Shown: piece by piece, positions 1 through 64,000 of the stretch
Layout of the letters: each line of letters begins with the position of its first letter
Position numbering within the stretch: the first letter of the stretch is position 1
NCBI GenBank assembly: GCA_903916595.1
Contig: CAIWXI010000031.1
Coordinates: forward strand, 1-64,000
Reading direction: 5' to 3'
Length of the DNA: 64,000 bases
Source: an uncultured Bacteroidales bacterium
GTDB lineage: Bacteria > Bacteroidota > Bacteroidia > Bacteroidales > FEN-979
Made by a program: the position numbers and the translations under genes
Notes under the pieces: model-generated
The model's input: the letters and a program-made list of their open reading frames with translations, nothing else
Databases searched by the model: none
What the model was told of the DNA's origin: nothing

Positions 1-1028
1 CCGTTACCGGTATCCATCACACAAAGAATGTTCAGATGCTCCTGGTAACCTTTTCGTTTGCTGCTGCCTTTTTCGAGTTGAATAATATTGTAAGCAGCAT
101 TACGTCCCATGAGCTCAGCAATATGCCCTTGTTTCGCAATCCAGTCAGGTCCTTCAAGAGCGGCGATATCGCCAATGGCAAAAACATCCGGATGTCCCAG
201 CACCTGCCCGGAATTATCAATTTTTATAAACCCGGCTTCAGAAAGCGGCAGATCCGAATTTTTCAGCAATGCAGGCCCCGAACCTGCTGCTATGAACATT
301 GTGAAATCGGAATCCAGTTTTGAATTATCTTCAAAGATCACCCCGTCACTTACAAACTCTGTAATCTTTTTACCAAACCGTTTCCTGATGTCGAACTGAG
401 TAAACATTTTATCCATCATAGCTAAAGCGCCTTTCCCCATTCGGGCTCCCGGCTCCTCCATGGGAGCAAAAAACGTCAGTTCAAACTTGTCTCTAAGTCT
501 TTTGGATTTCAGATAGTTGTGAATGTTGAAGATCAGTTCAAATGCCGGTCCGCCACGAGCCGCCGATTTATCCTTTGGATTTCCACCAAAACCGATCGCG
601 ATTTTCCCGCTGCCTTTTTGAACCAGTGCATCAATTTTATTGCGAATCTCCATTGCCATTTCAGGCTTACCACATATTGAAAGGGTGTGATTTATTCCTT
701 TATGCTGTAATTTCTCAGCTCCAAAAGCCACTACAAGATAATCATAGGTCAAGGTCTGATTCTCACAAACTACCTTATTCTCAGCCGCATGAATTTCAGT
801 GACTTTATCCAAAATAAGCTTAAAAGGATATTTTTTCTGGATTTGCGCCAATGGCACTTTTACATCTTCGAATTCCTTCATGTGAACCGGAATCCAGATG
901 GAAATCGGATATAAGTATAAATAGTCACGATCAGAAACCAGGGTAATATCAAAACCGCCATTTTTCTGCAATTCAATTGCAGTTTGCAAACCTGCAAATC
1001 CGCCGCCAAGAACCAGAATTTTCTTCAT
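1..1028 (-). CDS. SQR-like FAD/NAD(P) oxidoreductase, 3' end outside window
   Basis: The frame opens at an ATG (1028) with the Rossmann FAD motif GGGFAGLQTA and runs off the left edge; a second dinucleotide-binding-type stretch ending FAIGDIAAL is visible, as in sulfide:quinone oxidoreductases and type II NADH dehydrogenases. Family SQRs carry a catalytic Cys in a segment like PxxCxGAxxE; here the matching segment is NPKDKSAARGGPAFE with Ser instead of Cys, while a later Cys (NILCVMDTG) is kept. So sulfide oxidation is doubtful and another electron acceptor or donor role is possible. It follows the DUF302 gene by 4 nt and is probably the last visible gene of the operon beginning at 5019. Confidence 0.85.
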   Translation of the reverse strand, partial: MKKILVLGGGFAGLQTAIELQKNGGFDITLVSDRDYLYLYPISIWIPVHMKEFEDVKVPLAQIQKKYPFKLILDKVTEIHAAENKVVCENQTLTYDYLVVAFGAEKLQHKGINHTLSICGKPEMAMEIRNKIDALVQKGSGKIAIGFGGNPKDKSAARGGPAFELIFNIHNYLKSKRLRDKFELTFFAPMEEPGARMGKGALAMMDKMFTQFDIRKRFGKKITEFVSDGVIFEDNSKLDSDFTMFIAAGSGPALLKNSDLPLSEAGFIKIDNSGQVLGHPDVFAIGDIAALEGPDWIAKQGHIAELMGRNAAYNIIQLEKGSSKRKGYQEHLNILCVMDTGN

Positions 1029-1032
1029 CTTT

Positions 1033-1440
1033 TCAGAATGCTCCGATGACTGAATGAATGATCCCGAATGCTTCATCGGAAGCGGCATGAACAGTTTTAG
1101 CTGCAGTTAATGGCAAGCCTTCGGTCATGGCCGACATGTCGAGCATTGCAACGTAGGTTTTACCATCTTCTTTTTCGTAAACCGAAATACGGCAAGGCAT
1201 CAAAACTGATACAATACGTTCATCGTTTTTTTCGAGCATCTTGCCTGAATATTCTGGCTTGCAGATCTCCACAACCTCTACGGGAAGAACTTCTTTACCT
1301 GATTTAGCAAGTGATTGCTGAAGATTATGTGTGGCAGGATTCTGCCATCCTTTTTGTTTTGCTGCTTCTATAAGCTTTTCAACTGTATCCTTTATGTTAA
1401 AAGGACTTACATTCTCGATGATCAAATGGTTTGTGCTCAT
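1033..1440 (-). CDS. DUF302 domain protein
   Basis: A 135-residue protein whose second half (PCRISVYEKEDGKTYVAML, then a Met-rich stretch and a C-terminal helix) matches the DUF302 family, small alpha/beta proteins of unknown biochemical role often found near redox and sulfur genes. Two Cys are visible, in EICKPEY and MPCRIS. No signal peptide or membrane segment, so cytosolic. It lies 19 nt after the Trx-TrxR fusion and 4 nt before the SQR-like gene, so co-transcription is likely. Function cannot be assigned. Confidence 0.85.
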   Translation of the reverse strand: MSTNHLIIENVSPFNIKDTVEKLIEAAKQKGWQNPATHNLQQSLAKSGKEVLPVEVVEICKPEYSGKMLEKNDERIVSVLMPCRISVYEKEDGKTYVAMLDMSAMTEGLPLTAAKTVHAASDEAFGIIHSVIGAF

Positions 1441-1459
1441 GGTGCTATTATTTTTTTTA

Positions 1460-2728
1460 TTAACTCAGTTCTTTTGCAATGGCAATGGCGGCGATAGTTC
1501 CATCGGCTACTGCCGTGGTTATCTGCCTGTATTTTTTACTGATAACGTCGCCCACGGCATATATGTCGGGCATACTTGTCTGCATGTCTTCGTTTGTCTT
1601 TATATATCCCCATTTATCAAGTTCCAATGTGTCTCTGAAAAGATCAATATTTGGTTTCATTCCAATAAAAACAAACACCCCGTCACTGACCAGTTTGGAT
1701 ATAGTTTTGGTTTTTAAATCTTCAACCTCCGTGATCATTTTATCTCCCTCGCGCACAAAAGATCTCGGCTCATGTGAAAATAGAACCTTGATTTTTTCAT
1801 TTGCAAGCAATTTCTCCTGTGCCTGCTTGTTGGCAGTTAAGGCATCGAACTGGTGAACCATGGTAATTTTACTTGCAAACCGGCTTATAAAATCCGATTC
1901 TTCCACGGCTGAGTTTCCGCCGCCTATCACTACCACTTCCTTGTCGCCATAGTATTTGGCATCGCAGGTGGCACAATATGAGATGCCCTTTCCCTTCAAT
2001 TCTTTTTCCCCGGGTACGCCCATCAGGTTGGGAGATGTGCCGGTTGCAATGATGATTTTTTTAGCCTTGACGGTTTCAAATTCATCTATAATAACTTCTT
2101 TCTTCACCAGGTCAACTTTTGTAACATCAACAGCTACCTTATAAATGGTTCCACATAGTTTGGTCTGTTCCGACATATTGTGCGAAAGCAGATAACCAGG
2201 CTGGGGGTCAATGAATCCGGGGTAATTGGAAACTTCATGTGTAGTTGAAACCTGACCGCCCGGCAGAGCAATATCTATCAATACGGTATTCACTTTCGAC
2301 TGGCATAGGTATAATCCTGCAGTAAGTCCGCCAGGACCGGCACCCAGGATCAGGACCTCGAATTCAGAAACAGTCGGTTTTATTTCTTTCTTGATCTCCT
2401 TGACCCTTTCTGCGGATAACATACTGTCGAGTTGAAGGATGATATCGCTTCGTTTGATTCCGCCGGAAAGTGATACCGGAGATTGCACTCCCTTGTCGAA
2501 AAACAAAAGGGTAGGGGAGGACCTTACTCCCAGGCTCTCGGCCAATGGCTTATTTTGCTGACGGAACATTTTGAAAAACCTGATGTCCTCGCCATAAAGC
2601 GAGGCCAGTCCTTCAAATTTGGGGGCCAAAGCCTCGCATGGAGGGCATTCGGTGGAATAAAAGTCAAGAACAACTTTGCCTCCGGAGAGAACCTCCTGTT
2701 CGAATTCTGATGATGTAATCTCTTTCAT
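1460..2728 (-). CDS. Thioredoxin-thioredoxin reductase fusion
   Basis: A 422-residue two-domain protein. Residues 1-105 are a thioredoxin fold with active site CPPC (C28, C31; the usual Trx motif is CGPC). After a Lys/Glu-rich linker, residues about 123-422 are a low-molecular-weight thioredoxin reductase: FAD motif GAGPGGLTAG near 129, redox pair CATC at 252-255, NADPH motif GGGNSAVEE near 269, and a terminal AVGDV segment. The reductase part is about the usual length. A covalent reductase plus thioredoxin would deliver NADPH electrons to disulfides without a free thioredoxin. It follows the radical SAM gene after a 104-nt gap, so it may reduce the product or enzymes of that locus (inference). 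Confidence 0.92.
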   Translation of the reverse strand: MKEITSSEFEQEVLSGGKVVLDFYSTECPPCEALAPKFEGLASLYGEDIRFFKMFRQQNKPLAESLGVRSSPTLLFFDKGVQSPVSLSGGIKRSDIILQLDSMLSAERVKEIKKEIKPTVSEFEVLILGAGPGGLTAGLYLCQSKVNTVLIDIALPGGQVSTTHEVSNYPGFIDPQPGYLLSHNMSEQTKLCGTIYKVAVDVTKVDLVKKEVIIDEFETVKAKKIIIATGTSPNLMGVPGEKELKGKGISYCATCDAKYYGDKEVVVIGGGNSAVEESDFISRFASKITMVHQFDALTANKQAQEKLLANEKIKVLFSHEPRSFVREGDKMITEVEDLKTKTISKLVSDGVFVFIGMKPNIDLFRDTLELDKWGYIKTNEDMQTSMPDIYAVGDVISKKYRQITTAVADGTIAAIAIAKELS

Positions 2729-2744
2729 ATCTGTATTTTAGAAA

Positions 2745-2832
2745 TATATAATTGTTCAATGTTCTGTATTTGAATTTCGAACTTTTTATTCCGTTCGACA
2801 TTCACTGTTCAATATTCACAGCTCAATATTCC
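2745..2832. repeat. Degenerate AT-rich 7-nt word array
   Basis: The gap between the radical SAM stop and the Trx-TrxR start is made largely of related words such as ATTCACT, GTTCAAT, ATTCACA and GCTCAAT, with a period near 7 nt and poor conservation. It begins directly after the stop codon, like the cleaner arrays further along. The call is tentative because the units are strongly diverged. Confidence 0.4.
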
Positions 2833-4158
2833 TTAGGCCTTCCCAAAGTAAGTCGAAAATCCCAGCTCCAGCAATTCCTTTACCGGCCGGCAGTCGGTTG
2901 AGCAAACATTGCCGCTGCGGTTTTTAGCTACTGAACCACAACCGCCGCCGCATGCCAGTTGCATGCTGCAGCCGAAGCATTCGGAGATAGCAGTGACATC
3001 GCGGTTTTCCCAGGCAGCAATAAGTTCATCTTTGCGTGAAACTTCAGGGTAAAAGGTGCCCAGAGATTCGTCGGTTTTCCCTACAGTAGCGGTACATGAA
3101 AAGATATGACCGGTATAATCGAAGGCCCATTCGGTCTTGCATGCCGGGCAGGCATCGAACAAAGGATCGGGAAGACTGCCGTTCTCGAACAGGAATTTCG
3201 AAACGGAATAGGCCGGTTTGTAAAATTCAAGAATATACGGATGCTTCTGAATCTGTTGGTAGATGGTTTCGTAGAGTGAAATACGGCTGAACAGTTTTTC
3301 TGAAGTTGCCTGGCAGTGGTGCAACTCATAGTTCCGGCCGATTTGTGTTTTGAAAAACTCATTTTTTGTCCAGCCTTTATCTATAGCAAATTGCGCCAAT
3401 TCAGGCAGGCCTTGAATGTTTTCCTTGTCAATTACCATTCTCAGGTTTACCGGCAATCTCATCCGCAGACAGGCATCGATCCCGCTCACAATTTTTTCAA
3501 AAGTAGCACCTCCGCCTTTCAGGAAGCGACGTGAATCATGAACAATGCCAATACCGTCAAGTGTGACCTGGATTTCCCGAATTCTTGATGTTCTCAGCAG
3601 GTCGATGTACTCAACCAGGGAATATCCATTCGTCACGAAACAGACTTCAAGATTTGATTCATTCGCCTGCTTAAGCAGGTAAGCTATCAGTTCTTTTTGT
3701 TTCGGTGAATTAAGTAATGGTTCCCCGCCAAAAACCGTAAGGTATTTTTTTTGTCCGGCAAATTCATGACCAACATAACTGAAAAACGCATCAATCACAG
3801 CGGTTGTAAGCTCCTGCTTTACAGGTGCATATTCATCCTGGTAGCAATAAGTGCAGGCGAAATTGCAGCTGTAATTGGGTACAAAAAACAACTGAACCTC
3901 ATCCTCATCACGGGTGTCGATGAAATCAAGATACTTGTTGCGGTATAGCTTTGCTTCATCTTTCTCATCCACCAGGTAGCCCTTTTCCTGCAGATTTTTA
4001 CGAAACTCTTCTGCAATATCTTTTCCTTCAAGATAATCATGAAGCATATTACCTTCAGCCGGACCTAAAATGTCGGCACTGCCGCTAAGCAGATTAACTA
4101 TGAAAAAGTTATCCGACCCGGTAATCCTGGAAAAAATATTGTGTTTTGAATAAACCAT
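2833..4158 (-). CDS. Radical SAM/SPASM peptide maturase
   Basis: A 441-residue protein. Residues 1-70 look like the substrate-recognition region common in peptide maturases (NLLSGSADILGPAEG). The radical SAM motif CNFACTYC (C98, C102, C105) binds the SAM-cleaving [4Fe-4S] cluster. The C-terminal third carries a SPASM-type array: CPAC, then a Cys in HIFSCTATVG, then CFGC, CGGGC and CSTDC, enough for two auxiliary clusters. Family members install thioether or C-C crosslinks on ribosomal peptides, or mature sulfatases. The start is 14 nt after a 39-codon Cys-containing peptide gene, which favours a peptide-modifying role. An ArsM-like methyltransferase precedes both. Confidence 0.93.
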   Translation of the reverse strand: MVYSKHNIFSRITGSDNFFIVNLLSGSADILGPAEGNMLHDYLEGKDIAEEFRKNLQEKGYLVDEKDEAKLYRNKYLDFIDTRDEDEVQLFFVPNYSCNFACTYCYQDEYAPVKQELTTAVIDAFFSYVGHEFAGQKKYLTVFGGEPLLNSPKQKELIAYLLKQANESNLEVCFVTNGYSLVEYIDLLRTSRIREIQVTLDGIGIVHDSRRFLKGGGATFEKIVSGIDACLRMRLPVNLRMVIDKENIQGLPELAQFAIDKGWTKNEFFKTQIGRNYELHHCQATSEKLFSRISLYETIYQQIQKHPYILEFYKPAYSVSKFLFENGSLPDPLFDACPACKTEWAFDYTGHIFSCTATVGKTDESLGTFYPEVSRKDELIAAWENRDVTAISECFGCSMQLACGGGCGSVAKNRSGNVCSTDCRPVKELLELGFSTYFGKA

Positions 4159-4172
4159 TAGATTAACACTTA

Positions 4173-4292
4173 TTAATCATGGCAACCAACGATAGTCTTC
4201 GAGGTTTTAGCACAGCATTGTGCAACTTTCTTTGTGTTTGCTTTTTTTTCTTCAGTTTTAACTTCGATCTTCTTTTTAACAAGGCTTTTCAT
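4173..4292 (-). CDS. Candidate RiPP precursor peptide, 39 aa
   Basis: A short ATG-to-TAA frame in the gap between the methyltransferase and the radical SAM maturase. The first 25 residues are Lys/Glu-rich with no Cys (starts MKSLVKKKIEV), and the last 14 read CCAKTSKTIVGCHD, giving three Cys (26, 27, 37). Such a charged leader plus Cys/Thr/Ser-rich tail is what sactipeptide or ranthipeptide precursors look like. The upstream bases are A-rich, typical of Bacteroidota starts. It sits 82 nt after the methyltransferase stop and 14 nt before the maturase start on the same strand. I recognise no named family; that it is the maturase substrate is inference from position and composition. Confidence 0.72.
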   Translation of the reverse strand: MKSLVKKKIEVKTEEKKANTKKVAQCCAKTSKTIVGCHD

Positions 4293-4374
4293 TTTTCTGA
4301 TTTTTGATTTGTTAATGATTATTTCTGTTTACAAATATCTGATGTATTAAGGTTTTGAGAGTCCTGAGATCTTC

Positions 4375-5019
4375 TCATTTCCCACATTCGCAGGCATCTT
4401 TCTTCCCTGCAATGGTAAAGCTGGCAACTTCGGCATTTCCTTTCTTATAGGGAGCCGATTCTTCTATGATTTCAACGGAGGCAAAACCTGCAATTTTCAG
4501 GTGTTCCATGTATTCAGCACGGGTTACGGAACCGGCCCAGCATTCGGCCACAGCCACCGGATCATTTCTGTACTCTTCTGCAATCGGTTTCGTGGCATAA
4601 ATGTCGCTGATTACAAACCTGCCACCTTTCTTAAGGATGCGGTATATCTCGTTCCATACAGCCTGCTTGTCGCCTGCATGGTTGAGGGTGCAATTTGAGA
4701 TAACCAGATCAGCTGCTTTATCTGGGAGATCAAGTTTTTCAAGTTCGCTTTGGACAAATCTTACATTGGCCACACCAAATTTTTCTGCATTCCGGCGGGC
4801 TTTTTCAAGCATCCCATCCGATATGTCAATTCCATAAACAAATCCTGATTCTCCCACCGATTCGGCCATTCGTAATACATCAGTTCCACGACCGCTCCCA
4901 AGGTCAACACATACCTCACCAGCGTTAGGTTCAGCATAATTTATCGCTCCCCCGCAGGAAAGGCAGCATTCAGATTCGGCCAGTTCACTATACCTGTTGT
5001 TTATCTCTTTTACTTCCAT
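4375..5019 (-). CDS. ArsM-like SAM-dependent methyltransferase
   Basis: A 214-residue class I methyltransferase. The SAM-binding motif DLGSGRG is at 39-45. The pattern matches arsenite methyltransferases: N-terminal ECCLSC (C18, C19, C22), ISNCTLN (C110), GGRFVISDI, then AECWAG (C160); ArsM uses three Cys at comparable places to bind As(III). The protein is shorter than typical ArsM (about 260-400 residues) and ends in an extra Cys pair (C210, C212). It could methylate arsenic, another thiophilic substrate, or the downstream peptide. It is the first gene of the peptide-maturase operon, with a -7 promoter box about 90 nt upstream. Confidence 0.85.
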   Translation of the reverse strand: MEVKEINNRYSELAESECCLSCGGAINYAEPNAGEVCVDLGSGRGTDVLRMAESVGESGFVYGIDISDGMLEKARRNAEKFGVANVRFVQSELEKLDLPDKAADLVISNCTLNHAGDKQAVWNEIYRILKKGGRFVISDIYATKPIAEEYRNDPVAVAECWAGSVTRAEYMEHLKIAGFASVEIIEESAPYKKGNAEVASFTIAGKKDACECGK

Positions 5020-5105
5020 TTTTGCTGATGTAATTGTAAAGCTATAAAATTTTAGGTGTTTTATAGACTCCCAGGTTGTTTTAGATGGTAATTTTTAAGA
5101 TGGTG

Positions 5106-5113
5106 CAAAGGTA
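5106..5113 (-). promoter_or_regulatory. -7 promoter box (TACCTTTG)
   Basis: On the minus strand the sequence TACCTTTG matches the Bacteroidota -7 consensus TAnnTTTG. It lies 87 nt upstream of the ArsM-like start and would start the peptide-maturase operon. No clear -33 box was found. Confidence 0.6.
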
Positions 5114-5208
5114 GAAAACATTTTCATTAAATCGCTTAAATATCACTAATTATTTTGAACAACAATATCGTTTTAGCATAGTTTGCCGTAATTGTTATCA
5201 TATAAATC

Positions 5209-5712
5209 CTATGTGTTAACCTTATATTTTAAACTCCCGTTCGGGCAGGATTCCACGCAAAGCAGGCATTTGGAGCAGGTGTAACTGTCGCCGGGTTTAC
5301 TAAGCCCCGATTTGTATAAACTGAATTGTTTGGGTTCCATCGTAACGATATAACATTTTTTATCACAAATACCACAACTTTTACAGGTTTCGTCATTCAG
5401 TTTGATCCTGAAAAGTGAGTATTTGTTCAGCCATCCTGAGATCCATGCTATCGGACAGCCTACCTTATGATACATATACATCTGTTTGATCTTGCCTTCG
5501 GGACTCATTCCCATAAGAAGTTCCATGATCAATCCCATAGGGCATACCCATCGGCAGAATACCTTGCCAAATATCAACCCGGTGATAATACCGGCAAGTA
5601 ATATCCACCATAAGGAAATATGCAAATATGAAATAGCCAGGTAAAGTGAAATACCTGAAACGGCAAGGATGATCATCCTTTTATTAATAAGGAATTTGCT
5701 GGAGTTTCGCAT
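5209..5712 (-). CDS. NapH/NosR-type membrane 4Fe-4S protein
   Basis: About 167 residues from the ATG at 5712 (a TTG lies three codons further upstream). Two membrane segments come first, followed by the polyferredoxin signature FCRWVCPMG, and then two ferredoxin clusters, CKSCGICDKKC and CSKCLLCVESCP. This is the layout of NapH/MauN/NosR C-terminal modules, which pass electrons between quinols and redox partners at the membrane. It is shorter than NapH (about 280 residues), having fewer membrane helices. No partner reductase gene adjoins it. A -7 box and a Crp-type palindrome lie upstream. Confidence 0.85.
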   Translation of the reverse strand: MRNSSKFLINKRMIILAVSGISLYLAISYLHISLWWILLAGIITGLIFGKVFCRWVCPMGLIMELLMGMSPEGKIKQMYMYHKVGCPIAWISGWLNKYSLFRIKLNDETCKSCGICDKKCYIVTMEPKQFSLYKSGLSKPGDSYTCSKCLLCVESCPNGSLKYKVNT

Positions 5713-5751
5713 AGAAATCAATTAAAGCACATAAGTATCACCAATCGGTTA

Positions 5752-5759
5752 CAAAAGTA
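5752..5759 (-). promoter_or_regulatory. -7 promoter box (TACTTTTG)
   Basis: A TAnnTTTG match on the minus strand, 40 nt upstream of the NapH-like ATG. The expected transcription start is near 5745. Confidence 0.6.
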
Positions 5760-5806
5760 ATAAATATTAGTGATGTTTATGCGCTTTAAATACAAAATAT
5801 ACTCCG

Positions 5807-5820
5807 GTGATCATTGTCAC
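5807..5820. promoter_or_regulatory. Crp/Fnr-type operator (GTGA-N6-TCAC)
   Basis: The sequence GTGATCATTGTCAC is a GTGA-N6-TCAC inverted repeat, the form bound by many Crp/Fnr regulators. Its centre is about 68 nt upstream of the inferred start of the NapH-like transcript, a usual activator position. A similar site lies beside the Crp/Fnr gene itself at 26930. Regulation is inferred. Confidence 0.45.
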
Positions 5821-5867
5821 TCTAAATTGTGACTTGAAAACCTTAATGAAGGTAGATTAAGCTCAAC

Positions 5868-7046
5868 TCATAGTGATAAAGCCTTGTCCAGATCTGCAAT
5901 GATATCCTTAACGTCTTCTATCCCTATTGCCAGCCTTATAAGGTCATCAGTAATACCTGCTTTTTGTTTGTCTTCTGCCGAGACCTTGGAGTGTGTCATT
6001 GAGGCAGGGTGCTGTATCAAGGTTTCAACTCCTCCCAATGATACAGCCAATAGTGCAAGTTTAACATTATCGAGTAATTTTTTTGAAGCCACATAGCCTC
6101 CTTTAAGCCCGAAACTGATCATCGAGCCACTACCTTTCATCTGTTGATTTGCAAGCTCAAACTGAGGATGGGATTTAAGGCCCGGGTATTTGATCCATGC
6201 AACCTTCGGATGAGATTCAAGGAATTTTGCAACTTCCAGGGCACTCTGCTGGGCTCTGTCGATCCGGATTCCCAGGGTTTTTAGTCCACGCAGGACGAGG
6301 TATGCCTGGTGAGGATCCATATTGCAACCCAGGTTGATCATCATGTTCCTGAGTTTGTCGTACATCGCTTTTTCTCTCGGGATGATTATTCCGGCCACAA
6401 TATCGGCATGGCCATTGATGAATTTGGTCATTGAATGAAATACAATGTCGGCGCCCAGGTCTAAGGGATTTTGTAAATACGGACTACAGAATGTATTATC
6501 TACCACGAGCAACAACTTATGCTTTTTCGCAATCTCAGCGCAGGCAACCAGGTCGGTTATGTCCATGGTTGGATTTGCAGGGGTTTCGATATATAATATT
6601 TTAGAATTAGGTTTGATCGCTTTTTCAATCTGTGTAACATCGGTTGTGTTGATGTAGGTTGATTGAAACCCAAAGCGTGTAAATTGTTTCTCCATGACAC
6701 CCCTTGCAGGGCCGTAGATTGCATCTGTACTGATGATATGATCGCCCTGGCTCATCAGGCCCAGATAAATAGTGGTTGCTGCAGCCATACCAGAGCTGAC
6801 CGCAACCCCTCCATATCCATTCTCAAGAATGGCGAGTTGTTTTTCGAGCGCATTGATCGTGGGATTCCCAATACGTGTGTATATATAACCTTCGCTTTCT
6901 CCGGCAAAACAGCGTGCTCCTTCATCGGCACTATCAAAGGAAAAGGTAGATGTCTGGTAGATGGGAACTGTCGCTGAATGGAACTGATCGTCAATGCCAC
7001 CTGAATGGATCAGTTTGGTGTTAAAACCGGATTCTTCGTTTTTCAT
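5868..7046 (-). CDS. PLP trans-sulfuration enzyme (cystathionine gamma-synthase/gamma-lyase family)
   Basis: About 392 residues from the second ATG (an ATG six codons upstream at 7064 is also possible). The Cys/Met metabolism PLP fold is clear: SGMAAATT, YIETPANPTMDI, VVDNTFCSPYLQ, the PLP-Lys segment SMTKFINGHADI, and C-terminal SLGGVETLIQHPASMTHS. Methionine gamma-lyases carry a Cys after the YG motif (YGCTF); here it reads YGPARG, so a classical MGL is less likely than cystathionine gamma-synthase/lyase or an O-acylhomoserine sulfhydrylase. Substrate cannot be fixed by reading. Its promoter contains the same palindrome as the mrp promoter, so the two may be co-regulated. Confidence 0.93.
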   Translation of the reverse strand: MKNEESGFNTKLIHSGGIDDQFHSATVPIYQTSTFSFDSADEGARCFAGESEGYIYTRIGNPTINALEKQLAILENGYGGVAVSSGMAAATTIYLGLMSQGDHIISTDAIYGPARGVMEKQFTRFGFQSTYINTTDVTQIEKAIKPNSKILYIETPANPTMDITDLVACAEIAKKHKLLLVVDNTFCSPYLQNPLDLGADIVFHSMTKFINGHADIVAGIIIPREKAMYDKLRNMMINLGCNMDPHQAYLVLRGLKTLGIRIDRAQQSALEVAKFLESHPKVAWIKYPGLKSHPQFELANQQMKGSGSMISFGLKGGYVASKKLLDNVKLALLAVSLGGVETLIQHPASMTHSKVSAEDKQKAGITDDLIRLAIGIEDVKDIIADLDKALSL

Positions 7047-7085
7047 AATGTTATGTTTGAGCAAAGTTTTTTAGAAAAGAAAACA

Positions 7086-7109
7086 CAAATATAATGAACA
7101 TTTGTTCAT
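7086..7109 (-). promoter_or_regulatory. Promoter with overlapping 16-bp palindromic operator
   Basis: On the minus strand the -7 box TATATTTG (7093 to 7086) is directly preceded by the palindrome ATGAACA-N2-TGTTCAT (7094-7109), which fills the space between the -7 and -33 regions. A repressor bound here would block RNA polymerase. The same arrangement recurs at 12505-12528. Confidence 0.7.
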
Positions 7110-7117
7110 AATTTGTT

Positions 7118-7125
7118 TACTTTTG
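7118..7125 (+). promoter_or_regulatory. -7 promoter box (TACTTTTG)
   Basis: A TAnnTTTG match on the plus strand, 32 nt before the thioesterase start. Its upstream region overlaps the palindrome at 7094-7109, so both divergent genes may be under the same control. Confidence 0.5.
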
Positions 7126-7156
7126 AAAAATTATCGAAAGTAAAGGAACCTGCAGA

Positions 7157-7552
7157 TTGGAAATTGCAATTACAAATAAGGATTATTCATCATTTGAAGT
7201 CATTCAAGACAGGTTTGTATTTCATGAATATATTAATGACCAGGGAAATCTTTTTGGTGGAAACGCCATGAAATGGATGGATGAAGTGGCTTATATTGCA
7301 GCTAAACAGTTTACGCGGCAAAGGATGGTTACGGTTTCAATCGAAAGAGTAAAATTTCTACTCGCTATTCCACTTGGGTCAATTGTGAAAGTACGGGCTA
7401 AAATTCTATCAGCAGGACCGGTGAAACTGATTATTGGCACAGAGATATGGTTAGAGGTGAATCAGGATCCTTACAGTATAAAAGCAATTGAAGCAAAATT
7501 TATCTTTGCCTCAGTTGATGGGGCAGGTCACCCGGTAAGAATGCGAAGTTGA
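7157..7552 (+). CDS. Hotdog-fold acyl-CoA thioesterase
   Basis: A 131-residue protein with the acyl-CoA hydrolase pattern of the YciA/BFIT group: a FHEYINDQGNLFGGNAMKWMDE segment with the catalytic Asn/Gly and Asp region, then VSIERVKFLLAIPLGSIV. These enzymes hydrolyse acyl-CoA thioesters in the cytosol. The first in-frame ATG would cut off the conserved N-terminus, so the TTG at 7157 is taken as the start. It is divergent from the trans-sulfuration gene and convergent with hdrB (4 nt apart). Confidence 0.88.
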   Translation: MEIAITNKDYSSFEVIQDRFVFHEYINDQGNLFGGNAMKWMDEVAYIAAKQFTRQRMVTVSIERVKFLLAIPLGSIVKVRAKILSAGPVKLIIGTEIWLEVNQDPYSIKAIEAKFIFASVDGAGHPVRMRS

Positions 7553-7555
7553 GAA

Positions 7556-8620
7556 TTAAAGAGTTTTTAAAAATTGAGGCTTTACTGGACGCCCCAGATC
7601 TTCACCATTTGCACCTTTGAATTTACCTTCTTGTGAATAGGTCAAGCCCAATTTCATTAAAAGAGGTTCTACATCGACCTGGTGCAGTTGTAACCCCAAA
7701 TCCCACGGATTATAGCCCAGGACCAGGCCTGCTAACTCTTCATAGGTTAATACTGGAATCCCATATCCTTCAGCATCATAGGTTTTATTTTCCATTTCAC
7801 TGATAACATATTGCCAGCGATCAAGGAAAAAGGTACAACCCGGACAGTTTGCAATGATCAGGTCGGGATGAAAGGGAGCCATTGATTCAAACTTGATTTT
7901 TGAATTGGTAACAGAGTATCCCCGGTTTTCCTTGATCAGATATTGCCTGAATCCAAAACCACAGCAATGTCGCCGTTCAGGATAATCTACCTGCTCAGCA
8001 CCCCAGGCATCAATAAGACCTGCTAAAACATAAGGATACTCAGCGCCTCCTATCCCTTTGTCGGGAAATATTTTGGCATAATGGCAGCCAACATGATCAA
8101 TGATTTTTAGTGGACTCCCATCTGTGAAGTTAACCAATCTTAAACTGGCCTTTGAAGCGATCTGTTCCCTGAATTTGTAGATAATATCACTGGTATGAAC
8201 CAGGTTTGCAGGTATTTTAAATTCAAGACCAGTTGCATTTAATAAAACTTCCCTGGTTTTTTTCTCTTCTTCAGGAAAATGCTTCCATGTTTCGAGTACT
8301 TCAGTATAAATGCCAAAAGAGGTCACACAGGAACACACAAAATTTTCATATCCGGCCATGGTCATGAGCGCAAATTGCCTTGCCACGACAGTCATGGTCG
8401 TTTCAAGGGGAATAATGCCTGAATGGTAAGCAATCCCGGTACATGTGGTCTGTTCCGGATCATCAAAGATATCTTTACAAAGTTCTTCTCTCAATATTTT
8501 AAGAAAGATGGTTTCCGAGGCCGGAAAGAAATTCTGTCGTATGCAGGAGCGTGCGAAATAATAGTGGTCATCGGCAATTTCTTTCTGATAGGACAACCAA
8601 CCTTGGTTCTTATTTTTCAT
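7556..8620 (-). CDS. Heterodisulfide reductase subunit B-like protein
   Basis: About 354 residues from the ATG at 8620, which overlaps the hdrC stop by 11 nt; a start at 8683 would overlap hdrC by 74 nt and is less likely. Two CCG-type (DUF3483-like) regions are visible: an incomplete first one (TTCTGIAYHSG, FVCSCVTSFG) and a full second one (HVGCHYAKI, RRHCCGFGF, ANCPGC). In HdrB these cysteines hold non-cubane [4Fe-4S] clusters that reduce disulfides. Encoded with HdrC but without HdrA, so the electron partner is unknown; membrane quinols or a separate flavoprotein are possible. Confidence 0.9.
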   Translation of the reverse strand: MKNKNQGWLSYQKEIADDHYYFARSCIRQNFFPASETIFLKILREELCKDIFDDPEQTTCTGIAYHSGIIPLETTMTVVARQFALMTMAGYENFVCSCVTSFGIYTEVLETWKHFPEEEKKTREVLLNATGLEFKIPANLVHTSDIIYKFREQIASKASLRLVNFTDGSPLKIIDHVGCHYAKIFPDKGIGGAEYPYVLAGLIDAWGAEQVDYPERRHCCGFGFRQYLIKENRGYSVTNSKIKFESMAPFHPDLIIANCPGCTFFLDRWQYVISEMENKTYDAEGYGIPVLTYEELAGLVLGYNPWDLGLQLHQVDVEPLLMKLGLTYSQEGKFKGANGEDLGRPVKPQFLKTL

Positions 8621-9242
8621 CTTTTGCTTGTTTAACAGTACCGGATTCAATCTGCTGAAATCTTTCCATTGCACCGGTTTCATTAAAAATCGCTTGTAAA
8701 TCTTCCAGTGAACGATCCGAAATTTTTCTCAATGTTCCGGCACCTTCTTGATTATAATTTGCCCCCAATCGTGCAAGTATTGATTCACGGTTTTCCCTGT
8801 ACCATTCCCATACCGGCCCCTGTTCGGGGTATTTGCCTGTATCTATCTCATCAATATGCACGCAGTAGCCGTATTTCAGTATATGTTCACCTACTGATCT
8901 TTTTATCTCCAACTGAAGACGCCCCTGGTCAGAATTTGCAAAAAAACCATTCGCAATGGATAATGCACGTAAGGCTTGTATAATATAACCGGGAGTATTT
9001 CCCCGTGGACAGCGTGTCTTACACGATAAACATTCACCGCAACGCCAGATGGTATCTCCACTCAGCAATTCCAATAAAACTTCTTCATTCCGGGTTTGAA
9101 CCATCTCTACAAGCATCCGGGGGTCATAATCCGACACCTGGGCGGCCGGGCATATCGCAGTACAGGTACCGCAACTTATACAGGCCTTCAGGCCTTCCTG
9201 AAAACGAATATCTGTTAAAAGCTGTTGAACTAAAGTTTCCAT
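8610..9242 (-). CDS. Heterodisulfide reductase subunit C-like ferredoxin
   Basis: About 210 residues from the ATG at 9242 (an ATG at 9287 would add 15 residues). Two [4Fe-4S] motifs lie at CISCGTCTAICP (C21, C24, C27, C31) and CGECLSCKTRCP (C68, C71, C74, C78), followed by a helical C-terminal part, as in HdrC. It would shuttle electrons to HdrB. Translation appears coupled to hdrB through an overlapping stop and start. It follows the TonB receptor gene closely, and the run mrp, receptor, hdrC, hdrB looks like one transcript. Confidence 0.9.
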   Translation of the reverse strand: METLVQQLLTDIRFQEGLKACISCGTCTAICPAAQVSDYDPRMLVEMVQTRNEEVLLELLSGDTIWRCGECLSCKTRCPRGNTPGYIIQALRALSIANGFFANSDQGRLQLEIKRSVGEHILKYGYCVHIDEIDTGKYPEQGPVWEWYRENRESILARLGANYNQEGAGTLRKISDRSLEDLQAIFNETGAMERFQQIESGTVKQAKDEK

Positions 9243-9293
9243 AAGACTGTTGTGAATATGTTTGTAAATTATCCAGGGCAATTTCATTTCTCT

Positions 9294-11636
9294 TTAATCC
9301 CTTTCGCTATGATATATCCCGAAAGGAATAACAAGGCCGAATGTGATTCGCCGGCCCATATTGTAGATCCCAACTTCCTGCAACCTGCTAAGATGATCGT
9401 AATATTTAGTGTCAAGAATATTGGTGCCGCTGATATACAAAGTCCAGAGTTGTTTCTTAACCTTTAAGTTTGTTCCAGCATTGAAATTCAATAAAACATA
9501 GCCCGGTGTCACTGATTCAAATTCATCGATCCTTTCCTGGGTGAAGTGGGTCTCCAGTTCAAGTTGGATATAGGGTTGTTTCAAAGGGCTTGCCTTATGG
9601 GTTTTAAATGTCCATTTCACCTGATCGTTAAGGTGGAGTGCAGGGATGAATGGCAGTGGGGTCCCTGTTGAAATGTTACCTCCCCAAACATAATCCAGAT
9701 TGTTATCAATATGCAGTGCTTCAATTGGGTGAATATCCAGTTCAAATTCAAAACCTTTGAGAAGTGAATTGCCCTGAATATACCTGTATACAGGATACCA
9801 TATGCCGTTTACTTCCTTCTTCTCCCCGTTAAGGTTACTGTAATATATAAAATTGTCGATGATATTGTAATACCCGTTAAAAGCCATATTCAGATATTTA
9901 TTATCCCAGGAGATTTCTCCGTCGATCTGCAGGCTTGTTTCCGGGTTCAGGTCAGGGTCCCCGATCTCGTACCTGAAGGTGCCTTCATGAAGGCCATTGG
10001 CGCTCAGCTCGGAAATATTGGGGGCACGAAATCCGCGCCCAACATTGAATTTAAAATTAAAATTTTTGTTCAGCCTGAACGTCATTCCAGTGGAACCTGT
10101 GAAGGCCGAAAATTCCCGGCGGAATGTCCGAAACAGAGTATCTCCAAAGGAAGCTGGCTTGCCAAGGGTGTCGAGGTATAGGGGAGAAACGCTTACATGG
10201 CGGTAGTCGTAACGTGCCCCGATATTAAAGGTAAATTTCTCCCAGGTTTTTTTCATGTATATGAAACTTCCCAGGTCCTGGAGATCATAATCGGGTATCA
10301 GGAACTCCTTTCCGTGGTTACGATTGAATTGTGTCATACCCGAAAGGCCACCCACAAGTTCCAGGGATTTGCTCAGAAGCCGGGTGTACCTGATATCATA
10401 AGTCCACGAATCAAGGTGCAGGAACAATCCCGGATCATCAGGGTTCTCACCGAACTCTTTGCGCTCGTTAGCCTGGTAACCAAAGCTGAATTTAATTTGG
10501 TTATCCCCGATCAGAAGATTAGTGGTGGAAGATATTTTATTATGGCTGATAAGTTGGTACGGAACATCAACCGAGCGGCTCATAGCCCTGGATTCAGAAA
10601 CAATATTTCCAAGGTAATCGACAAACTGGTTGGTTGCTGAGTCGCGGGTTCCATCGATCATCCCGATTTTCGTATTGAAGGAACTAAAATGCAGATGAGT
10701 GAATCCCCATTTCCTAATAATACCCGCCATCAGCGATACGTTCTTTTCATTAAACCCTGAATTATAAACCCATTCCGGTGCAGTATGGTAAGATGCCGCT
10801 GTTTTATAAGTTCCCCTCAGCCTCCATATAAATCCGTTCTGGTTACCCTCAGTCATTAACGAATTGCTCAGGAGACGGTCATTGGTTGATGCCTGTGATA
10901 TCCATTCCCCGCCGATGGAACCCAATTTTGCAGGGGTTTGTTCCAGGATGTTGATCACTCCACCCATAGCATCCGAACCATAAAATAATGAGGCCGGACC
11001 TTTTAGTACCTCGATGCGGTCAGCCGAAAACTGGTCAATTTCTATCCCGTGTTCGTCACCCCATTGATTTCCTTCCTGTCTTATCCCTTCGTTGATTGTA
11101 ATTATACGATTATAACTAAGACCCCGGATCACCGGCTTGGAGATCTCCCCTCCGGTAGTTATCTCCGAAACACCCGGTACCTTTGAAATGGAATTAATAA
11201 GATTTGTCGAAGGCATTGTGAGCAATTCGTTTTTATTGATGGGTGTCACTGAAATACTGCTTCGGTCATTGTCAGATGACAAGGCATTCCCGGTAACAAC
11301 GACTTCTTTTGCTTCAATAGCCGATGAGCTCAGCTGAAAATCCCGGGAATGTTCCTTTGCAAGGTCAATAGTGAAGACTTCCGCTTTATATCCCATGAAA
11401 CTTATCTGTATCAACAGTGATGATTTTGGGAGGTTCCTGAATTTGTATATACCATCCTGATCGGTAGTGGTTCCAGCTTTGAGGTCAGGGAAATAAACAT
11501 TTGCACCAGGCAGAGTTTCCCCTGTCTCCTTATCGGTCACATGTCCCGAGAGCATATTCTGGCCGTAGCACAAAGAGTTGAACAGCAGGAAGAAAATTAA
11601 GACTGATGGAAATATCCTGTGCTTTATTAAATACAT
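9294..11636 (-). CDS. TonB-dependent outer membrane receptor
   Basis: About 780 residues from the ATG at 11636, which gives a good signal peptide (MYLIKHRIFPSVLIFFLLF, then CYGQ). An N-terminal carboxypeptidase-like regulatory domain (SGHVTDKETGETLPGANV) is followed by the plug (PVIRGLSYNRI, EGIRQEGNQWGDEHG, VLKGPASLFYGSDAMGGVINI) and a 22-strand-type barrel. The DEHG plug motif is common in receptors for metals or small metal chelates, but the substrate is not readable. It lies between mrp and hdrC on one strand, an unusual place for a receptor, and is probably under the palindromic promoter at 12505. Confidence 0.92.
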   Translation of the reverse strand: MYLIKHRIFPSVLIFFLLFNSLCYGQNMLSGHVTDKETGETLPGANVYFPDLKAGTTTDQDGIYKFRNLPKSSLLIQISFMGYKAEVFTIDLAKEHSRDFQLSSSAIEAKEVVVTGNALSSDNDRSSISVTPINKNELLTMPSTNLINSISKVPGVSEITTGGEISKPVIRGLSYNRIITINEGIRQEGNQWGDEHGIEIDQFSADRIEVLKGPASLFYGSDAMGGVINILEQTPAKLGSIGGEWISQASTNDRLLSNSLMTEGNQNGFIWRLRGTYKTAASYHTAPEWVYNSGFNEKNVSLMAGIIRKWGFTHLHFSSFNTKIGMIDGTRDSATNQFVDYLGNIVSESRAMSRSVDVPYQLISHNKISSTTNLLIGDNQIKFSFGYQANERKEFGENPDDPGLFLHLDSWTYDIRYTRLLSKSLELVGGLSGMTQFNRNHGKEFLIPDYDLQDLGSFIYMKKTWEKFTFNIGARYDYRHVSVSPLYLDTLGKPASFGDTLFRTFRREFSAFTGSTGMTFRLNKNFNFKFNVGRGFRAPNISELSANGLHEGTFRYEIGDPDLNPETSLQIDGEISWDNKYLNMAFNGYYNIIDNFIYYSNLNGEKKEVNGIWYPVYRYIQGNSLLKGFEFELDIHPIEALHIDNNLDYVWGGNISTGTPLPFIPALHLNDQVKWTFKTHKASPLKQPYIQLELETHFTQERIDEFESVTPGYVLLNFNAGTNLKVKKQLWTLYISGTNILDTKYYDHLSRLQEVGIYNMGRRITFGLVIPFGIYHSERD

Positions 11637-11673
11637 AGTACGGATTGAAAACATACCATGGCCGAAATTTGAG

Positions 11674-12465
11674 CTAACCAATTAATTTCACAGCAATACT
11701 TTCAAACACGGATACGACCACTTTATTGCTTTGATTAAAAACGCTTTTACCCTGTTCTGCGGCTTCACCTACTTCCATTACAAGAGGTACTTGCCCGAGT
11801 AATACAGTGTCATATTCAGATGCGATTTTTTGGCCGCCTCCTTTTCCAAAAATAAAATACTTTTCATCCGGGTGTTTCTCGGGTGTAAACCAGGACATGT
11901 TTTCGATAATCCCTAATATTGGAACCTTGATATCCGGATTGTGGAACATTGATGCGGCTTTGCGCACATCGTTCAGAGCAATTCCCTGGGGAGTTGTCAC
12001 GATAACTGCACCTGTGAGATTGAGTTTTTGTACCGCAGTAAGTTGAATGTCTCCGGTACCAGGAGGAAAATCTACGAACATATAATCAATATCTCCCCAT
12101 TGTGTGTTTTCAAATAACTGGGTGATGGCACTTGATGCCATCGGGCCTCGCCAGATCAAGGACTGATTGGGTGCAACAAAAAAACCTATCGACATGATCT
12201 TCACACCGAATTTCTCTATCGGGAACATCATCTCTTTATCACCAATTGCGCTCACATCTGGCCTTTCGTTTTCCAAGCCGAACATCTTTGGAATTGAAGG
12301 ACCATATATATCTGCATCAACCAATGCAGTTCTCAGCCCATTTCTAGCAAAAGCTATGGCAAGGTTGGCAGCAACAGTTGATTTGCCAACACCTCCTTTA
12401 CCGGATGCAATGACAATAATATTTTTAACTCCCTCCATGGGGATCTTTTCAAATAGCTCACTCAT
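11674..12465 (-). CDS. mrp: Mrp/NBP35-type Fe-S carrier P-loop ATPase
   Basis: A 263-residue ATPase with Walker A GKGGVGKST (about 22-30), DADIYGPSIPKMFG, and FVDFPPGTGDIQL. Mrp proteins carry or insert [4Fe-4S] clusters. The N-terminal MIP18-like domain found in many bacterial Mrp proteins is absent, and the usual CxxC near ENMSWF is replaced by FTPEKHPDEKYF, so cluster binding would need other ligands. Divergent from the DUF134 gene with a shared control region. Downstream are the TonB receptor and HdrCB, whose Fe-S clusters it might help assemble (inference). Confidence 0.93.
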   Translation of the reverse strand: MSELFEKIPMEGVKNIIVIASGKGGVGKSTVAANLAIAFARNGLRTALVDADIYGPSIPKMFGLENERPDVSAIGDKEMMFPIEKFGVKIMSIGFFVAPNQSLIWRGPMASSAITQLFENTQWGDIDYMFVDFPPGTGDIQLTAVQKLNLTGAVIVTTPQGIALNDVRKAASMFHNPDIKVPILGIIENMSWFTPEKHPDEKYFIFGKGGGQKIASEYDTVLLGQVPLVMEVGEAAEQGKSVFNQSNKVVVSVFESIAVKLIG

Positions 12466-12504
12466 ATTAGTTTGGTTTTATAGTTTGTGTAAAGATATTT
12501 TCCA

Positions 12505-12528
12505 CAAATATAATGAACATTTGTTCAT
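12505..12528 (-). promoter_or_regulatory. Promoter with overlapping 16-bp palindromic operator
   Basis: The -7 box TATATTTG (12512 to 12505, minus) is preceded by ATGAACA-N2-TGTTCAT (12513-12528) and then by TTTG, 21 nt from the -7 box. The same palindrome covers the TTTG -33 candidate (12520-12523) of the divergent DUF134 promoter. The site is therefore placed to control both directions. Confidence 0.72.
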
Positions 12529-12545
12529 AATTGCAAAATATTTCG

Positions 12546-12553
12546 TATCTTTG
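12546..12553 (+). promoter_or_regulatory. -7 promoter box (TATCTTTG)
   Basis: A TAnnTTTG match 17 nt before the DUF134 ATG, giving a leader of only about 10 nt, which is common in Bacteroidota. A TTTG lies 22 nt upstream inside the palindrome. Confidence 0.6.
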
Positions 12554-12570
12554 TGATCATAAAATGAATT

Positions 12571-12984
12571 ATGTCCCCTCGTCCAAAAAATAACCGTACC
12601 GTATTTGACCCTCCTAAATTCAAGGGCTATAAGCCATTCGGCTATTATGCCGGAGAAAATGAACCTGTTTTTCTTTTTTTTGAGGAATATTCGGCATTGA
12701 AGTTATGCGATTATGAATTAATGACACAATCCCAGGCTGCTCAGGTCATGAATATCTCCAGGCCAACCTTTACGCGTTTATATGAAAGTGCCCGACGAAA
12801 AATTGCATTGGCTCTAGCTGAAGCCCGTCCTATTGAAGTTGAAAAAGGAAGGGCGTATTTTAGTAATGACTGGTATAATTGCCGTGCCTGTAATATCTTC
12901 TTTACGGCCCCTGAGACGGACTTATCATCTAGAAGATGTCCTCTCTGCCAATCCAAAAATCTTGAAGAAATAACAACGAATTGA
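12571..12984 (+). CDS. DUF134 helix-turn-helix regulator with zinc ribbon
   Basis: A 137-residue protein. The DUF134 signature is clear: MSPRPKNNRTV at the start, FKGYKPFG, and a sigma-region-4-like helix-turn-helix at about 51-72 (QSQAAQVMNISRPTFTRLYE). A C-terminal CxxC-x15-CxxC ribbon (C104, C107, C123, C126) could bind zinc or an Fe-S cluster and act as a sensor. DUF134 genes commonly neighbour NifX-type and Mrp proteins. It is divergent from mrp across a perfect palindrome, so it is the prime candidate for binding that palindrome and autoregulating. Target binding is not shown by the sequence. Confidence 0.9.
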   Translation: MSPRPKNNRTVFDPPKFKGYKPFGYYAGENEPVFLFFEEYSALKLCDYELMTQSQAAQVMNISRPTFTRLYESARRKIALALAEARPIEVEKGRAYFSNDWYNCRACNIFFTAPETDLSSRRCPLCQSKNLEEITTN

Positions 12985-12985
12985 A

Positions 12986-13312
12986 ATGAAAACAGCAATT
13001 GCAGCTCAAAACTCAGGCTCAGAAACATTAATTGATAAACACTTCGGTAAATGTTCTCATTTCCATATTTATGATGATATTAGTCATGTTACCGAAATAA
13101 TAGATAACCCTGCACAAGGGATTAAAGGTTGTAAAGGGAATGTTATTGTAGATGTACTAATATCAAAGAATGTTAAGCGCGTTATTGCGGGTGATTTTGG
13201 TACAAAAGTTCAGCAACTGCTTAATCAAAATCAGATTCAGATGATCATTCACCCGGATACCCGTGTCACGATTTCAGAAATTATTGAATTATTAAACCAT
13301 AAAAACAATTAA
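12986..13312 (+). CDS. NifX/NafY-type dinitrogenase Fe-Mo cofactor-binding family protein
   Basis: A 108-residue single-domain protein of the Fe-Mo cofactor-binding fold (KTAIAAQNSGSETLIDKHFGKCSHF, CKGN). Members bind or carry metal clusters; outside nitrogen fixers the role is unknown. The conserved HFG motif is followed by Cys23. It begins 1 nt after the DUF134 stop and abuts the next NifX-like gene with no gap. No nif structural genes are in the window. Confidence 0.87.
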   Translation: MKTAIAAQNSGSETLIDKHFGKCSHFHIYDDISHVTEIIDNPAQGIKGCKGNVIVDVLISKNVKRVIAGDFGTKVQQLLNQNQIQMIIHPDTRVTISEIIELLNHKNN

Positions 13313-13684
13313 ATGAAAATTGCAGTTCCCGTTCACAACGGATTTGTAAATGACCATTTTGGTCATTCAGATACATATTCAGTTTTCTCTTTATCACAGG
13401 AGAACAAGATTATACATACCGAAGTCGTTAAAGCAAACGAGGGTTGCGGATGTCGTTCAGGTATTGCTGAAGTTCTTGCAACGAAAGGAGTCACTATCAT
13501 GCTTGCAGGAAACATTGGCGCAGGGGCAATTCAGCATCTGTATACCAATGGCATTGAAGTAGTAAGAGGTTGTTCCGGCCTTGCCGAAGATGTAGTTACC
13601 GAATATATACAGGGAAACATTACCGATAATAACCAGACTTGTCATCAGCATGAAGGATGCGATGATAAACATCACAGCTCTTAA
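13313..13684 (+). CDS. NifX-type Fe-Mo cofactor-binding family protein with Cys/His tail
   Basis: A 123-residue paralogue of the preceding protein (MKIAVPVHNGFVNDHFGHSDTY, CGCRSG, VVRGCSG). It ends in a metal-binding-like tail, CHQHEGCDDKHHSS, with two Cys and four His. Translation probably depends on its upstream neighbour, since the start codon directly follows that stop. Likely a small metal or Fe-S carrier working with Mrp across the divergent promoter; that is inference. Confidence 0.88.
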   Translation: MKIAVPVHNGFVNDHFGHSDTYSVFSLSQENKIIHTEVVKANEGCGCRSGIAEVLATKGVTIMLAGNIGAGAIQHLYTNGIEVVRGCSGLAEDVVTEYIQGNITDNNQTCHQHEGCDDKHHSS

Positions 13685-13691
13685 TTGCCAT

Positions 13692-14900
13692 CTAATCCTG
13701 CTGTGTCAGAAACATCAGCAGGTTGAACCATTGTATCCCTTTCCTGTTGGAAGAGAAGTGCTTATCCATCGATAACACCATCTTCGGATAATTATCAGGG
13801 ATCTTCTCCAACGCTCCGAATTCACGGTCAATTGTGGACTGATCATGCAGAAGATAGGCAACCTGGATGTATATCCTTTCGTCATTTCTCGAGGCAATGA
13901 AATCAATTTCCAATTCCTTGAGTTTCCCTACATGAATTGTATATCCTCGGCTTAGTAACTCAAGGAAAACGATATTCTCAAGCCGTCCTGATATATCCTG
14001 TAATTTGTAACCGGTAAGTATATGATTGAGCCCTATATCGCCTGCGTAATACTTTTCATGGATTTCGAGGAGTCGTTTTCCTTTGATATCAAAACGGCTG
14101 GCTTGATGAAAAAGATAGGCAGAAGTCAGCATATTGAGGTAATTATGAATCGTATCCACAGATCCTTTTATTTTTTGCGACTTCAGGAAATCGGCGATCT
14201 TTTTAGAGGAGGTTATATTTCCGCAATTATCCGCCATAAAACGGGCCACTTTCTCCAACAAGGCAACATCGCGTAATCCATTTCTCGCCACAACATCTTT
14301 CAGCAGTATGGTATTGTATAAAGAACCAATGTACTGTGCAATCACTTCATCATCATATTCCATCTTGTGAATGCCGGGAAACCCTCCCCACTTCATGAAT
14401 ACCCCGAATTCCGATTCCCATTGTGCAGGGTCACGGACCTGTCTGAATTTTAAAAATTCCGAGAACGTAAGGGTAAACATGGGAAACTCAACGTACCTGC
14501 CCGAAATATAAGTAGCCAACTCAGATGACAGCATTTTTGAATTTGATCCGGTAATAAATAAATCGGCAGTCTGATCGGCTAAAAACCCGGAAACCGCTTT
14601 TTCCCAACCATTGATTTCCTGCACTTCGTCAATAAACAGAAAGATCTTCCCGGAGATCTTTTTACATTGATTTTTTACATATTTATTCAGATCATTGTAA
14701 TCCTGAATGAAATCGAATTCAAGGGAATCTTTGTTTATCAGGATGATATTCACGGGATTGACCCCGATTTCTGTCAATGAGTGGCAAATCATTTTCAGAA
14801 AGGTGCTTTTACCACAACGACGGATTCCTGTGATGACTTTGATCACAGGTTTTCCTATAAATGGCTCCAATTTTTTGATATATCTTTCACGAAGTATCAT
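13692..14900 (-). CDS. AAA_14/DUF4143 ATPase
   Basis: A 402-residue protein with Walker A GIRRCGKST (near 26), Walker B FLFIDEVQE, sensor TGSNSKML, and a C-terminal DUF4143 module ending in a PD-(D/E)XK-like stretch (ELEIDFIASRNDERIYIQVAYLL). This family is abundant and often mobile in Bacteroidota and archaea; its function is not established, with toxin-antitoxin or stress roles proposed. It has no partner gene here and is convergent with the second NifX-like gene 7 nt away. Confidence 0.9.
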   Translation of the reverse strand: MILRERYIKKLEPFIGKPVIKVITGIRRCGKSTFLKMICHSLTEIGVNPVNIILINKDSLEFDFIQDYNDLNKYVKNQCKKISGKIFLFIDEVQEINGWEKAVSGFLADQTADLFITGSNSKMLSSELATYISGRYVEFPMFTLTFSEFLKFRQVRDPAQWESEFGVFMKWGGFPGIHKMEYDDEVIAQYIGSLYNTILLKDVVARNGLRDVALLEKVARFMADNCGNITSSKKIADFLKSQKIKGSVDTIHNYLNMLTSAYLFHQASRFDIKGKRLLEIHEKYYAGDIGLNHILTGYKLQDISGRLENIVFLELLSRGYTIHVGKLKELEIDFIASRNDERIYIQVAYLLHDQSTIDREFGALEKIPDNYPKMVLSMDKHFSSNRKGIQWFNLLMFLTQQD

Positions 14901-15100
14901 AAAAATAAGATTATGATTGAAACTTTACAAAAATATGAAAAATATTACGATCATACTCGTAAAATTAATCTCCTCCGTTCAATTCCCCGCCCCTGTAAGT
15001 CGGAATCGGGTCTGGAGCTGAACCTTGCTTTACAGGCCATGCGCTTTATTCTTGCATTTCTAAGAAAAGGAAACGGGAAAGGAAAGAAATGCTGATAAGT

Positions 15101-15715
15101 TTACTTGAAAGCGGTCAATAAAAAAACAGGGTATTCCATTATTTTATCTGCTGATATTTCTTTCCTGATAATAAAACAAGATGAAATTGAAGGTTTAATG
15201 AACCCTTGCTGAGTTACAATTCCTGTAAGTTTTTCAGGATCAAATCCAAAGTGAACACTCATGTCACCATCATGAAATGAGCCATCCTCAATGTAAAGAT
15301 CAGCAATAGCCAGTATTCCTCCTGGATTCAGCAGAGTAAAAAATTTATTGAATATGGCAGTTGTATCTTTGATATGATGCAGCACCATCTGGCTGTAAAT
15401 GATATCGAAACGCTCTCCAGGATATTCTTCACTCGCCAGGTTGAGGAACAGGCTTTTGAATTTATTACGGTCTTTGTCTTCAATTTTTTCCTCTGCCTTT
15501 TTTAACATTTCCCGGGAACTATCCATCAAGGTGATTTCCGAAAACCGGTCTTTCAGTAAAAAACTAAGTACTCCCGTCCCTGCTCCAAACTCAAGTGCAC
15601 GCATTTTGTTTGATAAGGGAAGAAGCCCAATCATCTGTCCGGCAATTGCCTTTGACCGTTCGATATGAACCGGGTTCATATCCCAGTCTTTTGCTTTTAA
15701 ATCAAATTCGTTCAT
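15101..15715 (-). CDS. Class I SAM-dependent methyltransferase
   Basis: A 204-residue protein with methyltransferase motifs ALEFGAGTGVLSFLL (SAM binding, near 40-54), TLMDSSREML, and IIYSQMVLHHI. It resembles small-molecule methyltransferases annotated as UbiE/COQ5-like, without features that fix a substrate. It starts with MNEFDLKAKDWDMNPVHIERS, usual for the group. Its nearest upstream neighbours on the strand are two decayed genes. Confidence 0.87.
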   Translation of the reverse strand: MNEFDLKAKDWDMNPVHIERSKAIAGQMIGLLPLSNKMRALEFGAGTGVLSFLLKDRFSEITLMDSSREMLKKAEEKIEDKDRNKFKSLFLNLASEEYPGERFDIIYSQMVLHHIKDTTAIFNKFFTLLNPGGILAIADLYIEDGSFHDGDMSVHFGFDPEKLTGIVTQQGFIKPSISSCFIIRKEISADKIMEYPVFLLTAFK

Positions 15716-15745
15716 GATGAAATTCCTAAGTTGCTTTTCTTAAGC

Positions 15746-16014
15746 CTATTTTAATGCTTTCCCGATTTCATTCTTTAAGCCATTTTTATATCGTTCAGGA
15801 TTGTTCTGGCCATAGTCGAATGCAAAATGAGTAAGGTCGCTCTTTATTTCTTTCCCGTTTGAGAGTTTCACTACGAATAATCCCTGGGCATTGATATCAA
15901 ATCGAGCCACCGTTTTAGCCTGGGATTTGAAACCACAGGTTTTACTTGTGCTAATACCTGGGTGAATCCTGCAATGAAAACCAGGAATAAAATGAGAAGT
16001 GATATTTTTTTCAT
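15746..16014 (-). pseudogene. Frameshifted small secreted protein
   Basis: An ATG at 16014 opens a good signal peptide (MKKISLLILFLVFIAGF, then QVLAQ) followed by VKPVVSNPRLK. Around 15905-15920 the readable sequence moves to another frame that continues KTVARFDINAQGLFVVKLSNGKEI and ends at 15746. Joined, the two frames give one short periplasmic protein of about 90 residues. The length 269 nt is not a multiple of three, as expected for one missing or two extra bases. It could be true decay or a sequencing error. Family not recognised. Confidence 0.55.
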
Positions 16015-16055
16015 ATGGAATTAAGGGTGAATCGATAATTATATGCAATGTAAAA

Positions 16056-16346
16056 TTAGTGGTTATTTTCTTTGGCCATTATTTTTCTTTCCCCATTATC
16101 CGCATTACGGGTGTCAAGGGATGGAGGATCCATTGTATTTGTTGTTATTCCATCATGAGAAACCTGGATAAATGATTTCAACTGATTGAAAACATTCCTT
16201 CGTTTTTGTTTTCTCAGGTGGTCAAGCGACTTATTCACAGTAATCCGGTAAATCCAGGTATGAAGCGAAGCGTTCTTTTTATAGTGGCCTATTGACCTGA
16301 ATACTTCAAGAAATACCTCCTGTGATATATCTTCAGCATCCTCCAT
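16056..16346 (-). pseudogene. ECF sigma factor remnant
   Basis: Region 2 of an extracytoplasmic-function sigma factor is clear (MEDAEDISQEVFLEVFRSIGHYKKNASLHTWIY split over the -10-binding helices, then ITVNKSLDHLRKQKR). The protein ends about 50 residues later with no region 4, and its true N-terminus is missing: the same frame continues upstream as QVFSFLFV but is stopped by a TAA at 16362-16364. Both ends are therefore broken. It lies directly upstream of another decayed gene, so the pair may be a dead stress operon. Confidence 0.6.
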
Positions 16347-16536
16347 AATAGTCTTAATAAATTAGACGAAGAGAAAGCTGAAAACTTGCGCTCCGGCAAA
16401 ATTTTGGTGAAATGTTTCATAATGCAAAAGGAATTCATATTCCCCGTATTTATGTCAAATAATTTCATTGCGGTATACTAAAAAAAATCGTAGATTTACG
16501 TATAATTCTCAGGCTAATCCTATTCAAGACATACGT

Positions 16537-17991
16537 ATGAAAATAGTTGTACTTGGTGCAGGAATTTCAGGGCACACTGCTGCCGCATTGCTAAAGAAAA
16601 AACTCGGTCGACAGCATGAAGTGATTGTTGTTTCGCCAAGCGAGTATTATCAATGGATCCCTTCAAATATTTGGGTTGGGGTCGGGAGAATGTCGGTTGA
16701 ACAGGTCAGGTTCAAACTGCCCAGGGTATATGACCGCTGGGGTATTGTTTTCAAACAGGCAAAAGCTGTATCAATACATCCGGAAGGCGATGAAGAAATC
16801 AAATCAGGTTTCGTTTCTGTTGAATATACATCCGAAGGAAATAAAGGCAAAAAAGAGAAGGTTGCATATGATTTCCTGGTTAATGCAACCGGGCCTAAGC
16901 TAAATTTCGAAGCTACACCGGGCCTGGGGCCTGGTAAAAATTCTCTTTCGGTCTGTTCCTGCGATCATGCATCACATACCTGGGATGAGTTGAAGAAAGC
17001 CATCGGCCTGATGAAACAAGGGAAGAAACAGAGATTCCTCATCGGAACCGGTCATCCCAAAGCTACCTGCCAGGGAGCTGCCTTTGAATATGCATTGAAC
17101 CTCGCTTTTGAATTTAAACAACGTAAACTAAGTCATCTGGCCGATATAACCTGGATTTCCAATGAATACGAAGTAGGCGATTTTGGCATGGGAGGGGCTT
17201 TTATCAAAAGGGGAGGATACATCACCTCTACCAAAGTATTTACCGAATCGGTACTTGCCGAAAATAATATCAGCTGGATTAAACGAGCCGGTGTAATAAA
17301 GGTGGAACCCGGGCTTGCTCATTATGAAACACTCGACGGGTCAAGCAATTCCGTTGAATTTGATTTTGCAATGCTCATTCCGGCATTTGCAGGGCAGGGG
17401 ATGAAAGGATATGGCAAAAACGGTGAAGACATTACTTCCAGGCTTTTTGCCGCAAGCGGGTTCATGCTGGTTGATGCTGATTATACTCCTAAACCTTTTG
17501 AAGAATGGAGTGTCAGTGACTGGCCCGAACGTTACCAGAATCCTTCTTATCCGAATATTTATGCAACGGGCATTGCATTTGCCCCCCCGCATTCCATTTC
17601 AAAACCTATGAAAAGTCCCGAAGGGACTGAGATATTCCCCTCACCGCCCCGCACCGGAATGCCTTCAGGAGTTATTGGTAAGATTGTCGCCGAAAACATT
17701 TCAGAGATCATTAAACATGGGGGAACCAATCACAGGCATCTTGCCAATATGGGGCGGATGGGCGCTGCATGCATTGTTTCAGCCGGGTATAGCATGACCC
17801 GGGGACTTGGCGCTACAATGACTGTTTCTCCTATCGTACCCGATTGGGAAAAGTATCCCGACTGGGGCCGCGATATCAACGCAACGGTGGGTGAAATCGG
17901 ACTTGCCGGTCACTGGATCAAAATATTCCTCCATTACATGTTTCTGCATAAGGCCAAAGGATATCCGTTCTGGTGGTTGTTGCCCGAATAA
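16537..17991 (+). CDS. Sulfide:quinone oxidoreductase family protein
   Basis: About 484 residues from the ATG at 16537 (MKIVVLGAGISGHTAAALL, FAD Rossmann motif); the frame extends 23 codons upstream without a conserved region. SQR features are kept: a catalytic-type Cys in HPKATCQGAAFEY, CSCDHASHTW, and a third Cys in AACIVSAGYS. A hydrophobic C-terminus (HWIKIFLHYMFLHKAKGYPFWWLLPE) suits monotopic membrane attachment. It would oxidise sulfide to sulfane sulfur and reduce quinone. Cytochrome bd genes follow on the same strand, giving a sulfide-to-oxygen route. Confidence 0.9.
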   Translation: MKIVVLGAGISGHTAAALLKKKLGRQHEVIVVSPSEYYQWIPSNIWVGVGRMSVEQVRFKLPRVYDRWGIVFKQAKAVSIHPEGDEEIKSGFVSVEYTSEGNKGKKEKVAYDFLVNATGPKLNFEATPGLGPGKNSLSVCSCDHASHTWDELKKAIGLMKQGKKQRFLIGTGHPKATCQGAAFEYALNLAFEFKQRKLSHLADITWISNEYEVGDFGMGGAFIKRGGYITSTKVFTESVLAENNISWIKRAGVIKVEPGLAHYETLDGSSNSVEFDFAMLIPAFAGQGMKGYGKNGEDITSRLFAASGFMLVDADYTPKPFEEWSVSDWPERYQNPSYPNIYATGIAFAPPHSISKPMKSPEGTEIFPSPPRTGMPSGVIGKIVAENISEIIKHGGTNHRHLANMGRMGAACIVSAGYSMTRGLGATMTVSPIVPDWEKYPDWGRDINATVGEIGLAGHWIKIFLHYMFLHKAKGYPFWWLLPE

Positions 17992-18020
17992 CCCATGTTT
18001 ACAAAATTAACTTTATACTG

Positions 18021-18182
18021 ATGAGCGAAAAAAGAATAACAAAGGCGAACAGAGATGAGTTCTATCCTCCCATCCCAACATCCGGAACAAAATTCTGGAG
18101 GTCTAACTTTCTATACCAGATGTTCAAATTTTTCAGGCTGAATCTCAAGATTATGAGAATAGTCGTAAAAGGACATTCGTAA
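18021..18182 (+). CDS. Small basic protein, 53 aa, between SQR and cydA
   Basis: An ATG frame of 53 codons (MSEKRITKANRDEFYPPIP near the start, FFRLNLKIMRIVVKGHS at the end) fills the gap between SQR (29 nt before) and cydA (31 nt after). It is Lys/Arg- and aromatic-rich with no transmembrane helix, and could be an amphipathic membrane-surface peptide. The tight same-strand fit suggests a real gene co-transcribed with the oxidase. I do not recognise a family. Confidence 0.55.
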   Translation: MSEKRITKANRDEFYPPIPTSGTKFWRSNFLYQMFKFFRLNLKIMRIVVKGHS

Positions 18183-18213
18183 ATCTGAATTTACATAATT
18201 CAAAAACTAAACT

Positions 18214-19752
18214 ATGACTCATATTGATTTTTCCCTGGTCGACTGGTCAAGGGCTCAGTTCGCACTTACTGCCTGCTACCACTGGCTTTTCGTCCCTCTT
18301 ACTCTCGGTTTATCGTTCATTCTTGCCTTCATGGAGACCATGTATGTTAAAACGGGTAATGAAGAATGGAAGCGCATTACAAAATTCTGGCAGACCCTCT
18401 TTGGAATCAACTTTGCCATAGGTGTAGCAACCGGACTGATCCTCGAGTTTGAGTTCGGAACCAACTGGTCTAACTATTCATGGTTTGTAGGCGATATTTT
18501 CGGCGCTCCCCTTGCGATCGAAGGTATTATGGCGTTTTTTCTCGAAACAACATTTATTGCAGTGATGTTTTTTGGGTGGAATAAGGTAGGGAAAAAATTT
18601 CACTTGCTGTCGACCTGGCTGGTAGCCATCGGAAGCAACCTCTCGGCCTTATGGATCCTTGTCGCGAACGGCTGGATGCAATTGCCGGTTGGGATGAAAT
18701 TCAACCCCGATACCGCAAGGAATGAGATGGTGGATTTCTGGGCTATCCTTTTTTCACCTGTTGCCATCAATAAGTTCCTGCATACAGTATCTTCAGGATA
18801 TGTGCTTGCTTCTCTTTTTGTTGTAGGCATCAGTTCGTGGTATCTGCTGCAGAAGCGGGATGTTATTCTGGCAAAGCGAAGCATCATCGTGGCTTCAACT
18901 TTCGGTCTGATGGCTTCGGCATTCCTGATGTTCACGGGCGACGGCTCTGCACGGGCTGTAGCTCATCATCAGCCCATGAAATTCGCAGCCATGGAAAATC
19001 TTTACGTGGGTCAGCAGAATGCTCCTTTGGTTGCATTTGGTATTCTGAAAGCCGATCCCTCCACTCCAAATCATAAAAAGATGGATTTCCGCTATCTGGT
19101 TGAGATACCCGATGTGCTTTCGTATATGGCTTTTCTTAATCCAAACGCCTATGTGCCCGGCATCTTTGACCTGGTTCACGGGAATCCGGCTCGTCAAATT
19201 CCCTCATACAATGAACGGATTGCAAAAGGCTTGCTTTCTATCAATTCACTGTCGGCCTATACAACAGCAAAACGGGCCGGAAACGACAGTCTGGCGAAGG
19301 CCTCGCTTCAAACTTTTGAAGCGAATTATAACAATTTCGGCTACGGATATTATGCGAACCGCGACGTGCATGAACTGATCCCGAACATCCCGGTAAGCTT
19401 CTATTCATTCCGGATCATGGTTTTTCTGGGGATGCATTTCTTTGCTTTGTTACTGGTCGTTTTATTCCTTACGGTAAAGAACAGGATCGAAAATAAAAGA
19501 GTCATTCTTTATACCGCACTCTGGACCATCCCCCTGGCCTATATCGCATCCATGCTGGGCTGGATTGTTGCTGAGGTAGGCCGGCAGCCCTGGGTGATCC
19601 AGGATATTTTACCAACAATAGCGGCTGTATCGCAATTGAAAGCCTCTTCGGTTCAATTCACATTCTGGCTGTTTGCTGTTTTCTTTACAGCTTTGCTGAT
19701 TGCCGAGATCGGCATTATGGTAAAACAGATCAAAAAAGGTTTCTCTGCATAG
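18214..19752 (+). CDS. cydA: Cytochrome bd ubiquinol oxidase subunit I
   Basis: A 512-residue multi-spanning protein with CydA hallmarks: N-terminal AQFALTACYHWLFVPLTLG with a heme-ligand His, GVATGLILEFEFGTNWSNYSWFVGDIFG, and AEVGRQPWVIQDILPT near the C-terminus. It holds the three hemes and the quinol site of the oxygen-reducing bd oxidase. The soluble Q-loop (around 19000-19370) does not contain the long E. coli-type insertion in an obvious form. CydB follows 28 nt downstream; no CydX-like peptide is evident after cydB. Confidence 0.97.
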   Translation: MTHIDFSLVDWSRAQFALTACYHWLFVPLTLGLSFILAFMETMYVKTGNEEWKRITKFWQTLFGINFAIGVATGLILEFEFGTNWSNYSWFVGDIFGAPLAIEGIMAFFLETTFIAVMFFGWNKVGKKFHLLSTWLVAIGSNLSALWILVANGWMQLPVGMKFNPDTARNEMVDFWAILFSPVAINKFLHTVSSGYVLASLFVVGISSWYLLQKRDVILAKRSIIVASTFGLMASAFLMFTGDGSARAVAHHQPMKFAAMENLYVGQQNAPLVAFGILKADPSTPNHKKMDFRYLVEIPDVLSYMAFLNPNAYVPGIFDLVHGNPARQIPSYNERIAKGLLSINSLSAYTTAKRAGNDSLAKASLQTFEANYNNFGYGYYANRDVHELIPNIPVSFYSFRIMVFLGMHFFALLLVVLFLTVKNRIENKRVILYTALWTIPLAYIASMLGWIVAEVGRQPWVIQDILPTIAAVSQLKASSVQFTFWLFAVFFTALLIAEIGIMVKQIKKGFSA

Positions 19753-19780
19753 TTTTATTCAGGTCATAAAAAAAGATATC

Positions 19781-20953
19781 ATGTTCGAATCATTATCCCT
19801 GTTAAGCCTTCAGCAATACTGGTGGCTGATAGTTTCCCTACTGGGAGCATTACTGGTTTTCCTGATGTTCGTGCAGGGAGGACAAACACTGATCTATACA
19901 CTTGGAAAAACGGAAGATGAACGAGCCCTGCTTGTCAATCTTCTGGGACGAAAATGGGAGTTGACATTCACCACCCTGGTCACCTTCGGCGGGGCTTTCT
20001 TTGCATCTTTCCCACTGTTCTACTCCACCAGTTTCGGAGGCGCCTACTGGGTGTGGATGGCCATCCTTTTTGCATTCGTAATCCAGGCGGTGTCGTATGA
20101 ATACCGTAGAAGACCGGGTAATTTTTTAGGGCAAGGTACTTTTGAGATTTTCCTGTTCCTGAACGGATTCCTGGGTACGCTTTTGATAGGAACTGCAGTA
20201 GCGACCTTTTTCACAGGCTCGGGGTTTTCTGTAAATAAGATGAACCTTCTGGATCTGACTTCGGGAAACATGCCTGTCATTTCTGAATGGAAGGGCATGG
20301 CTCACGGACTTGAAGCCGCGCTAAATCCCATAAACCTCAGCCTGGGGCTTGCTGTATTCTTCCTTGCCAGGGTACTTGCTATTCTTTATTTCATGAACCG
20401 CCTGGGCCATGCAGCAATTATGGAACGTTTGAAAAAACAGCTTCTTTACAATGCGGTTCCCTTTCTTGTGTTTTTTCTTGCCTTTGCGGGATGGCTTTTG
20501 CTTTCAAAGGGTTTTGCCGTTGATCCTAATACTGGTATTGTAAGTATGGAACCATATAAATACCTCCACAACCTGATCGCTCTTCCTGCAGTAGCAGTGA
20601 TATTTGTGCTTGGTGTTGTCGCGGTATTATTGGGGATATTCCGTTCGCTTACCTGTTTTGAGAAATGTCATACCAAAGGGATATGGCTTAGCGGTACCGG
20701 AACTGTTCTTACCGTTTGGGCACTTTTGATGCTGGCAGGATTAAATCATACTGCTTATTATCCGTCGACCTGGGACCTTCAAAGCTCACTTACCATTGAA
20801 AACAGCTCATCGAGCCATTACACCCTTACTGCCATGAGTTATGTATCGCTTTTAGTCCCATTCGTTCTTGCCTATATCTGGTATGTCTGGAGAGCGATAG
20901 ATAATAAAAAGATCACTACCGAAGAGCTGAAGTCAGAGTCGCACGTGTATTAA
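19781..20953 (+). CDS. cydB: Cytochrome bd ubiquinol oxidase subunit II
   Basis: A 390-residue membrane protein of the CydB family (QQYWWLIVSLLGALLVFLMF, VQGGQTLIYTLGKTEDERALL, KWELTFTTLVTFGGAFFASFP). It pairs with CydA to form the bd oxidase core. It ends 25 nt from the convergent thioredoxin gene with no strong terminator hairpin between them. Confidence 0.95.
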   Translation: MFESLSLLSLQQYWWLIVSLLGALLVFLMFVQGGQTLIYTLGKTEDERALLVNLLGRKWELTFTTLVTFGGAFFASFPLFYSTSFGGAYWVWMAILFAFVIQAVSYEYRRRPGNFLGQGTFEIFLFLNGFLGTLLIGTAVATFFTGSGFSVNKMNLLDLTSGNMPVISEWKGMAHGLEAALNPINLSLGLAVFFLARVLAILYFMNRLGHAAIMERLKKQLLYNAVPFLVFFLAFAGWLLLSKGFAVDPNTGIVSMEPYKYLHNLIALPAVAVIFVLGVVAVLLGIFRSLTCFEKCHTKGIWLSGTGTVLTVWALLMLAGLNHTAYYPSTWDLQSSLTIENSSSSHYTLTAMSYVSLLVPFVLAYIWYVWRAIDNKKITTEELKSESHVY

Positions 20954-20978
20954 TCACTGCTCACCCGGCCTGATCACT

Positions 20979-21404
20979 TTACAGACTGACCCTGCGGTCA
21001 AATTCTTTCAGTAAATAATCTTTGGTTTTAACTCCAACGATCCGCTTGACTTCTTTGCCGTTCTGAAAGAGGATCATTGTAGGGATACTGCGGATCCCGA
21101 ATTTCGCTGCCGTCGCTTTCTGCTCATCTACATTGACTTTTGCGATAGTTACTTTATCACCGGCTTCTTCCGCAACTTCATTCAGAACAGGGATCATCAT
21201 TTTACAGGGCATGCACCACGCAGCCCAGAAATCGACCAGAACCAGGCCGGTTTTGATTTTATTCTGAAAATTCTGATCGGTCAGAACCTTGATTTTATCG
21301 CTTTCCTTGACATCCTTAAGGCTTTTCATCTTTTGCCTGGTATTCAGGATCAGCAGTCCAACAAGACCCGCCAGCGCACCAACTACTATTATTGTTATCC
21401 ACAT
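20979..21404 (-). CDS. Membrane-anchored thioredoxin
   Basis: A 141-residue protein with one N-terminal membrane segment (WITIIVVGALAGLVGLLIL), a short basic linker and a thioredoxin domain with active site WCMPCK. The CMPC dipeptide differs from the CGPC of cytosolic thioredoxin. The positive residues after the helix suggest the domain faces the cytosol, although a signal-anchor pointing outward cannot be excluded. A -7 box lies 22 nt upstream. It sits between the cytochrome bd genes and the sulfur-relay operon, so a role in sulfur or disulfide handling is possible. Confidence 0.9.
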   Translation of the reverse strand: MWITIIVVGALAGLVGLLILNTRQKMKSLKDVKESDKIKVLTDQNFQNKIKTGLVLVDFWAAWCMPCKMMIPVLNEVAEEAGDKVTIAKVNVDEQKATAAKFGIRSIPTMILFQNGKEVKRIVGVKTKDYLLKEFDRRVSL

Positions 21405-21425
21405 ACGTCATCAGATTTTATGCGG

Positions 21426-21433
21426 CAAAGATA
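21426..21433 (-). promoter_or_regulatory. -7 promoter box (TATCTTTG)
   Basis: A TAnnTTTG match on the minus strand 22 nt upstream of the thioredoxin ATG. It suggests that the gene has its own promoter despite lying downstream of the sulfur-relay operon. Confidence 0.6.
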
Positions 21434-21507
21434 GAACAAAAAATCAAATCAGTGATAATAAAGCGATTTAAAAATCCCGATTATCTTCCCATTATGAATT
21501 ATTGTCG

Positions 21508-22668
21508 TTATTTCCTGATGGATGAGATCTCTGTTATTGCATTTACGGCTGCGTCAATATGCTCTTCTGTGTTGAAGGGGCCTATGCTCAACCGGACTGT
21601 ACCATGTATCTTATCAGTTCCAAGCACTTCATGAACGAGTGGAGCACACTGTAGGCCTGTCCTGCAGGCAATATCATAGTCCACGTCAAGCATGGTGCCT
21701 ACGTCACCCGAATCAAAACCTTTGATGTTGAGGCTTAATACCGGATTTTTATTTATGCTGTTTTCGGCGCAATAAGTGGTTACATTATCCAGATTCTGCA
21801 CGCCTTTTCTAAGGCGATCCCAAAGCATGATTTCCCGTTTATGCAGATTTTCGATCCCCTGCTCAAGTATCCATTTCACACCTGCATTCAGCCCGGCAAT
21901 TCCTACGAGATTCAAGGTGCCGCATTCCAGGTGATAAGGGTATTCCTCCAGGTGAGTCCGTTGGGCCGAGCGAACTCCGGTGCCTCCAAAGCGTGTAAGC
22001 TTCACAGGAACACCTTCCATAACATAAGAACCGCCTATGCCGGTTGGCCCCATCAGGCATTTATGCCCGGTAAAGACAAACACGTCAATATTCATTTTTT
22101 TCATGTCTACCCTAATCGCTCCTGCACTCTGGCTTCCATCAACGACAAGGTAAATACCCGCTTCCTTACATATCCTGCCTATTTCTTCAACAGGCTGTAT
22201 GGTCCCGATAACATTTGAACAATGATTGACTACTGCAAATTTTGTATTACTGCGGATGGCTTTCCTGATATCCTCCGGGTCTACGTAACCTTGTGAATCA
22301 AATGATACATGAGTTACTTCAATCCGTTTATCCTGTTCGAGATGGTATAGTGGGCGCAGAACGGAATTATGTTCCAGTTTTGTAGTTACAACATGGTCCC
22401 CTGGTTCGGCCAGACCCTGTATGATCATATTCAGGGAGTCGCTGGCATTATAGCTGAATGTAAGACGGTTGTGGTCTTCCCCGTTGAAGAGCTGAGTGAG
22501 CATTTTGCGGGTAGCAATGATTACTTCTTCCGTTTCAAGAGCTGCATCATAGCCGGAACGTCCCGGATTCACACCATGTTCACGGTAGAAGTCGCACATG
22601 AAAGTATATACTACATCGGGCTTTGGGAAGGTTGTAGCAGAATTGTCGAGATAGATCAGCTTGCTCAT
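21508..22668 (-). CDS. Cysteine desulfurase family protein (class V PLP enzyme)
   Basis: About 386 residues from the ATG at 22668 (MSKLIYLDNSATTFPKP); the longer frame from 22701 would overlap the preceding gene. PLP-fold landmarks are VNHCSNVIGTIQP, the PLP-Lys segment FTGHKCLMGPTGIGG, and the C-terminal Cys loop ACRTGLQCAPL where desulfurases carry the persulfide Cys. This is the NifS-like subgroup annotated as cysteine desulfurase family, releasing sulfur from cysteine as protein persulfide. It ends the operon with DsrC, DsrM-like and DsrK-like genes, 7 nt after the last. Confidence 0.92.
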   Translation of the reverse strand: MSKLIYLDNSATTFPKPDVVYTFMCDFYREHGVNPGRSGYDAALETEEVIIATRKMLTQLFNGEDHNRLTFSYNASDSLNMIIQGLAEPGDHVVTTKLEHNSVLRPLYHLEQDKRIEVTHVSFDSQGYVDPEDIRKAIRSNTKFAVVNHCSNVIGTIQPVEEIGRICKEAGIYLVVDGSQSAGAIRVDMKKMNIDVFVFTGHKCLMGPTGIGGSYVMEGVPVKLTRFGGTGVRSAQRTHLEEYPYHLECGTLNLVGIAGLNAGVKWILEQGIENLHKREIMLWDRLRKGVQNLDNVTTYCAENSINKNPVLSLNIKGFDSGDVGTMLDVDYDIACRTGLQCAPLVHEVLGTDKIHGTVRLSIGPFNTEEHIDAAVNAITEISSIRK

Positions 22669-22675
22669 AGAATAA

Positions 22676-23959
22676 TTATATGATGATGGCATCGGCAACA
22701 AGCTCTGCCATTGTTTTTACCTGTATGTTTAGTTTGAATGAGAAATTTATCTGCGCAATCTGGTCTACGCAGTTGTGGCAGGGAGATACCACGATCTTTG
22801 CCCCGGTTTTCCTGATCTGTTCCGCTTTTATTTCCGCAGTTTTCATGCGACGTTCATTGTATTCGCTCATCGCGAGCTGTCCGCCACCACCACCACAACA
22901 ATAGTTATCGATTCCGTTTGGCGTCATTTCCCTGAAGTCTCCGATAAATTCATTCAGAATATACCTCTGTTCCATGCATACACCTCCGCTTCTTACCAGG
23001 TTACACGGGTCATGCAGGGTAACTGCTTCTTTGAATTTTTCCCTGTCCAGCCTGATCTTCCCCTGCCTGAGATAATCTGCAATGATCTCCACTGAAGTCT
23101 TCACTTTGAACGGGAAAGGTTGTTGAAGGTAGTTTGGCGACTCCCATCTAAGGGCCCTTGAGCCGTGTCCGCATTCGGCCAGGACAAGGGTAGAGCAGCT
23201 TAATTTGTGCATCTCATCCCACAATCTTTTCGCAATCAGGCGTGCCTCATCCAAATTGCCTGAGAAATAAGCATAGTTTGTTATGTCGTACATGTTTGAT
23301 GAAAGAGTCCAGCTTTCGCCGGCGGCGTAAAAGATCTTTGCCATGGCCGATATGGAAAGCGGGAAGAACTTGGGTTCCCTGGGATTTAAGGTATAGAGGA
23401 CATTCCGGCCTTCGGAATCAACCGGGATTTGAGCTTCCCTGGTGTTCAATTCATCGGTGAGTTCATCTTCCATCCATTTCAGGGTATCCACGAATTCCTG
23501 GGTCGGAATTCCCATATTGTTGCCTGTATCAACGGCAGCTTTGACGGTCGACTGCAATGTGGCTGGGACCATCCCCATTTCTGAAAGCATGGTCCGGCCT
23601 GTGTGAACGAGATATGCTATATCAACTCCTATGGAACAATGCATGGTACATCTGCCGCACATGGTGCAGGCCCCGAAAAGCAGGTCCACCATTTCATTTG
23701 CGGTATCTTCATTGAGATCCCTTGCGCTGACCAGTGAAGGCATGTACTTTCCTGCGAATGTATGGTACCTGCGGTAAACCGAAGCAACAAGATCGACTTT
23801 GCGGGCCGGAGTAAAGCGCTCATCACCGGTGGCTTTGAAATAAATACAGCTTTCGGCGCATAATCCGCAATGAACGCAACTGTTCAGGTGAGTGATCAGC
23901 TTTGCACCTCCTCCGTTTTCAAATACCTTAAGCCCTTTGTCAATGACAGCTTGTTCCAT
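22676..23959 (-). CDS. DsrK/HdrD-like Fe-S protein
   Basis: A 427-residue cytosolic protein. Two ferredoxin motifs come first, CVHCGLCAESC (C28, C31, C34, C38) and CTMCGRCTMHC (C98, C101, C104, C108). The C-terminal half has a CCG domain: HDPCNLVRSGG, NYCCGGGGG, SPCHNC, which in DsrK and HdrD binds a catalytic [4Fe-4S] cluster that reduces or oxidises a disulfide; an earlier ECGHGSRALRW is a partial first copy. In sulfate reducers DsrK acts on the DsrC trisulfide with DsrM at the membrane. Here a DsrM-like gene (3 nt upstream) and dsrC accompany it, without DsrJOP. Confidence 0.87.
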   Translation of the reverse strand: MEQAVIDKGLKVFENGGGAKLITHLNSCVHCGLCAESCIYFKATGDERFTPARKVDLVASVYRRYHTFAGKYMPSLVSARDLNEDTANEMVDLLFGACTMCGRCTMHCSIGVDIAYLVHTGRTMLSEMGMVPATLQSTVKAAVDTGNNMGIPTQEFVDTLKWMEDELTDELNTREAQIPVDSEGRNVLYTLNPREPKFFPLSISAMAKIFYAAGESWTLSSNMYDITNYAYFSGNLDEARLIAKRLWDEMHKLSCSTLVLAECGHGSRALRWESPNYLQQPFPFKVKTSVEIIADYLRQGKIRLDREKFKEAVTLHDPCNLVRSGGVCMEQRYILNEFIGDFREMTPNGIDNYCCGGGGGQLAMSEYNERRMKTAEIKAEQIRKTGAKIVVSPCHNCVDQIAQINFSFKLNIQVKTMAELVADAIII

Positions 23960-23962
23960 GGT

Positions 23963-24595
23963 TCAGTTTTTTTGTTTCTTTAAGGGAGGCCATACGCCCC
24001 TCCGCCCATAGAAAAGCCCAAGCTGCCATCTTGCCGCAAAGAAATACAACAGGTGTTTTAATTTTCCGACAGGAATGTATAATAATAGCAGACCTGCAGT
24101 TAAAAACAGCCAGGGAGTGAACATGGTACCAAAAGCCAGTGAAAGAGCCATTATGATCTGAAAAGCAGTAACCAGGATATTTGAGATATAATCATCAGGG
24201 TTTGAAAGTTCTCTAAGTCCTTTCTTTATCATTCTTTTAACCAGAATCCCTAAGCCGCATAAGGCTGACACTAGCATAAAAGAGGCAAGTCCCAACGACA
24301 GGGAAGGGGGGAAGATCACATCCGCCCACAAAATAAAAATCAGAAATACCGAAAGAAACGTCCCAAGGTGATAGATCAATCCGGCTGTATAAGTCGGAAG
24401 ATGCAGGAAGGCTGATTCCTTTTTTACAGGACTCATGGCTAAGGTCAACGAATATTGGATTCCTGCCGCAACACTACCTGATGGAGGCGCCAGGTCAGGC
24501 GGGCTTGCTGATTTGAAAAGAAGTATCAGGTGATAAGAAAGAGTGACCAGACAGAAAAGCAGGGCAAACAGAAAAAACAAGGTATACCAGGTCAT
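23963..24595 (-). CDS. DsrM/NarI-like membrane heme b subunit
   Basis: A 210-residue protein with about five membrane helices. Candidate heme-ligand His residues lie in LSYHLILLF, LIYHLGTFLS and KLKHLLYFF, and the C-terminus (ARWQLGLFYGRRGVWPP) resembles the end of DsrM/HmcE-type subunits. NarI/DsrM proteins exchange electrons between menaquinol and a cytosolic Fe-S partner. It lies between dsrC (12 nt) and the DsrK-like gene (3 nt), which supports a minimal MK complex. Shorter than DsrM (about 330 residues) and close to NarI in size. Confidence 0.78.
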   Translation of the reverse strand: MTWYTLFFLFALLFCLVTLSYHLILLFKSASPPDLAPPSGSVAAGIQYSLTLAMSPVKKESAFLHLPTYTAGLIYHLGTFLSVFLIFILWADVIFPPSLSLGLASFMLVSALCGLGILVKRMIKKGLRELSNPDDYISNILVTAFQIIMALSLAFGTMFTPWLFLTAGLLLLYIPVGKLKHLLYFFAARWQLGLFYGRRGVWPPLKKQKN

Positions 24596-24607
24596 ATATC
24601 GTAAGAC

Positions 24608-24925
24608 TTATACACATCCGTCGGGTTTGGGCAGGCCTGCTATCCGGCATGCACCTCTTGCGGGTCCCAGCGGGAAAAGCTCATAGATCTCACGGAGTTT
24701 AAGTCCGGTTTCCTGGCATAATACCCTGACCATGGGGGCCATTGCTTTTTCCTTCCAGGTTCTGCGGATCAGCTTCACCACAGCCCAATGTTTGTCATTC
24801 ATTTCGGGGATGCCATCAAAGCGGGCGAATAATGTTGCAACGTCTTCATTCCATAATTCCGGTGTGATAAGGAACCCATCACCATCAACTTCAAAAACCT
24901 TTCCTTCAATTTCAAGTGTTGCCAT
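24608..24925 (-). CDS. dsrC: DsrC sulfur carrier with both conserved cysteines
   Basis: A 105-residue DsrC/TusE/DsvC protein (MATLEIEGKVFEVDGDGFL, HWAVVKLIRRTWKE, then FPLGPARGACRIAGLPKPDGCV split by the Cys pair). The flexible C-terminal arm has both CysB (C93) and CysA (C104, penultimate) separated by ten residues. This pair defines true DsrC, which forms an intramolecular trisulfide; TusE has only CysA. Co-encoded DsrK-like and DsrM-like subunits are its known partners in sulfate reducers. No DsrAB sulfite reductase is found in the window. Confidence 0.93.
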   Translation of the reverse strand: MATLEIEGKVFEVDGDGFLITPELWNEDVATLFARFDGIPEMNDKHWAVVKLIRRTWKEKAMAPMVRVLCQETGLKLREIYELFPLGPARGACRIAGLPKPDGCV

Positions 24926-24931
24926 AGTGAA

Positions 24932-26398
24932 TTATTGGAGAGTTAACCATGTGTTAATATCAGGGCCTCCGTTCTGTTCTCTGATCAGACGGAATTCATT
25001 GGTATGTTTGTTGTAATTGTAATCATTGCTCCATTCTTTGTGGTTTTTCGAGATCTGTCGCAATGCATCAGCAATATAAACCACCTCCTGGTCTTTCATG
25101 GTAGGATGCAGGGAAAGTCTTACCCAGCCGGGTTTTTCTGATAAGTCACCGCTCGAGATACTGTTTGTTATTTTCTGAGACTTTTCATAGCTCACATCCA
25201 GGAGATAATGCCCGTAAGTTCCGGCGCAGGCACAACCACCCCTCACCTGTACTCCAAAACGGTCGCTCAGATAGGAGACGACCAGATTGTAATGAACAGA
25301 ATCAATATAAAATGAAATCACTCCCAGGCGGTCGGTCATGTTGTCGGCAAGTATATGCAGTCCGGGTACGGATTCCAGTTCACGGAAAGCAATTTTAAGC
25401 AATTGCTTTTCACGTTCATGGATGTTTGCAACACCCATGCGGTCTTTTAAATCCATGCTTAGCGCGGCGCGCATTGCCTGGAGAAACCCGGGGGTTCCGC
25501 CATCTTCGCGCATTTCGATATCATCGATGAACTTGTATTCTCCCCAGGGATTGGTCCAGTCGACGGTCCCACCACCGGGCTGGTCGGGAACGCGGTTATT
25601 GTAAAGTTCCGAGTTAAAAATAAGAACTCCAGACGAACCTGGTCCGCCTAGAAATTTATGCGGGGAAAAAAATATTGCATCCAGATCCTGCATCGGATCG
25701 CCCGGGTGCATGTCGATCTCATCATACGGAGCCGAGGCCGCGTAATCGATGAAGACCTTGCCCCCGTACTGATGCATCAGCGCCGCCATCTCATGCACGG
25801 GGTTTCGCACTCCGGTAACGTTGGAACAGGCCGAGAAAGAACCGATCAGGGGTTTTTCCTTACCGTACAATTTCAGCGCCTCCTCCAGGTGGTTCAGATC
25901 AAACTTAAGATCTCTGCCCGGTTTTACCACCACCACATCAGCTACCGTCTCGTACCATGAAGTATGATTGGAGTGATGTTCCATATGCGTGATGAAAACG
26001 ACAGGTTTGTCCTTGTCTTTCATGCATTTTCCGTCAGAAAGTACACCGCATTGCTTCAAACCAAGGATCCTCTGGAATTTCACAACAGCTCCCGTCATCC
26101 CATAACCGGTTGTTAATATCACATCCTTGGGCCCGGCATTGACGTGTTTTTTTATATTTTTATGTGACTGCTGATACGCTCTGGTCATCAGCTTACCGGT
26201 CTCGCTGGTCTCGGTATGCGTATTTCCTACATAAGGGCCAATCTCGTTGGTCAGGATCTTTTCGATGGGACCGTACAAACGGCCACTGGCAATCCAGTCG
26301 GCATACACCATCCGCTGAAGGCCATATGGCGTCTCATAGGTCTGGTTGTGACCTATGGTCTGATCACGAAACTGTTTAAAATAACTTTCAGGGTTCAT
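24932..26398 (-). CDS. Class V PLP enzyme, cysteine desulfurase-like
   Basis: A 488-residue protein, longer than IscS or SufS (about 400). PLP-fold signs are FITHMEHHSNHTSWYE, SACSNVTGVRNPVHE, FIDYAASAPYDEIDMH, and the PLP-Lys segment FFSPHKFLGGPGSSGVL. A Cys-rich loop RGGCACAGTYGHYLL sits where desulfurases carry the persulfide Cys. A C-terminal extension of about 60 residues is not explained. It starts the tight part of the sulfur-relay operon, 6 nt before dsrC, so it may load sulfur onto DsrC or a related carrier; this is inference. Confidence 0.87.
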   Translation of the reverse strand: MNPESYFKQFRDQTIGHNQTYETPYGLQRMVYADWIASGRLYGPIEKILTNEIGPYVGNTHTETSETGKLMTRAYQQSHKNIKKHVNAGPKDVILTTGYGMTGAVVKFQRILGLKQCGVLSDGKCMKDKDKPVVFITHMEHHSNHTSWYETVADVVVVKPGRDLKFDLNHLEEALKLYGKEKPLIGSFSACSNVTGVRNPVHEMAALMHQYGGKVFIDYAASAPYDEIDMHPGDPMQDLDAIFFSPHKFLGGPGSSGVLIFNSELYNNRVPDQPGGGTVDWTNPWGEYKFIDDIEMREDGGTPGFLQAMRAALSMDLKDRMGVANIHEREKQLLKIAFRELESVPGLHILADNMTDRLGVISFYIDSVHYNLVVSYLSDRFGVQVRGGCACAGTYGHYLLDVSYEKSQKITNSISSGDLSEKPGWVRLSLHPTMKDQEVVYIADALRQISKNHKEWSNDYNYNKHTNEFRLIREQNGGPDINTWLTLQ

Positions 26399-26413
26399 AA
26401 AATCAGCTTCTTA

Positions 26414-26755
26414 TCAGGGGCAACAACAATAATCAGCGGCTTTGCGCACTTCATGTTCTATGTAGTTGACCATAATATTAGTGATGATCGGGTCATTGCT
26501 GTATATCAGGGATATGCCTTTTTTGATCAGGAGAGCCATCAAAGAATCAGGGATTGTCTTAACGAAAACTGCAGTACAGTCGTTCAGCGTACTTAAAAAT
26601 TTTTCCGGCGAACGGGCATCATAAGCTGTTTTATTCAAGGCCAGTTCTTCTTTTACAATTTGCCCAAGTTCAATGTCCATCATCAGAAACCCACTGGCCT
26701 TTTCAAATGAGGAAGCCATCATAATGCCGTCGTTGGTAGGAATTGCTGCTTTCAT
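26414..26755 (-). CDS. NifX-like protein with C-terminal CCC motif
   Basis: A 113-residue protein of the Fe-Mo cofactor-binding/NifX fold (MKAAIPTNDGIMMASSFEKASGF, later VFVKTIPDSLMALLIKKGISLIY). It ends in YCCCP, a triple Cys that could bind metal or carry persulfide. Third member of this fold in the window, but divergent from the pair at 12986-13684. First gene of the sulfur-relay operon, 15 nt upstream of the class V enzyme and divergent from the Crp/Fnr gene. Confidence 0.8.
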   Translation of the reverse strand: MKAAIPTNDGIMMASSFEKASGFLMMDIELGQIVKEELALNKTAYDARSPEKFLSTLNDCTAVFVKTIPDSLMALLIKKGISLIYSNDPIITNIMVNYIEHEVRKAADYCCCP

Positions 26756-26822
26756 AGTGCATTCTTTTTGTCAGGCCGGCAGTTTACTTTTGCTTATAAA
26801 ATCCGGACTGGGATCATAGGGT

Positions 26823-26830
26823 CAAAATTA
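26823..26830 (-). promoter_or_regulatory. -7 promoter box (TAATTTTG)
   Basis: A TAnnTTTG match on the minus strand, 68 nt upstream of the NifX-like start, and the likely start of the sulfur-relay operon. Confidence 0.5.
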
Positions 26831-26929
26831 CCATGATCATGTGCAGTTTGAGAAGGCCGAACAGTGATATTGATTACTATATATTGTTAAGATGACCACC
26901 GACAACAATGATAGATGTCTGTAAGACAA

Positions 26930-26943
26930 GTGATGCGAATCAC
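26930..26943. promoter_or_regulatory. Crp/Fnr-type operator (GTGA-N6-TCAC)
   Basis: GTGATGCGAATCAC is a perfect GTGAT-N4-ATCAC inverted repeat between the divergent sulfur-relay operon and the Crp/Fnr gene. It lies about 65 nt upstream of the expected Crp/Fnr transcript start (imperfect -7 box CATCTTTG at 26988-26995). The rest of this 270-nt gap shows no gene. Confidence 0.55.
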
Positions 26944-27025
26944 ATAGATAAGTGACAAATGACACATGTGATAACCAAAAAAATCCTCATCTTTGGAGCA
27001 AATTGTAATTTAAAAGAATTTCACC

Positions 27026-27727
27026 ATGTTTCCCGATCCGTTGCCAATTAAAACGCCCTGCCGCGATTGCAGGGAAAAATCCTGTGCAGCAGCTGTGCTT
27101 GCCCCAGGTGAGCTTGACCAGGTGAATGAAAACAGCCGTGAAGCTGCGTTCAAGAAGGGGGATATCATCATCCATGAAGGATCACTGAACTCCAATATAA
27201 TTTATCTCCGATCGGGACTTGTCAAGGAATACGTGAGAACAAGCAGCGATAAGGAGCAGATATTGCAGATTGTTAAGAAATTTAGTTATCTGGGACTTCC
27301 CTCACTTTTCGGCGACAGGGTCAATCATTATTCTTATGCAGCTCTTGAGGATATCAAAGTATGCTATATTGACATTGCGATGTTTAAAAAGCTGATCAAG
27401 GAGAACGGCAAGTTTGCCTATGAAATACTTGTCTCGGTTTCCCGCGACAGCCTGAATAATTTTCACCGTTTTATGAGCCAGTCGCAAAAGAAAACATACG
27501 GAAAAGTTGCTGATGCGATGCTGTATTTTTCACGGATCATCTATGAGAATCTCGAATTTGAGATTCCTTTTACCAGGCAGGAATTAGCCGACCTTATCGG
27601 GATTTCGAGAGAAAGCGCAACACGGGTATTGCTTAAATTAAAAGAAGACGGCATACTGTCGGTGGAAGACAGGGTGGTTATTATAAAAGACCCGGAATTG
27701 CTGCAGCAGATAAGCAGGAACGGGTGA
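27026..27727 (+). CDS. Crp/Fnr-family regulator with FNR-like cysteines
   Basis: A 233-residue regulator: N-terminal Cys cluster CRDCREKSC (C12, C15, C20), a cyclic-nucleotide-binding-type beta barrel (KKGDIIIHEGSLNSNIIYLRSG), Cys113 in IKVCYID, a dimer helix, and a C-terminal winged helix (FTRQELADLIGISRESATRVLLKLKE). Three N-terminal Cys plus one in the barrel is the ligand set of E. coli FNR (C20, C23, C29, C122), so an O2-labile [4Fe-4S] sensor is plausible, though the spacing differs slightly. It is divergent from the DsrC operon across a GTGA-N6-TCAC palindrome, suggesting it controls that operon and itself. Confidence 0.9.
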   Translation: MFPDPLPIKTPCRDCREKSCAAAVLAPGELDQVNENSREAAFKKGDIIIHEGSLNSNIIYLRSGLVKEYVRTSSDKEQILQIVKKFSYLGLPSLFGDRVNHYSYAALEDIKVCYIDIAMFKKLIKENGKFAYEILVSVSRDSLNNFHRFMSQSQKKTYGKVADAMLYFSRIIYENLEFEIPFTRQELADLIGISRESATRVLLKLKEDGILSVEDRVVIIKDPELLQQISRNG

Positions 27728-27730
27728 AGG

Positions 27731-27890
27731 GATGTACGATGTACGATGTACGATGTACGATGTACGATGTACGATGTACGATTTACGATGTACGATTTAC
27801 GATGTACGATGTACGATGTACGATTTACGATGTACGATGTACGATGTACGATTTACGATGTACGATGTACGATGTACGATGTACGATTTA
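27731..27890. repeat. Heptanucleotide array (TACGATG/TACGATT)n
   Basis: About 23 head-to-tail copies of TACGATG, with TACGATT variants interspersed, fill the whole gap between the Crp/Fnr stop and the convergent dsrE2 stop; the dsrE2 TAA (27890 to 27888) is itself part of the array. There are no spacers. The same unit in inverted orientation forms the array at 34081-34316. Confidence 0.97.
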
Positions 27891-28388
27891 GGTGAAGATG
27901 ATTTGGGTTTGCAGGCCGCCGCAGAGTTCGTAAAAATCACCAACAGTCAGTACTGCTTTAACTCCATCCCAGAGGTCTTCCTTCTTCAGCTTGAACATAT
28001 CCATAGCCAGTTTACAGGCGAAAATCTCACCTCCACCGGCTTCTATCATTTCGAGAAATTCTGTTACAGGAGGGATGTCCAGTTTTTCCATCTGGCTTCT
28101 CATCATCGCTGATACGCCGGCTTCAACACCAGGCAGAACACCAAGCAATGTCGGGAATGGAAGTCCGCCCGGCATCCTCATCGCGGGATTACCCGTTGTA
28201 CCAGTATGCAGGCAGTTCATTGTTTTTTTTGTGATTGCATCCAGACCGAAGAAAGTAAAGAACATTTTGGTTTCAATACCTTCCATTACGGCTCCGTTGC
28301 CCATCACGAGCGCTGCGTAAACGTCTTCAATAGTCCCTTTTGCGCAGATGATGCAGACTTTCTTCAGGGGAAATTCTTCTTTTGCCAT
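27888..28388 (-). CDS. dsrE2: DsrE2-type sulfurtransferase (DsrE/DsrF/DrsH-like)
   Basis: A 166-residue protein of the DsrE/DsrF/DrsH-like family (KKVCIICAKGTIEDVYAAL, FFTFFGLDAI). C125 in EIFACKLAMDMF is at the position of the persulfide-carrying Cys; C12 and C15 form a further pair. DsrE2 proteins accept sulfane sulfur and pass it to TusA or DsrC-type carriers. No TusA is in the window, but a DsrC-like protein is the next gene upstream (33 nt). The C-terminal residues and stop codon run into the heptamer array. Confidence 0.9.
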   Translation of the reverse strand: MAKEEFPLKKVCIICAKGTIEDVYAALVMGNGAVMEGIETKMFFTFFGLDAITKKTMNCLHTGTTGNPAMRMPGGLPFPTLLGVLPGVEAGVSAMMRSQMEKLDIPPVTEFLEMIEAGGGEIFACKLAMDMFKLKKEDLWDGVKAVLTVGDFYELCGGLQTQIIFT

Positions 28389-28421
28389 GATATTTTTTTT
28401 ATTGTTGATGGAAATAAGAGG

Positions 28422-28733
28422 TTAAACGCATGAAGCCGGCTTGGGAATACCAGCGATTTTGGCTGCTTTTTTCATCGGTGCTCCGGGGAAAAGCTGATAA
28501 AATCCCTTGATGTCGATCAGACCACTGGTTCCGACCGACCTGATGGTGAGGCTTTCGCCTTTTGCATTGCGGTCGCGGAGGTAATCAAGAACCGGGTAAT
28601 GTTTTTCGGTAAGCTCGATCCCTTCTTCTTTCGCAATAGCTATTGCAACATCTTTTGTCCACTGCGAACGGTCTGTCATATACCCTTCGTCATTTACATC
28701 TACGCTGATTCCAGCTAAAATTTTCTGTGCCAT
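28422..28733 (-). CDS. TusE/DsrC-like protein with a single conserved Cys
   Basis: About 103 residues from the ATG at 28733 (MAQKILAGISVDVND); a longer frame would begin in array-like sequence. It shares the DsrC C-terminal arm (GFYQLFPGAPMKKAAKIAGIPKP, split here by family positions) and keeps only the penultimate CysA; the CysB position is Ala (KKAAKIAGIP). Single-Cys members act as TusE-type sulfur carriers and cannot form the intramolecular trisulfide. It differs strongly from the two-Cys DsrC at 24608. Co-encoded with dsrE2, DUF1641 and SQR. Confidence 0.88.
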   Translation of the reverse strand: MAQKILAGISVDVNDEGYMTDRSQWTKDVAIAIAKEEGIELTEKHYPVLDYLRDRNAKGESLTIRSVGTSGLIDIKGFYQLFPGAPMKKAAKIAGIPKPASCV

Positions 28734-28774
28734 GGTTGATAGATTTATGTTATTAATTGATGTTGGTTCTTCTG

Positions 28775-28964
28775 ATTCAGGATCCAAGATTCAGGATGCA
28801 AGATGTAATATCCTGTATCCTGAATCCTGTATCCTGCATCCTGCATCCTGCATCCTGTATCCTGCATCCTGCATCCTGTATCCTGCATCCTGCATCCTGT
28901 ATCCTGCATCCTGCATCCTGCATCCTGTATCCTGCATCCTGCATCCTGCATCCTGCATCCTGCG
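28775..28964. repeat. Heptanucleotide array (CATCCTG/TATCCTG)n with foldback edge
   Basis: About 22 tandem copies of CATCCTG and TATCCTG run from near 28810 up to the DUF1641 stop codon. The left edge (28775-28808) holds the complementary words TTCAGGAT and CAGGATG, so the transcript could fold back. The array separates the TusE-like gene from DUF1641 inside what otherwise looks like one operon. Confidence 0.95.
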
Positions 28965-29627
28965 TCATTTATTCATCGCCTGCACTAATCTCAGCGCATA
29001 CGACATCGACTGCCTCACTTCAGGTGAATTCAGTTGTTTAAATAATCCAAAGAGCGATTTATCATCAAGTTTCTCATCGAATTTCACTTCGGCGAGTGAA
29101 AGAGTCATATTATTCAAACCTTTCATTACTGAGGGGTCTGAAAGATTACGAACGATCCCGGCAATATTCTCCAGATTATTCTGCAGCCTGATCAGGTCGT
29201 CTTTTGTGAATACCTGCATCCACTTGTCTGCGAAATTACCAAGTTCGGCTATATATTCAAAATATCCTTTACGGTCGAGTTCATTCATCTTATTTACTGC
29301 ATCAAGTCCGACCTGGTGCAGTATGGGAGTGACATCCTTCATGAAATCCTTAGCGCTTTCCATCATTTCGAACATCTCATGGAAAGTGTTGATGTTTTGG
29401 AGGACTTTAATCAGCAGACAGGTCAGACCGCAATGGTCGAATTCAACCTGTGCCTTGTCGAGCATAATGGAAGTCTGCCGTACCACATCCTTCACAATAA
29501 TGCCTGCATCCTCAACCAGGTCGTCAATTTCCTCACGTTTCTGATTCTGTATGGAAACATATTCGAGGACGATGTCCATTTTCTGACGGAGCTCATTGAG
29601 CTGCTCCTGTATTTCTTTTTCAGCCAT
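28965..29627 (-). CDS. DUF1641 protein
   Basis: A 220-residue, mostly helical cytosolic protein with the DUF1641 pattern (IDDLVEDAGIIVKDVVRQTS near the middle, GLDAVNKMNELDRKGYFEY after it). DUF1641 proteins are regularly encoded beside sulfide:quinone oxidoreductases; their function is unknown. It lies 10 nt after the SQR stop on the same strand, and its stop codon abuts the heptamer array. Confidence 0.9.
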   Translation of the reverse strand: MAEKEIQEQLNELRQKMDIVLEYVSIQNQKREEIDDLVEDAGIIVKDVVRQTSIMLDKAQVEFDHCGLTCLLIKVLQNINTFHEMFEMMESAKDFMKDVTPILHQVGLDAVNKMNELDRKGYFEYIAELGNFADKWMQVFTKDDLIRLQNNLENIAGIVRNLSDPSVMKGLNNMTLSLAEVKFDEKLDDKSLFGLFKQLNSPEVRQSMSYALRLVQAMNK

Positions 29628-29637
29628 GGTTCCGGAT

Positions 29638-30867
29638 TTACATTTTTTTACCTGCCATTGTCATCTTGGAATCGATCGGCATTTCTTTTCCTTTTAACAG
29701 GATATGCCAGTAAATCCAGCGGAACATCAGTTTACCGTAATGATTGGTGCGGGTTTCCTTCAGAAGCCCGAACGGACCGATGCCCGGAAATGGGAAGGAA
29801 CCGGGGAGAGGTTCAGTATCGTAATTGAAGTCAATAAGGGCGCCTTTGCCGAAGCCCGTTTCGATGTAACAGTTCGAATGCCCGTCGAACTTGTCGGTCA
29901 GGGGTCTGTTCTCGATCGCGCACATCAGGTTTTCAGTCAACACATCAGCCTGGAAATGAACCACGGAACCGGCTTTGGATGTCGGAAAATTGCCGGCATC
30001 GCCAATCACGAAGACGTTAGTGAACTGAACCTGCTGAAGAGTGTATTTATCGGCTTTCACAAAGTCCATCTCATCGCCAAGGCCGCTGCGTCCGATCAAA
30101 GGATCACCTTTATGAACAGGAACCGTGATCAGGCAGTCAAAAGGAACTTCCCTTTCATCATACGAAACAATGGCTTTCTTGTCATTGTCTACCCTCTCCA
30201 TGTAAAAGTCAGGGACAATGTTTATGTTTTTCTGAACCAGCAGTTCTCCCAGGACTTTCGAGGCCCTTGGTTTGGTGAATGCTCCGGAAAGCGGAGTTAC
30301 ATATGTAATGTTGATGTCGTTTCTCAAACCTCTTTCAACAAAGAACGCATCGGCGAACATAACAAATTCGAGGGGAGCTACCGGGCATTTGATCGGCATG
30401 TCGGCAATATTCAGTACCAGCTCTTTGCCTTTCCAGGTCTTAAAGAAATCGGCCAGGGCCGAAGCTCCTTCGTAGGTATAAAAATCAAAGATCTGTTTGT
30501 GCCATAACGGGCCTTTCAGTCCGGGAGTCTCTTCGGGGACGGTACGAGTTCCGGTGGCAATGATCAGAAAATCGTAACGGAGGTTGGTACCGTCTTTCAA
30601 ATGGACTGAATTGTTGGGAGCATCAATGAGCTCGATCTGTTGAAAGATCATATTGACCCCGAATGGGAGGAAATTTGTTTTTGGTTTCACAACATCATGC
30701 TTTGTGTAATAACCAAAGGGCATGAACAGAAAACCAGGTTGGTAATAGTGGGTTTTGAACTGGTCAACGATGGTGATGTCCCATTCGTCGCGCTCAAGAA
30801 GTTTTCGCATTTTGTTGGCCATAATAGTACCGCCGGTACCCGCGCCAAGGATCAGTAGCTTTTTCAT
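29638..30867 (-). CDS. sqr: Sulfide:quinone oxidoreductase
   Basis: A 409-residue flavoprotein with FAD motif GAGTGGTIMANKM, the catalytic Cys segment MPIKCPVAPLEF, FVIGDAGNFPTSKAGSV, and a second active-site Cys in HSNCYIETGFGKGALI. This is the SQR type found with DUF1641 in anaerobes and archaea. It oxidises sulfide at the membrane, reducing menaquinone and making polysulfide or a persulfide. The downstream DUF1641, TusE-like and DsrE2 genes suggest the sulfane product goes to a cytosolic relay. A -7 box lies 39 nt upstream. Confidence 0.95.
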   Translation of the reverse strand: MKKLLILGAGTGGTIMANKMRKLLERDEWDITIVDQFKTHYYQPGFLFMPFGYYTKHDVVKPKTNFLPFGVNMIFQQIELIDAPNNSVHLKDGTNLRYDFLIIATGTRTVPEETPGLKGPLWHKQIFDFYTYEGASALADFFKTWKGKELVLNIADMPIKCPVAPLEFVMFADAFFVERGLRNDINITYVTPLSGAFTKPRASKVLGELLVQKNINIVPDFYMERVDNDKKAIVSYDEREVPFDCLITVPVHKGDPLIGRSGLGDEMDFVKADKYTLQQVQFTNVFVIGDAGNFPTSKAGSVVHFQADVLTENLMCAIENRPLTDKFDGHSNCYIETGFGKGALIDFNYDTEPLPGSFPFPGIGPFGLLKETRTNHYGKLMFRWIYWHILLKGKEMPIDSKMTMAGKKM

Positions 30868-30905
30868 TGTGCAAAAGAATAAGAGGGGTTCTGTGTAAAT
30901 ATATA

Positions 30906-30913
30906 CAAAGGTA
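30906..30913 (-). promoter_or_regulatory. -7 promoter box inside an AT-rich palindrome
   Basis: TACCTTTG on the minus strand lies inside ATATATAC-N4-GTATATAT, an inverted repeat with 8-bp arms (about 30902-30921). The placement would let a dimeric regulator mask the -7 box of the sqr operon; no regulator is identified. Confidence 0.6.
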
Positions 30914-31022
30914 TATATATTAATTTGGTGAGACCGGAAGGAATTACAGATACATTAAAAATTTATATTCAGACTATTTCCAAATATCGTTAATGAATTC
31001 ACAGTACCGGCAGTGGAGTGAT

Positions 31023-31069
31023 AAAAAAAAGGCATCCGGGGCATGCAGATAAACTGCACCCTGGATGCC
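31023..31069 (-). terminator. Intrinsic terminator after tatA
   Basis: A hairpin (arms starting GGCATCC and ending GGATGCC, 31031-31069) is followed on the minus strand by eight T (31030-31023). It lies 31 nt after the tatA stop and separates tatA from the sqr promoter. Confidence 0.85.
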
Positions 31070-31100
31070 ATTCAGAGAGGGGTTGGAGAATCCCCTGAAA

Positions 31101-31325
31101 TTATTTCTTTTCTTCTGCCGGGCTTGTTGCCTGTTCTTTTTTAGGATCTGATTTCAGTTCTTCTTCAATGCCTGACATGCCGTCTTTGAAACTTTTAACA
31201 CCTTTACCGATGCCTTTCATAAGTTCGGGGATCTTCGACCCACCGAAAAGCAGAAGAACGATCAGGGCGATTAACATTATTTCCTGGGTGCCCAGGCCGA
31301 ATATCAATAAAATACCTAAGGTCAT
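31101..31325 (-). CDS. tatA: Twin-arginine translocase subunit TatA/TatE
   Basis: A 74-residue protein with the usual layout: short N-terminus, one membrane helix (QEIMLIALIVLLLFGG), an amphipathic helix starting SKIPELMKGIGKGVKSFK, then a charged tail. TatA forms the pore for folded proteins such as cofactor-loaded redox enzymes. TatC is not in the window. It has its own promoter and terminator, so it is monocistronic. Confidence 0.94.
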   Translation of the reverse strand: MTLGILLIFGLGTQEIMLIALIVLLLFGGSKIPELMKGIGKGVKSFKDGMSGIEEELKSDPKKEQATSPAEEKK

Positions 31326-31344
31326 GATTTCCTGAATTTGATAA

Positions 31345-31352
31345 CAAAAGTA
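31345..31352 (-). promoter_or_regulatory. -7 promoter box (TACTTTTG)
   Basis: A TAnnTTTG match 20 nt upstream of the tatA ATG on the minus strand. Confidence 0.6.
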
Positions 31353-31384
31353 AGCAAAGGAATGGATTGTTGTACATTTTATTT

Positions 31385-32590
31385 TTATAAAAACAGGCAG
31401 GCATCGCCATAACTAAGAAAACGGTAAGCATTTGCCAGAGCATGTGCATACGCATTTTTCCATCCCTCCCCTGCAAGGGCTGCAATCAGCAATAGCAGGG
31501 TACTTTTAGGCATATGGAAGTTGGTGATGAGTGAACTGACGATCCTGAATTGATATCCGGGCATAATGATAAGGCTGGTGCTTCCCTGGCATTCATTGAG
31601 GTTTTTACGTTCCAGGTATCTGATCAGTGCATCAAGCGATTCCCCGGGTGACGGAAGAACGTGATCCGGCAGTTCATAAGGTTCCCATTGATTTACCTGC
31701 ATCAGTTCTGTCTGCGGATCAGCGATTACCCTGGCTCCCAGCCAGTAGAGGCTTTCAAGTGTCCTTGCCGAAGTCGTTCCAACAGCGATTACGGGTTTTT
31801 CCAGCGAACTCCTTAAGGTGATCAGGCTTGAACGTTTTACAACGAAATGCTCACTATGCATAACATGCTGGCGGATGTCGGGTACACTTACCGGCTTGAA
31901 TGTTCCCAGTCCCACGTGCAATGTTACGGTCTCTTCACGACAATCGCGTCTGCGGAGTCGTTCCAGGATATCCTCGGTGAAATGCAAACCCGCCGTGGGG
32001 GCGGCAACAGATCCTTCATGCCGGGCATATACAGTCTGGTAGCGCCGGGCATCTTCATCATCAGACTCCCTTATAATATACGGTGGTAGAGGAACCTGTC
32101 CTGCTGCCGTAAGAATATCGGAAAAGGAAAGGGAATCAGGATCCCAGCTGAACTCAATTTCGAAACAACCATCAGCTGTGCTGGCTTTTCTTTCTGCTTT
32201 CAGCCAGCTTCCCTGATTATCCAGGGCTTTAAACAGGACTTCGTTTTTCCATTTTTTTGAATTGCCTACCAGGCAGTTCCAGCGGCAGGCAGACTGCTGC
32301 TGAAAAGCCAGCTGGAGGTCGGTCGTAGGTGCTATCGGCTCAAGACAGAAGATCTCTATAGCCCCGCCGGTAGATTTTGAGAACATAAGCCTTGCCCTTA
32401 CTACTTTGGTATCGTTAAATACGAGCAGGCTACCTTCAGGGATTATCTTGTCGATATCAGAGAAATGTTCATCAGTGATCTGACCCTCCCGGTACACCAG
32501 CAGGAGTGACGCATCCCGCTCCCCGAGAGGCCTTTGGGCGATGCGATCCGCAGGCAAATCATAATTGTAATCCGCAATATTAACGATCAC
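31385..32590 (-). CDS. queA: S-adenosylmethionine:tRNA ribosyltransferase-isomerase
   Basis: A 401-residue QueA protein (LPADRIAQRPLGERDASLLLV, VFNDTKVVRARLM, HEGSVAAPTAGLHFTED, LHVGLGTFKPV). It adds the epoxycyclopentane ring from SAM onto preQ1-tRNA in queuosine synthesis. It overlaps the upstream porin-like gene by 4 nt. Longer than E. coli QueA (356 residues) through inserts typical of Bacteroidota members. Confidence 0.95.
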   Translation of the reverse strand: MIVNIADYNYDLPADRIAQRPLGERDASLLLVYREGQITDEHFSDIDKIIPEGSLLVFNDTKVVRARLMFSKSTGGAIEIFCLEPIAPTTDLQLAFQQQSACRWNCLVGNSKKWKNEVLFKALDNQGSWLKAERKASTADGCFEIEFSWDPDSLSFSDILTAAGQVPLPPYIIRESDDEDARRYQTVYARHEGSVAAPTAGLHFTEDILERLRRRDCREETVTLHVGLGTFKPVSVPDIRQHVMHSEHFVVKRSSLITLRSSLEKPVIAVGTTSARTLESLYWLGARVIADPQTELMQVNQWEPYELPDHVLPSPGESLDALIRYLERKNLNECQGSTSLIIMPGYQFRIVSSLITNFHMPKSTLLLLIAALAGEGWKNAYAHALANAYRFLSYGDACLFL

Positions 32591-33993
32591 TTATCTGTTG
32601 TAAAGAACCTGGGTTTATATGTAATCATAAGGTAAGCATACTGTGAACCTCTTACCGAACTTTTCAAACCATTGTACAATTCCATTGTTGAAGTAGGGAA
32701 GAAGTAGCAGTAAGCTGCATTAAGTTCCACGTTGGGTAGCGGCTTGTAAAGGAACATCACGTCGACTTCCGATCCGAGGTTCTTGTTGACTTTAGTGCCA
32801 TCCGCCAGATACCCTTTGCCAAAACTGAAATACCTCCAGGTAGCTTCCAGGGAAGTGACTTTACTGAAATTCACGGTACCCCGGGCATAGATCTGGTTCA
32901 GACCGGGATAATTCGGTGAAGTGGTCAGCATGCTGTTGAACAGGTCCATATAACCATATAACTGGTGATTGGTTCCGTATAATACATTAAAACTGTTGAC
33001 TTTTTTTGCAACCTCGGCTTTATTCGCCGGATCGTTATTGGTCCCGCTCAGATGTTCATAACCAGCCATCAGCCTGAATGGTTTCACAATCTGGTAAGCA
33101 ACATTTCCGCCATAAAAATTAGCCGAAACCTGCCGCCCGTCCTGGATATGGCCGCCCTGATAATAAGCCCCGGCCCAAACACTCAGATTTTTCCAGGTAA
33201 ACCATACATTAGCTCCAACAGTAAACCTCGCGTAGATCTGGCTGGGATTCGTGATGGGAACAAGAGAGGTGGATGTTAGCGTGGTATGGCCCACAGTATC
33301 TTTTCCATTTACAACCCAGAGAGTCTGGGTCGATGTCTGCTTCTCGTACTGTGTCGGAAACTGGTAAGCATCGAGAACTCCCATCAGCGAGACCTTTAAC
33401 ATCTCTTTGAAAAACGTCTTCTGGTTCCATAAATACGACATGTATTTATAGTTCTTCATGTTATAGTTCGACAGGAAAGCTCCTGCAGGGTCTGTGTTGT
33501 TAATTGCAAAGCCGAAATCACCCTGATAGGCGGCTTTTTGAGAGGCCCATTGAAATCCAACCATGTCGTGGGCCGATCCCTGGGGCCTCCAGTTATTGTA
33601 ACCAATCAGCCGCTGATCATCATATGAAATAGCGATGCGGCCAACCCGGACCGAGAAATTGTCAAGAAAATTGTATTTAAACCAGGCTTCAAAAATATTT
33701 ACCGTGTTGTTTCTGATCGTGTCGCTGTTGAAAAAATTATTTTCCCCGAAAACAAAGGCATGCTGCAAAGAAAAACGGGTTGTGAATTTCTCGTTTTTAT
33801 AATCGAAAATGATGCGCTCCCGTCCAAGGATGTCTCCATATGCAGTCTGGGTTGAATCACGAAGTTTAGTATACCCGTCACGGTATTCGGCTCTTGGTCT
33901 GAACTCACCAGAAACAGTGAACTGGGCGAAGGAAGAGGTGCTTAATAACAGCAAAAAAACTGAGAGAAAAATTAGTTTGTAAATGTTCTGCAT
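32587..33993 (-). CDS. Outer-membrane porin-like protein (alginate-export type fold)
   Basis: A 468-residue protein with a signal peptide (LIFLSVFLLLLSTSSFAQ) and a beta-rich body of alternating aromatic strands (VSGEFRPRAEYRDGY, FSLQHAFVFGENNF, VRVGRIAISYDDQRLIG). The pattern fits the alginate export/porin families of Bacteroidota; no substrate can be read. It has its own promoter box and overlaps queA by 4 nt, an odd pairing with a tRNA-modification gene. Confidence 0.8.
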   Translation of the reverse strand: MQNIYKLIFLSVFLLLLSTSSFAQFTVSGEFRPRAEYRDGYTKLRDSTQTAYGDILGRERIIFDYKNEKFTTRFSLQHAFVFGENNFFNSDTIRNNTVNIFEAWFKYNFLDNFSVRVGRIAISYDDQRLIGYNNWRPQGSAHDMVGFQWASQKAAYQGDFGFAINNTDPAGAFLSNYNMKNYKYMSYLWNQKTFFKEMLKVSLMGVLDAYQFPTQYEKQTSTQTLWVVNGKDTVGHTTLTSTSLVPITNPSQIYARFTVGANVWFTWKNLSVWAGAYYQGGHIQDGRQVSANFYGGNVAYQIVKPFRLMAGYEHLSGTNNDPANKAEVAKKVNSFNVLYGTNHQLYGYMDLFNSMLTTSPNYPGLNQIYARGTVNFSKVTSLEATWRYFSFGKGYLADGTKVNKNLGSEVDVMFLYKPLPNVELNAAYCYFFPTSTMELYNGLKSSVRGSQYAYLMITYKPRFFTTDK

Positions 33994-34019
33994 ACTACCT
34001 TTGTTTATATGTGGAAGCG

Positions 34020-34027
34020 CAAAAGTA
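34020..34027 (-). promoter_or_regulatory. -7 promoter box (TACTTTTG)
   Basis: A TAnnTTTG match on the minus strand 27 nt upstream of the porin-like ATG. It lies in the only gene-free stretch longer than 300 nt (33994-34320), whose remainder is the array at 34081-34316. Confidence 0.6.
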
Positions 34028-34080
34028 GAAAAAAATAAGGTCGATATGCAGGATTATGCACAACGGTTGCAATTAAAAAA

Positions 34081-34316
34081 ATGTACATTTGTACATTGTA
34101 CATCGTACATCGTACATCGTACATCGTACATCGTACATCGTACATCGTACATCGTACATCGTACATCGTACATCGTACATCGTACATCGTACATCGTACA
34201 TCGTACATCGTACATCGTACATCGTACATCGTAATTCGTACATTGTACATCGTACATCGTACATCGTACATCGTACATCGTACATCGTACATCGTACATC
34301 GTACATCGTAATTCGT
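34081..34316. repeat. Heptanucleotide array (TACATCG)n, inverted relative to 27731-27890
   Basis: About 33 copies of TACATCG, the reverse complement of the TACGATG unit, in two runs broken by an AATTCGTACATTG variant near 34232. It ends 4 nt before the pssA ATG and so occupies the pssA leader or upstream region. No spacers, hence not CRISPR. Confidence 0.97.
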
Positions 34317-34320
34317 GCCA

Positions 34321-35058
34321 ATGAAGATCAAATATTACATTCCTAATTTTGTAACGCTGCTCAATCTGACCAGCGGTGTGCTTTCCATTACGTCCCTGAT
34401 GTCGGGGCAGGTGGTATGGGCTGCTGCTTTTATTTTTATAGCGGCCGTGTTTGATTATCTCGATGGTACCCTGGCAAGGCTTCTGGATGCACGTTCTGAA
34501 CTGGGGCGACAACTCGATTCCCTGGCCGACATGGTATCTTTCGGCGTGGCCCCGGGTATTATTGTTTATAATATGCTTTCGGCAAACTGTGGCGTAAGCT
34601 GTAACGCTCTTGAACGCATGCACATCACACCTTATTTCGCATTGCTTATACCGATATGCTCAGCAATAAGGCTGGGAAAATTCAACATCGACCTGCGTCA
34701 GGAAGAGAACTTTATCGGGTTGCCAACACCTGCCAATGCCATCTTTTTTGCATCTATCCCCCTTTTGCTCTTTCTTCAGCCACATTTGTATTCGTTAGTA
34801 CAACTCGATTTTTTCACCAATTTCTTTTCAAACTCACGGGTAATCGCTATTCTTACGGTATTTTTTTCGTACCTTCTGGTATCTGATTTCAAAATATTCT
34901 CTATAAAGTTTAAAACAACAAGCTGGGCAGATAACAAGATACGGTATATCTTTTTATTCTTGTCTCTTTTACTGCTGATGTTGTTTTCCCTGAATGCACT
35001 GCCGGTGATCATTCTTCTCTACCTCCTGCTTTCGATGGGGTATCAGAGGCAGATATAA
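34321..35058 (+). CDS. pssA: CDP-diacylglycerol-serine O-phosphatidyltransferase
   Basis: About 245 residues from the ATG at 34321 (an in-frame GTG two codons earlier is inside the array edge). The CDP-alcohol phosphatidyltransferase signature is complete: DYLDGTLAR, then GRQLDSLAD. Several membrane helices follow. It makes phosphatidylserine, the precursor of phosphatidylethanolamine, in the inner membrane. Its upstream region is an uninterrupted heptamer array, so its promoter must lie inside or beyond the array. Confidence 0.93.
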   Translation: MKIKYYIPNFVTLLNLTSGVLSITSLMSGQVVWAAAFIFIAAVFDYLDGTLARLLDARSELGRQLDSLADMVSFGVAPGIIVYNMLSANCGVSCNALERMHITPYFALLIPICSAIRLGKFNIDLRQEENFIGLPTPANAIFFASIPLLLFLQPHLYSLVQLDFFTNFFSNSRVIAILTVFFSYLLVSDFKIFSIKFKTTSWADNKIRYIFLFLSLLLLMLFSLNALPVIILLYLLLSMGYQRQI

Positions 35059-35117
35059 ATGGTGAAATGGTGAAATGGTGAAATGGTGAAATGCTCCCTG
35101 CTATCTGCCATCTGCTA
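35059..35117. repeat. Octamer array (GGTGAAAT)4 plus ATCTGCY words
   Basis: It starts directly after the pssA stop with about four GGTGAAAT copies, then CTATCTGCCATCTGCTATCT. The lptB stop codon (35117 to 35115) lies in the last word, so the array bridges two convergent stops. Confidence 0.88.
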
Positions 35118-35837
35118 TCTCAGCTCAAAATTCTCCCCTAAATAGACTTTGCGAACATGCGGGTCATCGGCCAGTTCCCTTGAAGTGCCGGCGCGAAGGA
35201 TTGAGCCTTCAAAAAGGAGATATGCACGGTCGGTGATGGTAAGCGTTTCATGTACATTATGATCGGTGATGAGTACCCCGATATTTTTCTCTTTCAGCCT
35301 GTAAACGATGTTCTGAATGTCTTCAACAGCAATTGGGTCGATACCGGCAAAGGGCTCGTCGAGCAGAATGAACTTGGGGTCAACGGCAAGGGAGCGGGCA
35401 ATTTCGCACCTACGCCGTTCTCCTCCCGACAGGGTTATTCCCTCGCTTTTGCGCACATGCTGCAAACCAAATTCATCGAGCAGGGTCTCCAGTCTCTCTT
35501 TCTGTTGGTCCTTGGTAAGTGGAGTGAATTCCAGAATAGCCCTGATATTGTCTTCGACACTTAATTTACGGAAAACAGAAGCTTCCTGAGGCAGGTAACT
35601 GATACCTCTCTGGGCCCGTTTGTACATTGGTTCATTGGTGATATTCTGATCATCGAGGAACACGTTTCCCGCGAAGGGCTTTATCAGTCCTACAATAATG
35701 TAAAAGGAGGTAGTTTTGCCTGCTCCGTTAGGACCCAGCAAACCAACGATCTCCCCTTGCTTTAGTTCCACGGAAACCTCATTAACTACTGTTCTTTTTC
35801 GGTATTTCTTCACTATTTTATCAGTACGTAGTATCAT
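35115..35837 (-). CDS. lptB: LPS export ABC transporter ATPase
   Basis: A 240-residue ATPase with Walker [10 protein letters not shown], signature [16 protein letters not shown], Walker [21 protein letters not shown] (the LptB-specific form), and H-loop ITDHNV. It powers lipopolysaccharide extraction from the inner membrane with LptF/G. It ends the group kdsD, DUF5686, lptB. The last codons and stop are in array sequence. Confidence 0.95.
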
Positions 35838-35875
35838 AGGGGGGATATTAACTTAGTCAAAAGTAAAAAAAAACA

Positions 35876-38377
35876 TCAGAACGTCACGTTCATTGAAACG
35901 AAAAGGCCAAAGTTATTTACGCCGGGATTTTGTTCGTCATTTAAATGACTCATTCTCCAAACCGCGTCAATCCTGAAGATCTTGAAAATATTTTCAATAC
36001 CGGCGCCGGCTTCCCAATAAGGCTGACTTCCCAGGGAGCGCATCTGGTCGGGAAGCAGTGAATAGGCATCATTCTTTTCCTGAAGTGTACCGTAAACACA
36101 GCGCAGATGCACTACTTCCCTCCATTTCAGTTTCCTGAGCAGGGGAATATGATTGAAGAGCAAGCCATCGAAATGATGAGTATAATAAACGCTCAGCCAC
36201 ATATCGCTTACAAACTCGTAATAGTTCATGAGGTTGGAAGCGTCTTCGTCGAATAGAAAAGTCTGGTTCCCATCGTGTATCCTGAGCAGGGGATAGGGCA
36301 GGGTTCCCCAGATCTTTCCGGCTTCAATCTTGTACTTTGAATAGCCGATAGTCGAAAAGTTAAACCATTGCTGGATATTTACCTGCAGCCGCTGGTATTC
36401 ATAATCGCTTTTAAAAACATCGGGGATGCCGTAAGCGAAACTGATAAGGAAAATAGGATAGCTTGAACTCAGTGTAAACCGGTAGAATTCGGCGTTAACA
36501 AATTTTTCGCGCCACGACAAGCGGGTGTCGAAGCGCACTTCGGAGGTATAGATTGAGTTCATGAACTTTGGTGTAGACGGCCCTTCGGGAAATATCACAA
36601 ATTCGGTCATACCAAGGGGGAACATCTCCCTGTGTGTCAGTGTGAGTGTATTGATAAGGCCATTGAACCATTCATGTTCATAGGCAATTTTGTACTCCTT
36701 TACCATGGTAAGTTTATTATTCGACCCCCGGTGGAACAACGATGACAGAATATTATCCGTTGCAAAGGCGTTGGGGCTCAGGCCGAGCTGTTCAACGTCC
36801 CATTTATAGGCCACAGCTAAGTCTCTGCGCGGATTTTTACCAAACATGTAAAGGATATCAGCTCCCCCTTTGAAGGTCATGTCGTAAGTCCCATAAGCCA
36901 TATAGCCTTCGAGCTGAATCTTTTTGCTGAAAATGTTGGAGGTCCTTCCTCCCAGCCTGAACCTTGCGCCTTCAACGCCGTTATAACTGAACACTTTGAA
37001 ATAAGGTCCAAGCTCAAACTTGCCCCAACACAAATAGCCTGTTGTAATACCATAAATCACATCCACATACGTCCTGAAAATGGGCATGTTCTTCACGGAA
37101 TCTACCATATTGTAAATCCCTTGTTCTTTTTTGCTCAGTTTTTCAGGTCGGTTGTTTGCCCACCAGGCCTCATCTTTACCGCCTGATTCATGTTCAATTA
37201 ATACATTGGTGGGTAAAGAAAAATATTTTCCCGATTCCGGCATGTCGAACTGAAAAGCGGAATACTGAACTGAGCGGAGAGCATAGAATCCAATGAGTTT
37301 ATGGGCATTTTCAATGACGTTAAAATCAACCGCGAAGTTATCTTTTGTAAGTAACCAGAACCGATTGTCGGTCCGCTCGTATTCCTGGGCAATAGTGAGG
37401 TCATTGATGAAATTCAGGTTAGCATCGCTGGCAATACGCATCTCGACTTTTTTTACTGCAAAAGTCGTATCAGTGATCCAGATATTCCCGGTAAAGGTAA
37501 GTTCCTGCAAACGCCTGGGTTTAAACATCAGGTGGTAGCACCAGTTGTTCCCGATATATGAAGAATCAACCAGAAAATATTTGTATGCATCCAGGCCGAA
37601 GTCGGCGATCGGACTAACAAAATTCTTTTCAAAAATCAGTACATAGTCTTTGTAAATGTCGACTTCCTGCGAAAGATTTCCGAGAAACTGCGAAACGCTG
37701 GCATTTTCGAGGCCGGAAATGCGGCTCGCGGTGATGATCTCTTTCTTTGACTTTGGTGATTTCCTGTAATATACATCAGACATGGTCTCAGTGATAAAAA
37801 CAGGAAGAAAGGATTTCCCGTTAATAGTCGATGTGTCGACATAGCTCCAGACGAACTCAAAGGGTTTTAAAATTTTCCGGGTTCTTAATTTTTGACTGAT
37901 ATTATTGGCATCTACTTCGATCTTGGTGTAAGCCTTATACTGGTATGTGCTGAACGATTGCAGCATATTGGATTTTTTATGCTCTATCACTTTGTTCAGA
38001 ATGATTTCCGCCGGATTTCCTTTATATCTGACAACCACCTCCTGAAGATTGTAATGCTGGGGCTCCAGCTCAAAGTCGAGGGTCTGGAACTGGTGGAGGT
38101 TTATTTTTTTTGTTACGCCTTGATAACCGAGGATGGAAACCTTAAGACTGTCGGCTTTAACTTTAAACTCCAGAGCGAAATTTCCGTTAAAATCGGTCAG
38201 AGTACCCAGGGTTGTGCCTTTCGGAACAATAGTTACAAAAGGAATGGCTTCCCCCGTAAGTGCATCCTTCACATGCCCCATAATCTTGGTAGTCTGCGCC
38301 ATTGTCGACAGCTGCAGAAGAAACAAAAACAAAAAGAAAAGGGGCACGAATTTTACAGCCCCCGAGTTATCTTTCAT
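35876..38377 (-). CDS. DUF5686 outer-membrane protein with carboxypeptidase-like domain
   Basis: About 833 residues from the ATG at 38377; an ATG at 38401 lies in array words and is judged spurious. Signal peptide (FVPLFFLFLFLLQLSTMAQ), then a carboxypeptidase-like regulatory domain (GHVKDALTGEAIPFVTIVP), then the long DUF5686 region predicted as an outer-membrane barrel, ending in an aromatic strand (FGLFVSMNVTF). Function unknown; position between kdsD and lptB suggests an envelope role. Confidence 0.88.
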   Translation of the reverse strand: MKDNSGAVKFVPLFFLFLFLLQLSTMAQTTKIMGHVKDALTGEAIPFVTIVPKGTTLGTLTDFNGNFALEFKVKADSLKVSILGYQGVTKKINLHQFQTLDFELEPQHYNLQEVVVRYKGNPAEIILNKVIEHKKSNMLQSFSTYQYKAYTKIEVDANNISQKLRTRKILKPFEFVWSYVDTSTINGKSFLPVFITETMSDVYYRKSPKSKKEIITASRISGLENASVSQFLGNLSQEVDIYKDYVLIFEKNFVSPIADFGLDAYKYFLVDSSYIGNNWCYHLMFKPRRLQELTFTGNIWITDTTFAVKKVEMRIASDANLNFINDLTIAQEYERTDNRFWLLTKDNFAVDFNVIENAHKLIGFYALRSVQYSAFQFDMPESGKYFSLPTNVLIEHESGGKDEAWWANNRPEKLSKKEQGIYNMVDSVKNMPIFRTYVDVIYGITTGYLCWGKFELGPYFKVFSYNGVEGARFRLGGRTSNIFSKKIQLEGYMAYGTYDMTFKGGADILYMFGKNPRRDLAVAYKWDVEQLGLSPNAFATDNILSSLFHRGSNNKLTMVKEYKIAYEHEWFNGLINTLTLTHREMFPLGMTEFVIFPEGPSTPKFMNSIYTSEVRFDTRLSWREKFVNAEFYRFTLSSSYPIFLISFAYGIPDVFKSDYEYQRLQVNIQQWFNFSTIGYSKYKIEAGKIWGTLPYPLLRIHDGNQTFLFDEDASNLMNYYEFVSDMWLSVYYTHHFDGLLFNHIPLLRKLKWREVVHLRCVYGTLQEKNDAYSLLPDQMRSLGSQPYWEAGAGIENIFKIFRIDAVWRMSHLNDEQNPGVNNFGLFVSMNVTF

Positions 38378-38437
38378 TGAATCCTTCAATCCTTCAATCA
38401 TTCAATCATTCAGACAATCAGACAATCAGTCAATCCA
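38378..38437. repeat. Octamer array of ATTGATTG/CAATCATT words
   Basis: Words such as CAATCATT and CAGACAAT repeat with an 8-nt period and fill the gap between the kdsD stop and the DUF5686 start. They also create a false upstream ATG for DUF5686. Confidence 0.8.
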
Positions 38438-39403
38438 TCAAATAATCCCTTCTCTCAGAATATCATGAAGATGTATGACTCCTTTATATTTTGATTTTTC
38501 AACAACAAGCAGCTGAGTAATATTATTCTTCCTCATTAAAGTGAGAGCATCGATTACCAGAGTGGAAGGTTCAATGGTCTTTGGCAGAGGCGACATCACA
38601 TCTTTTGCACAAAGGTTCCGCAGATCAAGCTCCTTTTCGAGCATACGCCTTAGGTCGCCGTCGGTAATGATACCCACCAGCTTGCCATTTTCCTGCACAG
38701 CGGTGGCTCCGAGTCTTTTCGATGATATTTCAAAGATTGCCTTTTTGATTTTATCTGTCACATCAACCACGGGTTTTTCGTTATGTACATAAAGATCAGA
38801 GACCGTAAGGTACATTTGTTTACCCAGGGCTCCGCCCGGATGAAATTTTGCGAAATCGCCGGCAGTGAATCCTCTTGCTTCCAGCAGGCAGACTGTCAGT
38901 GCATCACCCATGACAAGCTGGGCGGTGGTACTGGATGTAGGAGCAAGGTTGTTCGGGCAGGCTTCCTTGCTTACTGTGGTGTCGATCACGTAGTCTGACT
39001 GCAGAGCAAGATACGAATTGGTGTTTCCGACCAGCGCGATCAGCAGGCTCCCCAGTTGTTTAAGTAATGGGATCAGAACTTTGATTTCGGCAGTTTCTCC
39101 GCTTTTTGAAAGACAGATGATGATATCGTCTTTCTGAATGATGCCAAGATCACCATGAATAGCGTCGGCAGCGTGCATAAAAACAGAGGGAGTTCCCGTG
39201 GAGTTGAGAGAAGCTACTATTTTTTGCCCGATGATCGCACTTTTGCCGATGCCGGTTACAACAACCCTGCCTTTCGACTGAATAATATGCTCGACACATT
39301 GTAAAAAATCGGCGTTTATCGATTTAGACAGATTCTTAATTGCCTCTGCTTCGACCTCAATCGTGCGGATAGCAACCCTTCTCAATGCATCAGATGTTTT
39401 CAA
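38438..39403 (-). CDS. kdsD: Arabinose-5-phosphate isomerase (KdsD/KpsF/GutQ)
   Basis: A 321-residue protein: an N-terminal SIS domain (VVTGIGKSAIIGQKIVASLNS, CLSKSGETAEI, FHPGGALGKQ) and two C-terminal CBS domains (LVGIITDGDLRRML, VIHLHDILREG). It converts ribulose-5-phosphate to arabinose-5-phosphate for KDO synthesis. First gene of a probable LPS operon with DUF5686 and lptB. Confidence 0.95.
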   Translation of the reverse strand: MKTSDALRRVAIRTIEVEAEAIKNLSKSINADFLQCVEHIIQSKGRVVVTGIGKSAIIGQKIVASLNSTGTPSVFMHAADAIHGDLGIIQKDDIIICLSKSGETAEIKVLIPLLKQLGSLLIALVGNTNSYLALQSDYVIDTTVSKEACPNNLAPTSSTTAQLVMGDALTVCLLEARGFTAGDFAKFHPGGALGKQMYLTVSDLYVHNEKPVVDVTDKIKKAIFEISSKRLGATAVQENGKLVGIITDGDLRRMLEKELDLRNLCAKDVMSPLPKTIEPSTLVIDALTLMRKNNITQLLVVEKSKYKGVIHLHDILREGII

Positions 39404-39450
39404 CGCACAATTTTTTTTATTTTTTTTGGTTATCAGGATATGTTTATGGC

Positions 39451-39458
39451 TATATTTG
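39451..39458 (+). promoter_or_regulatory. -7 promoter box (TATATTTG)
   Basis: A TAnnTTTG match on the plus strand, 69 nt before the recQ ATG. Confidence 0.5.
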
Positions 39459-39499
39459 TATATACGAGTCTTTAAAGGTTGTAATCAAGGTTCGTCAAA

Positions 39500-39507
39500 C
39501 AAAAGTA
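39500..39507 (-). promoter_or_regulatory. -7 promoter box (TACTTTTG)
   Basis: A TAnnTTTG match on the minus strand, 97 nt before the kdsD ATG. The kdsD and recQ promoters therefore overlap in this divergent gap. Confidence 0.5.
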
Positions 39508-39526
39508 CGAAATTAATCAATGTGAA

Positions 39527-41728
39527 ATGGCAGTAAGCAAAGACGAATATAAGCTGCACGACGTATTAAAAAAGGTTTTTGGTTTTAATGGTTTCAAAGG
39601 AAGCCAGGAGGCTGTAATACGAAATGTTCTTGCTAAAAAGGATACATTTGTTATTATGCCCACCGGAGGCGGCAAATCATTGTGCTACCAAATGCCTGCA
39701 TTGGTGCTGGAAGGTACTGCGATCATTGTCTCTCCTCTGATCGCCCTGATGAAAAACCAGGTGGATTCCATGAGGAGCTTCGGCACCGAGGAAGAAGTAG
39801 CCCATTTTATGAACTCATCACTTACCAAACAGGAGATAGCACAGGTTAAAAACGATGTTACTTCTGGGAAGACCAAGCTATTATACGTTGCTCCCGAAAC
39901 CATTACCAAAGAAGAGAATATTGATTTTCTGAAAAACACGAAAATATCGTTCTATGCTATCGATGAGGCGCATTGTATTTCTGAATGGGGCCATGACTTC
40001 AGACCTGAATACAGACGATTGAGACCCATTATCAGTGCTATCGGGCAGGATGTCCCGGTGATCGCACTTACTGCAACGGCAACTCCAAAGGTACAGCAAG
40101 ACATACAGAAAAATCTAAACATGATGGATGCGGCAGTTTTCAAAGCATCTTTCAACAGGCCGAATCTTTACTATGAAGTCAGAGCCAAGACGAAAAATTC
40201 ATCCCATGATATAATTAAATATATCAAGGGCCATATGGGTAAATCGGGTATTGTATACTGTTTAAGCCGCAAAAAGGTTGATGAACTGGCCGAAACGTTA
40301 GTAGTAAACGGGATTAAAGCCCTGCCTTATCATGCAGGCCTTGATGCTTCTACCCGACGCGAGAACCAGGATAAATTTCTGATGGAAAAGGCCGATGTGA
40401 TTGTTGCAACGATTGCTTTTGGCATGGGTATCGATAAACCCGATGTGAGGTATGTCATTCACAATGATATGCCAAAAAGCCTCGAGGGATATTATCAGGA
40501 AACCGGTCGTTCGGGCCGCGATGACGGGGAAGGTAACTGTATTGCTTTTTATTCCTATGATGACATACAGAAACTCGAAAAGTTTCTGAAGGGCAAATCC
40601 GTGGCTGAGCAGGAGATAGCCAAGCAGTTGCTGCTCGAAACAGTTGCCTACAGCGAATCATCGGTATGCCGCCGTAAACAGTTACTGCATTATTTCGGCG
40701 AGATCTTCAAAGAGGAGAACTGCCAGAACTGTGACAACTGCATGCATCCGAGAAAGAAATTTGAAGGAAAGCAATATGTGCAGCTGGTACTTGAAACAGT
40801 TATGGCTGTAAAACAGCAATTCAAGAACAAGCATGTAATCAATATTATTGTAGGCAAGAATTCGTCGACGATAAAATCGTACAAACATAATAAACTGGCT
40901 GAATTCGGTAAGGGCGCTGCAAAGGAAGAGAAGTTCTGGAATGCCGTGATACGGCAGGCTCTGATTGAAAGATTGCTTACAAAAGACATAGAAAACTATG
41001 GCTTGTTGAAAATCAGTCCGGAGGGTCTGGAATTTCTGAAGAGTCCTTATTCCATGATGCTCATGGACGACCGGGATTATGACAATCTCGAGGATGAGGA
41101 CATGATGGAAGCCATGGGGTCAAAGAGCAGTACGACCGATAAAACCCTGTTTGCATTACTGAAAGACCTCAGGAAGGAAATAGCCCGAAAGGAGAAACTT
41201 CCTCCTTTTGTGATCTTTCAGGATCCTTCCCTCGAGGACATGGCCATACAGTATCCCATAACTTCCGACGAGCTCAAACAGATCACCGGCGTCGGCAGCG
41301 GAAAGGCGCAAAAGTACGGTAAACCTTTCCTTGAACTGATCAAGGAATATGTAGAAGAGAATGAGATCATCCGGCCGATGGATATGGTTGTAAAGTCGGT
41401 AGTTAACAAGTCCGGAATCAAGGTGTATATCATCCGCAGTATAGACCGTAAAATTGCTCTCGAAGATATAGCTCTCGCGAAAAACCTGAGTTTTGGTGAA
41501 CTGCTTACCGAAATTGAAAGTATCGTGGGCTCCGGCACAAAGATCGACATCGATTATTATATAGATGAAGTGGTAGACCCATACCACCAGGAAGAAATTT
41601 TCGAGTATTTTCGCAAAGCGGAATCGGATTCCATTAATGAAGCTCTGCTTGAACTCGGTGAAGATGAGTTCACGGAAGAAGAGATCCGGCTTATGCGTAT
41701 CAAATTCATGTCAGAACTGGGAAACTAA
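39527..41728 (+). CDS. recQ: ATP-dependent DNA helicase RecQ
   Basis: A 733-residue RecQ: Walker [21 protein letters not shown] box ([20 protein letters not shown]), motif VI ([15 protein letters not shown]), zinc-binding [10 protein letters not shown] with CQNCDNC, a winged helix, and an HRDC-like C-terminal domain. It unwinds DNA in recombination repair. The C-terminal part after the HRDC region is longer than in E. coli RecQ (609 residues), as is common in Bacteroidota. Confidence 0.96.
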
Positions 41729-41740
41729 AAATCATACAAC

Positions 41741-42448
41741 ATGCAGGAAGAGATTGTAAACAAACCTGAAGAGATTCAGGAAAATTCAGCGTCAGGACTT
41801 CCGGAAGTTCCTGAGAATAAAACAGCCGCCGTGAAGCATCCCTTTTTTGTTTTCACCATCAACACGGTGCTCGGGCTGGTTTTGCTCGTGGGCCTGGTGA
41901 TTTTGTACATTCTTGTACTTTCAAAAAAAGAATCACAGATACAGTTGCCGATGGCTTTGCAAAACTCAAAAGGGAAAACACTTTCGGTTGTTTACCTGAA
42001 CCTCGATAGCCTGAATATGAACTATGAGCTTGTCAGGAGCATGAGAAAGGACCTTGAAGCCACGGTGAACAGGTTACAGGGAGAACTGAAAAAAGACGAA
42101 TCCGGTTTGCAGAAAGACGGTGCTGATTTTCAGCAAAAAGTTCAGGCCAATGCAATTTCCGAAGATAAAGCCAAACAGATCTACGAGATCCTTATGAAAA
42201 GGCAGCAGGATCTGCTTGAGAAAAAAGACAGGTATACTCAGATGATGGCTCAGCAGCAGCTTGCAATGAACCAGAGGCTGGGCGATACGCTGACGAATTT
42301 CCTGAAACGCTTCAACAGGTATTACCGGTTTGATTATATAATGGGCTTCAAGACCGATGGAGAGATCCTTGTTGCGAACGACAGCCTTGACATGACCCGT
42401 ACTATTGTAGACGCAATCAACAAGGAATATCTGGAAAGAAAGAAATAA
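41741..42448 (+). CDS. OmpH/Skp-like coiled-coil protein
   Basis: A 235-residue protein: a Pro/Glu-rich start, one membrane helix (FTINTVLGLVLLVGLVILYIL), then an OmpH-like body (VVYLNLDSLNMNYELVRSMRKD, helical Gln/Lys-rich coiled coil, NRYYRFDYIMGF). OmpH/Skp proteins chaperone outer-membrane proteins in the periplasm. It follows recQ by 12 nt and overlaps the DUF4296 gene by 1 nt. Confidence 0.87.
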   Translation: MQEEIVNKPEEIQENSASGLPEVPENKTAAVKHPFFVFTINTVLGLVLLVGLVILYILVLSKKESQIQLPMALQNSKGKTLSVVYLNLDSLNMNYELVRSMRKDLEATVNRLQGELKKDESGLQKDGADFQQKVQANAISEDKAKQIYEILMKRQQDLLEKKDRYTQMMAQQQLAMNQRLGDTLTNFLKRFNRYYRFDYIMGFKTDGEILVANDSLDMTRTIVDAINKEYLERKK

Positions 42449-42825
42449 TGAAGCGCTCTGCTGCTTTTATTGTTCCTGTTGTATTGTTTGCCATGCTCTC
42501 GTGCAGTTCTCCGGAACAGTCTGGAACAACGAGCAGTTTACCGTCTGACTCGGTCATCCCTGAAAAAAAAATGATTTCGTTGCTGGTTGATGTTCATTTG
42601 CTTGAGGGTGGGCTGACGCTGCAGAAAAACAAGGGCCAGCAGGACAGGAAATGGAGCCAGGAGGCTTATCGGAAACTATTCATCAAATACAATGTCAGGC
42701 AAGGGCAGTTCATCAGAAATATGGCATATTATCAGAAGGATCCGGAGAATTATACCAAAATTTATGATACCGTTCTGAAAAGGATCGATAAACTGAAGGC
42801 GTTGCCATCGGTGAAAAAAAAATGA
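42448..42825 (+). CDS. DUF4296 lipoprotein
   Basis: A 125-residue protein with a lipobox (VVLFAMLSCSS) and the DUF4296 pattern (MISLLVDVHLLEGGL, then FIKYNVRQGQFIRNMAYY). DUF4296 proteins are small Bacteroidota lipoproteins of unknown function. Its start overlaps the OmpH-like stop by 1 nt, indicating translational coupling. Confidence 0.88.
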   Translation: MKRSAAFIVPVVLFAMLSCSSPEQSGTTSSLPSDSVIPEKKMISLLVDVHLLEGGLTLQKNKGQQDRKWSQEAYRKLFIKYNVRQGQFIRNMAYYQKDPENYTKIYDTVLKRIDKLKALPSVKKK

Positions 42826-42858
42826 TCTCTGCCTGGCGTGCAGAATTCCGTACCAGAA

Positions 42859-45174
42859 TTAAAAGGATACACTGACACCAGCGCTTGGCAATATCGGGAG
42901 CTGGTTAACCTGTGTATAGGAGATACGGTCAAAATAAAAGATATTTTGTTGATTCAGGGCATTGGTCAAGCTCACTGTCGCCTCAAGTTTAGAATATTTC
43001 CCCAGGGTAAACGTTTTTTTCAGACTAACATCAAGTCTGCTATAGCTTGTGAGCCTGCCTTTATTATAATCGCCATAGAGGACACCCATCTGCCCGTTAT
43101 TGGTTACGTAATTTCCTCCCATATCGCCAAATGTCAGCTTTTCATAAAACCCCTGAGTCTGTGTAAATGGGAAGCCTGATCCGAAGTTGTATCTCGCGTC
43201 GAGTTCCCATGAACCTTTTCTCCCGAAGAGGTAGGTGGCGACCAGGTTCAGGTTGTTCCGCCGGTCCCATATCGGAACATAATGCATGACTCCATCAAAA
43301 AGATGAACGTAACAGAGTGAGTAGGTAAGCCAAAGGCTAAGCTTTGAAAGCTGGTATTTAAGAGATACATCCACTCCCTCGGCATCTCCTGTCTCCAATA
43401 CAAAATCTTTTTTGAAATAATCGGGCTTACTGGCATTTTCCGGTGTGTCGTCATAGAGCTTATTCCTGTTCATGGTAGTAAGCTGCGGATAATATTTATA
43501 ATATCCTTCAACATTCAGAAAAAGGTTTTTCAGGAGGTCCCATTCAAATCCGAAGATGACCTGGTTACAAAGCTGAAGACGGGTGTTAACAGATTTCCCG
43601 TTGAACTCTTTCTGCAGGTTTTGAGGGGCTGCAAGGTAGCCCGTGAAAAGGCTTACTACATCCTGGCTGTATGTTGTGCTGATGAGATCCTGAGAATACA
43701 TGCCGGCAGCCATTTTAAGCCTGAATGTGGGTAGTACGTTATATTTTACAGCCAGTCTGGGCTCAAGGCGGAGGTTGGCAAGAGTCGCGTAATACTCCAG
43801 TCTGAGGCCTGGTTCGATAATGAATTTTCCGACAATCATCTTATATTTTGCATAGGCCGATGCTTCAGTAGTATTCTGGTCATAGTTGATGGTCCTGTTG
43901 ATGCTGTTAAAAAAACTGAGAACGGTATGATATCCAGAACCCTCAAGCCCATACCTCAGGGCGTTTTTTCCAAAGAAATAAGTGAAATCAAGGCCCACGT
44001 TGAACCCTCCGATGGAGCTGGAACGAGGTGATTTGTTTACTTCTGCCATATCAACTTTATAATAAGAATAAGCCATGTGGCCTTCAAGCAGAACCGAGGT
44101 CTTACTGGGTATAGCCACAAAGTTTAGTCCGCCGCCGTAAGACTTCCAGTTATAATTCTGCAACACCTGGTACTTCACATGATCAGTGAAATCAAAGCCA
44201 TACAGGTTTACCTTGCTTCCGTTGGGTGCATTGATAGAGATCTTCCCGTAAATGTCAAGATAATCGTAAGGTAATCCATTTTCATTAACATAAGTGTAAA
44301 GCAGCTTGCTGCTTTGTTCGAGGTATGATCCTTTGACCGACAGAATGAGGGATGCTGAGGCGTTATCTTCGGTTTTTGCCTTTGCAATTGGCCCTTCAAA
44401 GAGCGCTTTGGCGCCGAATGTGCTTACATCGACTTTACCACCGAAACGGTTCTTGTTACCATCGCGGGTAGTGATATCCATCACAGATGATATTCTGCCG
44501 CCGTATTCAGCATTGAAGCCGCCGGTATAGACATCCACGTTTTTAAGGATGTCAACGTCGAATACCGAAAACAGGCCGATGGAATGAAATGGGTTATAAA
44601 TGATCATCCCGTCAAGCAATACTTTGTTCTGAACAGGAGGACCGCCCCGGATATAAAGCTGCCCGCCCTGGTCACCCGAAAAGATTACCCCTGGTAACAC
44701 CTGAAGATATTGGGCCAGGTCAGGTTGCCCGCCAATAGCCGGGATTTGCATGATCTCCCTGGGAGTGATTTTTATAATGGAGGTCTGGGTCTCTGTGGTT
44801 TTTTCCTGCTTCGAAGCGGAAACACTCACCTCCATCAGTTCAACGGTTGATTTGCTTAAATAGAGTTTTTTTGTAAAAAGGTCATTTTTATTTACAGTAA
44901 TCGGGATCTTCAGAGTGTCGAAACCGATATATGTGACCATCAGCGTATATGACCCGGAAGGAATTTTCGAGATTGTAAAAAAGCCGTTCTGGTCGGTTGT
45001 GGCGCCTAATGTTGTTTTATACAGGTAGACATTGGTATACAAAACGGGTTCACCGTTATCTTTCTCATAAACGAAGCCACGGATGATACCGGTCTGGGCC
45101 GATGCCCCCGAGAATGAGGAGAACAGTAAAATCAAGCTTAACAGAGAGAGAAAGAGTAAATTTCGGGACGTCAT
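42859..45174 (-). CDS. TonB-dependent receptor, carboxypeptidase-like N-domain
   Basis: A 771-residue receptor with a signal peptide (LLFLSLLSLILLFSSFSGASA), a carboxypeptidase-like domain (IRGFVYEKDNGEPVLYTNVYLY), the plug (LYIRGGPPVQNKVLLDGMII, YTGGFNAEYGGRISSVMDI), and a barrel ending in SAGVSVSF. The GGPPVQNKVLLDG plug places it in the group often without a fixed substrate in Bacteroidota. Monocistronic, with a promoter box 36 nt upstream. Confidence 0.92.
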   Translation of the reverse strand: MTSRNLLFLSLLSLILLFSSFSGASAQTGIIRGFVYEKDNGEPVLYTNVYLYKTTLGATTDQNGFFTISKIPSGSYTLMVTYIGFDTLKIPITVNKNDLFTKKLYLSKSTVELMEVSVSASKQEKTTETQTSIIKITPREIMQIPAIGGQPDLAQYLQVLPGVIFSGDQGGQLYIRGGPPVQNKVLLDGMIIYNPFHSIGLFSVFDVDILKNVDVYTGGFNAEYGGRISSVMDITTRDGNKNRFGGKVDVSTFGAKALFEGPIAKAKTEDNASASLILSVKGSYLEQSSKLLYTYVNENGLPYDYLDIYGKISINAPNGSKVNLYGFDFTDHVKYQVLQNYNWKSYGGGLNFVAIPSKTSVLLEGHMAYSYYKVDMAEVNKSPRSSSIGGFNVGLDFTYFFGKNALRYGLEGSGYHTVLSFFNSINRTINYDQNTTEASAYAKYKMIVGKFIIEPGLRLEYYATLANLRLEPRLAVKYNVLPTFRLKMAAGMYSQDLISTTYSQDVVSLFTGYLAAPQNLQKEFNGKSVNTRLQLCNQVIFGFEWDLLKNLFLNVEGYYKYYPQLTTMNRNKLYDDTPENASKPDYFKKDFVLETGDAEGVDVSLKYQLSKLSLWLTYSLCYVHLFDGVMHYVPIWDRRNNLNLVATYLFGRKGSWELDARYNFGSGFPFTQTQGFYEKLTFGDMGGNYVTNNGQMGVLYGDYNKGRLTSYSRLDVSLKKTFTLGKYSKLEATVSLTNALNQQNIFYFDRISYTQVNQLPILPSAGVSVSF

Positions 45175-45209
45175 AGACCATGGACTATACTGAGAAAAAA
45201 TAATTGTGC

Positions 45210-45217
45210 CAAAAGTA
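45210..45217 (-). promoter_or_regulatory. -7 promoter box (TACTTTTG)
   Basis: A TAnnTTTG match on the minus strand upstream of the TonB receptor ATG at 45174. Confidence 0.55.
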
Positions 45218-45264
45218 GTAATAATGTGCGATTTAAAAAAGGCAGCAATGAATGAAAATATTCT

Positions 45265-45272
45265 TATTTTTG
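45265..45272 (+). promoter_or_regulatory. -7 promoter box (TATTTTTG)
   Basis: A TAnnTTTG match 25 nt before the iorA ATG. It supports the ATG at 45297 over one at 45252, which lies upstream of this box. Confidence 0.6.
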
Positions 45273-45296
45273 CTCAGATACATTCATACTATAATC

Positions 45297-46907
45297 ATGG
45301 CAAACAAGCTTTTATTACTTGGCGATGAGGCTATCGCGCTGGGCGCGCTGGATGCAGGATTGTCGGGGATCTACGCGTATCCTGGCACACCCTCAACCGA
45401 GATAACAGAATACGTGCAGAATTCAGAAACGGCCAAAGAGAAAAACATACATTGCAGCTGGTCCACCAACGAGAAAACAGCCATGGAAGCGGCACTCGGC
45501 ATGTCATATGCCGGTAAACGCGCCATGGTATGTATGAAACACGTCGGGTTGAACGTTGCTGCAGACCCTTTTATTAACTCGGCCATCACCGGTGCAAACG
45601 GCGGGCTTATTGTAGTTTCTGCCGATGATCCTTCGATGCATTCATCACAGAACGAGCAGGACTCGAGGTTTTATGGCAAATTTGCCATGGTTCCTATTCT
45701 GGAACCCTCAAACCAGCAGGAAGCCTATGATATGGTGCGTTATGGCTTTGACTTCTCAGAGAAATACCAGATCCCCGTGTTGCTCAGGATTACAACCCGT
45801 ATGGCTCATTCCCGTTCAGGTGTTGTCCGTGGCGAATGCCGTGAACAAAATACCCTGCATTTGCCAACCGACCTCAGGCAGTTTGTTCTCCTCCCTGCCA
45901 TTGCCAGGAAACGTTATATCAAACTCCTCGAATCACATCAGCGTTTTATTGAAGAATCGGAGACTTCACAATTTAACATGTATCACGAGGGCCCGGATAA
46001 ATCGATGGGTATTCTGGTTGCCGGAATCGCGTTGAACTACCTGATGGAAAATTTTCCTGACCGTGTGGTCCCTTATCCTTTTCTGAAAATCGGACAGTAT
46101 CCCATGCCCCGGCAGATGGTTGAAAAGCTGGTTGAAGAGTGTGATGAGGTACTGATTCTGGAAGAAGGTTATCCGGTGATCGAAGAACTTATCCGCGGAT
46201 ATATTCCGGGTAAAAAGAAGATCAGGGGCAGGTTCGACGGAACCATCCCCCGAACGGGTGAGTTAAATCCAAATATCTTAGCAGTGGCTCTAGGTTTGCC
46301 AAACACCAAAGGCCTTTCGATACCCGATCTGATGGTGGGCCGCCCCCCTCAGCTTTGTTCAGGCTGCCCGCATATTGATTCCTATCTGGCTTTGAATGAA
46401 GTATTAGAAGCTCTGCCAAAAGGAAGGGTGTTTTCAGATATCGGTTGCTATACCCTGGGCGCTTTAAAACCATACGAAGCCATAAACAGCTGTGTCGACA
46501 TGGGCGCTTCAATTACCATGGCAAAAGGAGCCGCCGATGCAGGTTTTGTGCCATCCGTGGCGGTCATAGGTGACTCCACATTCACGCATAGCGGAATTAC
46601 CGGGCTGCTCGATGCCGTGAATGACAAATCGCCGGTCACGGTGATCATCCTCGACAATGCAACCACCGCTATGACCGGGGGACAAGATTCTGCCGGCACC
46701 GGACGTATTGAAGGTATCTGTAAAGGGGTTGGCGTTGAAGAAGCGCATATCCGCGTGATCAGACCCCTTAAAAAATATCATGCAGAAAATGTAATTATCA
46801 TGCGTGAAGAGCTCAATTATAATGGAGTCTCCGTAATTATCCCAAGAAGGGAATGTATTGTTTCCGTTGACAAACGGATGAGAATAAAATTCAAAACAAA
46901 GCAATAA
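45297..46907 (+). CDS. iorA: Indolepyruvate ferredoxin oxidoreductase alpha subunit
   Basis: About 536 residues from the ATG at 45297 (MANKLLLLGDEAIALGALDAG). It has the pyruvate-ferredoxin-oxidoreductase-type N-domain (YPGTPSTEITEYVQ) and a thiamine-diphosphate domain (CSGCPHIDSYLAL, GDSTFTHSGITGLLDAVND). It oxidises arylpyruvates to acyl-CoA in amino-acid fermentation. The C-terminal ferredoxin domain with eight Cys known from archaeal IorA is absent: the protein ends soon after RRECIVSV. iorB follows 10 nt downstream. Confidence 0.95.
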   Translation: MANKLLLLGDEAIALGALDAGLSGIYAYPGTPSTEITEYVQNSETAKEKNIHCSWSTNEKTAMEAALGMSYAGKRAMVCMKHVGLNVAADPFINSAITGANGGLIVVSADDPSMHSSQNEQDSRFYGKFAMVPILEPSNQQEAYDMVRYGFDFSEKYQIPVLLRITTRMAHSRSGVVRGECREQNTLHLPTDLRQFVLLPAIARKRYIKLLESHQRFIEESETSQFNMYHEGPDKSMGILVAGIALNYLMENFPDRVVPYPFLKIGQYPMPRQMVEKLVEECDEVLILEEGYPVIEELIRGYIPGKKKIRGRFDGTIPRTGELNPNILAVALGLPNTKGLSIPDLMVGRPPQLCSGCPHIDSYLALNEVLEALPKGRVFSDIGCYTLGALKPYEAINSCVDMGASITMAKGAADAGFVPSVAVIGDSTFTHSGITGLLDAVNDKSPVTVIILDNATTAMTGGQDSAGTGRIEGICKGVGVEEAHIRVIRPLKKYHAENVIIMREELNYNGVSVIIPRRECIVSVDKRMRIKFKTKQ

Positions 46908-46917
46908 TCTGTATAGC

Positions 46918-48730
<1,813 letters not shown>

Positions 48731-48746
48731 TGCAAAAAACAAAACT

Positions 48747-49877
48747 ATGAGTATCGTCATCAAGCCGGTAGAGTCCAAGGGAGATCTGAGGCGCTTTATC
48801 AATTATCCTTATACCCTTTACAAGGGCAATAAATACTGGTGTCCGCCTATGCGGATGGATGAGTGGAATTCACTGGATCCAAAAAAAAACCCGGCCTTCG
48901 ACTTCTGTGAAGCACAGTATTTTCTCGCGTATGAGGGGAAGACAGTTGTCGGGAGGATTGCGGCCATCATCAACCACACTTCCAACAGCCGGTGGAACGA
49001 GAAGCTTGTAAGGTTCGGGTGGATAGATTTTACCGACAATTATGAGGTTTCCCAAAAGCTCCTCGAAGCAGTTTTGGCATGGGGTAAGGCACATGGGATG
49101 AATGGAATTCACGGCCCTCTGGGTTTCTCAGATATGGATAATGAAGGCATGTTGATTGAGGGATTTGAAGAACTTTCAACCCTTGCCTCCATCTATAACT
49201 ATCCCTATTACATGGAACATATGCAGAGGCTGGGTTTTGAGAGAGCTGCCGATTGGGTTCAGTATGAATTTGAGATGCCGCCTATTCCCGAGAAAATCCA
49301 GAGAGCGGCCGATATGATTGCCAGAAAGTATAAGCTAAAAATTCTTAAGGCAAAAAAGGCAAAAGATTTTCTTGCATATGCTCCGAAAATGTGGGACACC
49401 CTGAATGAAGCATTCGATAATCTTTACGGTTATACAAAACTTACCCAAAAGCAGACGGCTCTTTACACAAAACAGTATTTTCCGTTCATCAACCCTGATT
49501 ATGTCTGTATGGTTCTGAATGAGCAGGATGAGGTCGTCGGGTTTGGAGTTTGCCTTCCTTCTCTCACCCGCGCTCTGCAGAAATGCAACGGCAGGTTGTT
49601 TCCTTTTGGCTGGTTTCATATCCTGAGAGCACTTAAATCACATGACATCATCGACATGTATCTTAACGGTGTCAAACCCGAATACCAGAACAAGGGAGTC
49701 GTTTCAATCTATCATCTTGAATTACATAAGGGATTTCTGAAGAACAATGTAAGGTTAGTGGTTACCAATCCCCAGCTTGAAGACAATAAATCGGCGGTTC
49801 TGATGTGGAAGAATTACGAAACGGCCAGGCAGCATCTCAAACGCCGCTGCTGGGTGAAACATTTCGAAGGGAATTGA
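48747..49877 (+). CDS. GNAT-fold acyltransferase, candidate ceramide synthase (copy 1)
   Basis: About 376 residues from the ATG at 48747 (MSIVIKPVESKGDLRRFINYP). The GNAT-type family is visible in YKGNKYWCPPMRMDE, GPLGFSDMDNEGMLIEGF and MYLNGVKPEYQNKGVVSIYH. Bacterial ceramide synthase (described in Caulobacter) is reported as a GNAT-like protein, so N-acylation of the sphingoid base is a fair hypothesis. It is related along its whole length to the protein at 50897 (ending RRCWVKHF in both). It overlaps the SDR start by 1 nt. Confidence 0.82.
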   Translation: MSIVIKPVESKGDLRRFINYPYTLYKGNKYWCPPMRMDEWNSLDPKKNPAFDFCEAQYFLAYEGKTVVGRIAAIINHTSNSRWNEKLVRFGWIDFTDNYEVSQKLLEAVLAWGKAHGMNGIHGPLGFSDMDNEGMLIEGFEELSTLASIYNYPYYMEHMQRLGFERAADWVQYEFEMPPIPEKIQRAADMIARKYKLKILKAKKAKDFLAYAPKMWDTLNEAFDNLYGYTKLTQKQTALYTKQYFPFINPDYVCMVLNEQDEVVGFGVCLPSLTRALQKCNGRLFPFGWFHILRALKSHDIIDMYLNGVKPEYQNKGVVSIYHLELHKGFLKNNVRLVVTNPQLEDNKSAVLMWKNYETARQHLKRRCWVKHFEGN

Positions 49878-50881
49878 TGAGAAGCATTCTCATCACCGGT
49901 TCCAGCGGGTTTATAGGAAGCTTCCTTGCAGAGGAAGCTTTAACGAGGAATCTGGATGTGTATGCCGGCATCAGGAAATCAAGCTCCCGTCAATATTTGC
50001 AGGATCCCCGTATCCGGTTCTCGGTAATGGATTTTACCGAAAAGTCCCGTATCAAAGAGTTTCTTGTAGAACAAAAACAACAAGGCATTCGTTTCGATTA
50101 TATCATCCATAATGCTGGGCTTACAAAAGCTCAGAAGAAGGAAGATTTTTACAGGGTAAATTGTGAATTTACCCGGAATTTTATTGAAGCGTTGACTGAG
50201 ACGGACAGCATACCCCTTAAATTTGTTTATATAAGCAGTCTGGCCGCTTATGGACCAGGAGATCAGCTTAGTATGAAGCCTGTTATGCTCGATGATACAC
50301 CTAAACCAGTCGATGAATACGGAAAAAGCAAACTTGAGGCAGAAAAATATATCAGGTCACTCAGTGGTTTTCCATGGCTGATAATCCGCCCGTCGGGAGT
50401 ATACGGCCCCAGGGAAAAAGATTATTTTGTCTATTTTCAGACCATCAGCAGGGGAATGGAGCCCTATATAGGGTTTAAGCCACAGATTCTGACTTTTATA
50501 TACGTTCGTGACCTGGTGAGGCTTATCCTTGATGCCACTGTTTCAAACATTTCAGAGAGAGCCTATTTTGTGACAGACGGAAAAGAATATGATTCCAGAG
50601 AATTTGCGGCAATAACAAAAAAACATCTTAATAAGAAAACTTTAAAGATCACACTACCACTCGGGCTTGTGGGAGGGATCGCTTTTGCGCTTGAAAAACT
50701 GATGAGCCTGGGAGGTAAGATGCCTACCCTGAATACCGATAAATTCAATATCATGAAAAGCACGAACTGGACCTGCCAGGTTGATGTGCTTCAGAAAGAT
50801 TTTAATTTCAGGGCCGGGTATGACCTCGACAGAGGCGTGAAAGAGGTTTTGGAATGGTACCGGAAAGAATCCTGGTTGTAA
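49877..50881 (+). CDS. Extended SDR, candidate CerR-type ceramide reductase
   Basis: A 334-residue NAD(P)-dependent epimerase/dehydratase-family protein: cofactor motif ITGSSGFIGSFLAEE, NAGLTKAQK, catalytic YISSLAAYG and YGKSKLEAEKY, then RPSGVYGPREKDYF. CerR of Caulobacter, which reduces the 3-keto group during sphingolipid synthesis, belongs to this superfamily. Its place between two GNAT genes and downstream of SPT makes CerR the best guess; a sugar epimerase cannot be excluded. The ATG overlaps the previous stop (TGATG). Confidence 0.85.
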   Translation: MRSILITGSSGFIGSFLAEEALTRNLDVYAGIRKSSSRQYLQDPRIRFSVMDFTEKSRIKEFLVEQKQQGIRFDYIIHNAGLTKAQKKEDFYRVNCEFTRNFIEALTETDSIPLKFVYISSLAAYGPGDQLSMKPVMLDDTPKPVDEYGKSKLEAEKYIRSLSGFPWLIIRPSGVYGPREKDYFVYFQTISRGMEPYIGFKPQILTFIYVRDLVRLILDATVSNISERAYFVTDGKEYDSREFAAITKKHLNKKTLKITLPLGLVGGIAFALEKLMSLGGKMPTLNTDKFNIMKSTNWTCQVDVLQKDFNFRAGYDLDRGVKEVLEWYRKESWL

Positions 50882-50896
50882 TTAATCATTTCGCTG

Positions 50897-52015
50897 ATGA
50901 CAGAGATCAGAAAAGTCACCACATCCGCCGAGTATAAAAAATTCATCACTTTCCCCCATCATTTGTACAAAGGCAATCAATACTGGTGCCCACCTATCAT
51001 TATGGATGAGAAAAACACTCTCTCTTCCAAAAAAAACCATGCTTTCGACTATTGCAAAGCCGAATACTGGCTGGCTTACAAAGACGGGAAGCTGGCAGGG
51101 AGGGTGGCTGGAATTATTAATCCCCATGCAAACAAACGCTGGGCTGAAGATCTTGTGCGATTTGGCTGGATTGATTTTATTGATGATGACGAGGTTTCTC
51201 AGAAGCTTATAGATACAGTCTGGGAATGGGGCAGGGCCCAGGGCATGAAAGGGATACAGGGGCCACTGGGGTTTACCGATATGGACAATGAGGGTATGAT
51301 GATAGAAGGGTTCGACCAGCATTGCACACTTTCATCCATTTACAATTATCCGTATTATGTTGATCATATGCTGCGGATGGGGTTCATGAAAGCCGCCGAC
51401 TGGGTTCAGTATGAGTTTGATATCTCGCCTGAAGTTCCTGATAAGGTAGAGCGAACGGCGAAGATAGTCGAAGAGAAATTTCATCTGAGGGTGCTGAAGG
51501 CTAAACGTAGAAAAGACCTTATGCCTTATGCCAGAAAGATGTTTGCCATGCTGAACCATGCCTTTGCCGAGCTTTATGGTTTCGCTGCTATCAATGAGAA
51601 ACAGATGGAAGATTATGTAAAGCAGTATTTCGGCTTTATCAGGCCTGAGTTTGTTGCTTTTGTTCTGGATACGAAAGATGATGTGGTCGGTTTTGGGGTG
51701 TCGATGCCATCTGTGACCGGTGCTCTGCAAAAGTCGAACGGGAGGATCTTCCCTTTTGGCTGGATGCATATTCTGAAATCGGTGTATTATAATGACAAGA
51801 TCGACATGTACCTTGTTGGTGTACATCCCGATTATCAGGGAAAAGGGGCTGCGGCTCTTGTTTGGAGGGATCTTCACAGAGCCTATCTCAAATACGGGAT
51901 TAAGAAGGCCTATTCAAACCCCCAGCTGGAAGATAATTCGAAAGCCTTATCGATATGGAAGAATTTTGAGGGAAGGCTGATTATACGGCGTCGGTGCTGG
52001 GTAAAGCATTTCTGA
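50897..52015 (+). CDS. GNAT-fold acyltransferase, candidate ceramide synthase (copy 2)
   Basis: A 372-residue paralogue of the protein at 48747 (shared YKGNQYWCPP, GPLGFTDMDNEGMMIEGF, FPFGWMHILK, MYLVGVHPDYQGKGAAALV, RRCWVKHF). The GKGA acyl-CoA-binding-type motif is better kept here than in copy 1 (NKGV). Two diverged copies suggest different acyl or base specificity, or a heterodimer. It starts 15 nt after the SDR stop and ends before a strong terminator. Confidence 0.82.
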   Translation: MTEIRKVTTSAEYKKFITFPHHLYKGNQYWCPPIIMDEKNTLSSKKNHAFDYCKAEYWLAYKDGKLAGRVAGIINPHANKRWAEDLVRFGWIDFIDDDEVSQKLIDTVWEWGRAQGMKGIQGPLGFTDMDNEGMMIEGFDQHCTLSSIYNYPYYVDHMLRMGFMKAADWVQYEFDISPEVPDKVERTAKIVEEKFHLRVLKAKRRKDLMPYARKMFAMLNHAFAELYGFAAINEKQMEDYVKQYFGFIRPEFVAFVLDTKDDVVGFGVSMPSVTGALQKSNGRIFPFGWMHILKSVYYNDKIDMYLVGVHPDYQGKGAAALVWRDLHRAYLKYGIKKAYSNPQLEDNSKALSIWKNFEGRLIIRRRCWVKHF

Positions 52016-52025
52016 AATAAAAAAA

Positions 52026-52048
52026 GGCGGCCAGGGCCGCCTTTTTTT
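52026..52048. terminator. Bidirectional intrinsic terminator
   Basis: Hairpin GGCGGCCAGGGCCGCC (52026-52041) flanked by A-rich and T-rich tracts on the two sides. It closes the sphingolipid-type operon (plus) and the SusCD operon (minus). Confidence 0.9.
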
Positions 52049-52062
52049 ATGAATGTCACAGA

Positions 52063-53478
52063 TTATTTTTTGGCTGGTAACGGAGCATCCCACCATACTC
52101 TCGACCAAAGATTGATGTTGTTTGGAGTGTTCGGGTTATAGTTCACTTCGCTCTGAGCTTCGGGATAATGCCTTGGAATTTCATTCCGCTGAGCCGATGC
52201 CAAAGGATTGGCCTGAAGGCCGATAACGTTGTCGGTCCTTCTCCAGTCTACAAACGATTCAGCCTGGTTGTAGAGGGCGATCCATTTCTGGGTCATGATC
52301 TCTTTATAAAGAGGTTCTCCTGCTGCAAAGCTGATATACGTGGTATAGATAGGCATCCAGACAGAATAATCGGCACCCCATTTATCCATTGAAGCAGTAA
52401 CTGCAGCAATAAGGGCAGCCCTGACCTGACCTACCGAAGCGTTTGTTTTGTACAAACATTCGGCCTGGATAAATAAGGTCTCAACAAAGGTAATAAAGGG
52501 AACTGGTGCATCAGCTGCTGCAACGGCAGCGCCGGGCAGGGAAGCTTCACCGTTTACTTCATTCCATCCATTGCCAAAATAAGGTCTGGCAGTGTCCATA
52601 GAAACGCCGGCAAACATCGGGAGCCTGGGATCATGGCGAACGTTCAGCAGGGTATCGATAAACACCTTGTGCATCGTAATATCACCTCTTTGGTTCATGA
52701 ACTGGTAGAGGGGGTTCTGTCCGTTGGCTGCATCAAAGAAATTGAACTGCAAGTCAGCGTCATTGCTGCCGATCCCACCCTGAAGTGCGGCCAGGGCGTT
52801 AGCCCAGGAAGTGCCATCGATCTTTGATTTATGCAGAAGATAACGGGCTTTAAGAGAATGTGCTGCCTGAAGCCATAATAAGGGTTCACCTCCGTACATC
52901 ACGTCACCGTTCACAGTAGGTGCTCCATCCGTGCCTAGCTGTACAATAGCGTCATCAAGCAGGCTGTAGATTGTAGCATATATCGATTCCTGGGAATCGA
53001 ATGCAGGGGTAAGGTTAGCAACTCCCTGGAATGCTGCGGAATAAGGTATAGCGCCCCATACATCGGTTGCTATACCGAGAGTATTTGCGAGAAGCACTTC
53101 AGCGATCCCTTTGTATGTGGGGTTGCCGGATGCTTTTCCGATGATGGTCTGAAGGTTCATCATCGTATTGGTGTAATCAGTAACCCAGAGATTATTAATA
53201 TCTGATTCGAGCAGATAATAGTTTGTCGTCTGTTGCGACTGACGGGCAATTCCCTGGAAATACTGCATCCAGATGGAAGTTACCCTGCAGAGATCATTCC
53301 CGCCGATGGTGTTGTAACCCATATTGGCCTCAACACCTGTCAAAATGGAACTCATGGGCACATCAGATGGGGAATCAGGGTTTACATTGAGGTCGGTGTT
53401 GATCCATTTTTTACATGAACCAAGTGCCAAAGCCATCAGGAAAACCAGCCCTATGAGTTTTATGTTTATGTTTTTCAT
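52063..53478 (-). CDS. SusD/RagB-family outer-membrane lipoprotein
   Basis: A 471-residue protein with a lipobox (FLMALALGSCKK) and the SusD-like pattern (WINTDLNVNPDSPSDVP, IAEVLLANTLGIATDVWGAIPY, then TPR-like helices and QKWIALYNQAESFVDWRR). It is the surface glycan- or peptide-binding partner of the SusC channel. It lies 45 nt after susC. No glycoside hydrolase or peptidase accompanies the pair, so the ligand is unknown. Confidence 0.94.
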   Translation of the reverse strand: MKNINIKLIGLVFLMALALGSCKKWINTDLNVNPDSPSDVPMSSILTGVEANMGYNTIGGNDLCRVTSIWMQYFQGIARQSQQTTNYYLLESDINNLWVTDYTNTMMNLQTIIGKASGNPTYKGIAEVLLANTLGIATDVWGAIPYSAAFQGVANLTPAFDSQESIYATIYSLLDDAIVQLGTDGAPTVNGDVMYGGEPLLWLQAAHSLKARYLLHKSKIDGTSWANALAALQGGIGSNDADLQFNFFDAANGQNPLYQFMNQRGDITMHKVFIDTLLNVRHDPRLPMFAGVSMDTARPYFGNGWNEVNGEASLPGAAVAAADAPVPFITFVETLFIQAECLYKTNASVGQVRAALIAAVTASMDKWGADYSVWMPIYTTYISFAAGEPLYKEIMTQKWIALYNQAESFVDWRRTDNVIGLQANPLASAQRNEIPRHYPEAQSEVNYNPNTPNNINLWSRVWWDAPLPAKK

Positions 53479-53523
53479 ATCTGTTTTGTTTTTAATTTTT
53501 ATAATCTGATATTCTGAAATGGC

Positions 53524-56500
53524 TTAGAAGGCTAAGTTCAGACCAACGGTATAACTTTTTGTGCCAGGCATGTTGAAATAGTCTATGCCCTGTGCATTGG
53601 AAGCACCCAGAAGGTTGGTTTCAGGATCGATACCCTGGTATTTTGTAAGTACCCAGAGGTTGGTTCCCGTGAAGTATACACTGAGGCCCTTGATGAAGGT
53701 CTTCTTCAGCAGTTTGGTAAAGTTGTACGATAATGAAACAGTACGTAAACGAACCCAGCCTGAATTTTCAACATAATCAACCATTGGTCCGGTGAATCCG
53801 CTGCCTACATTCTGTGTTCTCCAGTAATAGTCAAGTTTTACCTGTTTGGTGTTTACCTGTCCTAATGTATTTACACCAGCGAAAGTGTACCATTCATCGC
53901 GGCTGGCTGTTCCCTGTGAAGTTCCGAAATAATCCAGAGCGCCACGGGTACCGTTCCACATCTGTCCACCGTACTTGATGTCGAACAACAGATACAGGCT
54001 CAGGTCCTTCCACCTGAGGTTGGTTCCAACACCGGCAGTCCATTTCGGGTCAACGTTACCCAGAGCTGTCATATTGTCTTTCATAATAGGATAACCGTCA
54101 TCGCCGATCACCATATTGCCCTGAGAATCCCTTACCCAGTCATACCCGTAAATGGTACGGTAAGGCTGGCCGGCGAAAGCATCGATTTCAGATCCTTCAA
54201 AACCGCCAAGGAACACATTGTTAATACCCGGTGCAAGAGCATCCACATTATTTTTAATCTGTGACCAGTTTACAATGATGTCCCAGGTCCAGTTCTTTGA
54301 TTTGATGGGAACCACATCGAGGGTCACTTCATGACCATAAGTAGTCATGGATGCTGCGTTCATTACAGTAGATGAAAAACCGGTTGTTGCAGCGATAGGA
54401 ACAGAAAGGATAAGATCCTGACCTTTGTTGTTGAAGAAAGTGTATGATAATCCAACCCTGTTCTGGTAGAACTTAAGGTCGGTTCCTACTTCAAAGGTCT
54501 TGGTCTTTTCGGGTTTTAACTGGTTATTTCCGAGGTTATTACTTAAGGCAAACGCATTGTTGCCGTTCCAGGGGAAAGAGAGGCCGGTTGTCCAGCCATC
54601 AAGTACGCCAGGAGTATTATAATAGGTGATGGTGCTGTAAGGTGGAGCATCCTTCGCCACGATTGCATAAGAAATCCTGATCTTCCCGTAAGGCAGTACT
54701 TTATTGTCTTTCAGGCCCGGAAGTTCTGTGAAGATCCAGCCCAAACCAACAGAAGGATAGAAGAATGAGTTCTTTCCCTGTGGCAGTGTGGTTGTCCAAT
54801 CGTTACGGCCGGTAAGGTTCAGATACAGCATGTTTTTCCATGACAACTGCAGGTCACCGTAAAATGCGGCTCTTCTGACCTCTGAAGTTACGGTATAGGC
54901 ACTAATGGTGGTACCGTTATTCAGATTGTAATATTCGGGAATGACCATACCGTTTGCACTGGCCTGGAGTCCTTTATAATACTGTTGGGTCATGTTTTGA
55001 CCAAGCAGGAGTTTCAGATTGAAATCCTTGGCAAAGTCTTTATCTATATTGATCATGAGGTCAGAGTTCATATCTTTGCTGGTCTCCTGTCCGTCTCTGT
55101 TCCAGCCATCGGGATAAGCAGCACTTGAGAACATGCTCATCTGGTCGTTCCATCTGCGGCCCCACCAGTCAACACCAAGTCGGTAAGTGACTGATAACCA
55201 TTTTAATGCATAATAATCGATCTGTACATTCCCGATAAGGCGGTTGACCTGGTCGGAGTATTTGTTTTTGTTAGCAGTAAAATATGGGTTGTCATAACCA
55301 CGGCCATGACGATAACTTCTCTGGATTGTTCCATTTTGCTCGGTGGGTAGTATATAACCTGCCGCATTGTCGAAAGTAGATGGAGTCCTGAGCAGACCAA
55401 GCATCACGCCCGATGTGTTGGATCCCTGCTGAATACGGTCACCGCCGGTGATCATATAATTGGCTGATCCGCTTAGTTTTACTTTCTCGCCGAGTTTCGT
55501 ATCGCCGGTAATTTTAAAAGTGTTCCTGCGGAACTTATTGTTCGGAACAACACCTTTTGACTGATTGTCGGAGAAACTGAAATAGAAGGTCGACACATCG
55601 GTACCTCCCGAGAGAGAAATGGAATTGTTTGTGGTCACGCCGGTCTGAAAGAAGTCATACGGGTTGTATGTCTGGGCAGGTCCTGTCTTGGATAATGAAC
55701 TACTGTTTGGTACGAGGCTGCCTGCCGGATCGAAATTTTTCCAGGTGTTCCATACTGAAGGATCCTGGGATAATGACATGCCGCTGACTCTCGGTCCCCA
55801 TGTAAGCCTGTCTCCTGAGAACCATTCAGCGGAGTTTGCTGAATCTCCGGTCCAATGTCCCTGAGTGTATTGATTCTGCAGTTTTGGGAGTGCACTTACT
55901 TTGTCGAACTGGACATAGGTATTAAAATTCACGGTGATTTTCTTTCCCGGACTGGATTTTCCTTTCTTTGTGGTGATCACAATAGCCCCGGATGCTGCGC
56001 GCAAACCATAAAGAGCCGTTGCGGCACCGCCTTTAAGGATGTTCATTGATTCGATATCATCGGGACTGATGTCGATATTACGGTTTGATGTTGCAACACC
56101 GTCTACACCGTAAATACCACCACTTTCACTACCGGAGATGGGGATACCGTCTACAATATACAGAGGCTGGTTGTTCAGGTTGATTGACTGAACTCCGCGT
56201 ATCTGAACATAGGTGGCTCCACCAGCCACACCGGCCGCGTTGATAATCTGAACGTCGGAAACTTTACCCTGAAGCGCATTTACAGCATCGGTACGGGAAG
56301 CTTTCATGATTTCATCCGATCCGACTTCCTGCACAGAATAGGAAAGAGCTTTCGTTTCCCTGGGGATACCGATGGCTGTAACCACAACCTCATCCATGTT
56401 CATGATGTCATCTTGCATCACAAGATCCAGAGTGGTTGAGGTTCCGATTGGTACCTCCACTGTTTTCATTCCAACATAGGAAAAGGTAATACTCGTATAC

Positions 56501-56703
56501 TTGGTTGGCACTGCAAGAACATACTTGCCATCCAGACCAGTATTGGTACCAATAGTGGTACCAGGCACCACAACAGTCACTCCCGGTATCGGCTGTTTGT
56601 CCTCTGAAGAGGTAACCGTCCCGGAGATGACGCGTGTTTGAGCAAATACTCCCTGCAGGCCTGCCATTAGCAGTAAAGCAAGGATCAGCGTAAATTTTCT
56701 CAT
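53524..56703 (-). CDS. SusC/RagA-family TonB-linked outer-membrane protein
   Basis: A 1059-residue receptor: signal peptide, carboxypeptidase-like domain (SGTVTSSEDKQPIPGVTVVV), plug with the SusC hallmark (VQIRGVQSINLNNQPLYIVDG, NILKGGAATALYGLRAASGAI), barrel, and terminal strand YTVGLNLAF. It imports oligosaccharides or peptides captured by SusD. No ECF sigma/anti-sigma pair or hybrid sensor lies nearby. The 162-nt upstream gap shows no clear promoter box. Confidence 0.95.
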   Translation of the reverse strand: MRKFTLILALLLMAGLQGVFAQTRVISGTVTSSEDKQPIPGVTVVVPGTTIGTNTGLDGKYVLAVPTKYTSITFSYVGMKTVEVPIGTSTTLDLVMQDDIMNMDEVVVTAIGIPRETKALSYSVQEVGSDEIMKASRTDAVNALQGKVSDVQIINAAGVAGGATYVQIRGVQSINLNNQPLYIVDGIPISGSESGGIYGVDGVATSNRNIDISPDDIESMNILKGGAATALYGLRAASGAIVITTKKGKSSPGKKITVNFNTYVQFDKVSALPKLQNQYTQGHWTGDSANSAEWFSGDRLTWGPRVSGMSLSQDPSVWNTWKNFDPAGSLVPNSSSLSKTGPAQTYNPYDFFQTGVTTNNSISLSGGTDVSTFYFSFSDNQSKGVVPNNKFRRNTFKITGDTKLGEKVKLSGSANYMITGGDRIQQGSNTSGVMLGLLRTPSTFDNAAGYILPTEQNGTIQRSYRHGRGYDNPYFTANKNKYSDQVNRLIGNVQIDYYALKWLSVTYRLGVDWWGRRWNDQMSMFSSAAYPDGWNRDGQETSKDMNSDLMINIDKDFAKDFNLKLLLGQNMTQQYYKGLQASANGMVIPEYYNLNNGTTISAYTVTSEVRRAAFYGDLQLSWKNMLYLNLTGRNDWTTTLPQGKNSFFYPSVGLGWIFTELPGLKDNKVLPYGKIRISYAIVAKDAPPYSTITYYNTPGVLDGWTTGLSFPWNGNNAFALSNNLGNNQLKPEKTKTFEVGTDLKFYQNRVGLSYTFFNNKGQDLILSVPIAATTGFSSTVMNAASMTTYGHEVTLDVVPIKSKNWTWDIIVNWSQIKNNVDALAPGINNVFLGGFEGSEIDAFAGQPYRTIYGYDWVRDSQGNMVIGDDGYPIMKDNMTALGNVDPKWTAGVGTNLRWKDLSLYLLFDIKYGGQMWNGTRGALDYFGTSQGTASRDEWYTFAGVNTLGQVNTKQVKLDYYWRTQNVGSGFTGPMVDYVENSGWVRLRTVSLSYNFTKLLKKTFIKGLSVYFTGTNLWVLTKYQGIDPETNLLGASNAQGIDYFNMPGTKSYTVGLNLAF

Positions 56704-56865
56704 AACCGTTGATTTTTGTTAGTAATTGTGTGAATAATCAGTGACATTTATTGCTTGGGATTATTAAATGCAGAGTTTAATTACTAGTATTGAGTTGGCA
56801 AGTTTACTACATTGTCAGGGCAATAACAAATAAAAAACAAAAAAAATATAAAAAAAAATCAACTG

Positions 56866-57270
56866 CTAACGGAATCGTCTGAAATACAACCCAAATAATA
56901 TCAACATGCCGAAAATAATGCCAGTTCCAATGAAGGAAATCCCAGGGCGGAATAACTGAAAAGAGGCAAGAATCAGAGAGGAAACTCCAAATATATAATA
57001 TCCGTACTTACGCATCTTTAACATAACAATGATGCCGGAAAAGGCCAGGATAAAAAGAACAGAAGAAAATCCCATGAAAAGCATAACCCCCGTCTTTGAA
57101 TATTGGCTAACCGGGGTATACAGGTTGATTGCATCGGTGACCCATCCTGAGTAAAAAAAACCTGCAATGAACAGCAGGGCATAAATTAAGAAATATACCA
57201 GGCCAAAGACGCAGAGTAATTCAAAGAAAAACGGACGTTTTCGGGTGGGCAGGGGTGAGGGAGCTTTCAT
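56866..57270 (-). CDS. Small membrane protein
   Basis: A 134-residue protein with about four membrane helices (LLCVFGLVYFLIYALLFIAGF, GVMLFMGFSSVLFILAFSGIIV, YYIFGVSSLILASFQLF, FIGTGIIFGMLILFGLYF) and a basic end. Family not recognised. It has the same layout as the upstream neighbour (57310), so the two may be distant paralogues. The octamer array lies directly before its ATG. Confidence 0.72.
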   Translation of the reverse strand: MKAPSPLPTRKRPFFFELLCVFGLVYFLIYALLFIAGFFYSGWVTDAINLYTPVSQYSKTGVMLFMGFSSVLFILAFSGIIVMLKMRKYGYYIFGVSSLILASFQLFRPGISFIGTGIIFGMLILFGLYFRRFR

Positions 57271-57309
57271 GAAAAAATGGTGAAATGGTGAAATGGCGAA
57301 ATGAATAGA
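57271..57309. repeat. Octamer array (GGTGAAAT)n
   Basis: About three GGTGAAAT-type units (one GGCGAAAT variant) fill the 39-nt gap between two membrane-protein genes, from the stop of one to the ATG of the next. Confidence 0.8.
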
Positions 57310-57759
57310 TCATTTCATGATTTTAAGGTTTGTAGAATATAAAAGTACAAACGTTCCCGACAGGATAATATCAAATATAGAAGGGCCTGGAAGCTGGAAA
57401 AAATACATGGGAGAAAGGATCAGTAGAATTTGCGCTATAGCATAAACGTGGAACCCGTTTTTTTTCAGGCTCCACATCAAAAAGGCCCCGGCAACGGAGA
57501 TACCATATAAAACTGCATTTACATAAAAAAATAAAGGCCTGCCTTCGGTGATCATTTCTAGTCCGGGTAGTTTGAATTTTTCAGCAAATTCAGTAGCGAT
57601 ACTTACAAATTGATCAAAAAAAGCGCCAACGAAGATGCTGGAAATAAACGTAAGCAGGCCGTTGATAAAGGTAAGAATGCAAAGAACCGTCAGCAGGTTT
57701 GGCCTGGCCAAAGGCGTTTGCCCCGGAGCGGATTCAGGCGCAATGATTTCGTCTTCCAT
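57310..57759 (-). CDS. Small membrane protein
   Basis: A 149-residue protein with a soluble Pro/Glu start and about four membrane helices (LLTVLCILTFINGLLTFISSIF, FYVNAVLYGISVAGAFLMW, YAIAQILLILSPMYFF, IILSGTFVLLYS). Family not recognised. Same strand and similar layout as the following gene at 56866. Confidence 0.72.
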   Translation of the reverse strand: MEDEIIAPESAPGQTPLARPNLLTVLCILTFINGLLTFISSIFVGAFFDQFVSIATEFAEKFKLPGLEMITEGRPLFFYVNAVLYGISVAGAFLMWSLKKNGFHVYAIAQILLILSPMYFFQLPGPSIFDIILSGTFVLLYSTNLKIMK

Positions 57760-57777
57760 AAAAATTTAGTCTGTTTG

Positions 57778-57807
57778 AAAGGGGTGAAAGTTCCCTTTCA
57801 CCCCTTT
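57778..57807 (-). terminator. Hairpin, terminator-like
   Basis: Perfect 13-bp arms, AAAGGGGTGAAAG and CTTTCACCCCTTT, with a 4-nt loop lie 16 nt after the ammonia-lyase stop. There is no good T tract on the minus strand, so termination would be weak or factor-assisted. Confidence 0.55.
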
Positions 57808-57822
57808 GTATAGTCACCGGGA

Positions 57823-59346
57823 TTATTCCAGGCTTCCGGCAATTTTTTCAACTTCATTCAGTATTTCGCAGGATTTCACCAGTTCCTTCATTTTATTATG
57901 GTCGGGATACAGGGGCCTGTCGATTTCAAGGAAATCGACATGTTTGCGGATCACTTCCTTTGCTTTTGTTGTGCCTTCGCCGAATTTCCAGTCACGGAAA
58001 TCAAGCGCCTGGGCTGCAGCCATGAATTCAATTCCAAGAATTCCATAAGCATTATCGAGAATCTGGAAATTCTTAAGGGCGGTATTCATCCCCATGGAAA
58101 CAAAATCTTCCTGGTCGGCAGCAGCGGGGATAGATTGTATTGAAGCCGGCATGGAAAGGATACGCTGTTCCACGATCTGCATATCGGCGGTATACTGACT
58201 GAGCATCATTCCAGAGAACATCCCGGCTCCTTTGGTAAGAAATGCAGGCAGCCCAACACTAAGTGCAGGATGATTCAGACGATTCATACGTCGTTCGCTC
58301 ATTACAGAAACCATGGTGATCACGTAACCCGCCATATCCATGGGTACCGAAACCGGAGATCCCTGGAAATTAGCTCCGGAGAGCTGCAGGTTTTCATCAG
58401 GAAAGAAAATAGGGTTATCGCCAACACCGTTAAGTTCAATTTCTACCTGAGAGCGTGCATAAGCAAGGGCATCGTGCGCGGCTCCGATCACCTGAGGTGT
58501 AGAGCGCATGGAGTAGGCATCCTGGACCTTGCATTTGACTTTAAGTTCAGCCAGGTCGCCTCCCTTCACACATTTCATGATCGATGCTGCAGAGCGGATG
58601 GCGCCTTTGAAACCACGGATCTCATGGAGTTTCGGGCTGTATGGGCGCATATTGGCCTTCATGGCTTCGAGTGACATGGAGGCAGCAATCTCAGCCTGTT
58701 TCAGCCAGTTGTTTGCATCGTACAGGTATAACGCGCTCATTGCGGTCATCACATTTGAACCATTGATGGTTGCAAGGCCGTCGCGGGCCTGCAAACCCGG
58801 AATCGGGATCCCTGCGAGTTCAAGAGCTTCTTTGCCATCATACATTGTGCCTTCAAAATATGCACGGCCCTCACCCATCATCAGCAGCGCGATCTGCGAC
58901 ATGGGAGCAAGATCACCACACGCTCCGACAGAGCCTTTCTGGCAAACAAAAGGTGTTACCCCTTTATTAAGCATATCTACCAGAGTTTGTGTGATTTCAA
59001 TCCGCACCCCGCTGTTACCATGGGCATGAACATTGATACGACCAAGCATGGCACCCCTCACCCAATCGATGGGCATAGCTTCGCCAATGCCGGCGGCATG
59101 GTTATACACCAGGTATTTCTGAAAATCCTTCACCTGGTCGTCGTTTAATACGACTTCCGAAAATTCACCGATGCCGGTATTCACGCCGTACATGATCTCG
59201 TGCGCCTCGATCTTACGCTCAAGCATGGCGCGGCATTTATTGATGCGTTCTACAGCCTGACTGTCAAGCTGAACTTTTTCTCCGTGCCGGGCAACACGTA
59301 CAATGTCTTCAATAGTAAGCCCGGAACCTTTTATAATTAGTGTCAT
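57823..59346 (-). CDS. Histidine ammonia-lyase family MIO enzyme with Cys in the cofactor triplet
   Basis: A 507-residue HAL/PAL/TAL-family protein (YGVNTGIGEFSEV with the catalytic Tyr, YNHAAGIGEA, QDAYSMRSTPQV, QEDFVSMG). The MIO cofactor normally forms from Ala-Ser-Gly; here residues 142-144 are Ala-Cys-Gly in GSVGACGDLAP, codons GCG TGT GGT. Position 143 equals Ser143 of Pseudomonas putida HutH, whose Cys mutant is known to remain active. The HAL motif NQEDHVSM is ADQEDFVSM here, so the amino-acid substrate (His, Phe or Tyr) and lyase versus mutase activity are open. No other hut gene is adjacent. Confidence 0.88.
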   Translation of the reverse strand: MTLIIKGSGLTIEDIVRVARHGEKVQLDSQAVERINKCRAMLERKIEAHEIMYGVNTGIGEFSEVVLNDDQVKDFQKYLVYNHAAGIGEAMPIDWVRGAMLGRINVHAHGNSGVRIEITQTLVDMLNKGVTPFVCQKGSVGACGDLAPMSQIALLMMGEGRAYFEGTMYDGKEALELAGIPIPGLQARDGLATINGSNVMTAMSALYLYDANNWLKQAEIAASMSLEAMKANMRPYSPKLHEIRGFKGAIRSAASIMKCVKGGDLAELKVKCKVQDAYSMRSTPQVIGAAHDALAYARSQVEIELNGVGDNPIFFPDENLQLSGANFQGSPVSVPMDMAGYVITMVSVMSERRMNRLNHPALSVGLPAFLTKGAGMFSGMMLSQYTADMQIVEQRILSMPASIQSIPAAADQEDFVSMGMNTALKNFQILDNAYGILGIEFMAAAQALDFRDWKFGEGTTKAKEVIRKHVDFLEIDRPLYPDHNKMKELVKSCEILNEVEKIAGSLE

Positions 59347-59399
59347 GAGTTTGATCTTTTAAGAGTGAGAGTAAAAACGAAATTTATTAATTGCTAATC

Positions 59400-59552
59400 A
59401 GATGGCAGATGGCTGATGTCTGATGTCTGATGTCTGATGGCAGTCATTACTCTGCTCCAACCACCCATGAACGGGCCCCTAAAATCGAAATTCTGAATGT
59501 TTTTTTCACCATTTCACCATTTCACCATTTCACCATTTCACCATTTCGCTAC
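59400..59552. repeat. Two word arrays: TGATGTC-type and (TTTCACCA)n
   Basis: Between the ammonia-lyase start and the hisS stop, 59400-59445 holds 7-nt CTGATGT words and 59507-59550 holds five TTTCACCA octamers directly against the hisS stop. About 60 nt of ordinary sequence separates them. Confidence 0.88.
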
Positions 59553-60938
59553 TTATTTCAGACTGCGGATGAATTCTTCCCGGCTTATCCGGCTTTGTTC
59601 CCCGCTGCTCATATCCTTTACCGTGACCATTCCACTTTCCATCTCATCCTTGCCGATTAAAGCTACCAGGGGAATTTGTTTGCGGTTAGCATATTCCATT
59701 TGTTTCTTAAGTTTTACTGCATCCGGGTATATTTCCGATGGGATCCCCTGCTGTCGGATCAGGCTCAGCAGATGCAGCGCTGACTTTTCTTCCTCAGCGC
59801 CGAAGTTAGCAAATAAAACCCTTGTAGTATGCTGGATGGTTGCGGGAAATTTGTTCAGTTCGTTCATCACATCATAAATCCGGTCAGCGCCAAATGAGAC
59901 ACCAACGCCGGAAACTCCCGGTAATCCGAATATCCCTGTAAGATCGTCGTAACGGCCACCCCCGCAAATACTGCCCATCACCAGCTCATTGGCCTTGACT
60001 TCAATGATAGAGCCGGTATAATAATTCAGGCCGCGCGCAAGTCGTACATCAAAATTCCATTTGTTGCTGAGATTCATCTCTTTAAGCAGACTACAAAGAT
60101 GTTTCAGCTCCTCAAGGCCTTTTCGGCCTGTTTCCGAATTCTTTAAAACACCTTCCAGTATATCAATCTTTTCGCCTATCTTTCCCTCCATAAGAAGTAC
60201 CGGCTGCAAGGCAGCTATTGCATCGTCGGCAAGGCCTTTTTCCTTCAGCTCCAGGCACACTTTCTCCAGACCGATCTTATCGAGTTTGTCAATGGCAACC
60301 GTGATATCTGTGAGCCGGTCAGGAGCGCCAATAGCCTCTGCAATACCTGCAAGTATTTTACGGTTATTGAACAAGGTCGTGGTCTCGATGCCAAGACGCG
60401 AAAATACCTCGTCAATGATCTGGAAAAGTTCAACTTCATTAAGTAATGACTGACTTCCGATAACATCCACGTCACACTGAAAAAATTCCCGGTAACGTCC
60501 CTTTTGTGGCCGGTCGGCCCTCCATACAGGTTGAATCTGGTAACGTTTGAAAGGAAAGACCAATTCGTTCTGATGCTGTACCACGAAGCGGGCAAAGGGA
60601 ACCGTAAGGTCGTAACGAAGGCCTTTTTCGGCTATGTGGCGCGTCAGAGCATTGGTATCAGATATCTGATATCTGCTATCTGCTATCTGATATCTGATCT
60701 CTGTCATCCCTTCTAAGTAATTACCGGAATTCAGGATTTTAAACAGCAGCTTATCTCCTTCTTCCCCGTATTTTCCCATCAGGGTAGAGAGGTTTTCCAT
60801 CGCGGGGGTTTCGATAGGCAGGTAGCCGAAAACCTCAAATACCGACCGGATCGTATTAAAGATGTAGTTCCGCCTTACCATTTCAGACGGAGTAAAATCC
60901 CGGGTTCCCTTAGGTATGGAAGGTTTTTGTACAGACAT
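59553..60938 (-). CDS. hisS: Histidyl-tRNA synthetase
   Basis: A 461-residue class II synthetase: KGTRDFTP, motif 2 ([19 protein letters not shown]), the HisA motif region ([14 protein letters not shown]), [11 protein letters not shown], and the C-terminal anticodon-binding domain. It charges tRNA-His. Residues about 81-96 ([16 protein letters not shown]) are encoded by ATCTGAT/ATCTGCT words in frame, within the linker between ILNSGNYL and [13 protein letters not shown] that varies in length in this phylum. A -7 box lies 16 nt upstream. Confidence 0.96.
60651..60707. repeat. Heptanucleotide words (ATCTGAT/ATCTGCT) inside hisS
   Basis: Five 7-nt units ATCTGAT, ATCTGCT, ATCTGCT, ATCTGAT, ATCTGAT plus flanking fragments lie inside the hisS frame. 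They match words of the array just upstream of hisS (60970-61046). Confidence 0.85.
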
Positions 60939-60953
60939 TCAATGGGGTTTGTG

Positions 60954-60961
60954 CAAAGATA
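60954..60961 (-). promoter_or_regulatory. -7 promoter box (TATCTTTG)
   Basis: A TAnnTTTG match 16 nt before the hisS ATG on the minus strand. The -33 region is at the edge of the ATCTG-word array. Confidence 0.6.
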
Positions 60962-60969
60962 GGAAAAAA

Positions 60970-61046
60970 CGGATATCTGTCATCTGACATCTGACATCCG
61001 CTATCTGCCATCCGCCATCAGATATCAGTCATCCGCCATCTGTAAT
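60970..61046. repeat. ATCTGYC/ATCCGCC word array overlapping the cupin 3' end
   Basis: About ten 7-nt words (ATCTGTC, ATCTGAC, ATCCGCT, ATCTGCC, ATCCGCC, ATCAGAT) run from the hisS promoter into the last five codons and stop of the cupin gene. Confidence 0.85.
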
Positions 61047-61505
61047 GCCATTCACGAGTTTCTCCAGATATGGCAAAGCATCGGGAGATCCTTCGACAGG
61101 CGCCCATGCTGCGAAATCTTTATCGCTGACCGGGCTGTAGGGACCATCTTTTACCTCATAAGCCACAGTACCTGTTTCAAGGGAAACTATAGTATGAAAT
61201 GTTTTCTCGGGGATTTCTGCACCGAAAACCCCGTTTAGCGGATCCAGGATGATATGATCAGCGATATTTCCCGATTCGTCGAACTCCACTACAAGAATAC
61301 GCCCCCTCAAGGCAAAGAAGACTTCCCGTTTGTCGGGATCCTCATGTTTATGGGGTCGCACATAACTCATTGGTTCCATGGCATTCAGGAGCCGCTGCAG
61401 GGTGTCGGAGTATTCCTTGTGGAAATTGTAGTTCTTACGCCGGCGGGGAGTGGACTTCGCCTCGTTACTTACCGAGTCGAGAAGATTCTTGTCGATACGA
61501 ACCAT
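61029..61505 (-). CDS. WbuC-family cupin protein
   Basis: A 158-residue cupin (YVRPHKHEDPDKREVFFALRG, FGAEIPEKTFHTIVSLETG, then YSPVSDKDFAAWAP). The two His plus Glu pattern suits metal binding. WbuC proteins are found in O-antigen clusters but lack a proven reaction. Both ends touch ATCTG-word arrays: the last residues ITDGG and the TGA come from one array, and 61506-61527 upstream of the ATG is the other. Confidence 0.88.
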   Translation of the reverse strand: MVRIDKNLLDSVSNEAKSTPRRRKNYNFHKEYSDTLQRLLNAMEPMSYVRPHKHEDPDKREVFFALRGRILVVEFDESGNIADHIILDPLNGVFGAEIPEKTFHTIVSLETGTVAYEVKDGPYSPVSDKDFAAWAPVEGSPDALPYLEKLVNGITDGG

Positions 61506-61527
61506 AGCAGATGGCAGATATCAGATT
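61506..61527. repeat. Short ATCTG-word array between ettA and the cupin gene
   Basis: Three 7-nt words (on the minus strand ATCTGAT, ATCTGCC, ATCTGCT) fill the gap from the ettA TAA to the cupin ATG. Confidence 0.7.
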
Positions 61528-63202
61528 AAACTTTGAGTTTCTTGTATTTTATACGTTTCGGTCCTTCATCACCGAGTCGTTTCTTCTTGTTTTCTTCATA
61601 ATCGGAATAAGAGCCTTCGAAGAAATACACCTGGGAATTTCCTTCGAAAGCAAGGATATGAGTAGCCACACGGTCGAGGAACCAGCGGTCGTGCGAGATT
61701 ATCACAGCACAGCCTGCAAAGTTGTCAAGACCTTCCTCCAGGGCCCGAAGCGTGTTCACGTCGATGTCGTTGGTCGGTTCATCAAGCAATAACACGTTGG
61801 CTTCTTCTTTCAGAGTGAGAGCAAGGTGAAGCCGGTTTCTTTCGCCACCTGAAAGCATTCCGCATTTTTTCTCCTGGTCGGCCCCGGTAAAATTAAACCG
61901 GGCAACATAAGCTCTGGCATTAATGAATCTTCCGCCAAGCTGAATGGTCTCACTGTCGTTGGAGATGACCTGGTACACGGTCTTTTCAGGGTCGATGGCG
62001 GTATGGGCCTGATCGACATACGCCAGTTTCACGGTATCGCCGATGCGGAAATCACCTTTTTCGGTTTTTTCGCTACCCATGATCAGCCTGAAAAGAGTGG
62101 TTTTTCCGGCACCGTTAGGACCGATTATCCCAACGATTCCTGCCGGGGGCAGGGCAAAAGTAAGGTTTTCGTAAAGTAGTTTATCTCCAAAGGATTTGGA
62201 AACCCCGTTGGCTTCTATTACCAGATTTCCAAGGCGGGGGCCATTGGGAATATATAATTCCAGACGCTCTTCCTTTTCCCTGACATCTTCGCTCAGCATT
62301 TTTTCATAAGCGCTCAGACGTGCTTTACCTTTGGCCTGGCGGGCTTTGGGCGACATACGTACCCAGTCCAGTTCTCGTTCGAGCGTCTTCCTGCGACGGC
62401 TTTCCTGTTTTTCTTCCATCGCAAGCCGCTTCGATTTCTGGTCGAGCCATGAGGAATAATTTCCCTGCCATGGTATGCCTTCGCCACGGTCAAGCTCAAG
62501 AATCCAGCCGGCAACGTTATCGAGGAAATAACGGTCGTGGGTGATAGCAATTACTGTGCCCTTGTATTGCTGCAGATGTTGCTCAAGCCATTGAATCGAT
62601 TCGGCATCAAGGTGGTTGGTAGGCTCATCGAGCAGAAGGATATCAGGCTCCTGAAGAAGGAGCCGGCATAAGGCAACCCTGCGGCGTTCACCTCCCGAGA
62701 GGACATTTACAGGCATGTTTTCTTCGGGACAGCGAAGGGCGTCCATGGCCCGCTGTAACCTGCTGTCGAGTTCCCATGCATTATGATGATCGAGCAGTTC
62801 GGTGAGTTCTCCCTGACGTTCGATAAGCTTATTCATCTCATCATCGCTCATGGGTTCGGCGAACTTCAGGTTAACTTCTTCGTATTCCTTAAGCAGGCTC
62901 ACCACTTCATGAACACCTTCTTCCACTACCTGGCGCACGGTCTTTGTCTCATCGATCAGGGGCTCCTGTTCAAGAATCCCCACCGAATAGCCCGGGGAGA
63001 ATACAACCTGGCCCTGGAACGATTTCTCGACACCCGCGATGATCTTCAGAAGTGTTGATTTTCCGGAGCCGTTCAAGCCTATGATGCCGATCTTGGCACC
63101 GTAAAAGAACGACAGGTAGATGTTCTTCAGTACTTGTTTATGGGGTGGAAATATCTTGCTGACACCCACCATCGAGAAAATTATTTTGTGATCGTCGGCC
63201 AT
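61526..63202 (-). CDS. ettA: Energy-dependent translational throttle protein EttA
   Basis: A 558-residue ABC-F protein with two ATPase domains: Walker A GLNGSGKSTLL and [11 protein letters not shown], signatures [16 protein letters not shown] and LSGGERNRLHLALTL, and a linker rich in Arg/Lys (VRMSPKARQAKGKARLSAYE). EttA binds the ribosomal E site and gates elongation according to ADP/ATP ratio. Length matches the family (about 555). Confidence 0.95.
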   Translation of the reverse strand: MADDHKIIFSMVGVSKIFPPHKQVLKNIYLSFFYGAKIGIIGLNGSGKSTLLKIIAGVEKSFQGQVVFSPGYSVGILEQEPLIDETKTVRQVVEEGVHEVVSLLKEYEEVNLKFAEPMSDDEMNKLIERQGELTELLDHHNAWELDSRLQRAMDALRCPEENMPVNVLSGGERRRVALCRLLLQEPDILLLDEPTNHLDAESIQWLEQHLQQYKGTVIAITHDRYFLDNVAGWILELDRGEGIPWQGNYSSWLDQKSKRLAMEEKQESRRRKTLERELDWVRMSPKARQAKGKARLSAYEKMLSEDVREKEERLELYIPNGPRLGNLVIEANGVSKSFGDKLLYENLTFALPPAGIVGIIGPNGAGKTTLFRLIMGSEKTEKGDFRIGDTVKLAYVDQAHTAIDPEKTVYQVISNDSETIQLGGRFINARAYVARFNFTGADQEKKCGMLSGGERNRLHLALTLKEEANVLLLDEPTNDIDVNTLRALEEGLDNFAGCAVIISHDRWFLDRVATHILAFEGNSQVYFFEGSYSDYEENKKKRLGDEGPKRIKYKKLKV

Positions 63203-63315
63203 ACAATTTACGATTTACGATTTACGAATAAATAAATGGTGAAATGGTGAAATGGTGAAATGGTGAAAATCTGCCATCCGCCACCCAGTCACCCAGTCAC
63301 CCAGTCACCCAGTCA
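63203..63315. repeat. Compound array: TTTACGA, GGTGAAAT and CACCCAGT words
   Basis: Three different arrays are joined: about three TTTACGA heptamers (63206-63226), four GGTGAAAT octamers (63237-63268), a CTGCCATCCGCC piece, then four to five CACCCAGT octamers (63281-63320). The stop codon of the glycosyltransferase lies in the last one. Confidence 0.92.
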
Positions 63316-64000
63316 CCCAGCCATCAGTTTCTCAATCTTCGCTGTTTCTCTTTCCCAGCTGAAATTTTCGTGAACAAAGCGGTGGCCGTTAAGGCCGATT
63401 TCCCTGGCTTTTTCGGGATTATTCAGGAGAAAAAGGATATGTTTCACATATTCATCAGGTGTTTCAGCCACTAAGATATCTTTGCCGGATTCTGCGTTCA
63501 GGGCCTGAAAGGCAAGGGGTGAGGTGATACAGGGAACTTCCATGGCCATAGCTTCGAGCAATTTGTTCTGAAGGCCGGTGCCAATCTGCATAGGGGCAAT
63601 AAATATCTTTGCGCTTGCATAGCATTCGCGCATATCGGGTACCCAGCCGCTGATGTCTACATTGTTCGATTTCAGTACCATCACCCGGATGTTCGGATTG
63701 GCTCCGGCCAGCAAAAGGTGCAGATCCTGTTTGCGTGGGAGAAGCCTGGGTAATATCTGTCCGACGAGGTATTCGGCGCTGTTGATGTTCGGAGGGTATC
63801 CCATATTGCCGGTAAACACCAGGTCGTATTTTTTTTCTCTTACCATGGGACTGAAAAAATCAGTATCCACTCCGTTAGCCACGACCACGATTTTGTTACG
63901 CTCAGGGTGGGGGATAAGATCCCGGTCTGGTTGCGAAATGATGATCTTGTTATCGAAGCGGTCAAATACCATCCGCTCGTAATTCTGAAGCCGGCGATGC
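63313..64000 (-). CDS. GT4-type glycosyltransferase, 5' part outside window
   Basis: The C-terminal 229 or so residues of a GT-B fold glycosyltransferase; the frame is open to the right edge, so the N-terminus is missing. Visible features are VVVANGVDTDFFSP, LVFTGNMGYPPNINSAEYL, DISGWVPDMRECYASAKIFIAP split around the nucleotide-sugar site, and GTGLQNKLLEAMAMEVPCITSP with the catalytic-type Glu. Similar enzymes act in surface polysaccharide synthesis. The stop TGA is formed by the CTGGGTGA octamer array. Confidence 0.9.
   Translation of the reverse strand, partial: HRRLQNYERMVFDRFDNKIIISQPDRDLIPHPERNKIVVVANGVDTDFFSPMVREKKYDLVFTGNMGYPPNINSAEYLVGQILPRLLPRKQDLHLLLAGANPNIRVMVLKSNNVDISGWVPDMRECYASAKIFIAPMQIGTGLQNKLLEAMAMEVPCITSPLAFQALNAESGKDILVAETPDEYVKHILFLLNNPEKAREIGLNGHRFVHENFSWERETAKIEKLMAG

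Follow-up and report, generated by a model that had tools for sequence, protein, structure and literature searches.

A gene for a 39-residue cysteine peptide lies between the genes of an ArsM-like methyltransferase and a radical SAM/SPASM maturase in the window (the whole stretch of DNA that was analysed, 64,000 nucleotides), and the same cassette, together with a thioredoxin-thioredoxin reductase fusion, recurs in Bacteroidota and Spirochaetota. It appears to be a so far undescribed system of two bacterial phyla, in which the peptide gives rise to a thiol or metalloid cofactor. We read it as a RiPP-type cassette around a conserved, non-secreted peptide, probably with thioether-linked cysteines, accompanied by the ArsM-like methyltransferase and a thioredoxin couple. 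We place this reading as a whole at a probability of about 0.6, and its RiPP component is strong.

The peptide gene and its operon

The genes of the cassette are all on the minus strand, and the features are given here in the order of transcription.

5106 to 5113, minus strand: predicted Bacteroidetes-type -7 promoter box TACCTTTG, upstream of the methyltransferase gene; match to the consensus only
4375 to 5019, minus strand: ArsM-like SAM-dependent methyltransferase, 214 aa; Cys22/110/160 correspond to CmArsM Cys72/174/224
4173 to 4292, minus strand: precursor peptide, 39 aa (MKSLVKKK... AQCCAKTSKTIVGCHD); ATG frame, conserved in relatives
4224 to 4292, minus strand: variable basic leader with the conserved start M[KR][STN][LV][VI]KKK, from the comparison of leaders
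4173 to 4223, minus strand: invariant C-terminal core AQCCAKTSKTIVGCHD and stop, from the comparison of peptides and scans with relaxed DNA patterns
2833 to 4158, minus strand: radical SAM/SPASM maturase, 441 aa; CxxxCxxC at residues 98-105, SPASM cysteines at 337-423; Pfam PF04055
3919 to 4158, minus strand: putative RRE-like N-terminal leader-binding region of the maturase (residues about 1-80, three strands and then three helices in the model)
1460 to 2728, minus strand: thioredoxin (CPPC)-thioredoxin reductase (CATC) fusion, 422 aa; HQFDxLTAN replaces the NADPH motif
1033 to 1440, minus strand: DUF302 protein, an accessory neighbour (40 of 81 loci outside the Spirochaetota sample)

The preliminary description had claimed a 39-residue frame, and we found it as described: 39 codons from an ATG that translate to MKSLVKKKIEVKTEEKKANTKKVAQCCAKTSKTIVGCHD, with the spacing CC-x9-C. 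The claimed distances to the start of the maturase gene at 4158 (14 nt) and to the stop of the methyltransferase gene at 4375 (82 nt), and the common strand, were verified, and the one promoter box is a single match to the Bacteroidetes-type -7 consensus, read from 5113 to 5106. The claim of a three-gene unit stood in part. Methyltransferase, peptide and maturase do form a set, but the fusion gene had been overlooked, and since the operon runs on into it there are four genes in the unit and not three.

Two other neighbours were seen upstream. A NapH-like 4Fe-4S membrane protein is encoded just upstream of the operon (5209-5721) and again in about 10 other loci. In 23 of the 81 loci outside the Spirochaetota sample (for example L065, L051, L062, L087, L090 and L091), a protein of 137-150 aa is encoded on the opposite strand, upstream of the DUF6132 or methyltransferase gene. 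It has only the zinc-ribbon of IS1595 transposases (PF12760), without the catalytic domain, and is possibly a domesticated part of a transposase with a role as regulator. This gene remains with the methyltransferase and the peptide in loci where these are split from the maturase.

The 39-residue frame is a real gene. As had been proposed, we searched relatives of the maturase for a small Cys frame, and found a conserved peptide ending in the motif CCxKx[ST]x4GCHD-stop, kept in 110/110 peptides from two phyla. Their core consensus is AQCC[AST]Kx[ST]x4GCHD-stop. The stricter form AQCCAKxSx4GCHD-stop is common to all 77 peptides of the first set of loci, window included, one of them with L for Q. 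At the codons of the invariant residues these 77 peptides vary only synonymously and use every synonym, for example TGC (46) and TGT (31) for Cys, or GCT, GCA, GCC and GCG for Ala. A C-terminal motif that is shared while synonymous codons are freely used argues that the frame is not a product of chance, and the search for missing coding conservation thus left it standing. Among the 110 peptides there are 67 distinct 18-residue C-termini, and eight core positions are invariant in both phyla.

Leaders range from 14 to 36 aa, have a mean net charge of about +5, and contain Cys in 19 of the 110 peptides. In some lineages the leader has acquired an SCGC or SCC of its own ahead of the core (L067, L069, L070, L072, L074, L077, L155-L158 and L165).

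Distribution and co-occurrence

Scanning GTDB genomes with the maturase yielded a first set of 80 loci, at 58-87% identity. Two of them, L052 and L056, are cut just before the maturase and were excluded from the peptide count; all the others have the peptide except L038 and L045. We rejected these two as true absences, because in both genomes the peptide follows directly after a methyltransferase elsewhere. In G395 and G396 the peptide adjoins the methyltransferase, both apart from the maturase. Such split loci suggest that peptide and methyltransferase remain together when they are parted from the maturase, and it is likely that the two are functional partners.

In Bacteroidota, the relaxed DNA pattern CC-x8-GCHD-stop matched 6 of 395 genomes, all genuine, and in a slightly different draw of 390 genomes the maturase profile found five at 680-833 bits, all among the six peptide-positive ones, with the rest at about 200 bits or less. 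Across the 395 Bacteroidota and 296 Spirochaetota genomes, the peptide motif was the sole motif that the relaxed patterns returned. Among the Spirochaetota, 33 of the 296 genomes have the maturase and 32 of these 33 have the peptide; a control with the reversed pattern gave no match here. The single exception does not represent a true absence, as its maturase is cut at a contig end. Two further Spirochaetota genomes have peptide and methyltransferase without maturase, located at a contig end. Contig ends led us to reject a real loss of the maturase in G587, G622 and G605, where the methyltransferase appears without it. Close homologues of the maturase without the peptide, which would have spoken against the pairing, were therefore not found. 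A GCHD peptide is missing from the next homologues in Bacteroidota, whose identity is about 25-28%.

The peptide is present in 27/27 Spirochaetota loci that were read in detail. L148 had seemed to lack it, but the gene is encoded divergently in the same locus. On contigs that are long enough, the Spirochaetota unit consists of methyltransferase, peptide, maturase and thioredoxin-thioredoxin reductase fusion, in two gene orders. A decayed cassette was seen in L174 (G436:C37); peptide and maturase are deleted, and the end of the reductase gene is directly joined to the methyltransferase. In one Spirochaetota subgroup (L151, L153, L154, L163 and L150) a protein of 54-60 aa with the motif TIDCCKxEI and no Pfam match is encoded directly after the maturase, and is thus a second small CC protein at these loci.

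At the greatest divergence, maturases share 33% identity and methyltransferases about 38%, against 62-81% for the peptide cores, so that the core is better conserved than the enzymes; it remains fixed even where maturase identity has dropped to 33-35%. The distance matrices of maturase and methyltransferase are correlated (r 0.957), which suggests that both enzymes have travelled together. We considered a mobile origin and rejected it, as neither a plasmid record nor a phage homologue exceeded 60% identity. A single pattern match in a viral contig was also discarded, since the motif is not encoded there.

The maturase and its likely product

The radical SAM cysteines C98, C102 and C105 and the SPASM cysteines C337, C355, C394, C397, C403, C407 and C423 are invariant in 42 maturase sequences. 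The AlphaFold2 model of the window maturase (pLDDT 92) aligns with CteB (5wgg) over 400 residues, from residue 4 to 441 (Z 27.1, rmsd 3.6). The alignments with CteB and TigE start at residues 4 and 1, and those with most other radical SAM structures only at about residue 80, which suggests that the first 80 residues are the counterpart of the RRE domain of CteB. In the model these residues have the RRE arrangement, and they are predicted to bind the leader. The claim that a RiPP precursor lies beside its own SPASM maturase is thus backed by conservation, by co-occurrence and by a CteB-like fold with a putative leader-binding region, and the peptide is very likely modified by the neighbouring enzyme.

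The peptide might instead be an unmodified small metal-binding or regulatory protein, with something else as the substrate of the maturase. The CC...GCHD motif could bind metal as it is, and in two genomes the peptide is apart from the maturase, but the near-perfect co-occurrence of the two at the level of genomes and the RRE-like region make this explanation very unlikely.

Peptide maturases of the radical SAM/SPASM group are known for making Cys thioethers, and a Cys thioether is, by this analogy, the likeliest product here. In the ranthipeptide CteA, for example, Cys-Thr gamma-thioethers have been described (PMC10352776). In the peptide of the cassette, the predicted candidates for the acceptor are the invariant Ser/Thr, the Lys and the terminal Asp. 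That the peptide carries a thioether at its cysteines is probable, with less confidence than its modification by the maturase.

Maturases of this kind might suggest a secreted bacteriocin or signal of the sactipeptide or ranthipeptide type, as the core contains Cys and the nearest profile models of the maturase are CefB (142 bits, cut-off 600), TIGR04463 (129, cut-off 525) and PapB (112, cut-off 340). Four relatives of the maturase that were tested are also under these cut-offs. Yet the 107 loci share no conserved gene for an exporter, a protease or immunity, and the core is the same across phyla instead of being diversified, which makes a bacteriocin most improbable. Conservation within the peptide is highest in the core rather than in the leader, which points to a cofactor-like role.

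The methyltransferase and the thioredoxin couple

The best PDB matches of the methyltransferase are CmArsM, CrArsM and AS3MT. Its model superposes on CmArsM (4fr0) with Z 25.0 and rmsd 2.0 over 193 aligned residues, and the next fold that is not an ArsM reaches Z 22.1. Cys22, Cys110 and Cys160 are its only invariant cysteines in 20 diverse sequences (alignment A3), are also present in 63 aligned methyltransferases of another set, and fall on Cys72, Cys174 and Cys224 of CmArsM, which are its As(III) ligands (PMC3877260). An invariant His lies in the motif ISNCxxNH. With 193 bits the protein stays under the cut-off of the ArsM model NF008823 (263), and it is shorter than that model. By sequence and model it is a relative of ArsM that may methylate As(III).

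The preliminary description had suggested that the peptide is perhaps methylated. This now seems doubtful in that form: the cysteines that the methyltransferase has retained are precisely the As(III)-binding triad of ArsM, so that a metalloid bound to thiols, and not the peptide, may be what it methylates. A selenocysteine (UU) form of the CC motif, which the ArsM..UU families of NCBIfam had brought to mind, was not found in L148, L151 or L167-L171.

The thioredoxin-thioredoxin reductase fusion adjoins the cassette in both phyla. Its CPPC and CATC motifs are kept, and about 70 of 72 sequences have HQFDx[LF][TQ]AN. The usual NADPH motif of thioredoxin reductases is HRRxxFR, and its replacement suggests, from the sequence, that the electron donor may be unusual.

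Arsenic, sulfur and a possible mechanism

The neighbourhood of the cassette points in two directions. In L148 (G414:C75) it lies within an ars island with an ArsR-like regulator, a thioredoxin-type ArsC and Acr3, the peptide gene being reversed. Sulfur-redox genes make up most of the neighbours outside the Spirochaetota, encoding sulfide:quinone reductase-like, rhodanese, TauE, CoA-disulfide reductase, YgaP-like, DUF302, DUF6132 and DUF1847 proteins.

If the cassette serves the methylation or sequestration of arsenic or another metalloid, the peptide would be a three-thiol carrier or chaperone of As(III) or MAs(III) for the methyltransferase, its shape fixed by the maturase, and the thioredoxin couple would provide the reductant for methylation. 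The conserved triad, the closeness of the methyltransferase model to CmArsM and the island of L148 favour such a role, and so does the enrichment of Acr3 in Spirochaetota genomes with the cassette (22/33, against 86/263 of the others; Fisher p 2e-4, not corrected for phylogeny). Nevertheless, arsR, arsC and acr3 are absent near the cassette in the other 106 of about 107 loci, so that we rejected a general association with ars operons; several cassette genomes have a separate classical ArsM gene, and sulfur genes prevail outside the Spirochaetota. The link to arsenic is suggestive only, and we regard this explanation as rather unlikely.

We give similarly little weight to a sulfur redox cofactor, by which the modified peptide would carry sulfane sulfur or a thiol-disulfide in anaerobic sulfide or persulfide metabolism, recycled by the fusion while the methyltransferase methylates a sulfur species. 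This would fit the recurrent sulfur-redox genes and the fusion, which belongs to the cassette in both phyla. However, most of these neighbours are missing from the Spirochaetota cassettes, the methyltransferase keeps an arsenic-type triad, and we know of no sulfur carrier peptide of such a kind. That the cassette has a metalloid or sulfur role at all is possible, at somewhat less than even odds.

Under our preferred reading, of a RiPP-type cassette with a cytosolic thiol peptide, the basic N-terminus (MKSLVKKK) would be held by the RRE-like region of the maturase while this radical SAM/SPASM enzyme acts on the core AQCCAKxSx4GCHD; the likeliest modification is Cys thioether linkage of the ranthipeptide type. 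The product would stay in the cytosol as a thiol cofactor or carrier of fixed structure. The methyltransferase would work with it in one of two ways: the peptide may bind or deliver a soft acceptor (arsenic or a thiol-bound species related to it) for the enzyme to methylate, or the peptide may itself be methylated. Enzyme and peptide thiols would be held in the reduced state by the fusion. A bolder and unlikely version is that a thioether-locked thiol peptide binds arsenic, or some other metalloid, and passes it to the methyltransferase, in the extreme as an arsenic-carrying peptide; if true, metalloid methylation would have its first cofactor derived from a RiPP.

Both carrier phyla consist largely of anaerobic bacteria, and the candidate function in these anaerobes is thiol chemistry of a metalloid or of sulfur. 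The fixed core, the arsenic site of ArsM in the methyltransferase and the dedicated thioredoxin couple make this a chemical function that can be tested with four small genes. For annotation, the signature is AQCC[AST]Kx[ST]x4GCHD-stop beside methyltransferase, SPASM and thioredoxin-thioredoxin reductase genes.

Comparison with known systems

The preliminary description had recognised neither the peptide nor the gene set as a named family, and we also found no name for them in NCBIfam, Pfam or the literature outside subscription journals. The cysteine cores, the adjacent co-occurring precursor and the RRE-like domain that characterize the radical SAM/SPASM RiPP class are all present. By sequence and model the cassette belongs to this broad class and would work like SCIFF (CteA-CteB, a ranthipeptide system of Clostridia), where a short conserved Cys peptide also accompanies an adjacent RRE-radical SAM-SPASM maturase. 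CteB is the best full-length fold match of the window maturase. Yet identity in the structural alignment is 17-18%, and the SCIFF maturase model TIGR03974 gives 65 bits against a cut-off of 425. The core of the cassette has three Cys, against six in the SCIFF precursor (TIGR03973), and its motif AQCCxKx[ST]x4GCHD is unrelated, and the cassette adds the ArsM-like methyltransferase and the thioredoxin couple in other hosts, Bacteroidota and Spirochaetota. CefB, TIGR04463 and PapB are the best profile matches, but lie far under their cut-offs and have different precursor peptides. By the cut-offs of these models, the cassette falls outside SCIFF, CefB, TIGR04463 and PapB.

The methyltransferase shares with ArsM and AS3MT the fold and the As(III)-binding triad, but has about 214 aa and no C-terminal domain, reads ISNCxxNH where ArsM has ISNC..NL, and is genetically tied to a Cys peptide instead of ars operons.

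In the PQQ and mycofactocin systems (PqqA-PqqE, MftA-MftC), a conserved precursor peptide and a SPASM enzyme yield a cofactor. The cassette lacks a homologous precursor, a separate RRE gene of the PqqD/MftB type and the further redox cofactor genes, but shares the logic of precursor and SPASM enzyme. To our knowledge, RiPP systems whose core is fixed across phyla are few, and they are mostly cofactors, such as PQQ and mycofactocin, or unsolved, such as SCIFF.
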